55,096 nucleotides of DNA from Gemmatimonadota bacterium. Lineage in GTDB: Bacteria > Gemmatimonadota > Gemmatimonadetes > Gemmatimonadales > Gemmatimonadaceae. The notes under the pieces were generated by a model, which saw only the letters and a list, made by a program, of their open reading frames with translations, was not told the DNA's origin and did not search any database. Both the position numbers and the translations under genes were made by a program. Each line of letters starts with the position of its first letter. Positions within the stretch are counted from its first letter, which is position 1. This document shows, piece by piece, positions 1-55,096 of this stretch. The stretch spans positions 1 to 55,096 of the forward strand of contig QHVE01000010.1 of the NCBI GenBank assembly GCA_003223455.1. The letters are read 5' to 3'.

Positions 1-1863
1 GAGCGCGTCGAGCCGCCGCGCCAGCTCCTCGGCGCGCGCGCTCAGGTTCTCGGCGATGTAATAGAGGATCTGTGCGCGCGCGTGTCCCGTCGCCTTGGAC
101 CATCCCGCGGCCGCCGCGTGCGCTGCCTCGACGGCGTTGCGGATGTCCTTCCGGTTGCCCTCGCCGACCTCGCCGAGCGTGCGTCCGTCGGCGCCCGTGA
201 TGCGGATCGAATAGCCCGAATCGGGACGCACCTGCTTTCCGCCGACGAACAGCTTCGGCGTGCGATCGACGAGTGGTGCGCCACGATCCGCATCGTCGAG
301 CTCCGCGGCACGTCGCAGCGGGCGCACCGCACCGGCGCCCCGCGCGGGCTTCGACGCCGCGCGCGCCGCGCGACCGGCCGCCAGATCGTCGGTCTCCGAG
401 AGACGGTCGGGCACGAGGTACTCGTACATCCCCTCGCGCCCTCCCTCGCGCCCGAACCCCGATTCGCGGTAGCCGCCGAAACCCGCGGCGGCATCGAAGA
501 GGTTCGTCGAGTTGATCCACACGACGCCCGCCTTGATCTTCGGCGCGATGTCGAGCGCGAGGTTGATCGACTCGCTCCACACCGATGCCGCGAGCCCGTA
601 CGGCGTGTTGTTCGCCAGCGCGACCGCCTCGCTCGGCGTGCGAAACGTCATGGCGACGAGGACAGGTCCGAAGATCTCCACCTGCGCGATCGTCGACGAC
701 GGCTGCACGTTGGTGAACAGCGTCGGCGGGTAGAAGCAGCCGTCCTGCGGACACGCCCACGTCGGCTGCCACATCTCGGCGCCTTCGGCCTTCCCCGCAG
801 CCACGAGGTCACGGATTCTTTCGAGTTGTACAGGCGCCACGATGGCGCCCATGTCCACCGCCTTGTCGAGTGGAGAGCCGAGCCGCAGCGTCTCCATGCG
901 CGCGCGCAGCTTCGTGACGAGCCGCTCGCTCACGCCTTCCTGCACGAGCAGCCGCGAGCCGGCGCAGCAGACCTGCCCCTGGTTGAACCAGATCGCGTCG
1001 ACCACCCCCTCGACGACGGAGTCGAGGTCGGCGTCGTCGAACACGACGAACGGCGACTTCCCGCCCAGCTCGAGCGACAGCTTCTTGCCGCTTCCCGCCG
1101 TCGCCTTGCGGATGATGCGTCCGACCTCGGTGCTGCCGGTGAACGCGATCTTGTCGATGCCGTCGTGCGCAACGATGGCGGCGCCGGTGTCGCCGTCGCC
1201 GGTGACGACGTTCAGCACGCCTGCCGGAAGCGATGCCGCGTCGGCCAGCTCGGCGAACAGCAATGCGGTGAGCGGAGTGAACTCCGCCGGCTTGATGACG
1301 ATCGTGCAGCCCGCCGCGAGCGCCGGCGCGACTTTCCACGCCAGCATGAGCAGCGGGAAATTCCACGGGATGATCTGTCCGACGACTCCCGCGGCGTGAT
1401 GGCCGGCGAACTCGCTCTCCATCAGCTGGGCCCAGCCGGCGTGATGATAGAAGTGCCGCGCGACGAGCGGCACGTCGATGTCGCGCGTCTCGCGGATGCT
1501 CTTGCCGTTGTCCATGCTCTCGAGCACGGCGAGGAGTCGCGAGTTCCGCTGCACGGCGCGCGCGAGCGCGTACAGATAGCGCGCGCGCCCGTGCCCGCCG
1601 AGCGCCTGCCACGCCGGCAGCGCCTTGCGCGCCGCCTTCACGGCGGCATCGACGTCGCGCTTCGCGCCCTGCGAGACCTGCGCGATCACCTTTCCGGTTG
1701 CGGGATTGCTCACGTCGAACGGGGACGCGGGCTTCGTCCACGCGCCGGCGATGTAGTGACCGAACCGCGCGCCGTGGCGCGCGAGCCACTCGCGTGCCGG
1801 CGCGTCCCCTTCGGGCGCCGGCCCATACTCCATGGTGTCGAAGACCTCGCGGACCGATGTCAT
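1..1863 (-). CDS. Aldehyde dehydrogenase, ALDH16-like two-domain form (3' end outside window)
   Basis: NAD(P)-dependent oxidation of an aldehyde to the acid. From the ATG at 1863 the frame stays open for all 621 codons to the left edge. Domain 1 (about residues 25-480) has IIPWNFPL, the substrate-side Glu in LELGGKSP, the catalytic Cys near 299 in GQVCCAG and EIFGPV. After GGYRESGFGREGG there is a linker rich in Arg and Ala, then a second ALDH start (KLFVGGKQVRPDSG, later AAAAGWSKATGHARAQIL). A normal ALDH is about 490 residues, so this is a fused protein like the ALDH16 group, where the second domain is usually non-catalytic. It begins 2 bases after the deoC stop, so the two are probably co-transcribed; the acetaldehyde made by DeoC is the obvious substrate (inference). 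Confidence 0.9.
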   Translation of the reverse strand, partial: MTSVREVFDTMEYGPAPEGDAPAREWLARHGARFGHYIAGAWTKPASPFDVSNPATGKVIAQVSQGAKRDVDAAVKAARKALPAWQALGGHGRARYLYALARAVQRNSRLLAVLESMDNGKSIRETRDIDVPLVARHFYHHAGWAQLMESEFAGHHAAGVVGQIIPWNFPLLMLAWKVAPALAAGCTIVIKPAEFTPLTALLFAELADAASLPAGVLNVVTGDGDTGAAIVAHDGIDKIAFTGSTEVGRIIRKATAGSGKKLSLELGGKSPFVVFDDADLDSVVEGVVDAIWFNQGQVCCAGSRLLVQEGVSERLVTKLRARMETLRLGSPLDKAVDMGAIVAPVQLERIRDLVAAGKAEGAEMWQPTWACPQDGCFYPPTLFTNVQPSSTIAQVEIFGPVLVAMTFRTPSEAVALANNTPYGLAASVWSESINLALDIAPKIKAGVVWINSTNLFDAAAGFGGYRESGFGREGGREGMYEYLVPDRLSETDDLAAGRAARAASKPARGAGAVRPLRRAAELDDADRGAPLVDRTPKLFVGGKQVRPDSGYSIRITGADGRTLGEVGEGNRKDIRNAVEAAHAAAAGWSKATGHARAQILYYIAENLSARAEELARRLDAL

Positions 1864-1865
1864 GC

Positions 1866-2906
1866 TCAGACCATGGGATGGCGGTGCGCCGCGGAGTAGC
1901 GCCCGGTGACGTAGTGCTCGAGCTGTCGCTCGATGTCGGTGAGCAATGCGCTCGCGCCGAAGCGGAAGAGGTCGGGTTTGAGCCAGCGGTTCCCGAGCTC
2001 CTCCTTCATGAGGTAGAGGTACTCGAGCGCGTTCTTCGCGCTGCGGATGCCCCCCGCGGGCTTGTAGCCGACCGCATACCCCGTCATCTGCTGGTACTCG
2101 CGGATCATCCGCACCATCACGAGGCTGAAGGCGAGCGTCGCATTCACGCTCTCCTTGCCGGTGCTCGTCTTGATGAAGTCCGCGCCGGCCATCATCGCCA
2201 CCATGCTCGCGCGCGCGACGTTGCCGAGCGTCGCCAGCTCGCCCGTGGCGAGGATCGCCTTCATGTGCGCATCCCCGCACGCCTCGCGGAACATGCGCAC
2301 CTCGTCGTACAGCGCCTGCCAGTTGCCGGTGAGCACGTGCGCGCGCGTGATCACGATGTCGATCTCGCGCGCGCCCACGGCGACCGACGCGCGGATCTCG
2401 CGTACGCGCTCCTCGAGCGGGCTCAGGCCGGCGGGGAATCCGGTGCTCACCGCCGCCACGGGGATGCCAGTGCCGCGCAGCGCCTCCACGGCGGTCGGCA
2501 CGAGCGCGTGGTAGACGCACACGGCTCCGGTCGTGAGCCGCAGGTCGCCCACGCCGAGCGCCTCGACGAGATCGTTGCGCAGCGGGTGCGCCGCCTTGGC
2601 GCACAGACGCCGCACGTTGCCCGGCGTGTCGTCGCCCGCCAGCGTCGTGAGGTCGATCAGCGTGATGGCGCGCAGCAGCCAGGCGGCCTGCCACTCCTTC
2701 TTCACCGTCCGGCGCGTCGGAATCGTCGCGGCCCGGCGCTCGACGGCGCTGCGGTTCACGCGAAGGGCGCGCACGACGTCGAGATCGAGCGCGATGCCCG
2801 GATTGCGCTCGACGTGGTCGTCGGTGAGACGGGGGCGCGGCGTCGCGTCGCGCGCGGGGCGGTCCGAGGTGGTGAGCCGGAGCGCCGGTTCGGTGTTGGC
2901 CTGCAT
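1866..2906 (-). CDS. deoC: Deoxyribose-phosphate aldolase, class I
   Basis: Cleaves 2-deoxyribose 5-phosphate to glyceraldehyde 3-phosphate and acetaldehyde in deoxynucleoside catabolism; cytosolic. The Schiff-base lysine is Lys246 in ADFIKTSTGK and the second catalytic lysine is Lys282 in GYKPAGGIR; IDLTTL and EIDIVI also fit the family. At 346 residues it is about 90 longer than the E. coli enzyme because of an N-terminal extension, as in the longer bacterial and animal DERA type. The ATG at 2906 follows a roughly 190-base divergent gap to the histidine kinase. The stop is TGA and the ALDH ATG comes 2 bases later. Confidence 0.95.
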   Translation of the reverse strand: MQANTEPALRLTTSDRPARDATPRPRLTDDHVERNPGIALDLDVVRALRVNRSAVERRAATIPTRRTVKKEWQAAWLLRAITLIDLTTLAGDDTPGNVRRLCAKAAHPLRNDLVEALGVGDLRLTTGAVCVYHALVPTAVEALRGTGIPVAAVSTGFPAGLSPLEERVREIRASVAVGAREIDIVITRAHVLTGNWQALYDEVRMFREACGDAHMKAILATGELATLGNVARASMVAMMAGADFIKTSTGKESVNATLAFSLVMVRMIREYQQMTGYAVGYKPAGGIRSAKNALEYLYLMKEELGNRWLKPDLFRFGASALLTDIERQLEHYVTGRYSAAHRHPMV

Positions 2907-3043
2907 GGGATCCCGTGGCGGGAGGAGGCACGCGGTGTACGTCGCCGCCCGTGGAATCTAGGCTCCGCCCACCGGGGGCGGAACGTGCGACGGATGCCGG
3001 AGCCGGTCGGGGCGGCCGCTTCGTAACGCCGAGCCGGTCTCCG

Positions 3044-3051
3044 GCCGATAC
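3044..3051 (+). promoter_or_regulatory. Sigma-28-like -10 element (GCCGATAC)
   Basis: GCCGATAC matches the FliA -10 consensus GCCGATAA at 7 of 8 bases. A TAA that could start a -35 element lies at 3024, 20 bases upstream (E. coli spacing is 19). The surrounding GGCCGATACTCTC occurs again at 41706-41718 before the FlgM-like gene. It sits 52 bases before the chosen kinase start. Prediction only. Confidence 0.35.
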
Positions 3052-3095
3052 TCTCGTGCAACCCTTCCGACTCCTCCGTGCCTTCGCCGCGCTCG

Positions 3096-5027
3096 ATGGA
3101 CCCCGCAATGACGCTGGACTTTCGGTACTACTTCGACCTGGCGTGCGACGGCATGATCGTCTTCGACGCGTCGCGCCGGGTGCGCCTGGCGAACGACGCC
3201 TTCGCGGCACTCGTCGGTGAGCAGGCGGAGGCGCTCGTCGGTCGACATTTCGAGGAGCTCACCGAGCAGTCGGATCGTCCCGCGCATTCGTCGCCCGTGC
3301 AGGAGCTCGCGACGTTCGGATCCGTCGTCACGATGTACCGGGTGCGTCCGGTGCATGGAGAGCCGATCGACGTGGAGATCTCCTCCACGCTGCTCGAGGA
3401 TGGGGGCACGTTCTCGGTCGTGCGCGACACGCGACGCCGCTCGGAGTTCGGCGCCCCGCGCTCCTCGGGCGGATGGCTCGCGCAGCGCACGTCGGGGCCG
3501 CGCATGCGCGTCACCGAGCCGTTCACCGTGGCGCGCGACGTCCGCCTGCTGTTCGACGCCATTCCGCTGCCCACGTGGGTGTACGACGCCGAGACGCTGC
3601 GCTTCATCGCCGTCAACCGTGCCGCCGTCGAGCACTACGGCTACGCCGAAGAGGAATTCCTCGCCAACACGATCCTCTTCATCCGGACGAGCGACGACGC
3701 CCCGAGCCTGCTCGACCGCTCGCACGACCGTCCGGGCGACGATCGCGGCGCCGCCATCCGTCACCGCCGGAAGGACGCCGAGCCGATCGACGTGGAGACG
3801 ATCTCGTACGACTTCGAGCTCGACGGCCGTCGCGTGCGCATCGTCGTGGTCAACGACGTCACCGAGCAGCTGCGCACGCGCGATCAGAGGGAGCAGCTGC
3901 AGGCGCAGATGCTGCTCGCGCAGAAGATGGACGCCGTCGGCCGCCTCGCGGGCGGCGTCGCGCACGACTTCAACAACCTTCTCAGCGTGATCCTCGGCGC
4001 GGTCGAGACGCTGGGGAAAGGACTCGCGTCGTACGATCCGCTGCAGGAAGAGGTGACGGACATCCGCGACGCGGTGGGCCGCGGAGCGGCGCTCACGCGC
4101 CAGCTCCTGATCTTCGGCCGCAAGGAAGTGCGCACGCCGGGCCTGCTCGACGTGAACGAGGTCGTCCGCGGCGTCGAGCGGTTGCTGATGCGCGTGCTCG
4201 GAAGCTCGGTCAAGATCGAGCTCAGGTGCGGCGTGGAACACGCGCCCGTCGTCGCCGACGCGAGCCAGCTCGAGCAGGTGCTGGTGAATCTGTCGATCAA
4301 CGCGCGCGATGCGATGCTGCGCGGCGGCACGCTCACCATCCGGACGGGCGAGACGACGCTCGATCTCGCCGCCGCCACGGTGCTCGACGTGATCCCCGGT
4401 CCGTACGTCACGATCGATGTCGAGGATACCGGTGTCGGGATGGACGAGGCGACGTGCAACCGCGCCTTCGAGCCGTTCTTCACCACCAAGGGATCGGCCC
4501 AGGGCGCCGGGCTCGGGCTGGCGATGGTGTACGGGATCGTGCGCCAGTCCGGCGGGGCGATCTCGCTACAGAGCGCGCCCGACGCGGGTACGCGCGTCCG
4601 CATCCACCTTCCGCGCGGCGACGCGGGCGCCGCGCCGGCGTTGGCGCGCGCAGCGATCGACGAGAGCCGCGGACTCGTGCTCCTCGTCGAGGACGAGCCG
4701 CGCGTGCGCTCGCAGGCGCGTCGGCTCCTCCAGCGTTCGGGCTACGAAGTGGTCGAGGCGTCGGACGGTGCGGAAGGGAAGCACATCTTCGCCGAGCGGC
4801 ATGGCGACGTCGACGTCGTGGTCACCGACGTGATGATGCCCCTGCTGGGCGGCGTCGAGATGGTGGCGACGCTGCGTGCGATCCAGTCCGATCTGCCCGT
4901 CGTGTTCGTCTCCGGCTACACGGCCGAGGAGCAGGATCTCCCGCTCGACGACCGAACGGCCTTTCTCACGAAGCCGTACACGATCGACGCCCTCTGCGAC
5001 GCGATAGCCGCGGTGGTGCCGAGCTGA
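3096..5027 (+). CDS. Hybrid PAS-PAS histidine kinase with C-terminal receiver
   Basis: A soluble-looking sensor kinase with no membrane segment. Order: PAS 1 (about residues 10-110, YYFDLACDGMIVFD), PAS 2 (about 145-265, AIPLPTWVYDAETLRF), DHp with the phospho-acceptor His near 290 in GRLAGGVAHDFNNLLS, an HATPase domain with NLSINARDAM, DTGVGMDEA and GLGLAMVYGIV, and a receiver at the C-terminus (VLLVEDEPRVR, phospho-Asp in VVTDVMMP, Lys in FLTKPY). The AHDFNNLL H-box is typical of NtrB-like/HK4 hybrid kinases. Starts are possible at GTG 3078, ATG 3096 and ATG 3108; none has a strong Shine-Dalgarno. It stands alone, divergent from deoC, so its partner is unknown. A sigma-28-like box lies upstream. 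Confidence 0.92.
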   Translation: MDPAMTLDFRYYFDLACDGMIVFDASRRVRLANDAFAALVGEQAEALVGRHFEELTEQSDRPAHSSPVQELATFGSVVTMYRVRPVHGEPIDVEISSTLLEDGGTFSVVRDTRRRSEFGAPRSSGGWLAQRTSGPRMRVTEPFTVARDVRLLFDAIPLPTWVYDAETLRFIAVNRAAVEHYGYAEEEFLANTILFIRTSDDAPSLLDRSHDRPGDDRGAAIRHRRKDAEPIDVETISYDFELDGRRVRIVVVNDVTEQLRTRDQREQLQAQMLLAQKMDAVGRLAGGVAHDFNNLLSVILGAVETLGKGLASYDPLQEEVTDIRDAVGRGAALTRQLLIFGRKEVRTPGLLDVNEVVRGVERLLMRVLGSSVKIELRCGVEHAPVVADASQLEQVLVNLSINARDAMLRGGTLTIRTGETTLDLAAATVLDVIPGPYVTIDVEDTGVGMDEATCNRAFEPFFTTKGSAQGAGLGLAMVYGIVRQSGGAISLQSAPDAGTRVRIHLPRGDAGAAPALARAAIDESRGLVLLVEDEPRVRSQARRLLQRSGYEVVEASDGAEGKHIFAERHGDVDVVVTDVMMPLLGGVEMVATLRAIQSDLPVVFVSGYTAEEQDLPLDDRTAFLTKPYTIDALCDAIAAVVPS

Positions 5028-5072
5028 TCGGGCTGCGGTCGATTGCCGGAGGGTGGGACACTAACTTGTGGT

Positions 5073-5762
5073 ATGAGCTGGACACCGCCCGAACCGCCTG
5101 ACGAGGCGAACGACGAGCCCTCCGACGAGACGCCACCGGAGCCGCACGGTCCCTACACCCGCGAGAACCCGCTGACCTTCCTCGTGCCGGAGCCGATTCT
5201 GCTCCGGATCGAGCGCGTCGAGCGGCCGGGCGCGCAGCCGGGCGAGCAACCGGTTGCGTTCACCCGCGCCGGTCCGGACGAGGTGCTGCTCGCGGTGAAC
5301 GCGTACCCGGCGCCGCTCGTCGATGCGTTCTTCGCCAGCGATGCGTTCGGCGAGCCGGTGATCGTCGTCGGTGCCGCCTGGGAGGAAGATGGGGGTGTCC
5401 GCGGCGAGCTCTCCGCGCTGCTCCCCGAGCGGACGATGCGCGCGATTCAGGACACCGTGTCGCCGGAGGAGGACGACGAGGATGACGCCGAGCCCTGGGC
5501 CGCGTCGGCCACGTTCGGCGGCACGTCGTACGAAGAGGCCGTCGGTGAGGACGACGACGACGACGAGGACGACGACGACGATGATGACGACGCCGAGCCC
5601 CATTTCCCGCTCGTGATCGGCGCCGTGCTGCGGTTCCCCGAGAACCGTAAGTTCCCTGGCGACTTCGAGCTGGAGGTGGACGACCTCATGCGGTCGATCC
5701 TCGAGGGCCGCGCGATGGATGCGGGACAGAAGCGGATCGACAACCTGCTCGGCGGGATGTAG
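5073..5762 (+). CDS. Hypothetical acidic protein with poly-Asp tract
   Basis: No family recognised. 229 residues, very acidic, no signal peptide or membrane segment. It begins with a Pro/Glu-rich stretch (MSWTPPEPPDE), then a folded-looking part (PILLRIERVE, VLLAVNAYPAPLVDAFF), and has an Asp/Glu run encoded by about 5550-5592 that is almost pure GAC/GAT. The C-terminus (FPLVIGAVLRFPENRKFPGDFELEVDDLM) again looks folded. ATG 5073 is preferred over the upstream TTG at 5043 because the upstream codons are not conserved-looking and lie close to the kinase stop at 5027. The Asp run could bind cations or proteins; that is a guess. Confidence 0.7.
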   Translation: MSWTPPEPPDEANDEPSDETPPEPHGPYTRENPLTFLVPEPILLRIERVERPGAQPGEQPVAFTRAGPDEVLLAVNAYPAPLVDAFFASDAFGEPVIVVGAAWEEDGGVRGELSALLPERTMRAIQDTVSPEEDDEDDAEPWAASATFGGTSYEEAVGEDDDDDEDDDDDDDDAEPHFPLVIGAVLRFPENRKFPGDFELEVDDLMRSILEGRAMDAGQKRIDNLLGGM

Positions 5763-5916
5763 ACGCAGCAGGCGGACGGCCGCACCGACGAGCACGCTCG
5801 CGTCACTCCAGTCCGTCTAACGTGCACGCGGCACGAACCTTCCTACCAACTTCAGACGTTTTGCTAGCGGCGGCAGGCAGGCCGCCGGACTCACCAGCGC
5901 AGTCGCAGGTATCCTG

Positions 5917-6177
5917 GTGTCCTGGAGTGTCGATGCATACGGCCACGTCTTCGCCGATCACCGGGAGACGGCCGATAGGGATCCGTCGCGCGTCGTCGTG
6001 GATCGTGACGGCGTGGAGTGGACGATACGCGAACTGGCCACGCCGCAGACGTGGGCGCGCGCGCCGCGCTGCCTCGTCCTCAACTCGAGAGAGTGCGTGA
6101 GACGCGTCTGGTCGTATCCGAACGATTGGCGTGCGCTCGATGCCGAATCGCTGCTGCGGCTCGGGCAGGCAGACTGA
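5917..6177 (+). CDS. Small hypothetical protein
   Basis: An 86-residue protein starting with GTG. The body DRDGVEWTIREL, then ARAPRCLVLNS, then VWSYPNDWRALDAESLLRLG looks like a conserved small domain: an antiparallel strand pair followed by a Trp-rich YPxDWRxL motif. I recall similar short proteins from Gemmatimonadota, but I cannot name a family or function. No signal peptide or membrane helix. A competing frame at 5822-6100 has a low-complexity Arg-rich translation and was rejected. Confidence 0.6.
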   Translation: MSWSVDAYGHVFADHRETADRDPSRVVVDRDGVEWTIRELATPQTWARAPRCLVLNSRECVRRVWSYPNDWRALDAESLLRLGQAD

Positions 6178-6264
6178 TCGCGCGCCGCCGCGCCAGAGTG
6201 CGCGAAACCGGGCGAGCCTGAACGCGTAAGGATGCACGACCCTCCAGTCGGAGCTCGTGCCACC

Positions 6265-6501
6265 ATGCGCAAGATGCTCAAGCTCGTCTTCTACTCGGCT
6301 CTGATCCTGTTCGTTGGCCTTCCGCTCGCGTTCGTGCTCTTCGTGGCGGGGATGTCGATCTTCGGTGTCGTCGTCGGCGTCGGATTCGGCATCCTCGGGC
6401 TGATCATCACGGCGCTGAAGTTCGCGCTCATGGTCGTCCTGCCGATCGCGCTCGTCGTGTGGGTCGCAAAGCGGCTCATGGCACCGAACCACACGTACTA
6501 G
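6265..6501 (+). CDS. Small two-helix membrane protein
   Basis: 78 residues, MRKMLKLVFYSALILF start, with two hydrophobic segments (about residues 5-27 and 29-68, broken around GFGILGLIITALKF) and a short basic tail ending in AKRLMAPNHTY. It resembles the small phage-shock-type or housekeeping inner-membrane proteins only in general form; no function is claimed. ATG 6265 has GGAG 12 bases upstream; an in-frame ATG at 6232 would add 11 residues. Confidence 0.65.
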   Translation: MRKMLKLVFYSALILFVGLPLAFVLFVAGMSIFGVVVGVGFGILGLIITALKFALMVVLPIALVVWVAKRLMAPNHTY

Positions 6502-6735
6502 GCGCGTCGGAACCCGCGGAAAGTCGCCGGTCGGCGGGGCGGAAGGGATGGCGATCCTCGGCGAGAGTCGATCGTCGTCCCTTCCGCCTTTCGTGCATAG
6601 CGAGGGATCGTCCATAGGGTCCCGACACTCCCCCGTGTCGTCGGTGTACCATCGGACGCTGGCGCGGGCGTGCCGTCGCCGCCCAGACTTTGCCCTGCCA
6701 GAGCGTACTCCCTCGACAACCGCACCTCTCTTCTG
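6502..6735. other. Intergenic stretch with no gene seen
   Basis: These 234 bases lie between the small membrane protein and the YncE-like lipoprotein. Frames through it give Arg/Pro/Ser-rich low-complexity translations. It probably carries the promoter of the lipoprotein gene, but no clear -35/-10 pair can be picked by eye. Confidence 0.4.
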
Positions 6736-7887
6736 ATGCCGACGCCGCGTCACTTCTCGCTCGCCGCACTCGTTTCGCTCGCTCTCGCCGTCGCGTGCGG
6801 GTCGTCCAACCCGCCGCCGAGCACCGAGAGCTCGCCGTCCGACTCTCGCAGCGGACGCCCGCAGGTACGCGACTCGATGTTCCGCCGCAACACGGTGATC
6901 GAGAACAACCGACCCGACGTCAGCGCGCGCGCCGGATTGCTGGTCGTGGCCAATCAGCAGGGGGCGAGCGCGACGGTCCTCGACGCGGCAACGCTACAGA
7001 CGGTCGCGACCGTTCCGGTGGGCCAGGGCCCGCACGAGATCGCGATCTCGACCGACGGGCGCTGGGCCGTCGTGACCAACTACGGCCTGCAGGGCGCGGC
7101 CGGCAGCACGCTGAGCGTGATCGACCTCGCGGCGGAGACGCCGGCCGTCGTGCGTACGATCGACCTCGGACCGGGCCAGCGACCGCACGGCGCCGCGTTC
7201 GTGAAGTCGGGAACGAAGCTCCTCGTGACGAGCGAGGTCGCACAGCGACTGCTGCTCGTCGATTTCGTCAGTGGCCGGATCGACACCGCGATGGCGACGA
7301 ACGGCCGCGGCTCGCACATGGTCACCGTGCAGCGCGACGGACGTCGCGCGTGGACGAGCAACCTGGGCGACGGCACGGTGACCGAGTACGACGTCGACAT
7401 GCGCACGACGAAGCGGACGTTCAACGTCGCCCCGAATGTCGAGGGGATTTCGGCGACGCCTGGCGGTGTGCAGGTCTGGGTGGGGAGCAACTCCGCCAAG
7501 ACGGTGACGATCGTGAACGGCGCAGACGCCGCGATCCTCGGGACGATCAACGGCTTCGGGCAGCCCTATCGTGTCGGCGTGTCTCGCACCGGTCGCGTCG
7601 CCGTGGTGAGCGATCCACCGTCGAACCGGATCCTGATCTACGACGTGGGGACGCGGAAGGAGTTGGCGCGGATCGATCTCGCCGGTCAGAAGGGAATCGG
7701 CACGCCGGCAGCCCAGGCGGGCCCGGAGGGGATCACCTTCGATCCGATCGCGGACTACGCCTACGTCACGCTCCACGGCACGAACCAGGTGGTCGCCATC
7801 GACCTGCAGAGCCGGAAAGTGATGGCGTTCGGATCGGTGGGGACGGGTCCGGACGGGATCGGATTCTCGCCGTACGTGCGGCGGTAG
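6736..7887 (+). CDS. YncE-like beta-propeller lipoprotein
   Basis: A 383-residue exported protein. The N-terminus MPTPRHFSLAALVSLALAVACGSS is a lipoprotein signal with lipobox LAVAC, so it is probably anchored to a membrane facing the periplasm. The rest consists of repeats of about 40-45 residues typical of a seven-bladed YVTN/YncE propeller (LLVVANQQGASATVLDAATL, PHEIAISTDGRWAVVTNYG, RPHGAAFVKSGTKLLVTSE, DGIGFSPYVRR). Members of the family bind ligands or partners rather than catalyse. The longer frame from 6670 adds residues before the signal peptide and was rejected. Confidence 0.85.
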   Translation: MPTPRHFSLAALVSLALAVACGSSNPPPSTESSPSDSRSGRPQVRDSMFRRNTVIENNRPDVSARAGLLVVANQQGASATVLDAATLQTVATVPVGQGPHEIAISTDGRWAVVTNYGLQGAAGSTLSVIDLAAETPAVVRTIDLGPGQRPHGAAFVKSGTKLLVTSEVAQRLLLVDFVSGRIDTAMATNGRGSHMVTVQRDGRRAWTSNLGDGTVTEYDVDMRTTKRTFNVAPNVEGISATPGGVQVWVGSNSAKTVTIVNGADAAILGTINGFGQPYRVGVSRTGRVAVVSDPPSNRILIYDVGTRKELARIDLAGQKGIGTPAAQAGPEGITFDPIADYAYVTLHGTNQVVAIDLQSRKVMAFGSVGTGPDGIGFSPYVRR

Positions 7888-7902
7888 CCGCAGCTCGCGC
7901 CG

Positions 7903-8451
7903 CTAGGCGCCGACCGACTCGAGCCAGCCGATCACGCCGCTCCAGGTCTGTGCATCCTGGAGCAGGAGCGTGAGGAAGTAGGTGACCACCTCGTCGAGCG
8001 GAAAGCGGCTGGCCAGATCGTCGGCCGCGGCGCGCAGCCTCTCCGACGTCACCTCGATCGGGCCCGTCGCTTCGGTGTCGATCCGCCCGTCGTCGTGCTT
8101 CACGCCTACGCCGTCGAGGAACGCCGCCATCATCGGCCGGCGTGTTCCCAGGTGCAGGTCGACGAGGAACGCGCTGAGGAGCTGCACGTCCTCGATCGGC
8201 ACGCGGGCCGCCTCGGCGACGAGCTTCTGCTTCGGCCAGGTGGCCACCGTCTGCGGCCGGAACTTGATCGCGCCCGCGACCGCCGTGCGAGTCGTCGCCT
8301 TCACCCAGCCGTTCTCGTCGTCGACCATCGCGGCCGTGATGGCGGCCGTCCGCTCCTCGCTGGTGAGCGCCTTCCACAGCTTCCGGACGGTCGTGGCACT
8401 CGGTGCCGCCGCGAGCGCGGCGAGGGCTGGACGGAGTGATGTCGTCGGCAT
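7903..8451 (-). CDS. Hypothetical protein
   Basis: 182 residues from ATG 8451 (MPTTSLRPALAALAAAPS). No family recognised. Alpha-rich, with SATTVRKLWKALTSEERTAA, then a segment with RTAVAGAIKFRPQTVATWPK, and a C-terminal helical region ending in WSGVIGWLESVGA. No signal peptide, membrane helix or catalytic motif seen. It is convergent with the YncE-like gene (15-base gap) and divergent from rsbR. The in-frame upstream ATG at 8487 adds 12 residues. Confidence 0.65.
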   Translation of the reverse strand: MPTTSLRPALAALAAAPSATTVRKLWKALTSEERTAAITAAMVDDENGWVKATTRTAVAGAIKFRPQTVATWPKQKLVAEAARVPIEDVQLLSAFLVDLHLGTRRPMMAAFLDGVGVKHDDGRIDTEATGPIEVTSERLRAAADDLASRFPLDEVVTYFLTLLLQDAQTWSGVIGWLESVGA

Positions 8452-8600
8452 GAGGCGAAGGTAATCGGTCGAGCAACGGGCGCGCACTCACGCACGCTCG
8501 AGCCCGGTCACAGGTCCGGGACTTGCACCCGTCGGCCGCCTGCAGCACCGCCAGAGTGCGCTCGCCGACGGCAATTTCCCTGTAACGCTTCGATCTCCCC

Positions 8601-9497
8601 GTGCCAGAGCTCAACGCCTCCCGCCTCGCTACGCTCCTCGATCAAAGGTTCGATGAGCTGCTCGCCGCCTGGACCGCCGAGCAGTTGCAGGTCGTCCGGC
8701 GGGGGCAGATCTCGGCGAGCGACATGCGCGCCCAGTGCAGAGAGCTACTCCAGGCCATTCGCCGGGCGCTGGCCGCCGGTGCATCGACGCGCATCGACGG
8801 CCAGTCGTGGGCGGCGGCACGCGATCTTCTCGGGCGCGTCTCGAGCCAGCGCGCGCAGCAGGGATTCCCGTCAAGCGAGACGGCGATGTTCGTGCTCTCG
8901 CTGAAGCGTCCGCTCTTCGACGCGCTGCGTCGCGCGTCGGACGACGCCGACACGCTCGCCGCCGACATCTGGACGGTCACCGACCTGCTCGACCAGCTCG
9001 CGCTGTTCACGACCGAGACGTACCTGCGCTCGCGCGAGGCGCTGATCACGCGCCAGCAGGAAGACATGCTCGAGCTCTCGACGCCCGTCGTGAAATTGTG
9101 GGACGGCGTGCTCGCGCTGCCGATGATCGGCACGCTCGACAGCTCACGTACCCAGATCGTGATGGAGAGCCTGCTGCAGCGCATCGTCGAGACGGGGTCC
9201 GACGTCGCCATCCTCGACATCACCGGCGTGCCGACGGTCGATACGCTCACCGCGCAGCACCTGCTGAAGACGGTGACCGCCGCGCGCCTCATGGGCGCCG
9301 AGTGCATCATCAGCGGGATCAGGCCGCAGATCGCGCAGACCATCGTGCAGCTCGGCGTCGATCTCGGCGACGTCGTCACGAAGGCGACGCTCGCCGATGC
9401 GTTCAAGCTCGCACTGTCGCGAATCGGGCTCTCCGTCGGGCGCGTGCGCCCGGCGGGGGCACCGGCGCTCGGGGCGGCGCCGGCCGCCAGGGACTGA
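8601..9497 (+). CDS. rsbR: RsbR-type stressosome sensor (RsbRD-like N-terminus + STAS)
   Basis: Scaffold and sensor subunit of the stressosome. Residues 1-160 are a helical sensor domain of the RsbRD_N type (LLDQRFDELLAAW at the start). Residues 160-285 form a STAS domain. By alignment with B. subtilis RsbRA the RsbT target threonines are Thr215 (GVPTVDT) and Thr247 (RPQIAQT). The start is GTG 8601. It heads an operon with rsbS 7 bases downstream. Which signal the N-terminal domain senses cannot be read from the sequence. Confidence 0.9.
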   Translation: MPELNASRLATLLDQRFDELLAAWTAEQLQVVRRGQISASDMRAQCRELLQAIRRALAAGASTRIDGQSWAAARDLLGRVSSQRAQQGFPSSETAMFVLSLKRPLFDALRRASDDADTLAADIWTVTDLLDQLALFTTETYLRSREALITRQQEDMLELSTPVVKLWDGVLALPMIGTLDSSRTQIVMESLLQRIVETGSDVAILDITGVPTVDTLTAQHLLKTVTAARLMGAECIISGIRPQIAQTIVQLGVDLGDVVTKATLADAFKLALSRIGLSVGRVRPAGAPALGAAPAARD

Positions 9498-9504
9498 GGA
9501 GCGG

Positions 9505-9909
9505 GTGGACAGCATCCCGATTCTCCGGATGGGACCAGTGCTGCTGGTCTCGATCCAGGTGGACATGCACGATCGGCTCGCCCTCACGCTGCAGGAAGAC
9601 CTGAGCGACGCGATCACGGCGAACGGGTCGAAGGGCGTGCTGATCGACATCAGCGCGCTCGGCGTCGTGGATTCGTTCATGGGCCGCATGCTGGCGAACA
9701 TCGCCGGGATCGCTCGCGTGCTCGACGCCGCCACGGTCGTCGTCGGCATGCAGCCCGCGGTGGCGATCACGCTCGTCGAGCTCGGACTCTCGCTCGAGGG
9801 GGTGCGCACCGCGCTGAACATCGAGAAGGGGATGGCGCTGCTCCAGGCCGCGGTGGCCGAGCGCGATGCGGTGCTCCACGTCATGGACGATGCTGACGGC
9901 ACGGACTGA
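9505..9909 (+). CDS. rsbS: RsbS stressosome STAS protein
   Basis: 134-residue single STAS protein that, with RsbR, holds RsbT in the stressosome until phosphorylated. The phospho-acceptor is Ser57 in DISALGVVDSFMGRM, equivalent to Ser59 of B. subtilis RsbS. The start is GTG 9505, placed 6 bases after an AGGAG; longer upstream frames overlap rsbR with low-complexity sequence. Its 3' end overlaps rsbT by 20 bases. Confidence 0.93.
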   Translation: MDSIPILRMGPVLLVSIQVDMHDRLALTLQEDLSDAITANGSKGVLIDISALGVVDSFMGRMLANIAGIARVLDAATVVVGMQPAVAITLVELGLSLEGVRTALNIEKGMALLQAAVAERDAVLHVMDDADGTD

Positions 9910-10300
9910 GCAGATCGCCGTGCGCGAGCAGCACGACATCGTGAGCGTGCGACAGATGGTGCGGAGCTGGAGCCTCGCGGTCGGCCTCGGCCTCGTCGAT
10001 CTCACGAAGCTCGTGACCGCGGCGAGCGAGATCGCGCGCAACACCGTGGTGTACGGTGGTGGAGGCACGCTCCAGATCGAGGAGCTGCGCGACGGTCTGC
10101 GTCTGGGCGTGCGGCTCGTGTTCGAGGATCAGGGTCCGGGAATCGTCGACATCGACCGCGCGATGACCGACGGCTACTCGTCGGGGTCGGGGATGGGACT
10201 CGGGCTGGGCGGCACGAAGCGGCTCGTCGACGAGTTCGACATCGCGTCCACGCCTGGCGTCGGCACGCGCGTCACGATCACGAAGTGGAGAAGCCGGTGA
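9890..10300 (+). CDS. rsbT: RsbT serine/threonine switch kinase
   Basis: GHKL-type anti-sigma-factor-like kinase that phosphorylates RsbR and RsbS and is then released to activate a downstream partner. 136 residues, with the N-box AASEIARNTVVYGGGG, the G1 box EDQGPGIVD, and GMGLGLGGTKRLVDEF as ATP lid. ATG 9890 lies inside the rsbS 3' end. It ends in TGATG shared with the next start. In B. subtilis the released partner is the phosphatase RsbU; no free RsbU is present here, so the target is likely encoded downstream in this operon or elsewhere. Confidence 0.92.
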   Translation: MLTARTEQIAVREQHDIVSVRQMVRSWSLAVGLGLVDLTKLVTAASEIARNTVVYGGGGTLQIEELRDGLRLGVRLVFEDQGPGIVDIDRAMTDGYSSGSGMGLGLGGTKRLVDEFDIASTPGVGTRVTITKWRSR

Positions 10301-11361
10301 TGCCGAGCTTCACCTCGCCCAGTGCGCGCGGTGGCCCCGTGACCGAGCGCATCGTGATCGACGATCTGAGTCAGGTGGGCTCGGCGCGGCGCGCCGCCGA
10401 CGCCGTCGCGCGTGCCTGCGAGCTCGACGACACACGTCGTGGAATCGTCGGGATCGTCGCCACGGAAGCCGCGACCAATCTCGCGCGCCACGCGCGCGCG
10501 GGTGCGTTCCTCACGCAGAGCACGTCGCACTGCGGAGTGGCCGGGGTAGAGCTCATCGCGGTCGACGCGGGGCCGGGGATGCACGACCTCGATCGCGCGT
10601 TCAGCGACGGGTTCTCCACGGGCGGCACGCAGGGTACGGGTCTCGGTGCGATCCGCCGACAGGCGGACGAGTTGGATGTGTACACCGTACCCGGGCAGGG
10701 GACGATCGTGCTCGCGCGCGTGTTCGCGCAGCCGCCCGTGCGCGGCGCCGCACGCGACGTGCTCGTCGACGTGGGCGCGGTGTGCCTGCCGGTCGGCGGC
10801 GAGACGGCGTGCGGGGATGGGTGGGCGGTGGTGCAGACGGCCGAGCGCGCAGTGGTCCTCCTCGTCGACGGGTTGGGTCACGGGGTGAGCGCCGCCGAGG
10901 CGGCAGACGTGGCGATCGCGACGTTCCGCACGCACGTCGTCCGCTCGCCGAGCGAGATCGTGACCGCCGTACACGAAGCGCTGCGTGCGACGCGCGGCGC
11001 GGCGCTCGGCGTGGCCGCCGTCACGGCTACGGGGGAGGGAGCGACCGTCCGCTTCTGCGGCGTGGGGAACACCGTGGCGGCGCTGGTGAGCGAGGGCGCG
11101 CGCCATGCGTTGCCGTCGATGAATGGCACCGCAGGCCTTCAAGTGCGCTCGATGCAGGAGTTCACCCAGCCGTGGACGGCGGGCACGATGCTCGTGATGC
11201 ACACCGATGGCATCACGACTCGGTGGCGCGCCGATGCCTATCGCGGCATCCTCGTGCGCGATCCGGCGATCCTCGCGGCCGCGCTGCAGCGGGACCACAT
11301 GCGCGGACGAGACGACGCCACCGTGCTCGCCTTCCGCCTGCACTCGGGAGGGAGCCGATGA
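10300..11361 (+). CDS. Fused GHKL ATPase/kinase-PP2C phosphatase (RsbX/SpoIIE-like)
   Basis: 353 residues. The N-terminal half is a second RsbT/RsbW-like ATPase with N-box VATEAATNLARHA and DAGPGMHDLDRAFSDGFS...GTGLGAIRRQADEL. The C-terminal half (about 160-353) is a SpoIIE-type PP2C phosphatase with VLLVDGLGHGVSAAEAAD, VRFCGVGNT, MLVMHTDGIT and GRDDATVLAFRL, in which the metal-binding Asp residues are kept. The position after rsbT fits RsbX, which resets the stressosome by removing phosphate from RsbR/RsbS. ATG 10300 overlaps the rsbT stop (TGATG) and its own stop overlaps the next start (ATGA). Confidence 0.87.
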   Translation: MPSFTSPSARGGPVTERIVIDDLSQVGSARRAADAVARACELDDTRRGIVGIVATEAATNLARHARAGAFLTQSTSHCGVAGVELIAVDAGPGMHDLDRAFSDGFSTGGTQGTGLGAIRRQADELDVYTVPGQGTIVLARVFAQPPVRGAARDVLVDVGAVCLPVGGETACGDGWAVVQTAERAVVLLVDGLGHGVSAAEAADVAIATFRTHVVRSPSEIVTAVHEALRATRGAALGVAAVTATGEGATVRFCGVGNTVAALVSEGARHALPSMNGTAGLQVRSMQEFTQPWTAGTMLVMHTDGITTRWRADAYRGILVRDPAILAAALQRDHMRGRDDATVLAFRLHSGGSR

Positions 11362-12238
11362 GCGCGGCCGAGCGGGGGGTGGAACTGCACGAGCTGCACG
11401 AGCTGCACGAGCGCCTGCGCGCGCGCGAAGCAGAGATCGATCGTCTCGCCCAGGAGCTGGCCGAGACGAACCGCGGTGTGCTGGCACTCTATGCCGAGCT
11501 GGACGATCGCGCGCAGGCGCTCGGCCAGATGTCCGAGACGAAGACGCGCTTCCTGTCCGACATGAGTCACGAGCTCCGCGCACCACTCGCGTCGATGATC
11601 AACCTCACGCGACTGCTGCTCGCACGCGCCGACGGCCCGCTCACGGACGAGCAGGTCTATCAGGTCACGCTGATCCAGCGCTCCGCCGAATCGCTGAGCG
11701 AGATGGTGGACGACCTGCTCGACATCTCGAAGATCGAGGCCCGCAAGGTCGATCTCCGGCTCGAGGAGGTGAGCATCGCCGAGGTCCTCGCGGGTTTGCG
11801 CGGCATGTTTCGGCCGCTCGCGACGAACGAGGGCGTCGCGCTCGTGTTCGAGGATCCGGACGAGCCGATCGTGTTGACGACGGACGCGCAGCGGGTGGCG
11901 CAGGTGCTGCGCAACTTCGTGTCGAACGCGCTCAAGTTCACCACGGAAGGGGAGGTGCGCGTCTCGGCGCGTGTCGCCGACGGCGACGTGGTGATCCTCG
12001 AGGTCGCGGACACCGGGGCAGGCATCGCGCCGGAGGACCAGGCGCGGATCTTCGAGGACTTCGCCCAGGTGGACGGTCCGATTCAGAAGCGCGTGCGCGG
12101 CACCGGGCTCGGTCTGCCGCTCACGCGGAAGCTGGCCGCGTTGCTCGGTGGCGAAGTCCGGCTCGAGAGCCGGCTCGGCGAGGGCTCGCGCTTCTCGCTC
12201 GTCGTCCCGCGCGTGCATCCGGGCGTGGAGTCGACGCG

Positions 12239-12242
<4 letters not shown>
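11358..12242 (+). CDS. Sensor histidine kinase with N-terminal coiled coil
   Basis: 294 residues, soluble. N-terminal about 60 residues are a coiled coil (ELHELHELHERLRAREAEIDRLAQ...). DHp follows with the acceptor His in FLSDMSHELRAPLASM, then HATPase_c with NFVSNALKF, DTGAGIAPED and GTGLGLPLTRK. It has no sensor domain, so the input is probably a partner, most simply the stressosome proteins encoded just upstream. Start and stop both overlap neighbours by ATGA. Confidence 0.93.
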
Positions 12243-13738
<1,496 letters not shown>

Positions 13739-13829
13739 TGCGTGGCGTCGTCTCGCATTGGCCATGAGCTCCAGTGCGCCCTGGGTGGCGCACCCACGCC
13801 CCCGCGCACCCGCGCACTATCTTTCGCGC

Positions 13830-14192
13830 ATGCGCCGCACCCTCTGCAAATCCAAGATCCACCGCGCGACGATCACCGGGGCTGACCTGAGCTACGAGGG
13901 CAGCCTCACACTCGATCGTGCGCTCATGGACGCCGCGGACATGCTGCCGTACGAGCGCGTGCAGGTGGTCAACGTCAACAACGGCGCGCGGCTCGAGACC
14001 TACCTCATCCCGGGCGAGCCGGGATCCGGAGTGGTCCAGCTCAATGGCGCGGGCGCACGCCTCGGCGCACCGGGGGACGTCGTCATCCTCATGACGTACG
14101 GGGAGTACGAGGAGGACGAGATCGACGATCGATTCGCCCCGCGGGTCGTGCTCGTCGACGATCAGAACCGGATCCGACCCGCAAGCTCCTGA
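13830..14192 (+). CDS. panD: Aspartate 1-decarboxylase (pyruvoyl enzyme)
   Basis: Makes beta-alanine from aspartate for pantothenate and CoA synthesis. 120 residues, the usual PanD size. The proenzyme self-cleaves between Gly24 and Ser25 (YEGSLTLD), leaving a pyruvoyl group on Ser25. [25 protein letters not shown] and [15 protein letters not shown] are family hallmarks. The start at ATG 13830 puts Gly-Ser exactly at 24-25, which decides against the longer frame from 13758. No other pan gene is adjacent. Confidence 0.97.
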
Positions 14193-14339
14193 TCCGACCG
14201 GAGCCGGTCGACACTTCCGATCGACGGCCCGCATAGGGCCTTTCAACCCTTCCGACGCACCCGCTGTCTCAGAGGGTGCACCGTGCACCGGGGCGCTGCT
14301 CGACTGTCGCCCGCTGGTGTGCGCCCACTCGAGCCATTC

Positions 14340-17012
14340 ATGCTGTCACCCATCCACTCCGCTCTCCGGCGGAGCGCCATGCTGGCGCTCGCGATGCTCC
14401 TTGGTGCCGCGTCGACCGGGCATAGCCAATCCGCCGGGTCCACCGTCGCACTCGCCGGCCGTCCGACCGAGCCCTCGTCCGCCCACGCCGAGCGGGCCAC
14501 CGCCACCGCCGCGGTGGCGACGCGCGCCACGGTGGCGCCGACGCTCGACGGCCGAACCGACGACGCCGCGTGGCAGAACGCGCAGATCATCGACCAGTTC
14601 CTCCAGTACGAGCCGAACGAGGGGACAGAGAGCCGGTTCCGCACCGAGGCGCGCGTCACGTACGACGACCGCAACCTCTACGTGCTGGCGCGCATGTACG
14701 ACCCCGCGCCCGACAGCATCATCTCGCTGCTCTCGCGGCGTGACGTTCGCACGGCGTCGGAGCAGGTGAAGATCGTGATCGATTCCTACAACGACGACAA
14801 GACCGGCTACGAGTTCATCGTGAACCCGGCCGGCGTGAAGCGCGACTTCTCCGTGTCCAACGACAACAACGAAGACGCGTCGTGGGACGGTGTCTGGGAC
14901 GTCGCGACGAGGATCGATTCAGTCGGCTGGGTCGCCGAGTTCCGGATCCCGTTCAGCCAGATCCGCTTCGCGCCGGGCGCCGAGCACACGTTCGGGCTGC
15001 TCATCGGCCGCGACGTCGCGCGCACCGCGGAGCGCATCTCGTGGCCGCTCATGAGCCGCAAGAAGAACGGCTACGTGTCGCAGGCGGGCTCGCTGAGCGG
15101 CATCGTCGGACTGCCGACCCCGCGCCGCCTCGAGATCGTTCCGTATGCGGTGGCGAAGAGCAGCACGCGCGACTTCGGCGAGCCGCGCGAAGGAGGTCTC
15201 GGACGATACGAGCATCCGAGCACGGCTACGGTCGGCGCGGACCTGAAGTATGGACTGTCCTCGAACCTCACCCTCGACGCCACGATCAATCCCGATTTCG
15301 GCCAGGTCGAGGCGGATCCGGCACAGCTCAACCTCACCGCGTTCGAGACCTTCTTCAGGGAGCGCCGTCCCTTCTTCCTCGAGGGCGCGGGCATCTTCAG
15401 CTTCAACACCAACTGCGGCGACATCGACAGCGGGTGCACGGGCTTGTTCTACTCGCGGCGCATCGGCCGCAGCCCGCAGCTCTCCGACGAGTACGGCGAC
15501 GCCACCAGCCCGACCGCGACGCCGATCGCTGCCGCCGCCAAGGTCACGGGGCGCCTCGCCAACGGCTTCTCGATCGGCGTGCTCGACGCGCTGACCGAGC
15601 GCGTCGAGGGTGTGGAGCAGGTCGCTGGACGGAACGCGGCGATCGAGCCGCGGGCGAACTACAGCGTCCTCCGGCTGCAGCGCGATCACGCTGACGGACG
15701 CGGCGACGTCGGCCTGATGCTCACCGGCGTGAGCCGCGCGCTCGACGCCGGCGCGTCTCCATTCCTCACCAGCGGGGCGTATTCGGGCGGGCTCGACTTC
15801 CGCCGCCGCTTCGTCGGCAACAACTACGAGCTGCGCAGCTTCATCGCGGCGAGCGACGTACGCGGCTCGGCGGAAGCCATTGCCGCGCTGCAGACGAACA
15901 ACGTCCATGCCTTCCAGCGGCCCGACGACGGCGTGCCGTACGATCCGACGCGCACCTCGCTGCGCGGCGACGCCGAGCGGGTGTCGTTCAGCAAGTTCGG
16001 CGGCGGCGTGACGCGCTTCCAGTCCGTCTATCAGCGATTCTCGCCCGGCTTCGAGACGAACGACATCGGCTACCAGCAGCGCGCCGATCAGCAGATGTTC
16101 CGCAACTGGTTCGCGCTCCAGTTCCAGAAGCCAACGCGCTATTACCGGAAGGCATTCTTCAACTTCAACGCGCAGGAGCGCTGGACGACCGACGGCCTCG
16201 TGCTCGGCAACGGCCTCAATCAAAACCTCCACGTTCAGCTGCCCAGCCAGTGGTGGGTGCACTTCGGCCTGAACGCGAACGACCTCGGTCCGGTGTACGG
16301 TGACCGCGATGCGCGCGGCGGACCGGCGGTCCGGCACTCGAAGAACGCGAGCGGGTGGGCCGGCTTCGAGAGCGACGACCGCAAGGCGCTGACGTATACC
16401 GTCTTCTCCTCGTGGGCGAAGGGCGACGACGGCCACTCCTGGGCGGCGGACGGAGGTCCGGGGATCAATCTGCGCGTCTCCAGCCGCTTCTCCGCGTCGA
16501 TGGACGTCAACTACAGCCGCAACGTCGACAACGGACAGTTCTACGGCAGCTACGGCGATGTCGGCAGCGATACGACGCACTACACCTTCGCGCGGCTCGA
16601 CCAGACGACCGTCGGCATCAGCGCGCGCCTCAACGTCACCGCCACACCGAATCTCTCGTTCCAGTTCTACGGCCAGCCGTACGTGTCGAACGGCACGTAC
16701 GCCGACTGGCGCGAGCTCGACCAGCCGCGCTCGAGCGACTACGACCGCCGGTTCAAGCCGTACGGCACGACGAAGGGAATCTTCGACGGCTTCAACTACC
16801 GCGAGTTCCGCTCGAACGCGGTGCTGCGCTACGAGTACCGACCCGGCAGCACGCTGTTCCTCGTCTGGCAGCAGGGCCGCAGCGACTACCTGACGCGCGC
16901 CGACGAGGGCTACAACGACGGCTACAATCTCCGCCGCGACTACGCATCGACTTTCCGCGACCACCCGAACAACACGTTCCTGGTGAAGTGGAGCTATTGG
17001 CTGAATCCATGA
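14340..17012 (+). CDS. DUF5916 outer-membrane-type protein with CBM9-like N-terminal domain
   Basis: 890 residues. Signal peptide at the N-terminus (RRSAMLALAMLLGAASTGHSQ). About residues 55-230 are a CBM9-like beta-sandwich (PTLDGRTDDAAWQNAQIIDQFLQ... begins the domain, followed by EARVTYDDRNLYVLARMYD). The remainder is a long aromatic-rich beta region typical of DUF5916, with INPDFGQVEADPAQ and the final WLNP; an outer-membrane barrel is likely. Function is unknown; relatives lie near TonB-dependent and peptidase genes. The C-terminal residues end in aromatic-hydrophobic KWSYWLNP, consistent with a barrel closing strand. Confidence 0.88.
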   Translation: MLSPIHSALRRSAMLALAMLLGAASTGHSQSAGSTVALAGRPTEPSSAHAERATATAAVATRATVAPTLDGRTDDAAWQNAQIIDQFLQYEPNEGTESRFRTEARVTYDDRNLYVLARMYDPAPDSIISLLSRRDVRTASEQVKIVIDSYNDDKTGYEFIVNPAGVKRDFSVSNDNNEDASWDGVWDVATRIDSVGWVAEFRIPFSQIRFAPGAEHTFGLLIGRDVARTAERISWPLMSRKKNGYVSQAGSLSGIVGLPTPRRLEIVPYAVAKSSTRDFGEPREGGLGRYEHPSTATVGADLKYGLSSNLTLDATINPDFGQVEADPAQLNLTAFETFFRERRPFFLEGAGIFSFNTNCGDIDSGCTGLFYSRRIGRSPQLSDEYGDATSPTATPIAAAAKVTGRLANGFSIGVLDALTERVEGVEQVAGRNAAIEPRANYSVLRLQRDHADGRGDVGLMLTGVSRALDAGASPFLTSGAYSGGLDFRRRFVGNNYELRSFIAASDVRGSAEAIAALQTNNVHAFQRPDDGVPYDPTRTSLRGDAERVSFSKFGGGVTRFQSVYQRFSPGFETNDIGYQQRADQQMFRNWFALQFQKPTRYYRKAFFNFNAQERWTTDGLVLGNGLNQNLHVQLPSQWWVHFGLNANDLGPVYGDRDARGGPAVRHSKNASGWAGFESDDRKALTYTVFSSWAKGDDGHSWAADGGPGINLRVSSRFSASMDVNYSRNVDNGQFYGSYGDVGSDTTHYTFARLDQTTVGISARLNVTATPNLSFQFYGQPYVSNGTYADWRELDQPRSSDYDRRFKPYGTTKGIFDGFNYREFRSNAVLRYEYRPGSTLFLVWQQGRSDYLTRADEGYNDGYNLRRDYASTFRDHPNNTFLVKWSYWLNP

Positions 17013-17035
17013 GCGCGCGCTGACGCGCGCCGTTC

Positions 17036-17119
17036 GACGGTTTAACGGTCAGACGGTCTTACGGCCGGCCTCGGGGACGCAGGAGCTTCTCTAGGCCGGC
17101 CGTAAGCCGTTAAACCGTC
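17036..17119 (+). terminator. Long imperfect inverted repeat, likely terminator
   Basis: Outer arms GACGGTTTAACGG (17036-17048) and CCGTTAAACCGTC (17107-17119); inner arms TTACGGCCGGCCT (17059-17071) and AGGCCGGCCGTAA (17093-17105). It lies 24 bases after the DUF5916 stop. The inner core ACGGCCGGCCTCGGG recurs in the hairpin at 17477-17530 on the far side of the next gene. Confidence 0.65.
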
Positions 17120-17215
17120 TAACCGACCAAGCGCTGCCACTGGAACTCTCCCCGCCCCCCAGAACTTTCTGCACGTCGGGGGTACCAATGATCAAAGGCA
17201 CTCAGGAGGCCCTCA

Positions 17216-17452
17216 TTGTCCAGATTTCAGTTCGCGATCAGCTCCGGGCCGGAGTCCGTGCGGCAGGCCGGAGTCGTGGAGTCGGATTCGTTCAGCGAAG
17301 CCGTACTGCTCCTCGGCGAGAAGATTCCGGTTCGCACCGGTGACTCGCTCGAGATCGGCGTGAGCGGCTTTCCCCCAGCCCGCTATTTCTGCGTCAGCGC
17401 AGCGAAGGGCGCCTCGCCGGTGTGGATGCCGGAGGGCAGGATGGCGGCGTAA
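17216..17452 (+). CDS. Small hypothetical protein, TTG start
   Basis: 78 residues: LSRFQFAISSGPESVRQAG... to PEGRMAA. No family recognised. It has no signal peptide or membrane helix and looks like a small mixed alpha/beta domain (ETV-type VVESDSFSEAVLLLGE, then IPVRTGDSLEIGVSGFPPARYFCVS). The start is TTG 17216, supported by a perfect AGGAGG at 17204-17209 with 6 bases of spacing. The ATG at 17188 is out of frame. The gene is bracketed by two related long hairpins. Confidence 0.72.
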   Translation: MSRFQFAISSGPESVRQAGVVESDSFSEAVLLLGEKIPVRTGDSLEIGVSGFPPARYFCVSAAKGASPVWMPEGRMAA

Positions 17453-17476
17453 CGTCGGTTCATCGGTCAGTCGGTT

Positions 17477-17530
17477 AGACGGTAAAACGGCCGGCCTCGG
17501 GAAGCTTCCCGAGGCCGGCCGTTACCGTCT
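17477..17530 (+). terminator. Long near-perfect hairpin, likely bidirectional terminator
   Basis: The perfect core is ACGGCCGGCCTCGGGAAG / CTTCCCGAGGCCGGCCGT, 18 base pairs with no loop (17487-17522), flanked by AGACGGTAA / TTACCGTCT. It separates the convergent genes ending at 17452 (+) and 17574 (-). Shares its core with the 17036-17119 repeat. Confidence 0.75.
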
Positions 17531-17573
17531 ACCGTCGACTGTCGACCGCGGCGGCGAAGCCGCCGCCCGCACC

Positions 17574-18476
17574 TTACCCCTTCCGGATCTCGAACTCCCC
17601 ATTCCCGGTCGACATCCGGAGCATCGCACCTCCCGACCCGATCGTCGCGCGGACGTGCCGTGGGCTCAGCTGGCCCTTGATCTTGAGATCGAAGTCCGAG
17701 CGGATGGTGCCGTTCCCGGTGGAGGCGTCCAGCTCGCCATTGTAGTTCGCCGGCAGCGTCAGGTGCACGTCGCCGCTTCCGGTGTGGAACGCCATGTCCT
17801 CACGCGCCCGCAGCGCCGACATCCGCACGTCGATGTCGCCGTTGCCGCTGCTCACCTCGACCGGACCTTCCACCGTCACGACGTCCACGTCACCGTTGCC
17901 GGTCGAGACGTGCACGCTGGCCTTCGCGTTCCGAACTTCCACGTCGCCATTTCCCGTCGAGACGTTCACCTGCCCCTGTGTCTCGGCGATCCGCACCCGG
18001 CCGTTTCCGGTCGACGCCTGCACGTCGCTGCCCGCACCCTCCACGCTCACCGCGCCGTTCCCCGTCGAGAGCCTGACACGAACGCCGCGCGGCACGAGCA
18101 CCGTCATCGAGACCGTCGCGGAGCCGCCATCCCGCCAGCCGTCGCCCCTCCGCCGATGATCGTCGCACGAGTCCTCCCGCGTGGAGCAGATCTCGACGTC
18201 GCCGCTCGACGAGGTGTGAAGCTCGAACCCGATGTCCGTGATCTGCTGGCTGCCACGCACGCGCTTCTCGGCCCGCAGCTCCGCGGTGTTTCCGCTCGCC
18301 GGCCGCACGTCGATCGGCCCGTTGAAGTTCTTGATCGTGAACTGGCCTCCGCTGGGAATGGTCCCTCGCCAGGTGTACACGGTCTCGTTTCGGCCGACGA
18401 GCTGCGCGCTCGCCAGCGATGAATGCACAGCCGTCAGCGCCAGGGCCGAGAGGAAGATTCGCGTCGTGGATCGCAT
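17574..18476 (-). CDS. Secreted DUF4097-type beta-helix protein with STGNG repeats
   Basis: 300 residues. Signal peptide MRSTTRIFLSALALTAVHSSLASAQ, then a DUF4097 (putative adhesin-like) fold. The core has STGNG repeats spaced exactly 18 residues apart four times (STGNGAVSV..., STGNGRVRI..., STGNGDVEV..., STGNGDVDV...), then SSGNGDIDV, HTGSGDVHL, STGNGTIRS and STGNGEFEI. Each repeat should be one rung of a right-handed parallel beta-helix. Two Cys (ICSTREDSCDD) may form a disulfide. Start ATG 18476 places Met at the signal peptide; the longer frame from 18563 does not. DUF4097 proteins are often encoded beside anti-sigma factors, which are absent here. Confidence 0.85.
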   Translation of the reverse strand: MRSTTRIFLSALALTAVHSSLASAQLVGRNETVYTWRGTIPSGGQFTIKNFNGPIDVRPASGNTAELRAEKRVRGSQQITDIGFELHTSSSGDVEICSTREDSCDDHRRRGDGWRDGGSATVSMTVLVPRGVRVRLSTGNGAVSVEGAGSDVQASTGNGRVRIAETQGQVNVSTGNGDVEVRNAKASVHVSTGNGDVDVVTVEGPVEVSSGNGDIDVRMSALRAREDMAFHTGSGDVHLTLPANYNGELDASTGNGTIRSDFDLKIKGQLSPRHVRATIGSGGAMLRMSTGNGEFEIRKG

Positions 18477-18580
18477 CGCGGTCACGGATGAAATGGGTGG
18501 GGGACGGGTCCTGGATGCGACAGCCGCGACCCCTGCAAGGTTGGAACTCCCTACGAATCCCATCGGCCGACGTTTCTCGA

Positions 18581-18772
18581 TCAGCTGCGCCAGGCCACTC
18601 TCGCCAGGAAGACGCCGACCGCGAGACAGATCAGCGCCACGTAGCCCGCCGGTACGAACACGCCCTCGCTCCGGCGAGCCGCCAGGACGGCGAAATAGCC
18701 CAGCACGGCGCCTGCGGCGAGCGACAGGAGCGCCCCGAGGCCGGCCAGGGCACGGACGGCCGGCGACGTCAG
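18581..18772 (-). CDS. Candidate small two-helix membrane protein, non-ATG (CTG) start
   Basis: 63 residues with two clear hydrophobic helices (LAGLGALLSLAAGAVLGYFAVLAA and AGYVALICLAVGVFLARVAW) separated by RRSEGVF. The pattern looks coding, but the frame has no ATG, GTG or TTG nearby. The best start is the CTG at 18772, overlapping the TGA of the upstream lipoprotein gene (CTGA), so translation could be coupled. Alternatively it is read through or frameshifted from that gene, or it is not translated. Confidence 0.4.
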   Translation of the reverse strand: MTSPAVRALAGLGALLSLAAGAVLGYFAVLAARRSEGVFVPAGYVALICLAVGVFLARVAWRS

Positions 18773-19206
18773 CGGGTGAACGGGATGAGGAAGTCCACCT
18801 GATCTCCCGGCTGCACGGGGATCACCTCCGAGAGGTACGCGCGCGATCCACTGGTCATCGGCACGGCGTAGAACCGCAGCTCGACCAATCCGCTCAGGAG
18901 ACTCGACGGGATCCGTATCTCCGTCGTGGCGCTCCCTCGCGCCCGCCCGAGCCGCAATCGCTGCGTGCCCTGATAGGCGTAGATCGTCATCTCGTTCAGG
19001 TTCTGATTGTCGACCACGACCGTCGTCCTGTTCGAGGTGCGTCCGCCGGAGTTCAGATCCACCGCCTCGTCCGGCGGCGCGCTCGCCGTCTTCTGGCCGG
19101 TCGCGCATCCGCCCACGACCGCCAGCCCGGCGAGCGCGATCCTCCATATTGCTCGTGCGCCGAGCGCGCCTCGCACAGACGACGCCCATCCACTGGACCT
19201 ACGCAT
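18769..19206 (-). CDS. Small lipoprotein
   Basis: 145 residues. Lipoprotein signal with basic start MRRSSGWASSVRG, hydrophobic ALAGLAVVGGC and lipobox VVGGC. The mature part is a beta-rich domain: TTVVVDNQNLNEMTIYAYQG, TEIRIPSSLLSGLVELRFYAVP, then VQPGDQVDFLIPFTR. No named family, though this NQN-Y-Y-RLRLG pattern recalls small lipoproteins of Gemmatimonadota. The ATG at 19206-19204 overlaps the ATG (19205) of the opposite-strand methyltransferase. Confidence 0.78.
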   Translation of the reverse strand: MRRSSGWASSVRGALGARAIWRIALAGLAVVGGCATGQKTASAPPDEAVDLNSGGRTSNRTTVVVDNQNLNEMTIYAYQGTQRLRLGRARGSATTEIRIPSSLLSGLVELRFYAVPMTSGSRAYLSEVIPVQPGDQVDFLIPFTR

Positions 19207-19831
19207 GGGACCTCCCCCGTTGCCGGCGCCCGCCGGCCGTAAATCCTACGACGAAGCCTACTTCACCAAGTGGTACCGCGACCCGCGCACCCGGGTTCAC
19301 GCTCCCGAGTCCGTTCGCCGAAAGGTTCGCATGGTGGCCAGTGTCGCCGAGTACTTCCTCGGCCGCAAGCTGCGCACCGTGCTCGACATCGGGGCAGGGG
19401 AGGGGCGCTGGCGCGCCGAGCTGCGGCGTCTTCGCCCCGAGATTCGCTACGTCGGCATCGATCCCAGTGAGTACGTCGTTGCCAGATATGGCAAACGTCG
19501 GAACATCAGACTCGGCGCCTTCGAGGAGCTGCCCTCGATCTCGCTCGGCCGCGGATTCGATCTGATCGTGTGTGCCGACGTGCTCCAGTACGTCGCCGAT
19601 CCCGCGCTGAAACGTGGCGTGCGTCACATCGCCGGTCTGCTGGGGGGTATCGCGTTCCTGGAAGCCTATACGACGGGCGACGACATGGAAGGCGACCTCG
19701 AGGGATGGCACCATCGGAGCAAGTCCCAGTACCGCCGCATCTTCGCCGATGCGGGACTCGTGGCCTGCGGGATTCACTGTTACCTCACTCCCGAGCTTGC
19801 TGTCAATGCGGTAGAGCTGGAGCTCGTGTAG
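19205..19831 (+). CDS. SAM-dependent methyltransferase
   Basis: Class I methyltransferase of 208 residues. Motif I is VLDIGAGEGRW (58-68), followed by IRYVGIDPSEY, then FDLIVCADVLQYV, the usual post-II motif, and a C-terminal half ending in AVNAVELELV. Substrate unknown. The start ATG 19205 forms CATG with the opposite gene start; TTG 19220 would avoid the overlap. The promoter must lie within the opposing gene. Confidence 0.82.
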   Translation: MGPPPLPAPAGRKSYDEAYFTKWYRDPRTRVHAPESVRRKVRMVASVAEYFLGRKLRTVLDIGAGEGRWRAELRRLRPEIRYVGIDPSEYVVARYGKRRNIRLGAFEELPSISLGRGFDLIVCADVLQYVADPALKRGVRHIAGLLGGIAFLEAYTTGDDMEGDLEGWHHRSKSQYRRIFADAGLVACGIHCYLTPELAVNAVELELV

Positions 19832-19854
19832 TCCTCTACCAGACCTCGACACGC

Positions 19855-20808
19855 ATGTCCTCGATCCGCCCCTGTCTCGTTGTGCTGGTGCTCCTCGCCA
19901 GCCCTCTCGCGGCCCAGTCGGCGAAGCACGATGGTGGCCCCGCCGCCTTGGCGCCTCGGCGCGAGGAGGACGAGGCCAAGCCCTCTCCACTCCAGGTCGG
20001 TGTAGCCGGCGGGGCGCTGTCGTACGAGGGGGGGCGACAGGAGCAGGCGCTCGGCGCTGTCGTGCGCTGGGCGGCCGCTTCCTGGCTCGCGGTCTCGGCC
20101 ACACCGACGGCCGTGCACGTGAGGGAGCCATCAGCGCTCGCGACCGGCACGTTCGACGTCCGCTCGGGGGTCGTCGATCTGCCGCTCGACGCGACCGTCG
20201 AGCACACCTTCCAGGCGCCGTGGAGTCCCGGCCTCGCGTTCGCGCTGGGCGTGTCGCTCCCGATCGGCGACACCGCCACGGGCTTCGGCGCCGGCAGGGT
20301 CGGCTACTCCGCCAGCGCGGGCGTGGGCTTCTCCCCCACGTCGCAGGTGTGGGTGCACCTGGGCGCCGGACGGTCGCTCACGGACGTGGCCATGCAGTCC
20401 GCGTTCACCAGCGGGGACGGGTGGGGCGATGCCAGCGCAGGGGTGTCGGTCACCGACCGGCTCGGTGTGAGCGGTGGCTACAGCACGGACATCGGCGGCG
20501 TGGATACGGCAGTCGGTCACTCGCGCTCGATCAATGGCGGGTTCTCGTTCGCCGTGCGCGGGCCTGCCACGATCAACCTCAACGCCAGCCATGGCGTGAG
20601 CGGGCTCGCGCCCAGGTGGAGTCTCGCCATCGGCTTCGGTACCGCCTTTCCCTATCTCAATCACTTGGGCGCGGGATCTCCCCTCGGGGCACTGAGCGAC
20701 ACCTTCGGCGGGGGCACGCATGGCCTGGACGGAGGCACCACGGGGACGGGCACGGGCTCGGGCGGCGGCACATCCAGCGGTCGCGGGCGGGGACGAAAGA
20801 CGCTCTAG
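19855..20808 (+). CDS. Secreted beta-rich protein, Gly/Thr-rich tail
   Basis: 317 residues. Signal peptide MSSIRPCLVVLVLLASPLAAQS. The body is a series of alternating amphipathic strands (VGVAGGALSYEGG, LAVSATPTAVHV, GLAFALGVSLPIG, YSASAGVGFSP, VWVHLGAGRSL, WSLAIGFGTAFPYLN), like a small outer-membrane barrel of the OmpA/Omp_b-brl sort. The C-terminal 40 residues are low complexity (GGTTGTGTGSGGGTSSGRGRGRK). No family claimed. It starts 23 bases after the methyltransferase stop and is followed by a strong terminator. Confidence 0.72.
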   Translation: MSSIRPCLVVLVLLASPLAAQSAKHDGGPAALAPRREEDEAKPSPLQVGVAGGALSYEGGRQEQALGAVVRWAAASWLAVSATPTAVHVREPSALATGTFDVRSGVVDLPLDATVEHTFQAPWSPGLAFALGVSLPIGDTATGFGAGRVGYSASAGVGFSPTSQVWVHLGAGRSLTDVAMQSAFTSGDGWGDASAGVSVTDRLGVSGGYSTDIGGVDTAVGHSRSINGGFSFAVRGPATINLNASHGVSGLAPRWSLAIGFGTAFPYLNHLGAGSPLGALSDTFGGGTHGLDGGTTGTGTGSGGGTSSGRGRGRKTL

Positions 20809-20822
20809 CGTCGGATGACACG

Positions 20823-20855
20823 CCAAGGGGTGGCCGCTCGGCGGCCACCCCTTGG
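20823..20855. terminator. Rho-independent-type hairpin between convergent genes
   Basis: CCAAGGGGTGGCCGC (20823-20837), loop TCG, GCGGCCACCCCTTGG (20841-20855): a perfect 15-base-pair stem. It separates the genes ending at 20808 (+) and 20872 (-), so it may serve both. Confidence 0.8.
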
Positions 20856-20871
20856 TGCCTCGGGGGATCCG

Positions 20872-21438
20872 CTAGCGGCGCTCGCTGGATGGGAGCGCGT
20901 TCGGCTCGGCGACCCGTCCCGTCTTGAGCTTCGTGAAGTAGCGCTGGGCTTCCGAGATGCGCTCGACCTCGAGCGCCATGGCGTCCACCGCCTGCTCGAT
21001 GCGCTGGAGCTGATCGGACAGCGCTGGTGAGAGGCCCGCCGGGGCGCTGCGCTCGATCCGTCGTCCGAACGCGCGTGACAGCGGGCGTCCGATGATGATC
21101 GCGGCGACCATGCAGAAGAAACCGTAGGAGATATCGACGGCCTGGGGCGGAATGACGCTCCCGAGCCCGCCCGTCTGCACTTCGATCGCCGGGATGGCGG
21201 GGATGGCCGGAATTGGCGGGATGGCAGGTACGCCGTCGCGTATGATGATCTGGCTCCCGCCCGGGAGGACATCGGGGCTCGACGGGCGCTCGGGCCGCTC
21301 GGGCCGCTCGGGCCGCTCCGGCCTCTCAGGACGCTCGGGCCGCTCCGGCCTCTGGGGCCGCTCCGGCGCGGGCGGATTCGGCAGACTCGACGGGTTCTGG
21401 AGTTGCCCCTGCTGTTGCAGCGCGGCGTGAACGACCAT
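20872..21438 (-). CDS. PERP-repeat membrane-anchored protein
   Basis: 188 residues, no family recognised. About residues 25-52 are ten-odd PERP/PERPQRP triplet repeats (period 9 bases), followed by PSSPDVLPGGSQIIIR, a second short repeat (AIPAIPAIPAI), one transmembrane helix (about 107-125, YGFFCMVAAIIIG) and a C-terminal coiled coil (LSDQLQRIEQAVDAMALEVERISE). The order proline-rich arm, membrane helix, coiled coil suggests a protein crossing or tethering the envelope. ATG 21438 has GAGG 9 bases upstream; GTG 21453 is an alternative. Confidence 0.7.
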   Translation of the reverse strand: MVVHAALQQQGQLQNPSSLPNPPAPERPQRPERPERPERPERPERPERPERPSSPDVLPGGSQIIIRDGVPAIPPIPAIPAIPAIEVQTGGLGSVIPPQAVDISYGFFCMVAAIIIGRPLSRAFGRRIERSAPAGLSPALSDQLQRIEQAVDAMALEVERISEAQRYFTKLKTGRVAEPNALPSSERR

Positions 21439-21519
21439 GCAACGTGACCTCACGGATCGAGGTCGCCCGGCTTCGGCGACCCTGCGAATGTAGGGTCTAC
21501 GACCCGTGGAGGCGAGAAG

Positions 21520-22374
21520 TTACACGGCCGTCGCGCCCTCTCGAGCCAGCAGAGCCGCCTTGCGGGCGACGCCCCAGCGATAGCCGCCGAGTCCTCCATC
21601 GCCACGCACGACGCGGTGACAGGGGATGAGGACGGCGACGCGATTGCTCGCGCAGGCGCGCGCCACCGCGCGCGCGGCGGAGGGGTGACCAAGCTCGCGC
21701 GCGATCTCCTGATACGTGCGTGTTGCACCCTCCGGGATGCGCTGCAGCGCGCGCCACACCTGCCACTGGAACGCCGTGGCGCGGAGGTCGAGCGGAAGCT
21801 CGCCCGCCCTCGCGTTCCCTTCGACGTGCGCAACCACCGAGTCCACGAGTCGGTCGCGCGCGTCCGTCGTGCGCTCGAGCTTCGCCGCGGGGAGCTCCGC
21901 GCGCAGCGCCTCGACGAGCGACGTCTCGCTGTCACCGAGCGACACGCTGCAGATGCCACGCTCGGTCACGGCGACGAGCAGCAGCCCGAGCGAGACGGGC
22001 ACGACCGTGTAGTGGATCGTCACGCCGACACCGCGCCGGCGGTATGCGCCAGGCGTCATCCCGAGCGCTTCGTCTGCCGTTTCGTAGACACGCCGGCCAG
22101 TGGCGAAACCGGCCTCGTACGTCGCGCTGCTCACCGTGCGCCCCTCGCGCAGCGCGGACTTGAGCGCGCCGACGCGGCGCTGCTCCTGGTACCGCTTCGG
22201 CGAGAGACCCACGACGCGCGTGAAGGTGCGCTGCAGATGGGCCGGACTCACATCCGCCTCGCGCGCCAGGCGCTCGAGCGGTAGCGGCTCGTCCGCATGC
22301 TGGTCGATGTATTCGCGCACGCGCTCGACGAGCGCGAGATGAGTGTCGGTGCGGCGGGGGGGCATGGTCAACAT
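21520..22374 (-). CDS. AraC-type regulator fused to O6-methylguanine-DNA methyltransferase (Ada-like, lacking the N-Ada domain)
   Basis: 284 residues. An AraC helix-turn-helix pair occupies about 13-115 (LERLAREADVSPAHLQRTFTRVVGLSPKRY begins it) and the MGMT domain about 120-284, with the alkyl-acceptor Cys252 in IPCHRVV and the helix with RAVARACASN. It directly reverses O6-alkylguanine. The zinc-binding N-Ada domain with its methylphosphotriester Cys, which converts E. coli Ada into an activator, is missing, so sensing must differ. Start ATG 22374 follows AGGAGAGAGG. Confidence 0.9.
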   Translation of the reverse strand: MLTMPPRRTDTHLALVERVREYIDQHADEPLPLERLAREADVSPAHLQRTFTRVVGLSPKRYQEQRRVGALKSALREGRTVSSATYEAGFATGRRVYETADEALGMTPGAYRRRGVGVTIHYTVVPVSLGLLLVAVTERGICSVSLGDSETSLVEALRAELPAAKLERTTDARDRLVDSVVAHVEGNARAGELPLDLRATAFQWQVWRALQRIPEGATRTYQEIARELGHPSAARAVARACASNRVAVLIPCHRVVRGDGGLGGYRWGVARKAALLAREGATAV

Positions 22375-22494
22375 GAGGGACCTCTCTCCTTCGGGGTGCA
22401 CGAAGGATGGGTCCCGTCAAGCTAAAGGACTATCCGATTCTTGCGCGAAAGGCGGTGAACGGTTGACGGTCACACCGGCCTTCGGCCGCCGCCT

Positions 22495-23886
22495 TCACGC
22501 CGCCTTCACCTCGCTCACCAGCTTCGACAACGAGGCCTTCGCGTCGCCGAAGAGCATGCTCGTCGCCGGCGCGTGGAAGAGCATGTTCTCGATTCCGGCG
22601 AAGCCCGCCGCCATCCCGCGCTTGAGGACGATCACCGTCTTGGCTCTATCCACATCGAGAATGGGCATCCCATAGATCGGCGACGACTTGTCCTCTCGGG
22701 CGGCGGGATTCACCACGTCGTTCGCGCCGATCACCAGCGCGACGTCCGTCTGCGGGAACTCGCCGTTGATCTCGTCCATGTCGTACAGCCGGTCGTACGG
22801 CACGTTCGCCTCGGCGAGGAGCACGTTCATGTGGCCCGGCATCCGGCCGGCCACCGGATGGATCGCGTACTTCACCTCGCCGCCGCGCTTCTCGATCAGC
22901 TCCGCCAGCTCGCGCACCTGATGCTGCGCCTGCGCCACCGCCATCCCGTATCCAGGCACGATGATCACGCGCGAGGCATACGCGAGCTGGATCGCCGCGT
23001 CCTCGGCCGAGATCGCGCGTACGGGGAGCGCGCCGCCGGCGCCCACCGCCGCGGCCGGAGCGCCGCCGCCGAACGCGCCGAACAGCACGTTCGAGAACGA
23101 GCGGTTCATCGCCTTCGACATCAGGATCGACAGCAGGAACCCCGACGCGCCGTCGAGCGAGCCGGAGATGATCAGGATGCTATTGCCGAGCGCGAACCCG
23201 GTCGCTGCCGCGGCGAGGCCGCAGTAGGAATTCAGGAGTGCCACCACGACGGGCATGTCGGCGCCGCCGATCGGGATCACCATCAGCACGCCGAGCACGG
23301 CCGCCAGCCCGACCATCGAATAGAACGCGGTGGTGCGCGTGGGATCGAGGATCACGAGCACGAGCAGCACGAACGCGATGAGGAACAGCAGGCCGTTCGC
23401 GAGGTTCTGTCCGGGGAAGGTGAGCGGCCGGCCCGGCAGGATCTCCTGCAGCTTGCCGAACGCGATCAGCGCCCCGGTCACGGTGAGCGAGCCGAGAAGC
23501 ACCTCGAAGCCGAGCGCCGCCATGCGCGCCGTGCCGATCGCCTCGCCCACGCCGTGCAGCGCGTTGTAGTACTCGGACACGCCGACGAGCACCGAGGCGA
23601 GCGCGCCGAAGCTCAGCGACATCGCGATACGCTGCGGGAGCGCCGTCGTCGGCACCCACATACCCAGTGGGTAGCCGATGATCGCGCCGAGCACGAGACC
23701 GCCCGCGATCCAGCGGTAGTCGACGATCTCGTGATTGATCAGCGTGCCGCAGATGGCGAACAGCATCCCCACCGCGGCCAGCTGCATCCCCTGGCGCGCC
23801 TTGTCCGGACGCGTGAGGCTGCGCAGGCCGAGGATGAAGAGGACCGCCGCGACGACGTAGCTGAGCTGCGTGAGGTTGTCGCGCAT
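22495..23886 (-). CDS. pntB: NAD(P)+ transhydrogenase subunit beta
   Basis: 463 residues; the proton-translocating transhydrogenase subunit carrying membrane domain II and the NADP-binding domain III. N-terminal half has multiple membrane helices; the C-terminal domain begins around residue 280 and has VPGYGMAVAQAQ, HPVAGRMPGHMNVLLAEANVPYD, VIGANDVVNPAA and KRGMAAGFAGIEN, all typical. Couples hydride transfer between NADH and NADP+ to proton entry. Starts 3 bases after the pntAB stop. Confidence 0.97.
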   Translation of the reverse strand: MRDNLTQLSYVVAAVLFILGLRSLTRPDKARQGMQLAAVGMLFAICGTLINHEIVDYRWIAGGLVLGAIIGYPLGMWVPTTALPQRIAMSLSFGALASVLVGVSEYYNALHGVGEAIGTARMAALGFEVLLGSLTVTGALIAFGKLQEILPGRPLTFPGQNLANGLLFLIAFVLLVLVILDPTRTTAFYSMVGLAAVLGVLMVIPIGGADMPVVVALLNSYCGLAAAATGFALGNSILIISGSLDGASGFLLSILMSKAMNRSFSNVLFGAFGGGAPAAAVGAGGALPVRAISAEDAAIQLAYASRVIIVPGYGMAVAQAQHQVRELAELIEKRGGEVKYAIHPVAGRMPGHMNVLLAEANVPYDRLYDMDEINGEFPQTDVALVIGANDVVNPAAREDKSSPIYGMPILDVDRAKTVIVLKRGMAAGFAGIENMLFHAPATSMLFGDAKASLSKLVSEVKAA

Positions 23887-23889
23887 CGC

Positions 23890-24195
23890 TTACTTCGGCT
23901 CGGCGGGCAACTTCGCTTTCGGGTCGTCGCGCCGGAACATCTTCAGCATGCGGTCGGTGATGAGGAAGCCGCCGACGATGTTCGTCGTCGCGCAGACGAC
24001 GGCGATGAAGCCGAGGATCGTCGCGACGCTGCTGCGGTGCGAGCCGGCCGCGACGAGCGAGCCGACGAGCGAGATGCCGGAGATCGCGTTGGTCGCCGAC
24101 ATCAGCGGCGTGTGCAGCAGGGGCGGCACGCGCGTGATGACCATGAAGCCGACGAAGCCGGCCAGCACGAAGATGTACAGCTCGAGGATCAGCAT
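23890..24195 (-). CDS. pntAB: NAD(P)+ transhydrogenase subunit alpha, membrane part
   Basis: 101 residues with three to four membrane helices (LYIFVLAGFVGFMVITRVPPLLHTPLMSATNAISGI is the start of the family signature). In E. coli this is the C-terminus of PntA; here alpha is split into two genes as in Rhodospirillum-type transhydrogenase. It lies 10 bases downstream of pntAA and 3 before pntB. Confidence 0.95.
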   Translation of the reverse strand: MLILELYIFVLAGFVGFMVITRVPPLLHTPLMSATNAISGISLVGSLVAAGSHRSSVATILGFIAVVCATTNIVGGFLITDRMLKMFRRDDPKAKLPAEPK

Positions 24196-24205
24196 GGGGA
24201 CTCGG

Positions 24206-25318
24206 TCAGGAGCGGGTGACGACGGCTCCGTCGCGGACGACGGTCATGGCGCCGGTGATCTCGGGGTCGGCGTCCAGTGTGAGCGCGCCGTCCTTCGCCG
24301 AAAGCTGGGTGACGAGCGCGAGGATGTTCTTGCCGAACATCTGGCTGGCGTGGAAGGGCACCGTCGCCGGCACGTTCACCGGCCCGATGATGGTGACGTT
24401 GCCTGACTGCACGGTCTCGCCGGCGAGGGTGAGATCGCAGTTCCCCCCCGACTCGGCGGCGAGGTCGACGATCACGGCGCCTGGCCGCATGCTCGCCACC
24501 ATGTCGGCCGTGATGAGCCTGGGCGCTGGTCGCCCGGGGATCTGCGCCGTGGTGACGACGAGATCGACGTCCTTGATGTGGTTGGCGAGCGCCGCGCGCG
24601 TGCGCGCCGCCTCGTCCTCGCTCTGGGCGCGTGCGTAACCGCCCGCCGTCTCCGCGCCCGCCGCGACGAGGTCGTTGGCGACGAAGGTCGCGCCGAGCGA
24701 GAGCACCTGCTCGCGCGCGGCGGGTCGCACATCGAAGGCGGACACCACACCGCCGAGTCGCCGCGCGGTGGCGATCGCCTGCAGTCCCGCGACGCCGGCG
24801 CCGATGACGAACACCTTCGCCGGCGAGACGTTGCCCGCCGCCGTCGTGAGCATCGGCAAGAACTTCGGCAGCGCCGACGCGCCGATCAGCACGGCCTTGT
24901 AGCCGGCGACCGTGCTCTGCGAGGAGAGGACGTCCATCGACTGCGCGCGCGTGATGCGCGGCACGAGCTCGAGCGCGAGCGCCGTGATCTCGTGCTTCGC
25001 CAGGGCGTCGAGCAGCGTGCTGTTGCGCCCGGGCTGGAGCAGCGACAGCAGCGTGGCGCCCCGCGGCATGGCGACGATCTCGTCCCCCGATGGGGGCTGC
25101 ACGCGACACACGAGCTGTGCGCCCTCGTACACACCGGCGGCATCGGCGAGCGTCGCGCCGGCGCTCTCGTACGCCGTGTCGGGAAAGCCGGCGCGTGTGC
25201 CCGCGCCGCGCTGGACTCGAACGACGTGCCCCGCCTTGACGAGGCGAGCGACGCTGTCGGGAGTGATCGAGACGCGAAGTTCGCCGGGATTCGTTTCGGC
25301 GGGAACGGCTATGTGCAT
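24206..25318 (-). CDS. pntAA: NAD(P)+ transhydrogenase subunit alpha, NAD-binding part
   Basis: 370 residues, soluble domain I binding NAD(H). Rossmann motif GAGVAGLQAIATARRLG, then VSAFDVRPAAREQ, then TTAQIPGRPAPRLIT and VDLAAESGGNCDLT, all diagnostic and separating it from alanine dehydrogenase. ATG 25318 gives a conserved-looking start (MHIAVPAETNPGELRVSI). First gene of pntAA-pntAB-pntB. Confidence 0.96.
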   Translation of the reverse strand: MHIAVPAETNPGELRVSITPDSVARLVKAGHVVRVQRGAGTRAGFPDTAYESAGATLADAAGVYEGAQLVCRVQPPSGDEIVAMPRGATLLSLLQPGRNSTLLDALAKHEITALALELVPRITRAQSMDVLSSQSTVAGYKAVLIGASALPKFLPMLTTAAGNVSPAKVFVIGAGVAGLQAIATARRLGGVVSAFDVRPAAREQVLSLGATFVANDLVAAGAETAGGYARAQSEDEAARTRAALANHIKDVDLVVTTAQIPGRPAPRLITADMVASMRPGAVIVDLAAESGGNCDLTLAGETVQSGNVTIIGPVNVPATVPFHASQMFGKNILALVTQLSAKDGALTLDADPEITGAMTVVRDGAVVTRS

Positions 25319-25381
25319 GAATGAGAGATTCTATCGAACGCGCGATCAAATGCCAGGGCTCGCCAGCTGAATGCGACTGCG

Positions 25382-25933
25382 TTATGCAAGCGTGGCGACG
25401 ACGCGCTCCATCTGGCGTGCGTGACGTTCGGCGTGCGCGACGAGGATGGAGAAGGCGTCGCCCAGATTGAGCACCTTGAGCGGCAGCCACACCGCGGGTG
25501 ACGCCATGCGCAGTCGCCGCCAGTCGTAGCCGCTCGCTTCGTCGAGCAGGCGAGCCTGCGTGTCGAGGTGACCGAGCCAGCGCTCCACCACGCCGCCGCG
25601 CGGCGTCGCCGCCGGTACCATGGACTTCGGCGACGGCAGCTTTGCGGGCCGTTCGAACGCCCGCACCATGACACGGCCGACCAGCGTGGGCTTCCACACG
25701 CGGAGCGGCGCGGCGGCGTCGGGGCGCGCGTCGCGCAGGAGCGCGCGGATCGCCGGCTCGTAGAGCTCGGAGCCGACGCACAGGTGCTCGAGCACGTGGC
25801 CGACGCTCCAGCCACCGTTGGGCGGACGTCGCACCAACTGCTCGGGATCGAGCGGACGAGTGAGCTCAGCGCTCCTCTCGTGCAAGGCAAGTGTGCGCGC
25901 GTGCAGGGTGTGCTGGAGTTCGCGCTGGAGCAT
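25382..25933 (-). CDS. DinB-like four-helix-bundle protein
   Basis: 183 residues. Resembles the DinB/YfiT-like metal-binding superfamily: WSVGHVLEHL in helix 2 supplies the first metal His, and LVAHAERHARQMERV near the C-terminus supplies the other two. Members include bacillithiol/mycothiol-dependent transferases and many of unknown role; substrate is unknown here. Divergent from the M28 peptidase. Confidence 0.82.
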   Translation of the reverse strand: MLQRELQHTLHARTLALHERSAELTRPLDPEQLVRRPPNGGWSVGHVLEHLCVGSELYEPAIRALLRDARPDAAAPLRVWKPTLVGRVMVRAFERPAKLPSPKSMVPAATPRGGVVERWLGHLDTQARLLDEASGYDWRRLRMASPAVWLPLKVLNLGDAFSILVAHAERHARQMERVVATLA

Positions 25934-26056
25934 GAGGGGGCGACGCGGGTAGGATTCGGGGCGCAGTATAACGCGTTCGGCCGCCGGGATTCCATGTGAT
26001 CGGCGCGCCGGCTGAATATTCCACGCTCGTAAATCCCGTCCTCACGGAGATCATTG

Positions 26057-27805
26057 ATGCCGTTGTCCCGCACTGCTGCCTCTCTCGCGCTCGGTGTGCT
26101 GCTCGCTGCTCCCGTACTCATCCACGCGCAGGCCACCGCGACGACGGATCGGGCGCGTGCCGCAGCACCCAAGACGATGCTCGGCCTACCGCTCAAGTTC
26201 CCCGGAAAGCCGACCACCGCGGCGATCACGCCCGCCGACCTCATGACGCGGCTCTACATCTACGCCGACGATTCGCTCATGGGTCGCCAGGTCGGCACCG
26301 AATACAACCTGCGGGCAACCGCGTACATCGAGCGCGAGGTTCGTCGGCTGGGGCTCGTGCCCGCTGGCGAAGCGGGCGGGTATTTCCAGAACATCCCCCT
26401 CTACCTCAACTACAACGATTCGGCGGCCTCCGCGCTCAAGGTCGGCGGAGAAGCGCTCACCTACGGCAAGGATTTCTTCGCCATCCCGCGTGCCGGCCGC
26501 ACGCTCGCCTTCGATGGAGTGCCGGTGATCTATGCTGGCACGACCTCCGATTCGACGAGCTGGCCAGCGCCGGATGCCGTCGCCGGCAAGGCCGTCGTCC
26601 TCACGGTGCCCGCGACCGGAGGCTCGCTTCGCAGCTTGATGTCCTCCGCCTCACACTTCGGGAAGGCGTCGGCGATCCTCGTGGCAGTACTGGAGCGCTT
26701 CCCTGCCGCCCTGCTCCCGCGGATCGGTCGCAGCACCGCGCTGCGTCCCGACACGTTGCCCGACACGGCGCCGACGTCGATCCTCATCTCCTCGCGGGCC
26801 GCGACGCTGCTCTTCGGTTCGCTCGACAACCTGAAGGTGGGTGCCGCCGGCAAGCCGATCACGGGCACGATCACGATGCGCGAGGAGCGCGCGCCGGGTC
26901 GCAACGTCGTCGCGATCCTTCCCGGTTCCGACCCGGCGCTCAAGGGACAGTACGTGGCGATCGGTGCGCACAACGATCACATCGGCTTCAACCATGCGCC
27001 GGTCGATCACGACTCGGTCAAGGCCTATATGATGGTCGCGCGGCCGCAGGGTGCCGACAGCCCGTCGGGGGTCACCCTCACGCCGGAGCAGACGACGCGA
27101 ATCCGCGCGCTCATCGACAGCCTGCACCGGGAGCACGGCGTGCGGCTGGACTCGATCTACAACGGTGCCGACGACGACGGGTCGGGGACGGTCAGCGTGC
27201 TGGAGATCGCCGAAGCCTTCGCCAAGTCGCCGGCCAGGCCGAAGCGGTCGATCCTCTTCGTCTGGCACACCGGTGAGGAGGCGGGACTCTACGGGTCCGA
27301 GTACTTCACCGACCACCCGACGGTGCCGCGCGATTCCATCGTTGCACAGTTGAACATGGACATGGTCGGCCGCGGCGCGGCGACCGACGTCACCGGCTCG
27401 GCGAAGGACGGCGGCGATCTCCACGGCGGACCGGGCTACGTGCAGCTGGTCGGCTCGCGCCGGCTCTCAACCGAGCTCGGCAACCTGATCGAGGACGTCA
27501 ACAAGACCGGCAACCTTGGCCTCGCCTTCGACTACGCGATCGACGCGAACGGGCATCCGCAGCGGATCTACTGCCGCAGCGACCACTACGAGTACGCGCG
27601 CTATGGCATCCCGGTGGTGTTCTTCACGACGGGCGGGCACTCGGACTACCATCAGGTGACCGACGAGCCGCAGTACATCGATTACGCCCGCATGGCGCAG
27701 GTCGCGACTCTGGTCCACGACTCGGCGCTTCGCGTCGCCAACCTGGACCACCGCATCGTGGTGGACAAACCGAAGCCGGACCCGAGGGGCCGCTGCGTGC
27801 AGTGA
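26057..27805 (+). CDS. Secreted M28 family zinc metallopeptidase
   Basis: 582 residues with signal peptide (MPLSRTAASLALGVLLAAPVLIHAQ). A PA-type insert occupies about residues 120-260. The di-zinc aminopeptidase domain starts near residue 290 with GAHNDHIG (His and Asp ligands), then NGADDDGSGTVSVLEIAEAF (bridging Asp), WHTGEEAGLYGSEYF near 405 (general base Glu and zinc Glu), NMDMVGRG, and SDHYEYARYGIP and GGHSDYHQVTDE at the end. Removes N-terminal residues outside the cytoplasm. ATG 26057 has GGAG 8 bases upstream; TTG 26054 is adjacent. Confidence 0.94.
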   Translation: MPLSRTAASLALGVLLAAPVLIHAQATATTDRARAAAPKTMLGLPLKFPGKPTTAAITPADLMTRLYIYADDSLMGRQVGTEYNLRATAYIEREVRRLGLVPAGEAGGYFQNIPLYLNYNDSAASALKVGGEALTYGKDFFAIPRAGRTLAFDGVPVIYAGTTSDSTSWPAPDAVAGKAVVLTVPATGGSLRSLMSSASHFGKASAILVAVLERFPAALLPRIGRSTALRPDTLPDTAPTSILISSRAATLLFGSLDNLKVGAAGKPITGTITMREERAPGRNVVAILPGSDPALKGQYVAIGAHNDHIGFNHAPVDHDSVKAYMMVARPQGADSPSGVTLTPEQTTRIRALIDSLHREHGVRLDSIYNGADDDGSGTVSVLEIAEAFAKSPARPKRSILFVWHTGEEAGLYGSEYFTDHPTVPRDSIVAQLNMDMVGRGAATDVTGSAKDGGDLHGGPGYVQLVGSRRLSTELGNLIEDVNKTGNLGLAFDYAIDANGHPQRIYCRSDHYEYARYGIPVVFFTTGGHSDYHQVTDEPQYIDYARMAQVATLVHDSALRVANLDHRIVVDKPKPDPRGRCVQ

Positions 27806-27840
27806 CCGGCGGCCGTCGGAGGGAGACCGAACGAGCATGA

Positions 27841-27876
27841 CGAATGGGCAGCCGGAGACGGCTGCCCATTCGTTTT
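27841..27876 (+). terminator. Intrinsic terminator after the M28 peptidase gene
   Basis: CGAATGGGCAGCCG, loop GAGA, CGGCTGCCCATTCG: a perfect 14-base-pair stem (27841-27872) followed at once by TTTT (27873-27876). Confidence 0.9.
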
Positions 27877-27883
27877 GGCGGTG

Positions 27884-27889
27884 TATATT
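27884..27889 (+). promoter_or_regulatory. Possible -10 box for a leaderless transcript
   Basis: TATATT lies 6 bases before the ATG of the next gene at 27895, directly after the terminator T-run. If used, transcription would begin at or within 1-2 bases of the ATG. No good -35 is visible because that position falls in the terminator stem. Confidence 0.3.
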
Positions 27890-27894
27890 GGGGC

Positions 27895-28380
27895 ATGCGA
27901 CTCCCCCCGCTTCTGCTCGCCTGCGCGCTGACCGCGTGTGCGTCGTCCGGAAAGACGGCGGCGGCGGTGAGCGAACGGGGGACGGTCACCCCCGGCAGCG
28001 GGTTCGCGCCGGCGACCTTCGTTCGGACGACGGCAGACGCCCCGGCGATGCGCAGCATCGACGTTCGCGATGGACTGTCGCGCCAGACGGCGATGCGCAG
28101 CCTGACCGACGTGCTCTCCCAGCGATACGTGGTCGACGTGGTAGATCCGCGGGCGGGGTTCGCGATGACCACATGGCATGCGAGCCTGATGCGCGAGGGG
28201 GTACCCGATCCGCGCTATCGCACCCGCTTCGTGGCCCGCTTCGTCAACGACTGGCGCGCGCTCCAGGTGCGCTCGGAAGCGCGTTTCGCGCGGGGCGAGG
28301 AGCCCGACGTCGGCTACGATTCGGCGCAGCTCGACTCGGTAGCCAACGAACTACGCACCAAGCTCGGCAAAAAGCCGTAA
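27895..28380 (+). CDS. Small lipoprotein of unknown function
   Basis: 161 residues. MRLPPLLLACALTACASSG is a lipoprotein signal with lipobox LTAC. The mature part contains SIDVRDGLSRQTAMRSLTDVLSQRYVVDVVDPRAGFAMTTW at its start, a helix-strand-strand pattern like a small DUF4136 or BamC-like domain, then a basic FVARFVNDWRALQVRSEARF. No function assigned. Its TAA abuts the stop of the opposite-strand kinase with no base between. Confidence 0.75.
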   Translation: MRLPPLLLACALTACASSGKTAAAVSERGTVTPGSGFAPATFVRTTADAPAMRSIDVRDGLSRQTAMRSLTDVLSQRYVVDVVDPRAGFAMTTWHASLMREGVPDPRYRTRFVARFVNDWRALQVRSEARFARGEEPDVGYDSAQLDSVANELRTKLGKKP

Positions 28381-30243
28381 TCAGCGCGGCTTGAACACGT
28401 CGAGCTGCCAGCGCTGACGCTGCTTCGTGAGCGTCGCGTGTCGCGGCAGCCGGTTCGTCGAGGTGACTTCCTTCGTCGCTCGATCGACGTAGGTCACGAC
28501 GAGCGCGACGTCGGCGTCGGCCACCAGATCGCGATCGCTCAGCACGACCTGCTTCGGCGGCTCGACGCGGAACTTCAGATCGTACTTCTCGAGCGCCTTC
28601 TGCCAGCGCGCGAGCTCCTCCTCCGGCACTTGCGGGAATGCCGCTCGCGCCGCGGCGAGGTCGCCGCGCTGGACGGCGTTCGTGTAGCTCCTGATGGCCG
28701 CGACGACGCCGTCGCGCAGGCTGCTGCCGATCTTCGCGATGCTGTCCTTCCGTGCCTGCTCCGCCAGCCTGGTGCTGTCGACCATCCCGCCGACCAGGAC
28801 AGCCTTGCTCACGCTGTCCGCCCGCGCGCTGTCGGCCCTGCGCACGCTGTCCGCACGGTGCGCACTGTCGCGCTGCGCCCGCGCGTAACGCTGTTCCTGA
28901 GTCTCGCGCGACTTCCGCATCAGCGTGCTCCCGACGATCGCCACGATGGCGATCACGGCGAGCACCCATGGCCAGATTCGCCGCCGCGGCTTGGTCGATC
29001 CGCTCGGCGCAGCCAGCACGGCGGCGCGCGCCGCCGCCCGCGCCGCCGCGACCTCGTCGAGCGTCGCGGCGCCGAAGGTCACGGTCGCGGCACTCCGCGG
29101 CGTCTCCTTGCGTGGCAACACGGTGCCGTCGCTGCTCAGGCGCCGCGCGTGGACCCCGCTCAATGCGTCGCGCACCTCAGCCGCCGAGCCATAGCGCTCG
29201 TTCGGCGTGCGCGCGAGCAGCTTCACGATCACTCGGTCGATCGAGTCGGGGATGCCCGGGTCGAGCTCCTGCGCGTGCGGCGGATTCTCCGACAGCCGCC
29301 GCTTGATCATCTGCTCGCGCGTCGGCGCGTCGAACGCCGGTGCGGCGGTGAGCATGAGGTGCAGGATGCAGCCGAGCGCATAGAGATCGCTGCGTGCGTC
29401 GATCGGGTCGCCGAGCAGCTGCTCCGGGCTCATGAACTCCGGCGTGCCGATGACGAGACCCGTGCGCGTCAGCGCCTCGCCCGCGCCCTCCTGCATCGCC
29501 TTCGCGATCCCGAAGTCGACGACCTTCGCGATCTCGCGTCCGCTCCTGCTCCGCGTCACGAGGATGTTGTCCGGCTTGAGGTCGCGGTGCACGATCCCGA
29601 GCTCGTGCGCGGCGCCGAGGCCGTCGGCGATCTGCCGCGCGAGATCGATCGCTCGCTCGATCGCGAACGGCGCCTCGCGGGCGAGCATCCGCGAGAGCGG
29701 CTCGCCATCCACGTACTCCATGACGAGGTAGACGAGACCGTCGCTCTCGCCGTAGTCGAACACCGCGGCGACGTTCGGATGGATGATCCGCGCTGCGCTC
29801 GATGCCTCGCGCGCGAATCGCGATGCCGACTCCGCGTCGTTGACCAGCGCCGGGCTCATGACCTTGATCGCGCACTGGCGGTTCATCTTCACGTGCTCGC
29901 CGAGGTACACGCGGCCCATGCCGCCCTCGCCGATGCGCTTGAGGATGTGATACCGTTCGGCCAGCACGCTGCCGATCAGCGAGTCGGAGCCCTTCGGGCG
30001 CAGCGCCGTGCCGTCGGCGGGGCAGAACCGAGCCGCCGTCTCGTACTCGGTGCCGCAGTGCGGGCACACCTTGAGCACGGCGACGGCGGGCTGGGTCTCG
30101 CTCGTCTGCTGCGCCAGACCCCCGGAACCCAGTTGGCTGGTGTGCAGCGGCTGCTCGTCGGAGTCGGACGCGACGACCGGCGCCTCACCCGACCGAATAG
30201 GCGGAGGCGTCGGATTGGTGTCGTCGGGCGTGTCGGACGTCAT
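28381..30243 (-). CDS. Eukaryote-like Ser/Thr protein kinase with zinc ribbon and membrane anchor
   Basis: 620 residues. N-terminal CPHCGTEYETAARFCPADG is a zinc ribbon (about residues 60-78). Kinase domain about 95-360: IGEGGMGRVYLGEH, AIKVM (Lys), HRDLKPDNIL, DFGIAKAM, GTPEFMSPEQ. One membrane helix near 427-447 (IWPWVLAVIAIVAIVGSTLM). The extracytoplasmic part is Ala/Arg/Asp-rich coiled coil (RRADSARADSVSK) ending in a small SnoaL/NTF2-like domain (IRSYTNAVQRGDLAAARAAFP). ATG 30243 is chosen because the upstream residues in the longer frame are not PknB-like. Convergent with the lipoprotein gene. Confidence 0.93.
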   Translation of the reverse strand: MTSDTPDDTNPTPPPIRSGEAPVVASDSDEQPLHTSQLGSGGLAQQTSETQPAVAVLKVCPHCGTEYETAARFCPADGTALRPKGSDSLIGSVLAERYHILKRIGEGGMGRVYLGEHVKMNRQCAIKVMSPALVNDAESASRFAREASSAARIIHPNVAAVFDYGESDGLVYLVMEYVDGEPLSRMLAREAPFAIERAIDLARQIADGLGAAHELGIVHRDLKPDNILVTRSRSGREIAKVVDFGIAKAMQEGAGEALTRTGLVIGTPEFMSPEQLLGDPIDARSDLYALGCILHLMLTAAPAFDAPTREQMIKRRLSENPPHAQELDPGIPDSIDRVIVKLLARTPNERYGSAAEVRDALSGVHARRLSSDGTVLPRKETPRSAATVTFGAATLDEVAAARAAARAAVLAAPSGSTKPRRRIWPWVLAVIAIVAIVGSTLMRKSRETQEQRYARAQRDSAHRADSVRRADSARADSVSKAVLVGGMVDSTRLAEQARKDSIAKIGSSLRDGVVAAIRSYTNAVQRGDLAAARAAFPQVPEEELARWQKALEKYDLKFRVEPPKQVVLSDRDLVADADVALVVTYVDRATKEVTSTNRLPRHATLTKQRQRWQLDVFKPR

Positions 30244-30300
30244 CGGGTGTAGAGTATGCGCGACGACGGGGCCCGCGTAAGTCCAACCGAACAAAACAGG

Positions 30301-30340
30301 AACGCCCCCGCGTCGTCATCGATGACGACGCGGGGGCGTT
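30301..30340 (-). terminator. Terminator of the charged-repeat protein gene
   Basis: A perfect 40-base palindrome: AACGCCCCCGCGTCGTCATC followed by its exact reverse complement. Read on the minus strand it is followed by CCTGTTTTGTT, a T-rich run, and it lies 12 bases after the stop of the gene ending at 30353. Confidence 0.85.
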
Positions 30341-30352
30341 ATGTCCCGCAAC

Positions 30353-30739
30353 TCAGCTGCCGGCCTTCTTCGGGCGCACGTCGCGGACGTCGCGACGGAG
30401 CTCGCGGCGGTCCTGTTGCGCATCCCTCTTGTCTCCGGCGAGGTCGCGCCGATCGCCCTTCAAGTCCCGCGCATCACGCTTCAGCTCGTGCCGGCCGGCG
30501 ATCACCGCTGCCGTGTCGCCTGCGGCCTTCGCGCCAGCGATCGCGTGTCGATCGTGGGCGATCTCCTTGCGGTCACCGACGACTTCGCGCTTGTCCTGTC
30601 GCACCTCGTGCCGGTCGGACTTGAGCTCCCGGCGGTCGTGGCGCACCTCGGTGCGGGGATGCGCGGCCTGCGCCGAGAGGGTGTGGGCAGCGCCGAGCAC
30701 CGCGACGGCGCCGACGAGAAGCGATTTGAGCGTGGACAT
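30353..30739 (-). CDS. Secreted highly charged helical protein
   Basis: 128 residues. Signal peptide MSTLKSLLVGAVAVLGAAHTLSAQA, then almost only Arg, Asp, Glu, Lys and His in short helical repeats (RRELKSDRHEVRQDKREVVGD, LKRDARDLKGDRRDLAGDKRD). It should form a long, salt-bridged single helix or coiled coil. No family name or function. Between the two kinase genes, divergent from the second. Confidence 0.75.
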   Translation of the reverse strand: MSTLKSLLVGAVAVLGAAHTLSAQAAHPRTEVRHDRRELKSDRHEVRQDKREVVGDRKEIAHDRHAIAGAKAAGDTAAVIAGRHELKRDARDLKGDRRDLAGDKRDAQQDRRELRRDVRDVRPKKAGS

Positions 30740-30994
30740 GGGAGCGTCTCCGAATGAAGGATCGAGTGGTCTGCACCGCTGCTCGACGCGGGGCCCACGC
30801 GTCGTTCACCAGGGAGACGCCTCCTCACGGCGGACGTTAACGCCCGGCTTGCTGCCGGCCGTGCCTCGAGTCACGCCGGCGCGCCGTCCGCGAGCCATGC
30901 GCGCGGGCACCACGACGTTGGGCCAGTCCGCCCCAATCCTTGCGCGGGCGAGCGAGGTCGGCACTATTAGCGCGTCGCTCGCGAGCAAGGGCCA

Positions 30995-33589
30995 ATGAAG
31001 GACGAAAGCATCGCCACCGCTATCGGGTTCTCGTTGGGCACGCCGGTGGATTTCGTCGAACGTCCGACGAGGATCGGTCCATTCCGCATTCTCGACGTGC
31101 TGGGCAAGGGCGGCATGGGTGTCGTGTATCTGGCCGAGCAGCTCGAGCCGGTCCACCGCGAGGTAGCGCTCAAGGTTCTTCGCACCTCCGACGACTCGGG
31201 TCTCGTCGTCGCACGGTTCAACGCCGAGCGCCAGGCGCTCGCGGTGCTGGACCACCCCAACATCACGAAGGTCTTCGACGCCGGCATCACGGAGAACGGC
31301 TGGCCGTACTTCGTCATGGAGCGCGTCATCGGCGTTCCGCTCGGCGAGTACGTGAACACGCACGTGTTGTCGCTCGCCCAGCGGCTGATGCTGTTCGGAC
31401 AGGTGTGCCGCGCGATCCAGCACGCGCATCAGAAAGGCATCATCCATCGCGACATCAAGCCGTCGAACATTCTCGTCACGACGATCGACGACGCGCCCGT
31501 CTGCAAGGTGATCGACTTCGGCATCGCCAAGGCGACGCAGGGTGATGGCGGCGCACGTCTGACGATGACCGGGGTCAGCGTCGGCACGCCGGCGTACATG
31601 AGTCCCGAGCAAGCGCTCGGCTCCAGCCTCGACGTCGACACGCGCTCCGACATCTACTCGCTCGGCATCGTCCTCTATGAGCTGCTCGCCGGCATCCTGC
31701 CCTTCGAGACCTCGCTGCCGGCGGCGGGCATCATGGCGCACCACATCCGGACCGAGTCCGTCGTTCCCAGCGTCCGCGTCGCCGCGCTCGCGCCCGAGAC
31801 GCAGGCTCGGCTCGCCGCGCAGTGCGGTACCGACGTGCCGGGATTCCTTCACGCACTCGCCGGCGATCTCGATTGGATCACCCTCAAGGCGCTGGAGAAG
31901 GAGCGCGATCGACGGTATCAGACGGCCGCCGAGCTGGCGGCCGACATCGAGCGATACCTCTCGCACCGACCGGTGTCGGCGCGGCCACCCAGCCGCGTGT
32001 ATCTCACGCGCAAGTTCATACGCCGGCACCGCCTCGGCGTCACCTTCGCGGCAACGACGGCGCTGCTCATCGTCGTCGGCGCGGCGGCGATCGTCGTCCA
32101 GGCGCGGCGTATCGCGCGCGCGCGCGCCGTTGCCGTGCAACGCCAGACGCAGGCGGAGGAGCTGATCCGCTTCATGCTCGGCGATCTCCGCACGCGCCTG
32201 AGCGCGATCGGCGGCCTCGACGTCCTCGAGCAAGTCGGGAAGAAGGCGCAGGACTACTTCGAGGCCGTCCCGGAGCGCGAGCTGAGCGACGAGGAGCTGT
32301 ACCGCCGCTCGGAAGCGCTTCGCCAGATCGGCGAGGTGCACGTGGAGCAGGGCGACTTCGCCGGCGCGATGCCGCTCTTTCGCCAGTCACTCTCGCTGGT
32401 CTCCGCGCTCGTGGCGCGCGACTCGTCGAGCAGCGAGTGGCGGCTCGGTCTCGGCGCGAGCCATTACTGGGTCGGCTTCGTTCATTGGCGCAGCAACGAC
32501 CTCGATTCCGCGCTCGCCCAGTTCGCGCCGTATCTCGCCATCACGAAGGACCTCGTCGCCCGCGCGCCGGACAGCGTGCGCTTCCAGAACGAGCTCGGAC
32601 AGGCGAACAGCAACATCGGGTCGGTGAAGGAATCCAAGGGCGATCTACCCGGCGCGCTGGCCGCGTTCCGCGATGCGATTCGCGCCTATGAAGGCGCCGT
32701 ACAGCGCGACTCGTCGAAGCTCGACTGGCAGATGGACATCGCCAACGGTTACAACTCCGCCGGGAACGTGCAACGGAAGCTGGGCGACTACGCGGGTGCC
32801 CTCGCCTCGCACCGCGCGGAGCTCGCGCTCAAGCAGCGCCTCGCCGCGCTCGATCCACCGAATCAGCAGTACAAGGTCTTTCTCGCGACGGCGTACTCGT
32901 TCCTGGCGGAGCTCGACCTCGCGCTCGGCAAGACCGATGACGCCACTCGCGAAGCCAACGCGTCGCGCGACCTGTATGTCGCGCTGGCGGCAGCCGATAC
33001 GAGCAACCCGGACAGGCGGCGCTTTCTCGGGACCGCGCATCGTGTCGCCGGCATGATCGCGCTCGAGCGCGGGAGCATGGCGGAGGCGCTCGGCGCGGTG
33101 GCCGCGAGCCGCGCGCTGCTCGATCCGCAGCTCGGCAAAGTGCCGAACAACGCCGTGTGGCAGATCGCGCTCGCGAGAACGCTCGCGCTGTCGAGCTCCG
33201 CGCTCACCGCGGCGGGCCGCGCGCACGACGCCGAGGCCGATGCGCGTCGTGCCATCTCGCTCGTCGCGCCCGTGCTGGCGAAGCGGCCCGCCGATCAGAC
33301 GGCGCGAGTCGCGCTCACGGGCGCCTATCTCGCTGCCGGCGACGCGGCGCAGCGCACGGGTGACCTCACTGGGGCGCGGCGCGCCTGGGCCGGGGCGCTC
33401 GCCGTCGGCGATTCCGTCGCCCGCACCACGGGGCTCGCCGACCTCCGTGTGCTGACGGCGACCGCGCTGGTGAGCCTCGGGCGCGTGGACGAGGCGCGAC
33501 CGATCGTGCGAGCGCTCGAAGCACAGGGATACAGACGCCCGCTCTGGCTCGCGCGCATGCGCGCTGCGGGACTGTTGACGCAGCAGTAG
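30995..33589 (+). CDS. Ser/Thr protein kinase with transmembrane helix and TPR tail
   Basis: 864 residues. Kinase domain about 25-320: LGKGGMGVVYLAEQ, VALKVL, HRDIKPSNILV, DFGIAKAT, GTPAYMSPEQ. The insert QCGTDVPGFLHALAGDLDWITLKALEKERDRRY is typical of Planctomycetes/Gemmatimonadota-type STPKs with TPRs. Membrane helix about 350-368 (LGVTFAATTALLIVVGAAAIVVQ). The remaining 490 residues are TPR-like helical repeats (YRRSEALRQIGEVHVEQGDFAGAMPLF, SAGNVQRKLGDYAGALASHRAEL). Probably binds partners outside the membrane. ATG 30995. Confidence 0.94.
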   Translation: MKDESIATAIGFSLGTPVDFVERPTRIGPFRILDVLGKGGMGVVYLAEQLEPVHREVALKVLRTSDDSGLVVARFNAERQALAVLDHPNITKVFDAGITENGWPYFVMERVIGVPLGEYVNTHVLSLAQRLMLFGQVCRAIQHAHQKGIIHRDIKPSNILVTTIDDAPVCKVIDFGIAKATQGDGGARLTMTGVSVGTPAYMSPEQALGSSLDVDTRSDIYSLGIVLYELLAGILPFETSLPAAGIMAHHIRTESVVPSVRVAALAPETQARLAAQCGTDVPGFLHALAGDLDWITLKALEKERDRRYQTAAELAADIERYLSHRPVSARPPSRVYLTRKFIRRHRLGVTFAATTALLIVVGAAAIVVQARRIARARAVAVQRQTQAEELIRFMLGDLRTRLSAIGGLDVLEQVGKKAQDYFEAVPERELSDEELYRRSEALRQIGEVHVEQGDFAGAMPLFRQSLSLVSALVARDSSSSEWRLGLGASHYWVGFVHWRSNDLDSALAQFAPYLAITKDLVARAPDSVRFQNELGQANSNIGSVKESKGDLPGALAAFRDAIRAYEGAVQRDSSKLDWQMDIANGYNSAGNVQRKLGDYAGALASHRAELALKQRLAALDPPNQQYKVFLATAYSFLAELDLALGKTDDATREANASRDLYVALAAADTSNPDRRRFLGTAHRVAGMIALERGSMAEALGAVAASRALLDPQLGKVPNNAVWQIALARTLALSSSALTAAGRAHDAEADARRAISLVAPVLAKRPADQTARVALTGAYLAAGDAAQRTGDLTGARRAWAGALAVGDSVARTTGLADLRVLTATALVSLGRVDEARPIVRALEAQGYRRPLWLARMRAAGLLTQQ

Positions 33590-33650
33590 GAAGCAGGCGC
33601 CGTCCGGTGTGTCCCGATGTCTCTCCCTTCCCCTACGCGAGGACCCTCTG

Positions 33651-33983
33651 GTGCCAGATCAAAACGTGAACCTGAGCTTCGACCCCAACGCGAATCCGCA
33701 GTTCGAGTTCGATCGGGACACGGTCACGATGACAGCGGCAGGCAAGGTCATCTTCCACCGGCGCCCGTCGACCGCGGAGTGGACGTTCAGGGACGGCGCG
33801 GTCAAAGACGACAAGTTGAAGGAGTTCTCATCGACCGTTCAAGGGAACGGGAAACTGCTTGACATCGACGACAAATTCTACGATAGGCAGAAGACCAGCT
33901 ACGAATACAACATCACGGTGGAGCTGCATGGCACGACGTACACGAGCCCTGATCCACACATCGTGAACGACCCGGGGCCCTGA
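33651..33983 (+). CDS. Hypothetical protein, atypical composition
   Basis: 110 residues from GTG 33651 (VPDQNVNLSFDPN); GTG 33609 would give 124. All-beta, Asn/Asp/Thr-rich, with KVIFHRRPSTAEWTF, SYEYNITVELHGTTYTSPDPHIVNDPGP at the end. It reads like an immunoglobulin-like single domain or a T6SS/PAAR-like fragment, but nothing is recognisable. The coding is clearly poorer in GC than the neighbours (AAAACGTG, GACGACAAATTC). Confidence 0.5.
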   Translation: MPDQNVNLSFDPNANPQFEFDRDTVTMTAAGKVIFHRRPSTAEWTFRDGAVKDDKLKEFSSTVQGNGKLLDIDDKFYDRQKTSYEYNITVELHGTTYTSPDPHIVNDPGP

Positions 33984-34010
33984 GGCGTCGGCGGTCGAGT
34001 GAAACGTGCA

Positions 34011-34036
34011 CGGGGGGTGGCTCAGGCCACCCCCCG
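34011..34036. terminator. Hairpin between convergent genes
   Basis: CGGGGGGTGGC, loop TCAG, GCCACCCCCCG: a perfect 11-base-pair stem. It lies between the genes ending at 33983 (+) and 34045 (-). Confidence 0.7.
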
Positions 34037-34044
34037 CTGCGCGA

Positions 34045-34929
34045 TCAACTCTTGCTCTCGCGACGCATCACGATGTCGCGCGACAGCGTGAGCTGCAGGG
34101 AGCTGCCGGAGGGGAGGCATGCCCGGGTGCTCTCGGAGCGCTTGGCGGCGGCGGTGCCCGCGGCCGCCCCGGCGGCGGCGCCGATCACCGTCGCCTTCGT
34201 GCTCTTGCCGAAGATGCTTCCGAGCAGCGCTCCGGCGACCGCGCCGCCCACGACCTTCGTGCGGTCGCTGCCGCCGGACATGCGTTCCGTCTCCGCCGGG
34301 CTCAGCGCCGCGACCTCACCCTCGCCGGGCAACGACTCGCCGTTCACGTCGATCGCGCGGACGTGAAAGTGAATCCGGCTCGATTCCACCGGGTCGCCGT
34401 GCTCCACCGACGTCACCTCGAGCACAACGGTGGAGCCAACGGGAATCATCGCGCCATTGCTGCCGACGATACCGCTGGAGACGGTGGCGGTGAACTTGTC
34501 GCCGACGAGGGCCGTGGTGCAGATGCGCTCGTTCATCGTCATCCCGACCCGAGTGCCGGCCCCGATGACCGCCGCCGCGGGCGCGGGCGCTGCCTCCGGC
34601 ACGGGCTCGACGGGCGCCGGCGCGGGGGGCGTCGGCCGCGGTGTACGCGCCACCGGCGCGGGTGGCGATGTGCGGCGCGGCGTCGGTGTGGGTTTGGGTG
34701 CAGGCGCCCGCGTCGGGGCTGGCGTGGACGTCGGAGACGCCGCCGACGAGTCGCCGACTGGCGCGTCGTTGAACACGGTCTGCGGCGGCGCCTGCTGCTG
34801 CGCCAGCGCGATGTCGCGTGCGAACGCCGAATCCGCGGTGGCGGTGCCGTCGGAGCTCGCCCGGTCGCGGCACGCGCCGAGCAGCGCGAGCGATGCGACC
34901 ACGGGGAGGAGGCGAGGTAGGATGCGCAT
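34045..34929 (-). CDS. Lipoprotein with Pro-rich linker and glycine-zipper tail
   Basis: 294 residues. MRILPRLLPVVASLALLGACRD has lipobox LLGAC. Residues about 60-115 are a Pro/Ala/Thr linker (PTSTPAPTRAPAPKPTPTP). The folded domain (about 120-225) is beta-rich with IGAGTRVGMTMNERICTTALVGDKFTATV and IHFHVRAIDVNG. The C-terminal GGAVAGALLGSIFGKSTKATVIGAAAGAAAGTAAA is a glycine zipper, which in other outer-membrane lipoproteins packs membrane helices. Terminal Cys in RACLPSG. Probably envelope-associated; the role is unknown. Confidence 0.8.
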   Translation of the reverse strand: MRILPRLLPVVASLALLGACRDRASSDGTATADSAFARDIALAQQQAPPQTVFNDAPVGDSSAASPTSTPAPTRAPAPKPTPTPRRTSPPAPVARTPRPTPPAPAPVEPVPEAAPAPAAAVIGAGTRVGMTMNERICTTALVGDKFTATVSSGIVGSNGAMIPVGSTVVLEVTSVEHGDPVESSRIHFHVRAIDVNGESLPGEGEVAALSPAETERMSGGSDRTKVVGGAVAGALLGSIFGKSTKATVIGAAAGAAAGTAAAKRSESTRACLPSGSSLQLTLSRDIVMRRESKS

Positions 34930-35000
34930 TGGGGAGTGGTGCGGGAGGAACGATCGTACCCTGCTGCGGGCCGCGAGTGCCGGGTCGAACGACGGTCTGC

Positions 35001-35031
35001 AGAATTGACGATTTGACGGTTCGACGGTTTA
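35001..35031. repeat. Short direct repeats GACGGTT
   Basis: Between the lipoprotein start and the deoxynucleoside kinase stop: GAATTGACGATTTGACGG then TTCGACGGTTTATG, i.e. three imperfect 9-base units. The same unit occurs in the hairpin arms at 17036-17119. Confidence 0.4.
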
Positions 35032-35721
35032 TGAGGGGACCCCCGCCGATGCCCGCCCGAGCGCGCCCGGAAACAGCTCCGTCTGCGGAAGCTCTGGCTC
35101 GAGTCGCGCACGAACCCGCGCAGCGATGGCCTCGATCGCCGCCGGATCGGACACCAGATCGTACTCGCGCACGTCGAGCTTCAGCACGGGGCAGGCGCGG
35201 AAGCGTGTGATCCAGCGCTCGTACCGCGCGTGCAGCGCCGACCAGTACTCCTCGGGCGTGTCGCGCTCCTTCGCGCGCCCCCGCGAGCGGATGCGCTCCA
35301 CGATCGTCTCGAGCGGCGCGTGCAGGTAGACGAGCAAACGCGGTGGCCGCGCGGCGGGGGAGTGCAGCAACTCGACATACAGCCGCCGATACAGCTCCCA
35401 CTCGATCTCCGACATCAATCCTTCGTCGTAGTGCCCCCGCGCGAAGATCTCGGCGTCCTCGTACCAAGTGCGGTCGAGCACCCAACTGCCGCCGGCGCCG
35501 CGCATGCGGCGCATGCTCTCGAACCGCGTAGCGAGGAAGTGCAGCTGGAGGTTGAGGGCCGCGGCGCGCATCGCCTCCACGCCACCCGCGTAGAACCGCT
35601 CGAGCCAGGGGTTGTGCTCGTCCACGCTCTCCAGCGCGTGCTGGAGCCCGAACCGGGCCGCCAGCGCCCGCGTCAACGTGCTCTTGCCCGAGCCCACCAT
35701 CCCGGCGACGCCGATCAGCAT
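35029..35721 (-). CDS. Deoxynucleoside kinase family protein
   Basis: 230 residues. Phosphorylates deoxynucleosides in salvage. P-loop GMVGSGKST at residues 7-15, DRTWYED at 83-89 (family DRS/DRT motif), ERIRSRGRAKE as the Arg-rich lid, and a Phe/Trp-rich helix with FLATRFES. Substrate among dA, dG and dC cannot be fixed by eye. ATG 35721. Confidence 0.9.
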   Translation of the reverse strand: MLIGVAGMVGSGKSTLTRALAARFGLQHALESVDEHNPWLERFYAGGVEAMRAAALNLQLHFLATRFESMRRMRGAGGSWVLDRTWYEDAEIFARGHYDEGLMSEIEWELYRRLYVELLHSPAARPPRLLVYLHAPLETIVERIRSRGRAKERDTPEEYWSALHARYERWITRFRACPVLKLDVREYDLVSDPAAIEAIAARVRARLEPELPQTELFPGALGRASAGVPS

Positions 35722-35734
35722 GCACGAAGCTACG

Positions 35735-35762
35735 ACGCCGGAAGCGGCTGCGCTTCCGGCGT
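35735..35762 (-). terminator. Terminator of the Rieske operon
   Basis: ACGCCGGAAGCG, loop GCTG, CGCTTCCGGCGT: a perfect 12-base-pair stem. It lies 24 bases past the stop of the second Rieske gene on the minus strand and just before the next gene. Confidence 0.75.
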
Positions 35763-35785
35763 GGTCGACGTCCGACCCGCGTCAG

Positions 35786-36241
35786 CTATCCGATCGTCAG
35801 GATGTCCGTCGCGGCGTTGTACTGCGTCGTGAGGATCGGCAGGTTGGTCGCCGAGCCGGCGGCGTTCGGCTGACGCGTGACGGTGCCGTTGGAGTCGAAT
35901 CGCGAGCCGTGATTCGGGCACTCGAACGAGACGGCGTTGTTCACGATGTCGAGCCTCGTGCCCTCGTGGGTGCACGCCGTCGACAGCGCGAGGAAGCTCG
36001 TCGGACCGGTGCGCTTGACGGCCACACGCGCGTCCGACGGGAGAAACGCGAGCAGCCCGACGGTCGCAAGCTCCGGCACGGTCGAGACCTTGACCGTCAG
36101 CCCCGTGGGAAGGGGCCCCGTCGCTCCGCTGCCGCCGATCTGTCCATCACCACATCCAGCGGCCAGCGCGGCCGCGCCCGCGACGGCGAGCGTGCTCTTG
36201 GCCAGGAACGCGCGCCGACTGAGGCAATCCTCGCAGCTCAT
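35786..36241 (-). CDS. Rieske [2Fe-2S] protein, Tat-exported, possible lipoprotein
   Basis: 151 residues. N-terminus MSCEDCLSRRAFLAKST: a CxxC at residues 3-6 just before the Tat twin arginine, then a hydrophobic stretch ending in LAAGC (Cys30), a possible Tat-lipoprotein site. The Rieske cluster ligands are Cys90 and His92 (CTHEGT) and Cys108 and His111 (CPNHGSRF). Compact (no bc1-type linker helix), so it probably sits on the outer face of the inner membrane by its lipid. Fourth gene of the operon. Confidence 0.92.
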   Translation of the reverse strand: MSCEDCLSRRAFLAKSTLAVAGAAALAAGCGDGQIGGSGATGPLPTGLTVKVSTVPELATVGLLAFLPSDARVAVKRTGPTSFLALSTACTHEGTRLDIVNNAVSFECPNHGSRFDSNGTVTRQPNAAGSATNLPILTTQYNAATDILTIG

Positions 36242-36276
36242 GGTCTACAGGGGAGGGGGGAGAGTAGCGAACGGGC

Positions 36277-36804
36277 TCAGGGCAGCGTCACGACGGCATG
36301 CTGCCACTGCGCGAGATCGGTGTCTTCCTGATACAGCTTGTCCACGTCGACGGCCACCGAGGTGTCGACGAGCCGCACCGCGTAGCGATCCATGCTGCGC
36401 GTCGCACGTCCCTCGATGAACGTGCCATCCGGACGATACTTCGACTTGTGCTTCGGGCACTGAAAGCGGTTGTTGCCCGCATCCCACTTGAGCGCCGTGT
36501 TCTGATGCGGACAGGCGAGCGCGAACGCGTACACCGACTTGCCGGCGCGCGCGAGGATCACCTCGTTGTCCTTGTCGATCTGCACGCCGTCCGCCGCGGG
36601 GATGGGGTAGGTCCGCTCACCACCCTTCGCCGCGATCGCGCTGATCCAGCGCAGCGGCAACGCGTCGGCGCCGGCGGGTGCCATGCCGATCGCCGCCAGC
36701 GCCGCCGCGCCGGCACGGAGGGCGTCGAGCAGGAAGTCGCGCCGATTGTGCAAGGTGCATCCGGCGCAATCGTCACTCGACGCGCTCGGCTTGATATCCG
36801 TCAT
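36277..36804 (-). CDS. Rieske [2Fe-2S] protein, Tat-exported
   Basis: 175 residues. N-terminal CAGC (13-16) and then HNRRDFLLDALRAG, a Tat motif with hydrophobic region to about 47. Cluster ligands are Cys98 and His100 (CPHQNT) and Cys116 and His119 (CPKHKSKY). It differs from the second Rieske protein in the sequence of both boxes, so the two should have different potentials or partners. After the boxes come GTFIEGRATRSMDRYAVRL and a helical tail. Stop is 35 bases before the next gene. Confidence 0.92.
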   Translation of the reverse strand: MTDIKPSASSDDCAGCTLHNRRDFLLDALRAGAAALAAIGMAPAGADALPLRWISAIAAKGGERTYPIPAADGVQIDKDNEVILARAGKSVYAFALACPHQNTALKWDAGNNRFQCPKHKSKYRPDGTFIEGRATRSMDRYAVRLVDTSVAVDVDKLYQEDTDLAQWQHAVVTLP

Positions 36805-36810
36805 CTCAAG

Positions 36811-36872
36811 GCCTCAGTGATTCAGTGACTAGTGACTCGGTGACTCGGTGACTCAGGTGACTCGGTGAACGG
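36811..36872. repeat. Tandem GTGACTCG-type repeat
   Basis: About seven imperfect 8-10-base units (AGTGATTC, AGTGACTAG, TGACTCG, GTGACTCG, GTGACTCAG, GTGACTCG, GTGAACGG), upstream of the first Rieske gene and downstream of the CopD-like gene. Too short and unspaced for CRISPR. Confidence 0.55.
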
Positions 36873-36895
36873 CCGGACTTCCGGACCCAGCTCTG

Positions 36896-37420
36896 CTACG
36901 CGTAGTTCGTGAGCACGACGCCGACGAGCGTCGTGGTGATCCAGAGGATCAGGCTCATCACCGAGATCGTGCGGAGCCGAGCCCAGAGGGCGGTCTCGTT
37001 CCCTCCCGAGGCGAGCGCTTTCTCCGTCCGGGTCATCATGAACCCGTTGAGCAGCAGCAGGCCGACGAGCGACAGCTTCACCCAGAACACGGGCGAGCCG
37101 AGGAACTCGTCCACATCGGCGAGGAAGAGCAATACCCCACTGGCGAACGAGAGTGCGAGCCCGCCCAGCACCACCGCATGGACCCGGGCGAGATCGCCGA
37201 GCTGCCGCGTCCGATCCTCGGCGCTGCCGCGCGCGGCCCGGATCGTCGCGCGGTCGGCCGTGAGCGCCGCGCCGCCCGCCAGGAGCAGGGGCACGAGGTG
37301 CAGGAACAGCACGGCGGACGAGACGGCCTTGGAGTCGCTGTAGAGCGAGTTCCAGGGCTCGGCGAGACGCGCGAGCGCGCTCGAGCCCTCGGCGGCGGCG
37401 AGTTGCGCGAGAAGGATCAT
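36896..37420 (-). CDS. Four-helix membrane protein, CopD/HemJ-like
   Basis: 174 residues with helices at about 33-55, 80-100, 110-130 and 147-170. Two histidines lie inside or at the start of helices 1 and 2 (His41 in LFLHLVPLLLAGG, His81 in LARVHAVVLGG), and Lys115 in FWVKLSLVG is like CopD and HemJ-type proteins, which bind heme or metal. It is the second gene of the Rieske operon, 4 bases after the gene before it. Function unproven. Confidence 0.75.
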   Translation of the reverse strand: MILLAQLAAAEGSSALARLAEPWNSLYSDSKAVSSAVLFLHLVPLLLAGGAALTADRATIRAARGSAEDRTRQLGDLARVHAVVLGGLALSFASGVLLFLADVDEFLGSPVFWVKLSLVGLLLLNGFMMTRTEKALASGGNETALWARLRTISVMSLILWITTTLVGVVLTNYA

Positions 37421-37424
37421 CTGG

Positions 37425-38018
37425 TCAGTCGCGCCACAGGACCATCATCCCGGCGCCGGTAAGGGCCACGCCCATCGAGGCGTATGCCGTGTTGCGATGC
37501 TTGCGTCGTGCGTCGGCGCTCTGCTCGGCGTCTTCGGACAGCTTGATGCCGGCGTACGCGAAGCCGGCGTCCGACGCGAGCATGAGCAGCGCATGGAGCG
37601 TGCGGCGCGTGCGTCCCTGCTCGACCACGCGCGAATCCCAGAGGTTCCAGAGACCGGTCACGGTATTGACGCCGAATACCGTCGCGAGACCGGTTGCACC
37701 GATGCGATGCCCATTCCTCGCCCACCCGTCGGCGCCGCTGCCCTTCTGGTACAGCTCGTTGCCGGCCGCCGCCTGAAAGACGAACAGCGGGATCATCGCG
37801 TAGGCGCCATACCGGTGGATCCGAAGTCGGCGCTCGTACCACTCGCTCACCTCGATCGACTTCCGGCGTCGCCGCGGCGTGGTGTCCGCCTGAAGCTGCA
37901 GCGAGAGCGGAAGCTCCAGCCGCGACGGCATCGCCACGGGCGCGCTGTCGGGCACGACACGGGTGGTATCGGTTGGACCCGCGAGGGCGAGGAGGAGAGC
38001 GAGCGCTGACGAATGCAT
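37425..38018 (-). CDS. Four-helix membrane protein, candidate di-heme b-type cytochrome
   Basis: 197 residues. Cleavable signal (MHSSALALLLALAGP), about 50 residues outside, then four helices at about 71-88, 105-125, 143-160 and 175-195. Exactly one His stands at the start of each helix: His68 (IHRYGAYAM), His104 (GHRIGATG), His142 (LHALLMLA) and His174 (KHRNTAYA). With alternating topology, His68/His142 would face one side and His104/His174 the other, the geometry of two stacked b hemes. Other His residues are absent after position 2. ATG 38018; upstream sequence in the longer frame is not coding. First gene of the operon. Confidence 0.75.
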   Translation of the reverse strand: MHSSALALLLALAGPTDTTRVVPDSAPVAMPSRLELPLSLQLQADTTPRRRRKSIEVSEWYERRLRIHRYGAYAMIPLFVFQAAAGNELYQKGSGADGWARNGHRIGATGLATVFGVNTVTGLWNLWDSRVVEQGRTRRTLHALLMLASDAGFAYAGIKLSEDAEQSADARRKHRNTAYASMGVALTGAGMMVLWRD

Positions 38019-38273
38019 GTCGGGGCGAGTTGGAGGGGAAGCGGACGCATGCCGAGCCGTTATGACCACCTACACGAGAACTATTGTAAAGTCCAATATT
38101 CAGCGGCCGGCGCGGCATCGCATGGGACTACCCTCACGCTGCACGAGCGGCCCAACCATCGTGCCTGCCGATCGATGGGCCGCGAATGGCAGACGGCGCC
38201 GCCGGTCTGCTTATTCCCACTGAACACGGCGCGCTGGGTTCACGACACGCCAGACGACCATCCCCCGAATGCC

Positions 38274-38936
38274 ATGACTTCCGCCATTCCGGCGCCGCAA
38301 CCCGACGGGGCTTCGCTCAGCGACGACTGGCACACGATCTCCGAGGAGTTGCTCCAGGGGCTCGTGCACGCGCTCAACAACCGCGTGGCGGCGCTCAGCG
38401 CACTCGTCGAGCTCGCGACGCTCGGCGACGAGCGGAGCAATCTCCTGAGCGGGCTACCGGGGGAGATCGCGCAGCTCCACCGGTTGAACGCGCTGTTCGG
38501 GCTGCTTCCCCAGCGGCGTGCCGACGGTGAGGCCCTCGACCTGCGAGCCGTGCTGGAAGACGCGATCCGCCTGCACGAGCATCATCCGCGACTTCGCGGT
38601 GCGCAGGTGATGGTGACGTTCGAGGGTGCGCCGGGTGCCGTGCGAGCCCCGCGCTGGGCCCTGGTGCGCGCGTCGGTCATGCTGGTGCACATCGCCAAGC
38701 GAGTCGCGCAGTCGGCGCCGGGGCAAGACGCTGCCGTTCGCGTACATGGAGACGGCGAGACGGTCGCCCTCCACGTGGCGACGCTCGCCGCGCCGCCGCC
38801 CGATCTCGCGGCGCTCGCGGTGCGGTGTGGTGGCCGAGTGATCCGCACTAGCGACGAGCTGGTGCTCTCGATACCATCGCTGCGTGAGCTTCGCCGCCGC
38901 GAGCGCGAGGCACGCGGAGATGGCTCGACGAGCTAG
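38274..38936 (+). CDS. Degenerate histidine kinase / ChpT-like phosphotransferase
   Basis: 220 residues. DHp with HALNNRVAALSALVEL (His32) in the first 80 residues, then a domain of about 130 residues in the place of HATPase_c that lacks N-box and G-boxes (no DxGxG; SVMLVHIAKRV replaces NLxxNA). This combination, and the length, match ChpT-like phosphotransferases more than an active kinase. It is convergent with the FliA-type sigma gene. ATG 38274; the longer frame from 38013 is non-coding-like. Confidence 0.65.
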   Translation: MTSAIPAPQPDGASLSDDWHTISEELLQGLVHALNNRVAALSALVELATLGDERSNLLSGLPGEIAQLHRLNALFGLLPQRRADGEALDLRAVLEDAIRLHEHHPRLRGAQVMVTFEGAPGAVRAPRWALVRASVMLVHIAKRVAQSAPGQDAAVRVHGDGETVALHVATLAAPPPDLAALAVRCGGRVIRTSDELVLSIPSLRELRRREREARGDGSTS

Positions 38937-38951
38937 CCGGTCGCTCGCTCC

Positions 38952-39719
38952 TTATGCGAACGCGCGCATCGGCGCGAGCTCCGTGCGGAGCCGGCTCAGC
39001 GCCTTCGAGCGGATCTGCGACACGCGCGACTCGCTGATGCCGAGCACATCGGCGATGTCGCCGGACTTGAGCTCCTCGAAGTAGTACAGCGACAGCACCG
39101 TGCGCTCCTGATCATTCAGTCGCAGGATCGCCTCGCGCATCAGGGACAGCTCGTCCTCGCGCGAGAGTCGCTCGTCGGCCGACTCCTCGTCGTTGCTGAG
39201 AAACTCCACCCGCGCGGATATCGTGCTGCCGTCTTCACCGGGCGTTGGGGTCAGCGACAGGTGGACCGCCCCTTCGACCTCCGCCTGCCAGCGCCAGAGC
39301 GTCTGAACGTCGGTTCCGAGCTGATGGGCGATCTCCGAGTCCTCGGGCATGCGGCCGAGCGCCCGCATGAGGAGCTCGCGCGAGCGCGCGATGTCGCGGG
39401 CCTTTCGGCGCACCGAGCGGGGCACGTGATCCTGGCGGCGCAGCTCGTCGAGGATCGATCCGCGAATCCGGGGGACGGCGAAGGTGCTGAACGCGAGCCC
39501 TCGACGCGCATCGAAGCTTCGGACGGCGGTCATCAGGCCGATCGTGCCGGCACTCACCAGCTCGTCGAAGTCGGCATCCACGGCCAGGCTGCGGGAGAGC
39601 TGCCGAGCCACGTGGTGGACGAGGTTCAGATTCTCGACGAGGAGGGCGTCGCGAACCGAATCGTTTCCGGACGCATTGGCGGCCCAGACTGAACGAGACT
39701 CATCGGTCGGTTCCGTCAT
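38952..39719 (-). CDS. fliA: FliA/WhiG-type RNA polymerase sigma factor
   Basis: 255 residues from ATG 39719 (MTEPTDESRS); ATG 39779 would add 20. Region 2 is ENLNLVHHVARQLSRSL through DELVSAGTIGLMTAVRSFDARRGLAFSTFAVPRIRGSILDEL (first 20 shown elsewhere in parts), region 3 ALGRMPEDSEIAHQLG, region 4 RLNDQERTVLSLYYFEELKSGDIADVLGISESRVSQIRSKAL. This is the sigma-28 family: DARRGLAFSTFA and LGISESRVSQIRSK are typical. No flagellar structural genes lie in the window, so its regulon is unknown here. Confidence 0.93.
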   Translation of the reverse strand: MTEPTDESRSVWAANASGNDSVRDALLVENLNLVHHVARQLSRSLAVDADFDELVSAGTIGLMTAVRSFDARRGLAFSTFAVPRIRGSILDELRRQDHVPRSVRRKARDIARSRELLMRALGRMPEDSEIAHQLGTDVQTLWRWQAEVEGAVHLSLTPTPGEDGSTISARVEFLSNDEESADERLSREDELSLMREAILRLNDQERTVLSLYYFEELKSGDIADVLGISESRVSQIRSKALSRLRTELAPMRAFA

Positions 39720-40101
39720 CGGTGGGGCGAGGAGAGCGGGGGGAAGATCGCGCCGCGGCCGACCGCTGATCGCTGGCATGATCCGCAACGTCGGCCGTGG
39801 CCGATCGAGGGCCCCACAAAGGCAGGGAGAGGGCCAGCAGGATCGCGGCGGGAGAGGGCCGAATTCCCTGCGGATCCGGCCCTGGGCGAATGCCTTCAAG
39901 CTCTTGTCGCCGTGAGACTAAGGCGGTCGACTGGCGGCCGACGACCGGCGGTGCTGGCCTCGAGAGCCGGTCCGACTGGAGCTCGGCATGAATTGCCGCC
40001 CGGCATCAATTGCCGGGTGTAGGCGGAAAGATTGGCCCTGCACCTCGCTGTCATCCCGAGCGCAGTCGAGGGATCTGCGCTTCGCCGTCGGTCGGCTGCG
40101 G
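39720..40101. other. Intergenic region of about 380 bases
   Basis: Between the sigma factor start and the NtrC-like stop. It holds an intergenic repeat at 40048-40080 and nothing else convincingly coding; the antisense frame at 39896-40474 has a low-complexity translation containing DPSTALGMT and was rejected. Promoter of the sigma gene is expected in 39720-39800. Confidence 0.6.
40048..40080. repeat. Dispersed TCATCCCGAGCG-type intergenic repeat
   Basis: CTGTCATCCCGAGCGCAGTC followed by GAGGGATCTGCGC. I recognise this class of element from intergenic regions of many soil bacteria; its usual translation in one frame is DPSTALGMT. One copy only in this window. Confidence 0.65.
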
Positions 40102-41535
40102 CTAGCTGATAGCGCTGCCGCGAGGTGGGCCGTTCAGCTTGTTCCGCAGTGTCCGGACGCTCATCCCGAGCAGCTCGGCGGCGCGGGTGCGATTCCCTCC
40201 GCTCACCTCCAGCGCGCGCTCGATGAGACGCGACTCGGCGTCCGCCACGTCCAGCGAGGTGAGCACGACCGCTTCGGCAGTGGTCGCGGGGGGAGCCCCC
40301 GCGAGCTCCTCGAGCGCGACCGACGACGCGCTGCGGGCAGGGACCGGCCCCGTCCCCCTGGAGGTGAGCCCGAACCGCTGACCATCGAAGGCGCTCGGCT
40401 GCAGGATCGCATCGGGCGAGAGAATGACGGCGCGCTCGATGGCGTGTTGGAGCTCGCGTACGTTGCCGGGCCACTCGTAGCGCTGCAGCATCTCGACCGT
40501 CTCCGGAGCCAGACCGCGAATCTCCTTGCCGATCTCGTGGGCGATGCGGATGACGAAGCGCTGGGCGAGGAGGGCGATGTCGCCCGGCCGCTCGCGCAAA
40601 GGCGGCAGCGAGATCGGCAGTACGCTGAGCCGAAAGAAGAGATCCTGGCGGAAATGCCCCTGCGCCGCGTGGGCCGCGAGGTTGCGGTTCGTCGTCGCGA
40701 TGATGCGGACATCGACCTTGATCGGGCTCGAGCCGCCGACCCGCTCGAACTCCTGTTCTTGAAGCACGCGCAACAGTTTCGCCTGCAGATCGAGCCGCAT
40801 CTCGCTGATCTCGTCGAGCAGGAGCGTGCCTCGGTGTGCTCGCTCGAACGCGCCCTCGACGCGCTTGATCGCGCCGGTGAACGCTCCCTTCTCGTGGCCG
40901 AACAGCGCGCTCTCGACGAGCCCTTCGGGGAGCGCAGCGCAGTTGAGCTTGATGAAGGGTCGGTCGCGCCGGTCGCTCGCGTCGTGGATCGCACGCGCGA
41001 ACAGCTCCTTGCCGGTGCCCGACTCTCCCTCGAGGAGGACGGTGGCGCGCGTCGGCGCGGCGGTCGTCACGGTCTGGAACACTCGACGGATCTGGAGGCT
41101 CTCGCCGATGATCATGCGCTCGTTCCGGAACTCCATCACCTCGCGGCGCAGGGCATCGTTCTCGCGGCGGAGCCGCACCACCTCCAGCGCCTGGGCCACG
41201 GAGAGCTCGAGCTGCTCCGGGCGCACCGGCTTGGTGATGTAGTCCACCGCGCCCGCCTTGATCGCCGCGACGGCCTGCTCGATCGTCGCATAGCCGGTGA
41301 GCATGATCAGCGGGACTTCATAGCCTTCCTGCTGCAGCAGCTCGAGGAACTCGAGCCCCGTCAGCCCGGGCATCCGATAGTCCGAGATGATCAGGTCGAT
41401 GTTCCCCCTCGCGAGCGCCTGAAGGGCTTCGGGCACGCTGTGCGCGCCGACGGTCGCGTGGCCGGCGCGCTCGAGCGTGTCCTCGAGAATGAGCCCGATC
41501 GCGGGCTCATCGTCGACATAGAGGATCGTGGCCAT
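40102..41535 (-). CDS. NtrC-family sigma-54-dependent response regulator
   Basis: 477 residues. Receiver at 1-120 with phospho-Asp52 (ISDYRMPG) and Lys in ITKPVRP. AAA+ domain about 145-390: Walker A GESGTGKE, the sigma-54 contact loop GAFTGA (in [15 protein letters not shown]), Walker [11 protein letters not shown], and the arginine finger region [16 protein letters not shown]-terminal Fis-type HTH ([21 protein letters not shown]). Activates sigma-54 promoters after phosphorylation by a kinase not identified here. ATG 41535; the in-frame extension to 42960 is antisense to the epimerase and was rejected. Confidence 0.95.
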
Positions 41536-41706
41536 GTGTCGGCGTGGGCGTGCGAGTAGAGGCGGACGCGAGGAATACTGCCGCGACCCGTCGATGTAAA
41601 GTCTCACGACGGTGCTGCGGCAGAACGTCCCGTCGAGCTCGGCCGCCGCTCCACGCGCCGAGACTGAATGCACGAAGCGTCGAGCGCTCACGCCGGGAGC
41701 GGGCCG

Positions 41707-41714
41707 GCCGATAC
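41707..41714 (+). promoter_or_regulatory. Sigma-28-like -10 element (GCCGATAC)
   Basis: GCCGATAC, 7 of 8 with the FliA -10 consensus, with TCA 19 bases upstream at 41688 as a weak -35. It ends 18 bases before the start of the FlgM-like gene. Same 13-base string as at 3043-3055. Confidence 0.45.
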
Positions 41715-41732
41715 TCTCCAGCAGGAGGAGCC

Positions 41733-41924
41733 ATGCACCCACGATCCGAAGACGACGGTCAGGCACGCGGCGAGCGCCCATGCGCGCCGTTTCTTCCCGC
41801 ACGCGACGAGTCGCGGAGCGAGCGTGTGCGCGAGATCCGGCGCCGCGTCGCCGACGACGTCTATCGCAGCGACTCGGTGGTGGACGAGATCGCGCGCCGC
41901 ATTCTGATGAGCCGCGAACTGTAG
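41733..41924 (+). CDS. FlgM-like small protein (candidate anti-sigma-28)
   Basis: 63 residues. AGGAGGAG at 41722-41729 gives a very strong Shine-Dalgarno for ATG 41733. The C-terminal half RVREIRRRVADDVYRSDSVV-DEIARRIL is the FlgM pattern: a basic helix, a G/D-x-Y-x-(S/V)-D turn, and a second helix with ARRIL. FlgM is 90-100 residues and binds FliA; this is shorter with a disordered acidic-basic N-terminus. A FliA-type sigma gene lies 2 kb away on the other strand. Confidence 0.6.
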   Translation: MHPRSEDDGQARGERPCAPFLPARDESRSERVREIRRRVADDVYRSDSVVDEIARRILMSREL

Positions 41925-42015
41925 CGGAACGCCTCCTGCCGGTGCGACGTTCTCTCCCTGAACGTCGACCGGTCGAAGCCTCGGCCCGGCGCGACGCGAC
42001 CGCCGACACCGAGCC

Positions 42016-42939
42016 ATGCCGACCGAAACGCCGTCCACCACGTCGTTCATCGCGATCACCGGCGCGTCCGGTCTGATCGGACGTGCCCTCCTCGCACGAC
42101 TGCGGCTGAAGGGGAAGCGAGTCCGCCCTCTCGTGCGCTCGCCGCGACCGGACAGCCCGGACGACATCGTGTGGGATCCGATGGCGGAGAAGCTCGCGCC
42201 GCGAGACCTCGAGGGAGTCGAGGCCGTCGTCCATCTCGCCGGCGAACCGATCGCGCAGCGCTGGACCGGCTCGCGGCGCGAGGCGATCCGCGAAAGTCGC
42301 GTACGCGGCACGAAGCTCCTCGCCCGCACGATCGCGGCGCTGGACCAGAAGCCGCGCGTGCTCCTGAGCGGGTCGGCTGTCGGGTACTACGGCGATCGTG
42401 GGGACGAGGCGGTGGACGAGACCAGCGCGCCCGGCACCGACTTCCTCGCGGGCGTAGCACACGAGTGGGAGATGGCAACGGCGGCGGCGAGCGACGCCGG
42501 CGTGCGCGTCGTGCTGTTGCGTACGGGGATCGTGCTCAGCCCGCACGGCGGCGCGCTCGAGCGGCTGCTGCCTCCATTCCGACTCGGCGTCGGTGGACCG
42601 ATCGGCACCGGTCGGCAGTGGATGAGCTGGATCGCGCTGGAGGACCATCTGCGCGCGATGGAGCACGCGCTGGCGACGACGGGCCTTCACGGACCTGCGA
42701 ACCTCGTCGCGCCGAACCCGGTGACGAACGCGGAATTCGCCGCGACGCTCGGGCGTGTGCTCGGCCGTCCGGCCATCGTGACCGTGCCGAGCTTCGCGCT
42801 CGAGCTGCTCTACGGCGAGATGGCCCGCGCTACGATCCTGGCGGGGCAACGTGTGATGCCGAAGGCGCTCTTGCGGAGCGGATTCCACTTCGCGCATCCG
42901 ACGCTCGAGGAGGCGTTGCGGGTCGAGCTGGCCCGGTGA
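42016..42939 (+). CDS. TIGR01777 family epimerase (SDR39U1-like)
   Basis: 307 residues, Rossmann-fold NAD(P)-dependent short-chain protein. Glycine motif ITGASGLIGRAL, then VVHLAGEPIAQRWT, SGSAVGYYGDRGD, VLLRTGIVLSPHGGALERLLP and PFRLGVGGPIGTGRQWMSWI, all hallmarks of the family with E. coli YfcH. The reaction is unknown. Starts at ATG 42016; ends 10 bases before the antiporter. Confidence 0.92.
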   Translation: MPTETPSTTSFIAITGASGLIGRALLARLRLKGKRVRPLVRSPRPDSPDDIVWDPMAEKLAPRDLEGVEAVVHLAGEPIAQRWTGSRREAIRESRVRGTKLLARTIAALDQKPRVLLSGSAVGYYGDRGDEAVDETSAPGTDFLAGVAHEWEMATAAASDAGVRVVLLRTGIVLSPHGGALERLLPPFRLGVGGPIGTGRQWMSWIALEDHLRAMEHALATTGLHGPANLVAPNPVTNAEFAATLGRVLGRPAIVTVPSFALELLYGEMARATILAGQRVMPKALLRSGFHFAHPTLEEALRVELAR

Positions 42940-42949
42940 GCGGCTGAAC

Positions 42950-44434
42950 ATGTCGAGCATGCCGAACGAGCCGCACGCCAGCGCCGCCTTCTTCGTAGTG
43001 GTGGCGCTGCTCCTCGCTACGAGCGCGCTGGTGAGTCACGCCGCGCAACGGCTGCGCGTGCCGGCGGGACTGATCTTCCTCGCCATCGGGATGCTCGCCG
43101 GCTCGCAGGGAATCGGCGGCATCGCGTTCGACGACTATCACTTCGCGTTCCGCGCCGGTTCAGCGGCGCTCGCACTCATCCTCTTCGACGGAGGGCTCAA
43201 CACACCCGTCGACACCTTGCGTCGCTCGCTCGCGCCGGCGGGTCTGCTCGCGACGGTGGGAGTCGTGGGAACGATGTTCGGCGTCGCGTTCGTCGCGCAC
43301 CGCCTCGCGCTTCCCTGGAGCTCGTCGTTCCTGCTCGGCGCCATCGTCTCGTCGACCGACGCGGCCGCCGTGTTCGCGGTGCTGCGCTCCAGCGGCATCC
43401 AGCTCAAGCATCGCGTCGGCGGTACGCTCGAGGTGGAGTCGGGGATCAACGATCCCGTCGCGGTCATTCTCACGACGCTGCTCACGCGACAGCTCCTCGG
43501 CGAGCGCTTGTCCGTCTGGCTCGCCGCGCTCGGCGTGCTGCGCGAGATCGTGATCGGCGCGGGGTGTGGCGTGGCCATCGGTGTGGGTGCGCGATGGCTC
43601 CTGTCGCGCACGCGACTGCCGGCGAGTGGACTCTACTCCGTGATGACGCTCGCCACGGCGCTGTTCGCGTTCTCGCTGCCGACGCTCATCGGCGGGAGCG
43701 GGTTCCTCGGCGTGTACGTGGCCGCCGTCGTGCTCGGCGCAGGACGATTGCCGTACGGTACCGCGCTGCGGCGCATCCACGATTCGCTCGCATGGCTCGG
43801 CCAGGTGGCGATGTTCCTCATGCTCGGGCTGCTCGTGTATCCGTCGCAGCTGCTCGACGCGGCATGGGTGGGCACCATCGTCGGGCTCGCGCTCGCGTTC
43901 GTGGCGCGACCACTGATGGTGGCGCTGTGCCTCGTGCCGCTTCGCTTCCCACTCAACGATGTCGTGTACGTCGGCTGGGTCGGGCTGCGCGGCGCGGTGC
44001 CGATCATCCTCGCGACGTTCCCCGTGCTCGCCGGCGCGCCAGGCGGGGCGCGGCTGTTCAACATCGTGTTCTTCATCGTCGTGCTCAACGCGCTGTTGCC
44101 GGGCACCACGGTGCCGTGGGTGACGCGACGGCTCGCGCTCGAGTCGGAGGAGCCGCCGCCATCCGACGCCGTGCTCACGATCGAATCGTTCGAGCAGCTC
44201 GACGGCGAGCTGCTGTCGTACTACGTCGACGAGGCCCTTCCCGTCGTCGGCATGACGCTTCAGGATCTCCCCTTCCCGGAGGGCGCCGCGGTGACCATGA
44301 TCGTGCGCGGCCGCGAGCTGATCGCTCCGCAGGGCGACACGCGGCTCGAGATCGGCGATCACGCGTACGTGCTCACCAGGCCCGACGGAGTGGCGATGGT
44401 GCAGCTGCTCTTCGGTCGTCCGGAGAGCGCGTGA
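42950..44434 (+). CDS. nhaP2: CPA1 K+/H+ or Na+/H+ antiporter with RCK_C-like tail
   Basis: 494 residues. About 12 membrane helices in 1-400; ion-binding motif ESGINDPVAV, and FDGGLN and SSTDAAAVFAVLRSSG, resemble NhaP2/CvrA. The C-terminal 90 residues (LPVVGMTLQDLPFPEGAAVTMIVRGRELIAPQGDTRLEIGDHAYVL in pieces) are a TrkA_C/RCK_C domain that regulates transport. Gene symbol by family similarity only. Confidence 0.9.
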   Translation: MSSMPNEPHASAAFFVVVALLLATSALVSHAAQRLRVPAGLIFLAIGMLAGSQGIGGIAFDDYHFAFRAGSAALALILFDGGLNTPVDTLRRSLAPAGLLATVGVVGTMFGVAFVAHRLALPWSSSFLLGAIVSSTDAAAVFAVLRSSGIQLKHRVGGTLEVESGINDPVAVILTTLLTRQLLGERLSVWLAALGVLREIVIGAGCGVAIGVGARWLLSRTRLPASGLYSVMTLATALFAFSLPTLIGGSGFLGVYVAAVVLGAGRLPYGTALRRIHDSLAWLGQVAMFLMLGLLVYPSQLLDAAWVGTIVGLALAFVARPLMVALCLVPLRFPLNDVVYVGWVGLRGAVPIILATFPVLAGAPGGARLFNIVFFIVVLNALLPGTTVPWVTRRLALESEEPPPSDAVLTIESFEQLDGELLSYYVDEALPVVGMTLQDLPFPEGAAVTMIVRGRELIAPQGDTRLEIGDHAYVLTRPDGVAMVQLLFGRPESA

Positions 44435-44523
44435 GCGACTGCACGACCGAGCTCCGCTGAAACCGGCGCCGAGAAGACGACGTAAGGCCGCGTACCAACG
44501 TCGGCGCGCCGAGTCGCGCCAGG

Positions 44524-44790
44524 ATGAGCGAGCAAATGGGTGCCATCATAGTCGAAGGGGTGCTTTTCGTCGCGCTGATCGCGGCGGGTGGCGCCCTTCT
44601 TTATTGGGTGATCCTGTACTTCACACCAGCGGGCGTCCGGATCCGCCAGACGCAGAATCGCAAGCGCATCGAGCGTGCGGCCGAGCTGGTGTGCGCCATC
44701 CATGGCCGCCGCACCGAAGACCAACTGGTACGCCTCGCGAGCGGAGAGCAGGTGTGCCCTGACTGCTACAAGGAGATCGTCAATGGCTAG
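44524..44790 (+). CDS. Small membrane protein with C-terminal CxxC zinc-binding-like motif
   Basis: 88 residues, one membrane helix at about 8-33 (GVLFVALIAAGGALLYWVILYF), then a basic stretch and CAIHGRRTEDQLVRLASGEQVCPDCYKE: Cys, His and the CxxC could bind a metal. No family name. It overlaps the SPFH gene by 8 bases, so translation is coupled. Confidence 0.72.
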   Translation: MSEQMGAIIVEGVLFVALIAAGGALLYWVILYFTPAGVRIRQTQNRKRIERAAELVCAIHGRRTEDQLVRLASGEQVCPDCYKEIVNG

Positions 44791-45715
44791 CACGATGTCG
44801 GACCGTCTCGGCTCGATGCAATTCGAGTCGAGCTCGGAGGGCCGTCAGAAGCTGAAGCGAATCGTGTACGGTGCGATGATCCTCGTCGCCGCGCTGTTCC
44901 TGCTGCCGTCGACGTTCACCTACATCAATCCGGGCTACGTCGGCATCGTGATCCACCGTGCCGGCGGCGGAGTCGATCTGCATCCACTCGGCCCGGGCAT
45001 CCACACGCGCGTGCCGTTCGCCACGGGGATCGAGGAGTATCCCGTCTTCCTCAAGACCGTGGTGCTGACGCGGGCGAACAACGAAGGCTCGGGGACGAAC
45101 GACGAGATCAACGTCAACAGCGTCGAGGGGCAGCCGGTCTCGCTCGACGTATCGCTCTCGTTCGAGCTCGATCCGGCCCAGACGCCGAAGCTGTACTCGA
45201 CCTTTCGTACGGACATCGACCAGATCACACACGGCTTCGTGAAGCAGACGATCCGCCAGGCGTTGCAGGAGGTCTTCGGTACCGAGCCGGTGGCCGACAT
45301 CATCGGGCCAAAGAAGGCGGAAGCCACGACGCGCGCGCGGGGCCTCATCGCGCAGCGGCTGCAGCCCTACGGGTTCGAGGTGAAGCAGTTCACGATCAAT
45401 GAGCTCCGCGCGCCAGCCGCGGTGATGGAGGCGATCAATCAGAAGAACGTGATGCAGCAGCAGGCGCTCACCGCGCAGAACGAGCTGCAGAAGAACACGT
45501 TCCAGGCGCAGGGGGACTCGATCAAGGCGGCGGGCCGCGCCAAGGCGATCATGGCCGAGGCCGAGGCGCAGGCGCGCGCCAATCAGTTGCTGGCGCAGAG
45601 CATCACGCCGACGCTCGTGCAGTACGAGCTGACGAAGAAGTGGAACGGGCAGATGCCGCAGGTGACGGGGGGCGCGACACCCTTGCTGCAGCTGCCCACG
45701 GCCGCGAAGCCGTAG
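44783..45715 (+). CDS. SPFH/prohibitin-family membrane protein
   Basis: 310 residues. Membrane helix at about 30-47 (YGAMILVAALFLLPSTF), then the SPFH (prohibitin) domain starting with INPGYVGIVIHRAGGGVDLHPLGPG, then LDVSLSFELDPAQTPKLYS. After about 220 comes the flotillin-like coiled coil (QKNVMQQQALTAQNELQKNT) and a variable tail. Such proteins organise membrane microdomains or hold proteases. Starts at ATG 44783 inside the end of the previous gene. Confidence 0.9.
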   Translation: MASTMSDRLGSMQFESSSEGRQKLKRIVYGAMILVAALFLLPSTFTYINPGYVGIVIHRAGGGVDLHPLGPGIHTRVPFATGIEEYPVFLKTVVLTRANNEGSGTNDEINVNSVEGQPVSLDVSLSFELDPAQTPKLYSTFRTDIDQITHGFVKQTIRQALQEVFGTEPVADIIGPKKAEATTRARGLIAQRLQPYGFEVKQFTINELRAPAAVMEAINQKNVMQQQALTAQNELQKNTFQAQGDSIKAAGRAKAIMAEAEAQARANQLLAQSITPTLVQYELTKKWNGQMPQVTGGATPLLQLPTAAKP

Positions 45716-45730
45716 CGCGCGAGCGGTGAC

Positions 45731-45776
45731 GTCGGGGCTCTACGAGGTGCGCGCGAGCGACTCGTAGAGCCCCGAC
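45731..45776. terminator. Hairpin overlapping the end of the PAP2 coding sequence
   Basis: GTCGGGGCTCTACGAG (45731-45746) and CTCGTAGAGCCCCGAC (45761-45776) form a perfect 16-base-pair stem with a 14-base loop. One arm and the loop lie within the last codons of the PAP2 gene on the minus strand, and it also follows the SPFH gene stop. Confidence 0.7.
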
Positions 45777-46360
45777 GCGCACGCGGCGACGCCGACGCCG
45801 GCGATCCATCCGCCCAGCACGTCGGTGCCCCAGTGCCAGCCGAGCAGCACGCGACTCGCGCCGGTCACGAAGGCGAGGACGACCGCCGTCGCGGCCACGA
45901 CGGATGGTGTCGCGAGCCCCTGGCGCGCGAGCAGATACGCGCCGGTGACGAGCACGGCGGTCGCGTCGGTGGTGTGACCGCTCGGAAAGGCGGGCTCGGT
46001 CTTTCCGCGCGCAAGCGCGCCGGCGGGGCGCGGGCGCCGATAGACGAGCTTCACCGCGTGGTGGGCGAGGATGGCGCCGAGCGACGCGGCGGCGAGCGCG
46101 CAGAGCACGGGGACGACCGGTCCCCGCGTCGCGGCGATCACGATCGCGGCGCACGCTGCACCGATCGTGGGATGCATGTACGGCTCGCCGAGCAGCGTGC
46201 CGATGCTCGCCGCGCGGAGCACGGGTGCGCGCTGCCGGGCGAGCCCCGCTCCGCGCTCGAGGGCGTCGTCGAGGGCCTGCACCCGGCGGGTGCGGGTCGC
46301 GACGGCCAGGGCGAGGACGCTCGCTCCCGCGGTGACGGCAATGATCGAAAAGCTCGGCAT
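45740..46360 (-). CDS. PAP2 superfamily lipid phosphatase
   Basis: 206 residues, membrane-embedded. Three PAP2 motifs: KLVYRRPRP (104-112), PSGHTTD (126-132; catalytic acid His129) and SRVLLGWHWGTDVLGG (169-184; nucleophile His176). Dephosphorylates phosphatidate, undecaprenyl diphosphate or a similar lipid; which one cannot be told. About five helices. ATG 46360. Confidence 0.93.
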   Translation of the reverse strand: MPSFSIIAVTAGASVLALAVATRTRRVQALDDALERGAGLARQRAPVLRAASIGTLLGEPYMHPTIGAACAAIVIAATRGPVVPVLCALAAASLGAILAHHAVKLVYRRPRPAGALARGKTEPAFPSGHTTDATAVLVTGAYLLARQGLATPSVVAATAVVLAFVTGASRVLLGWHWGTDVLGGWIAGVGVAACASGLYESLARTS

Positions 46361-46477
46361 CGATGCTGCGTTGATCTCTCTGGAAGCGGAACGGCGGCCG
46401 CGAGTATCTTAAGCGGCGACCCTCGCGCGCGCCGAGCGTGCCGCGCGCCGTCCGTCAGCCGACCACGGAGCTTCGCC

Positions 46478-46975
46478 ATGTCGCTCGTTCCCTTCGAGAC
46501 CCTGCCCGATTCCGCCCGCGTGTGGGTGTTCGGCAGCGACCGGCCCCTCGGCGACGAGGGGACCGAGATCCTCATGAAGGCCGTCGAGGAATACCTCGCC
46601 GACTGGAAGGCGCACGGCGAGCCGCTCACCGCGGCCTACGAATGGCGGTTCGGACGCCTGCTCGTGGTGGGTGTGGACCAGCGCACCGAAGGCGCCTCGG
46701 GCTGCTCGATCGACGGGTTGTTTCGCGTACTGCAGGGCCTCGAGCCGAAGATCGGTGCCCGCCTCGTCGGCGGCGGACGCGTCTTCTACCGCGACAACAA
46801 CGGCGAGGTGCAGTCGGTCGAGCGCCACGAGCTCAAGGCACTGCGCGACTCGGGTGCGATCCTCGAGAACAGCGTCGTGTTCGACACGAGCCTCACCGAC
46901 CTCGGCTCGCTCCGCGAAGGATTCGAGCGGCCGGCGAGGAAGAGCTGGGCGGCTGGGATGCTGGCTTTGAACTGA
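46478..46975 (+). CDS. Conserved hypothetical protein
   Basis: 165 residues with DSARVWVFGSDRPL, WKAHGEPLTAAYEWRFGRLLVVGVDQ and GASGCSIDGLFRVLQGLEPKIGARLVGGGRVFYRDNNGEV. I recall this family as a small soluble protein often misannotated as an ABC transporter ATPase; it has no Walker motifs. Mixed alpha/beta. The longer frame from 45833 covers the PAP2 gene in antisense and was rejected. Confidence 0.75.
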   Translation: MSLVPFETLPDSARVWVFGSDRPLGDEGTEILMKAVEEYLADWKAHGEPLTAAYEWRFGRLLVVGVDQRTEGASGCSIDGLFRVLQGLEPKIGARLVGGGRVFYRDNNGEVQSVERHELKALRDSGAILENSVVFDTSLTDLGSLREGFERPARKSWAAGMLALN

Positions 46976-47071
46976 ACTGCAACTGCGCGTACTCGGGACG
47001 ACGGACGTAGCGAGTAACCAGTACCGGTGGGACGCTCCAGAATGCCCGTCCGCCACTGGCGGTGACGATGT

Positions 47072-48136
47072 TCAATCCCGCATCCACTCATCCAGCCGCT
47101 CCGAAACGAACGCGTCATCCGTCAGCTCCGGATGCTGTCGGATCACGCGATCGATCGCCTCCGCCTGTCCGCGTGACAGCTCTTCGTGCGGATCCAGGCA
47201 CCAGGTACCGCGAAGAAGTCCCTGGCGGCGCAGAATCTCGTGGATTCCAGGGATGCAGCCGGCGAAGTCGTGGGCCGCGTCGAAGATGGCAGCGTTCGCG
47301 TCGGTGAGCGCGGCGCCCTCGCGCAGCAGTGCGGCATCGATCGTGGTCGTCGCGCGTGCCGTGCGCACGCGGTCGAGGAGTCGCACGGCGCCGTGCGTCC
47401 ACACGGCCCACTGGCCAAGCAGCCCCCCGACGATCCGGCGTGGTGTGCCATCGCTTCCGACCGGAAACTCCGTTACGAGGTCGTGCACGATCGCGTCGTC
47501 GTTACCCGTGTAGAGCGCCAGGTCGGTGCGGCCGGAATCGGCCACGGCGCGCACGACGTCGAGCGTCCGGTATCGGTCGAACGGAGCGATCTTGATCGCC
47601 CACGCGCGCTCGATCTCGGCGAACTCGCGCCAGAAGCGATAGCCGAGCACGCGCCCACCGACCGCCGGCTGCAGGTAGAAGCCGAACAGCGGCAGTACGT
47701 CCGCTACGGCGCGACAGTGCGCGATCAGCTCTGCGTCGCTCGCGGTGCTCAGCGCGCCGAGGCTCAACAGCACGAGGTCGTAGTCGAGCGACGCGGCGAT
47801 CTCCGCCTCGGCCACGGCCTGCGCGGTCTCGCCGATCGCGCCCGCGACGAGCGCGATCGGCCTGCGCGGCGAGGTCGCCCAGCGCCGCGTCGCCTCCGCC
47901 GCGAGCTCGAGCACGGGGCGGTAGAGACCATGCTCGGGTCGGCGAATGGCGAACTGCGTCGTGTGCACGCCGACCGCGAGCCCACCCGCCCCCGCATCGA
48001 GGTAGTATCGCGTGAGGGTCCGCTGATGCCGCTCGTCGAGCCGACGCTCCGCCGTGAGTGCGAGCGGATGCGCCGGAATCACCACACCGCTGCCGAGTGC
48101 TGCGCGCACGGCGCGCTCGCGGTCAGAACCGGCCAT
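47072..48136 (-). CDS. Dihydrodipicolinate synthase family (DapA-like) aldolase/lyase
   Basis: 354 residues, TIM-barrel. The Schiff-base Lys is in AWAIKIAPFDRYR and the Tyr in FGFYLQPAVGG; GGLAVGVHTTQF replaces the usual GTTGE, so it is not true DapA. The N-terminus AGSDRERAVRAALGSGVVIPAHPLAL fits. Substrate unknown. ATG 48136 lies inside the epimerase 3' end (14-base overlap); the longer frame has an Arg/Ser-rich N-terminus. Confidence 0.82.
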   Translation of the reverse strand: MAGSDRERAVRAALGSGVVIPAHPLALTAERRLDERHQRTLTRYYLDAGAGGLAVGVHTTQFAIRRPEHGLYRPVLELAAEATRRWATSPRRPIALVAGAIGETAQAVAEAEIAASLDYDLVLLSLGALSTASDAELIAHCRAVADVLPLFGFYLQPAVGGRVLGYRFWREFAEIERAWAIKIAPFDRYRTLDVVRAVADSGRTDLALYTGNDDAIVHDLVTEFPVGSDGTPRRIVGGLLGQWAVWTHGAVRLLDRVRTARATTTIDAALLREGAALTDANAAIFDAAHDFAGCIPGIHEILRRQGLLRGTWCLDPHEELSRGQAEAIDRVIRQHPELTDDAFVSERLDEWMRD

Positions 48137-49163
48137 CGCGACGCTCGTAGCTCGTCGGCTTGCCGAGCAGCGGACGGCCTGCGCGCACCCAGCCGGCGAC
48201 CCAATCGAGCAACGTCTCGACGGGGAGCAGCGTGTGGTCGAGCAGCGCGCGCATGCGCGACGCATTGCTCAGCAGCGCGTCCTTGCCTTCCGTGCCGGCG
48301 AACACCGGCTCGACGCCGAGCCGCGCACCCAGCGCGCGCGCGAGATCGGCGACGCGATGCGTCTCCGGGCCGGCGACGTTGAGGACGAACGGCTCGGGTG
48401 CGTCGGCGTTCGCGAGCGCGGCGAGTGCGAAGACGTTCGCGTCACCCTGCCAGATGACGTTGACGAATCCCATCGCCAGATCGATCGGCTCGCCGCGGAC
48501 GATGCGCAGCGCGAGGTCGGTGAGCACCCCGTAGCGGAGATCGTGGGCGTAGTTGAGCCGCACGATCGCCACGGGCGTGTGATGGCGCACCGCGGCCGCA
48601 CCGAAGATCCGCTCGCGCGCGAGACAGGAGAACGCGTACTCGCCCACCGGCGCGGCGGGATCGCTCTCGCGCGAGCCGCCCTGCTCGGGTGGGGTGAGCG
48701 GATAGACGTTGCCCGTGGAGAACGCGACGATGCGCGCTCCGGCGTAGCGGTCGGCGACGAATGCGGGAAGCGCGGCGTTCATCGCCCACGTCGTGGTGGG
48801 GTTGCCACTCGTGCCGAACTTCTGCCCGGCCATGAACACGACGTTCGGTGCATCGGGCAGTGCGGCGAGCTCGCGCGGCGCGAGGAGATCCGCGCCGATC
48901 GTCTCGACGCCATGCGCCTCGAGTGCGTCGGCGGCGTGCCGGTTCGTCCATCGCGACACGGCGATGACGCGGCGCGCCGGAGCGGCGCGCCGTACCATGC
49001 GCGCGAGGGAAGGGCCCATCTTGCCGCCGGCGCCGAGTACGACGATGTCGCCGGGCGCGAGGGCGAGCGCCGCCGTCAGCGCCGGGGTGGGGCGAGAGAG
49101 GAGCTCCTCGAGCGCGTCCTCGTCGCGTGGCGGATCGGTCGGCGCGCCGGACGGCGGCGTCAC
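48123..49163 (-). CDS. NAD-dependent epimerase/dehydratase-like protein
   Basis: 346 residues. Rossmann glycine motif VVLGAGGKMGPSLARM near the N-terminus, then VIAVSRWTN, NVVFMAGQKFGTSGNP, VAFSTGNVYPLTPPEQGG (Ser in place of the usual Thr/Ser, with Tyr in EYAFSCLARE), and a C-terminal substrate-binding domain ending in LGKPTSYERRDGRF. Extended-SDR type. GTG 49163 overlaps the acyltransferase stop (GTGA). Probably acts with the DapA-like protein on the same sugar-acid or amino-sugar substrate (inference). Confidence 0.82.
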   Translation of the reverse strand: MTPPSGAPTDPPRDEDALEELLSRPTPALTAALALAPGDIVVLGAGGKMGPSLARMVRRAAPARRVIAVSRWTNRHAADALEAHGVETIGADLLAPRELAALPDAPNVVFMAGQKFGTSGNPTTTWAMNAALPAFVADRYAGARIVAFSTGNVYPLTPPEQGGSRESDPAAPVGEYAFSCLARERIFGAAAVRHHTPVAIVRLNYAHDLRYGVLTDLALRIVRGEPIDLAMGFVNVIWQGDANVFALAALANADAPEPFVLNVAGPETHRVADLARALGARLGVEPVFAGTEGKDALLSNASRMRALLDHTLLPVETLLDWVAGWVRAGRPLLGKPTSYERRDGRF

Positions 49164-49912
49164 GCCGGCTCCGCGTCGAGCTCGCGCTGGAGCGCGCGGC
49201 GCGCGCTGTCGATCGTCGCGCGCGTGCGATCGCGCAGCGCGGGCACATCGGCGAGCGTCAAGCCATCGGTGAGGATCGGCGCGAGGACGCGCGCCTTCGC
49301 GTGTGCGCGCCGAAAGGCGAAGCTGCCCTTGGCCATGCAATCACGCGTGCCGGCGATGGCGACCGGTAGGATCGGCACGCGGGACTGGATGGCGAGATGG
49401 AAGGCGCCGTCCTTGAACGGCAGCAGCTCGTCGGTGCGCGAGCGCGTGCCCTCGGGAAAGATCATCACGCTCACGCGCCGCGCGAGCCGGTCGCGGCATT
49501 CGGTCAGCGCGGCGATGGCGCTCTCACGCTGGCCGCGGCGCACCGGCACGTCGAGCGCCATGCGCATCATCCAGCCCATCACGGGGATGTTGAAGATCGT
49601 GTGCTTCGACAGCCACTTCATCTCCCACGGGAAGTGCGACATGAGGAAGATGTCGGCATACGACTCGTGGTTGGAGACGACGACGTACGGCCGGCGCGGG
49701 CCCTCCGGCGGCTCGCCCTCCGTCTCGAAGCGCCAGAGCCGCGTGAGCGCGACGTGCGAGACGGCGAGCCGACGGAACGCGCGGCCCGCCTGATACCGCC
49801 CGCGATCGAACGGTGCCGTGACGACCCAGACGGCGGCGACGTAGAAGAATCCGAACAGCACGAGCAACACCGCCGCCACCCACGCCCAGGCGCTCAGGAC
49901 ACGTTCGATCAC
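49160..49912 (-). CDS. plsC: 1-acyl-sn-glycerol-3-phosphate acyltransferase (PlsC family)
   Basis: 250 residues. N-terminal membrane helix (AWAWVAAVLLVLFGFFYVAAVW). Catalytic NHESYAD (81-87; HX4D, His82 and Asp87) and FPEGTRSR (152-159) are the PlsC motifs. Acylates lysophosphatidate to phosphatidate at the inner membrane. First gene of a three-gene coupled operon. The C-terminus has ARRALQRELDAEPA. Confidence 0.92.
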   Translation of the reverse strand: MIERVLSAWAWVAAVLLVLFGFFYVAAVWVVTAPFDRGRYQAGRAFRRLAVSHVALTRLWRFETEGEPPEGPRRPYVVVSNHESYADIFLMSHFPWEMKWLSKHTIFNIPVMGWMMRMALDVPVRRGQRESAIAALTECRDRLARRVSVMIFPEGTRSRTDELLPFKDGAFHLAIQSRVPILPVAIAGTRDCMAKGSFAFRRAHAKARVLAPILTDGLTLADVPALRDRTRATIDSARRALQRELDAEPA

Positions 49913-49945
49913 GGGCCGTCGAGGACTAGTCCGGTGTGGGCGCGC

Positions 49946-50383
49946 TCAGGCGCGCACGTAATCGGGGCGCCACTGCCGGACGGCGCGCTTCACGGCATCG
50001 GCCGTGGCCAGCTCGCCGCGCAGGCAGCGCTCCACGAGGGCGGCCAACTCGGCATCTCCCGCATAGCGGAGCCCGACCAGTTGCCTGATGTGTAGCTCGG
50101 GAATGCGCTGGCAGAGCTCGACTGGCAGCACGGTGGCAAGTCGGAGCCGCATCTCGAGGCCGATGACGCGGTTCTGCACGATGAGCGTCGACGCGCGGTT
50201 CGCGACGACCGCCGCGACGAGGCCGACCGCGACGACGACCATCCAGAACGTCCAGAGTCTGGGCTCGCGGAGCGCACCCACGAGCGTGACGGCGACGTGC
50301 GCGAGCAGAACCGGCAGAGCGAAGAGATGGTAGAGTGGGAAGACGCGCCGATGATTGGCGTAGCTCTGCGGCGTCGCGGTCAT
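49946..50383 (-). CDS. DUF6526-type membrane protein
   Basis: 145 residues. MTATPQSYANHRRVFPLYHLFALP is typical of the family start, followed by two membrane helices (about 22-37 and 45-63) and a cytoplasmic helical half (ASTLIVQNRVIGLEMRLRLATVLP). Function unknown. Coupled to sufE by ATGA. Confidence 0.75.
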   Translation of the reverse strand: MTATPQSYANHRRVFPLYHLFALPVLLAHVAVTLVGALREPRLWTFWMVVVAVGLVAAVVANRASTLIVQNRVIGLEMRLRLATVLPVELCQRIPELHIRQLVGLRYAGDAELAALVERCLRGELATADAVKRAVRQWRPDYVRA

Positions 50384-50859
50384 GGCTGGTCGCGGGGTGG
50401 AGTGGCGTCGGCGTTCGTGAGCGCGGCCTGGGCGTGACGCTTGAGTCGCGTGAGCATCGCGTTCAGCCCGGCCTCGCGGCCCGCGAGGCCGATGCCATCC
50501 ATCACGTGCCGCACGAAATCCGACGGGATCGCGAGCGTGGTCTCCGGCGGATGGCCGTTGATCGCCGAGAGCAGGATCGCGAGGAATGCAGCGACCGTCG
50601 GCGACTGCCGGACGTTCACGTCGGCGTAGAAGTAGAGTTTGCCATCGCGCATCTCGGGGAAGAGATCGACGCGTGTCTGACACTCGGGCACGTTGAACGC
50701 CGCGCGATCGAGAGCGAGGAACCGATCCGGGACCGGCTCCAGCTTCTTCGCGTAGTGCAACAGGGCTTGCATCTTCTCCTCGCGGCCGAGGGCGCGAAAC
50801 GTGCTCAGGACGCGCGCCACGGACGACGGGAGCTGATGCTCCGCGGCCGTTTCCGACAT
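50380..50859 (-). CDS. sufE: SufE-family cysteine desulfurase activator
   Basis: 159 residues. Accepts persulfide sulfur from SufS for Fe-S cluster building; Cys60 in NVPECQTRV is the acceptor. KLEPVP and LSAINGHPPE also match. No sufBCD-S genes lie nearby; its position may reflect the DUF6526 link only. ATG 50859 preferred over 50895. Confidence 0.88.
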   Translation of the reverse strand: MSETAAEHQLPSSVARVLSTFRALGREEKMQALLHYAKKLEPVPDRFLALDRAAFNVPECQTRVDLFPEMRDGKLYFYADVNVRQSPTVAAFLAILLSAINGHPPETTLAIPSDFVRHVMDGIGLAGREAGLNAMLTRLKRHAQAALTNADATPPRDQP

Positions 50860-50953
50860 GGCTGGAGATAAACCGTGCGGGGGATGAGGCGTCAAGCGTC
50901 ATCGCGCCCGCGTGCACGACGACAACACACCTCACGCAGCGGGAGTCGAGACG

Positions 50954-51376
50954 ATGCCGACCAGAAGCGCGACGGCGAATTGGAAGGGCGGGCTCACGGG
51001 ACAAGGTGATTTCCGCGGAAAGACCGGGCTCGCGGGCCAGTACAACCGCAGCTCGCGGTTCGAGAACGGGGCGGGCTCCAACCCGGAGGAGTTGCTCGCG
51101 GCGGCCGATGCGGCCTGCTTCAGCATGGCGCTCGCCTTCGCGTTGGCGAAGGAGGGCTACGAGCCGACGAGCGTCGAGACGAACGCCGACTGCTCGATCG
51201 AGAAGCAAGGCGAAGGGTGGAAGATCACCCGCTTGATGCTTCGGACGCGTGCCGCGGTGCCCAACGTCGATCCAGCGAAGTTCCAGGCGATCGCCCAGGC
51301 GACGAAGGAAGGCTGTCCTGTCTCAACCGCCTTGAAGGGCAACGTCCAGATCGAGCTCGACGCGCAGCTCGTCTGA
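50954..51376 (+). CDS. OsmC-family peroxiredoxin
   Basis: 140 residues. Reduces organic hydroperoxides. The two catalytic Cys are Cys55 (AACFSMAL) and Cys121 (EGCPVSTAL), the OsmC arrangement. NPEELLAAADAACFSM is the family box. ATG 50954 chosen over 50912. The 3' end overlaps the opposite gene by 54 bases. Confidence 0.93.
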   Translation: MPTRSATANWKGGLTGQGDFRGKTGLAGQYNRSSRFENGAGSNPEELLAAADAACFSMALAFALAKEGYEPTSVETNADCSIEKQGEGWKITRLMLRTRAAVPNVDPAKFQAIAQATKEGCPVSTALKGNVQIELDAQLV

Positions 51377-52630
51377 CACGGCCGGCGTCTCCGCGGCGCG
51401 CGCGCCAGCGCGCAGCAGGTCGCGCTGCATCACGAGCCAGATCGCGAGACAGGGCAGGGCGAGGCGATACGTCATCATCTCCGGCGTCCTCAACCAGGCG
51501 CCGGGGATGAGCGTGGACATCAGCGGGATCGTCAACGCCGCAAGCGCGTAGAGCGCAGTGCGCAACCGAGTTCTGGGTTCGGCCGCGAACCAGATCGTCG
51601 CGCCCGTGAACGCGATGAGGTAGCTCGCGCGCTCCGCCTGATGATTGAACAGCACGACATAGAGGAGCATGGAACAGAGGTAGCGCAGCCGAAAGCGCGC
51701 GTCGTCCCACCGCTCGCGCCGGATCGCCAACGGCGCGACGAGGGCGAGCGTTCCGAGGAGCTGCAGCGGCCAGTTCGGCCACGCCACTCCGGTGATGCGA
51801 TGCACCAGCTCCATCACCGAGAACCAGCGCTGCTGTGCATCGCTCGCCTCGACGCCACGCCACGATGCGTACTGCGCCGCGAGCGCCGTCGGTGACAGCA
51901 GCGCGAGCGGCAGCACCATGAGCGCGAGCCCGACGACTCCTGCCGCGACGCCGGTGCGCAAGGCACGCCGTCGCGGGATGGCGAAGGTGAGCGCCGCCAA
52001 CGGGAAGATCTTCACGCACGCACCCAGTGCCACGGCGAGCGCGGCACGCCACGCGCGCCGTCGCTCCAACGTCGCGAAGCAGAGGATGACGAGTGCGGCG
52101 ACGAGCGCGTTGCTCTGCGCGTTCTGCATCCCGCGAAACACCTCGAGCAGCAGGAGCCCGGCCACGAGCATGGCTTGCCGGCCCGGCAGCACGCGCTCGA
52201 CGGCCACGAAGAGCAGGAGCGCGTTGAACGCGTGCCAGAGCAGGAGCGCGAGCGGCCAGGGCACCCACAAGAGCGGGACGAACAACAGCGCGAAGGTGGG
52301 GCTGTACTTGAATCGGTCGGTATGCTCGGCGGGATACTCCGCGTAGAGATCCTGACCCGTCAACAGATGCCGAGATGCGGCGCGAAAGATCTCGAAGTTG
52401 CCCGACGGCCGCACCGCATGGTCGAGCTGCGCGCGCGCCCGACCCGACACGAACCCGCGCGCCATGGCGTTGACGCGCGGGTTCGCGGCGAGCGCCTTGC
52501 CCGTCGCATCCGCGGCGGCGAGGAGGAGATACAGGGCGAGGAGCGCGCGACGGAGCGTCGGCAGCGGAATGCGGCCGAGTCGCGTGCTCAGGCGATCGAA
52601 GAGCGTCGGAATGTCGCGGCGGGCTGTCAC
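51323..52630 (-). CDS. GT87-like polyprenol-phosphate mannosyltransferase family protein (DUF2029)
   Basis: 435 residues with about 10 membrane helices. DUF2029/GT87 pattern: DLYAEYPAEHTDRFKYSPTF (first residues; Asp and Tyr in the first periplasmic loop), ending in AIRRERWDDARFRL and a long hydrophobic second half. Likely transfers a sugar from a polyprenyl-phosphate donor. ATG 52630. Confidence 0.82.
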   Translation of the reverse strand: MTARRDIPTLFDRLSTRLGRIPLPTLRRALLALYLLLAAADATGKALAANPRVNAMARGFVSGRARAQLDHAVRPSGNFEIFRAASRHLLTGQDLYAEYPAEHTDRFKYSPTFALLFVPLLWVPWPLALLLWHAFNALLLFVAVERVLPGRQAMLVAGLLLLEVFRGMQNAQSNALVAALVILCFATLERRRAWRAALAVALGACVKIFPLAALTFAIPRRRALRTGVAAGVVGLALMVLPLALLSPTALAAQYASWRGVEASDAQQRWFSVMELVHRITGVAWPNWPLQLLGTLALVAPLAIRRERWDDARFRLRYLCSMLLYVVLFNHQAERASYLIAFTGATIWFAAEPRTRLRTALYALAALTIPLMSTLIPGAWLRTPEMMTYRLALPCLAIWLVMQRDLLRAGARAAETPAVSDELRVELDLDVALQGG

Positions 52631-52646
52631 GGGCGGGCGTGTACGC

Positions 52647-52952
52647 TCACGCGTTGTAGTACTCCCGGATGCACATCGTCACGACTCGCTGCAGCAGCCG
52701 CACCTGCTCACCGGAATCAGTCATCGCCCGCACTTCGGGCAGCGAGCTCCAGATGTCCTTCAACGTGACGAGGAGCTGCTCCGGCAGGATACGGCGCGCG
52801 CGTGCCTCGCTGGCAACGACCAGCAGCGACGCCTGGAGCGCGCGGGGGTCCCGCGTATCCCGAAGGTACCGTTGCAGAGCGAGACGCACGGCGGCCACCG
52901 ACTCGTCGTCGAGGGCACGCGACTGCGGCGGGCTCGAGTCGGGCGCCATCAT
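52647..52952 (-). CDS. Hypothetical helical protein
   Basis: 101 residues from ATG 52952 (MMAPDSSPPQS; ATG 52949 adjacent). Helical, ending in KDIWSSLPEVRAMTDSGEQ and VTMCIREYYNA. I recall similar proteins in Gemmatimonadota but no name. No motifs. 16 bases upstream of the GT87 gene, possibly one transcript. Confidence 0.65.
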   Translation of the reverse strand: MMAPDSSPPQSRALDDESVAAVRLALQRYLRDTRDPRALQASLLVVASEARARRILPEQLLVTLKDIWSSLPEVRAMTDSGEQVRLLQRVVTMCIREYYNA

Positions 52953-53162
52953 GATGCGGGGGAGGGGTGGATCGGGAGGGGGACGCGCGAGGGGGGCGCT
53001 CGATGGTTGCTGCAGCCGCGCGCGCTCGAATGTTTTGCCGGCCTCTGCGTCAGTCAAGGGGTGAGGGCGTCGGACGCCGCACAGATGGTCCCCCTCTTGC
53101 GACGCCCCGGCTCCGCACCCGTCATCTCCCCACACGCATGCTGCCCCGCCCCGGATGACGAC

Positions 53163-53516
53163 GTGAGTCGCGAACCCGTGCTCGTGCTCTCGTCAGATCC
53201 GCTCGCGGCCGCGCTGCTCGGCGCCGCGATCGAGCTCGCGGGCCATGCGCCGCGCTTCCCGCAATCCGACGAGGCTGCACGTGACGCGCTCCTGCGCCTC
53301 CGCCCTCGGCTCGTGCTCGTCGATTGCGATCACGATGCCTGCTCGGACGAGTTCATCGGCCCCGCGCTCACGGAGGGGAGCCGCGTGCTGCTGTTCCGAT
53401 CGCGTCGCACGCGGCGCGACGTGCGGGAGCTGACCGAACGGCTCGGTCTCCGCGTCGTGGAGATGCCGACGGAGCACGAGACGTTGACGCCGCTGCTGGA
53501 CGAGATGCTGCACTGA
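53163..53516 (+). CDS. Receiver-like (pseudo-response-regulator) protein
   Basis: 117 residues from GTG 53163. Receiver-like topology: VLVLSSDPLAAALLGAAIELAGH, LVLVDCDHDACSDE (Asp at the phospho position), VLLFRSRRTRRDVRELTERLGLRVVEMP. The N-terminal acidic pair is reduced to Ser-Asp (LSSDP), and the conserved Lys of the KP motif is replaced (VVEMPTE). No output domain. Convergent with recQ. Confidence 0.6.
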   Translation: MSREPVLVLSSDPLAAALLGAAIELAGHAPRFPQSDEAARDALLRLRPRLVLVDCDHDACSDEFIGPALTEGSRVLLFRSRRTRRDVRELTERLGLRVVEMPTEHETLTPLLDEMLH

Positions 53517-53530
53517 GCGCCCGCGCGGTG

Positions 53531-55024
53531 TCACGCCAGCGCCACGGCCCTCCGCGTGCGCTCCGTCCACGCGCGCTGCGCGTCGCAGGCGTCGCAGTTG
53601 CCGCACACCCAGTCGGGCGCGGCAGGCTCGCCGAAGTACTCCAGCAGGAAGCGCGTGCGGCACTGGGCGCTCTGGCAGTACGACACCATCGACTGGAGCT
53701 TCGCGCGATCCTTGATGCGCCGCTCCTCGTAGTCGGTGAGATCGGCGCTGAGATCGACCGTGGTGAGTCGGCTCTGCAGCCGCTCCCATCCGCCGCCGCG
53801 ATGCTCGCGCACCAGGCCGTGCCGCTTCAGCAGCACGAGCACGATGCGCGCCTTCCGGCGCGCCACGCCCGACCGCTCCGACAGGGTGTCGAGCTCCACG
53901 CGTTCCCCGAGCGGGTACTGCTCGAGGAGGATCGCGACCTTCGCCGCTTCCTCCACGTCGGGGTATTTGCCGCCGAGGAAGTACGACTGCACGCGCGAAT
54001 CCTCGACGCGATAGAAGATCGAGCAGATGGCCGGCTTGCCGTCGCGCCCCGCGCGACCGGCCTCCTGATAGTACGCCTCGACCGAGCCGGGAAAGTGATA
54101 GTGCACCACGAAGCGCAGATCGCGCTTGTCGATGCCGAGCCCGAACGCGTTCGTCGCGATCATCGCCGTGAGCTCGTCCGCCATGAACGCGTTCTGGGTC
54201 GCCTTGCGGTCGGCTGGCGCCATCTTGCCGTGATACAGACCGACGGCGAAGCGACCCTTGAACAGCTCGTAGAGCCGCTCGGCCTCCTTGATCGTCGCGC
54301 AGTAGATGATGCCGCTGCCCGTGGCCTCGGAGAGGAGGCGCTCCAACTCGGCGTCCTTGCTCGCGACGTTCACCGTGCGGCGCACCTCGAACCGCAGGTT
54401 CGGGCGTGCGAAGCCGGTGATCGTGATCTCGGGCTCGCGCATGCCGAGCTGTCGCGCGATGTCGGCGCGCACTTCGGCCGTCGCCGTCGCCGTCAGTGCG
54501 AGGATCGGCGGCTTGCCGAGCCGCGCGACGACCGAGCCGAGCGTGAGATAGTCGGGGCGGAAATCGTGACCCCACTGGCTCACGCAGTGCGCCTCGTCGA
54601 CGACGAAGAGGCTGACCGTGCGGGTGAGCAACCGGTCGAAGAAGTCGCGGTCCTTGAACCGCTCGGGCGTGAGATAAAGGATCTCACCCTCGCCGTCCTG
54701 GACCTGGCGCGCCGTCTCACGCGTCTCGCCCGCGGAGAGATGCGAGTGCATGGCGAGCGCGTCCACGCCGTGCGCCTGCAGCTTGTCCTGCTGGTCCTTC
54801 ATCAGCGCGATGAGCGGGCTCACGACGACGGTGAGCCCCGGGAGCAGCAGTGCCGGGAGCTGATAGACGATGGACTTTCCGCTGCCCGTGGGCATCACGA
54901 CGAGCGCATCGTGGCCGGACAGCACGGCTCGAACCGGCTCCCACTGCCCGTAGCGGAAGTCGGCATGGCCAAAGCGCTCGCGTAGGACAGCGCGAGCGCG
55001 GGCCTTGGTTACGACTTGAGACAT
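53531..55024 (-). CDS. recQ: RecQ-family ATP-dependent DNA helicase
   Basis: 497 residues. Unwinds branched DNA in repair and recombination. Walker A MPTGSGKS (44-51), DEAH (143-146), [17 protein letters not shown], then the RecQ zinc-binding segment [17 protein letters not shown] and CGNCDAC. The HRDC domain of E. coli RecQ is missing, so it is the short form. ATG 55024. C-terminal stop at 53531, 14 bases from the receiver-like gene. Confidence 0.95.
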
Positions 55025-55066
55025 GCCGACAGCTGGAGGCAGGAAGTGGGCCGCGCGTTGAAAGCA

Positions 55067-55094
55067 AAAGGCCGGCGCGAATTCGCCGGCCTTT
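55067..55094 (-). terminator. Terminator of a gene beyond the right edge
   Basis: AAAGGCCGGCG and CGCCGGCCTTT form an 11-base-pair stem with a 6-base loop; reading on the minus strand it is followed by TGCTTTC after a T-run. It lies upstream of recQ, so it should end a minus-strand transcript from outside the window. Confidence 0.75.
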
Positions 55095-55096
55095 CG

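Follow-up and report, generated by a model that had tools for sequence, protein, structure and literature searches.

Rieske proteins usually partner cytochrome b. Whether Rieske-based electron transfer at a membrane requires this partner is the question raised by a locus within a 55,096-nucleotide stretch of DNA from a Gemmatimonadota bacterium (contig QHVE01000010.1; hereafter the window), where genes for two different exported Rieske proteins lie next to genes for two small membrane proteins. The cassette is a concrete candidate for a further electron path based on Rieske proteins, and a conserved one. It brings together two uncharacterised membrane families, which pair with Rieske proteins in a strictly modular way, and, at some loci, tandem di-Rieske lipoproteins. 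The need for a cytochrome b partner thereby becomes testable in cultivable Gemmatimonas.

The cassette and its surroundings

The original prediction described four same-strand genes separated by 4, 91 and 35 bases. All four open reading frames are found on the minus strand with exactly these gaps (P1/P2, P2/P3 and P3/P4, respectively):

37425–38018, minus strand: P1, four-helix membrane protein of 197 aa (ORF, AlphaFold model, alignment; Pfam matches sub-threshold)
36896–37420, minus strand: P2, four-helix membrane protein of 174 aa (ORF, model, alignment, weak profiles)
36277–36804, minus strand: P3, Tat-exported Rieske protein of 175 aa (ORF, Pfam, PDB relatives, alignment)
35786–36241, minus strand: P4, Tat-lipoprotein Rieske protein of 151 aa (ORF, Pfam, alignment)
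35735–35762, minus strand: perfect 12-bp hairpin (4-nt loop), lying between P4 and the deoxynucleoside kinase gene
35029–35721, same strand as P1–P4: deoxynucleoside kinase gene, downstream of the hairpin

A GTG at 38069 offers P1 an alternative, upstream start. The hairpin that was proposed to close the gene set does have two perfect 12-bp arms (35735–35746 and 35751–35762) and a fold z of −2.4, but it is without a T-run and was not identified as a terminator. The kinase gene begins about 14 bp beyond it, on the strand of the cassette. Neither of the obvious Rieske partners is at hand, as had been stated: P1 and P2 have no Pfam match to cytochrome b, and the arsenite oxidase large subunit AioA is found neither in the cassette nor among its immediate neighbours in the window.

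Linkage and distribution

Relatives of P1 were collected by scanning 84,980 species genomes with one peptide pattern, which returned 106 relatives, the best 80 of which were analysed as loci. At 74 of these best 80 of 106 loci, all in public genomes, at least one other cassette gene of the same cluster lies within 1.5 kb. Three of the six partnerless loci in this set of 80 sit at contig ends; two loci, L104 and L112, have long flanks and yet no partner gene. With this single pattern, the best 80 of the 106 all fall in labelled Gemmatimonadota lineages, bar one labelled only “bacterium”, and no match to P1 was found on plasmids. P1 is encoded in 30 of 60 related genomes, where P2 and P3 adjoin it at nearly all loci and P4 at many, and in 43 of 150 sampled Gemmatimonadota genomes, all within the window's own family or order. 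The cassette is carried by many soil and freshwater Gemmatimonadales. Its recurrence in dozens of genomes excludes that the four genes are neighbours by chance. Whether the genes stay together across genomes had been set beforehand as the test of the prediction, and they do; a match of the membrane proteins to a known non-heme transporter family, which was to count against it, was not found above cut-off.

The order of the genes is variable. Among the best 80 of the 106 P1 loci, the layout 1-2-3-4 occurs 29 times, 1-2-3 16 times, 1-4 ten times and 1-4-2-3 seven times, besides rarer orders. The median gap between model ends is 3 bp for P1–P2 and 17 bp for P2–P3. Both pairs also occur alone, namely P1–P4 and P2–P3 (the latter without P1 at L136), and the window's genome itself has a second copy of the form P1-P2-P3 on another contig (C117). 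P1-P2-P3 is also the form present in the single-contig genome G030. Because the layout is modular in this way, P1 with P4 and P2 with P3 appear as separable units that are most often combined, which suggests two pairs, each made of a membrane protein and a Rieske protein, and not a single complex that needs all four. Clustering of the open reading frames at about 80 loci brought up no additional gene in more than 14 of them, at scattered positions, and no recurring c-type cytochrome or other electron carrier was found near the cassette loci. Likewise, no fusion of a membrane protein with a Rieske protein was found, only Rieske–Rieske tandems.

The cassette is a conserved, modular and undescribed membrane/Rieske gene set. 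A literature search for Rieske proteins with DUF4079, DUF2231 or b561 in Gemmatimonadetes returned nothing. No described family fits P1 or P2: every membrane-family score lies below the curated cut-off, and no paper on them was found.

Two Rieske proteins, one of them a lipoprotein

P3 and P4 score 38.4 and 36.2 bits against the Pfam Rieske profile PF00355 (cut-off 20.3), and both carry complete C-x-H/C-x-x-H ligands and RRxFL Tat motifs. The prediction of two different Tat-exported Rieske proteins is thereby confirmed, with the amendment that P4 is a lipoprotein whose lipobox cysteine (Cys30 in the window) is kept in all 58 rows of its alignment. The Rieske ligands are invariant in both families (P3, 74/74 with one gap; P4, 58/58). 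Neither protein reaches the PetC/QcrA equivalog cut-offs (P3, 37.8 bits versus 154; P4, 33.6 versus 250).

The motifs of the window's P3 are CPHQNT...CPKHKSKY (CPHQNT...CPKHKSxY in the family). P3 is devoid of the disulfide cysteines and keeps the serine and usually the tyrosine, residues that tune bc1-type Rieske clusters upward. The window's P4, with motifs CTHEGT...CPNHGSRF, also lacks the bc1-type disulfide cysteines, unlike some of its homologues: both are present in 15 rows and neither in 43, and never is there only one (p = 3e-14, not corrected for kinship). Since the two cysteines come and go together, the alignment indicates that the P4 disulfide was acquired or lost as a whole. The effect of this disulfide on the potential varies between Rieske families (PMC3758308).

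The two proteins also share a CxxC in the n-region of the Tat signal, immediately ahead of the RR motif. It is present in 71–72 of the 74 rows of P3 and in the majority of those of P4, and in none of the other classes of open reading frame in about 1 Mb of adjoining sequence. At six loci (L069, L075, L077, L080, L083 and L088), P4 is a single lipoprotein with two tandem Rieske domains, both with complete C-x-H/C-x-x-H ligands.

P3-like genes also occur in other surroundings. In one genome (G017), they adjoin a gene for a c-type cytochrome (L138, 2223–3270) and one for a DUF2231 membrane protein (L139, 2224–3263), and a stray P3-like gene at L137 lies near a LuxR-type membrane regulator. On cyanobacterial conjugative plasmids (L164, L165 and L166), genes for a multicopper oxidase, a metal transporter and an exported Rieske protein form a conserved trio.

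Two four-helix membrane proteins

The AlphaFold models of P1 and P2 are four-helix bundles, in line with the prediction. In P1, the bundle is preceded by a hydrophobic N-terminal segment and a linker, and its helices (59–95, 98–128, 136–164 and 168–194) are modelled with high confidence. His68, His142 and His174 are present in all 92 distinct rows and His104 in 90, the other two having Met. Asn118, Thr121 and Gly122 are likewise invariant in the 92 rows, and the window's P1 has an NTVTG motif in helix 2. Each helix holds one of the four histidines, 6–9 residues from its N-end in the model. In an antiparallel bundle, His68 and His142 would lie at one end and His104 and His174 at the other, a placement to be expected of two stacked b hemes, each with bis-His ligation. 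Methionine is another heme ligand, and its occurrence at the His104 position (L013 and L016) would give a His/Met heme.

Profile matches of P1 are weak, and its fold matches are unspecific. The best Pfam match of P1 is DUF4079, at 21.2 bits against a cut-off of 31.4; weak matches of family members include Ni_hydr_CYTB (b561; E 0.0011) and DUF420. Two of 30 members match PF01292 weakly and none exceeds the cytochrome b561 family cut-off. Fold matches include cytochrome b561 (4o6y), cytochrome b6 (7r0w; Z 12.7, rmsd 2.9, 126 aligned residues) and the designed diheme bundle 4D2 (7ah0; Z 12.5), together with many unrelated helical bundles. Since de novo four-helix bundles without heme score higher still (Z up to 16), the fold alone does not decide. 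Profile searches of the PDB with P1 and P2 gave chance-level matches only. The cues to the orientation of P1 conflict, a signal-like N-terminal segment standing against an arginine-rich flank of helix 1. A common ancestry of P1 and P2 was considered and rejected (hhalign probability 0.6%).

In P2, for which the model is again confident, His41, His81, Asp56, Lys115, Asn125 and Gly126 are invariant in 70 rows wherever these positions are present; Trp160 is also listed as invariant. Its relationships are distant. Of 28 members, 20 match DUF2214, 17 UPF0093/HemJ, nine DUF6644 and four CopD, in every case weakly. No member exceeds the cut-off of CopD (PF05425), for which the window's P2 gave no match. 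The label “CopD-like” originally given to P2 is accordingly weak, and DUF2214 and HemJ/UPF0093 (E 0.0014) match better, though still below threshold: against the HemJ equivalog TIGR00701, P2 scores 16.1 bits where the cut-off is 138.05. His41 is not at the same depth as His81, and the two do not have to bind a common heme; P2 might not be a heme protein at all.

Respiration and heme synthesis in the genome

Cytochrome b (PF00033) is detected neither in the window's genome nor in nine congeners, which brings up the possibility that the cassette stands in for complex III. Another contig of the genome (C46), however, encodes a multiheme cytochrome c, a molybdopterin/iron-sulfur protein, NrfD and ActD-, ActE- and ActF-like reading frames, the last three recognised by eye. 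C46 thus carries the full set for alternative complex III (ActA, B, C, D, E and F-like), while proteins of the ActA, ActB or ActC type are missing from the cassette. NrfD proteins are found in all 60 relatives, congeners included, and a heme-copper oxidase is encoded as well. The cassette also does not track cytochrome b when the window's genus is counted a single time (p = 0.41). As a simple reading, a missing complex III was therefore rejected: since alternative complex III is already encoded in full on another contig, the cassette is no substitute complex III in this organism, and with the heme-copper oxidase also in place it adds to the main respiratory chain rather than replacing it. Further Rieske proteins of the genome lie in other contexts, for example with SUF and nitrite reductase genes.

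HemH, HemY and HemJ all went undetected in the window's genome (G000) and its congeners (G001–G009), though heme proteins are encoded. This may reflect heme auxotrophy or an alternative route to heme.

A probable electron-transfer module and its alternatives

The cassette is most likely an electron-transfer module, and a specific form of it seems somewhat better than an even bet: a conserved and self-contained redox module in the membrane of Gemmatimonadales, in which a b561-like P1 and Rieske proteins at the surface would mediate exchange between menaquinone and the periplasm. Directly seen are the genes and their linkage, the invariant putative ligands, the predicted folds, the export and lipid-anchor signals and the complete Rieske ligands. 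On this basis, P1 would be a short b561-like transmembrane cytochrome, with one b heme held by His68/His142 near one membrane face and a second by His104/His174 near the other. The lipid anchor would hold P4 at the outer face of the membrane, where it could exchange electrons with P1, and a like exchange would link P2, which may contain a heme or quinone site, to the Tat-exported P3. The electrons would then most probably travel between menaquinone, or a donor in the cytoplasm, and a carrier in the periplasm, for example a c-type cytochrome, in either direction. The small membrane module originally envisaged is supported in part, by the linkage and by the His pattern of P1, which could accommodate two hemes; the cassette is not, however, a substitute complex III in this organism, and its layout suggests pairs rather than an obligate foursome. 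A bolder version, which appears unlikely, makes the cassette a second, independently evolved Rieske/b-heme quinol:acceptor oxidoreductase. In this case, a diheme P1 and the lipid-anchored, in some loci tandem di-Rieske, P4 would oxidise menaquinol and feed a periplasmic carrier, as bc1/b6f does with cytochrome b, possibly with bifurcation.

Other roles can be envisaged for the same proteins. The resemblance of P1 to b561 proteins such as human Dcytb, a diheme transmembrane ferric reductase with two b hemes on four conserved histidines (PMC6123691), would also suit the reduction or uptake of metals in the periplasm, with P2 moving or sensing copper or iron and the Rieske proteins giving or taking electrons. 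The four weak CopD matches among P2 members and the Rieske gene that follows multicopper oxidase and metal transporter genes on the cyanobacterial plasmids are in keeping with this. Yet the CopD scores fall well short of the cut-off, the Rieske protein of the cyanobacteria has only about 30% identity and belongs to a different module, and no gene for a metal transporter, an oxidase or a metal regulator turns up repeatedly next to the cassette, so that a metal-related function is rather unlikely. The four-helix proteins could instead read the state of the Rieske clusters through the membrane, perhaps via the N-terminal CxxC, as part of a redox sensor or signalling device. The conservation of this motif and its confinement to P3 and P4 in about 1 Mb, as well as the LuxR-type regulator at L137, would agree with such a role, but no regulator recurs beside the cassette and four buried invariant histidines are better suited to cofactor binding; signalling is accordingly quite unlikely.

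The least probable proposal, to which very little credence is given, sees in P2 a HemJ-like porphyrinogen oxidase that passes electrons to the Rieske and b-heme proteins. It draws on the likeness of P2 to HemJ/UPF0093, including the conserved helix-1 His and helix-3 Lys, and on the lack of HemJ and of any HemY above cut-off in the window's genome and nine congeners. However, the ferrochelatase HemH is absent from the same genomes, and the gap in the heme pathway is therefore not that of a single missing oxidase. The cassette tracks the absence of HemH rather than a need for an oxidase, a trend that is weak when the window's genus is counted a single time (p = 0.08). Moreover, other cassette-bearing genomes do possess HemY (G010 and G040) or a canonical HemJ (G012 and G030), and P2 falls far short of the HemJ cut-off (16 bits versus 138).

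Comparison with known systems

The proposed electron-transfer module recalls several known systems without coinciding with any. AioB of arsenite oxidase is a Tat-exported Rieske protein and one of the closest PDB relatives of P3 by sequence; that of NT-26 also lacks the disulfide pair (PMC3758308). The AioB equivalog TIGR02694 gives only about 30 bits against a cut-off of 95.65, however, and the cassette has no molybdenum large subunit, nor does one recur as a neighbour at the cassette loci. A pair made of a DUF2231 gene and a P3-like gene (L139) again places a gene for a small membrane protein of four helices beside one for an exported Rieske protein, but the membrane protein is of another family; no functional description of DUF2231–Rieske pairs was found in the literature. 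With the HemJ/DUF2214/CopD superfamily, P2 has in common the four helices, the helix-1 His, the helix-3 Lys and weak profile matches, and differs by its additional invariant His81, its linkage to Rieske genes and a score far below the HemJ cut-off.

A parallel to P1 is cytochrome b561 (Dcytb and plant Cytb561; PF03188, PF01292), which it matches weakly by profile and, without specificity, by fold. Both have a four-helix core with four conserved histidines, one on each consecutive helix, and two b hemes are to be expected. P1, however, has four helices instead of six, its sequence scores below the family cut-offs and its genetic partner is a Rieske protein, not ascorbate or a DOMON partner. The bc1/b6f complexes, finally, combine Rieske proteins with a cytochrome b that carries two heme histidines on each of two helices, whereas P1 has one per helix; the cassette encodes no cytochrome b homologue and two Rieske proteins, one of them a lipoprotein. 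What it has in common with bc1/b6f is a Tat-exported Rieske protein together with a membrane protein whose four candidate heme histidines could form two stacked hemes.
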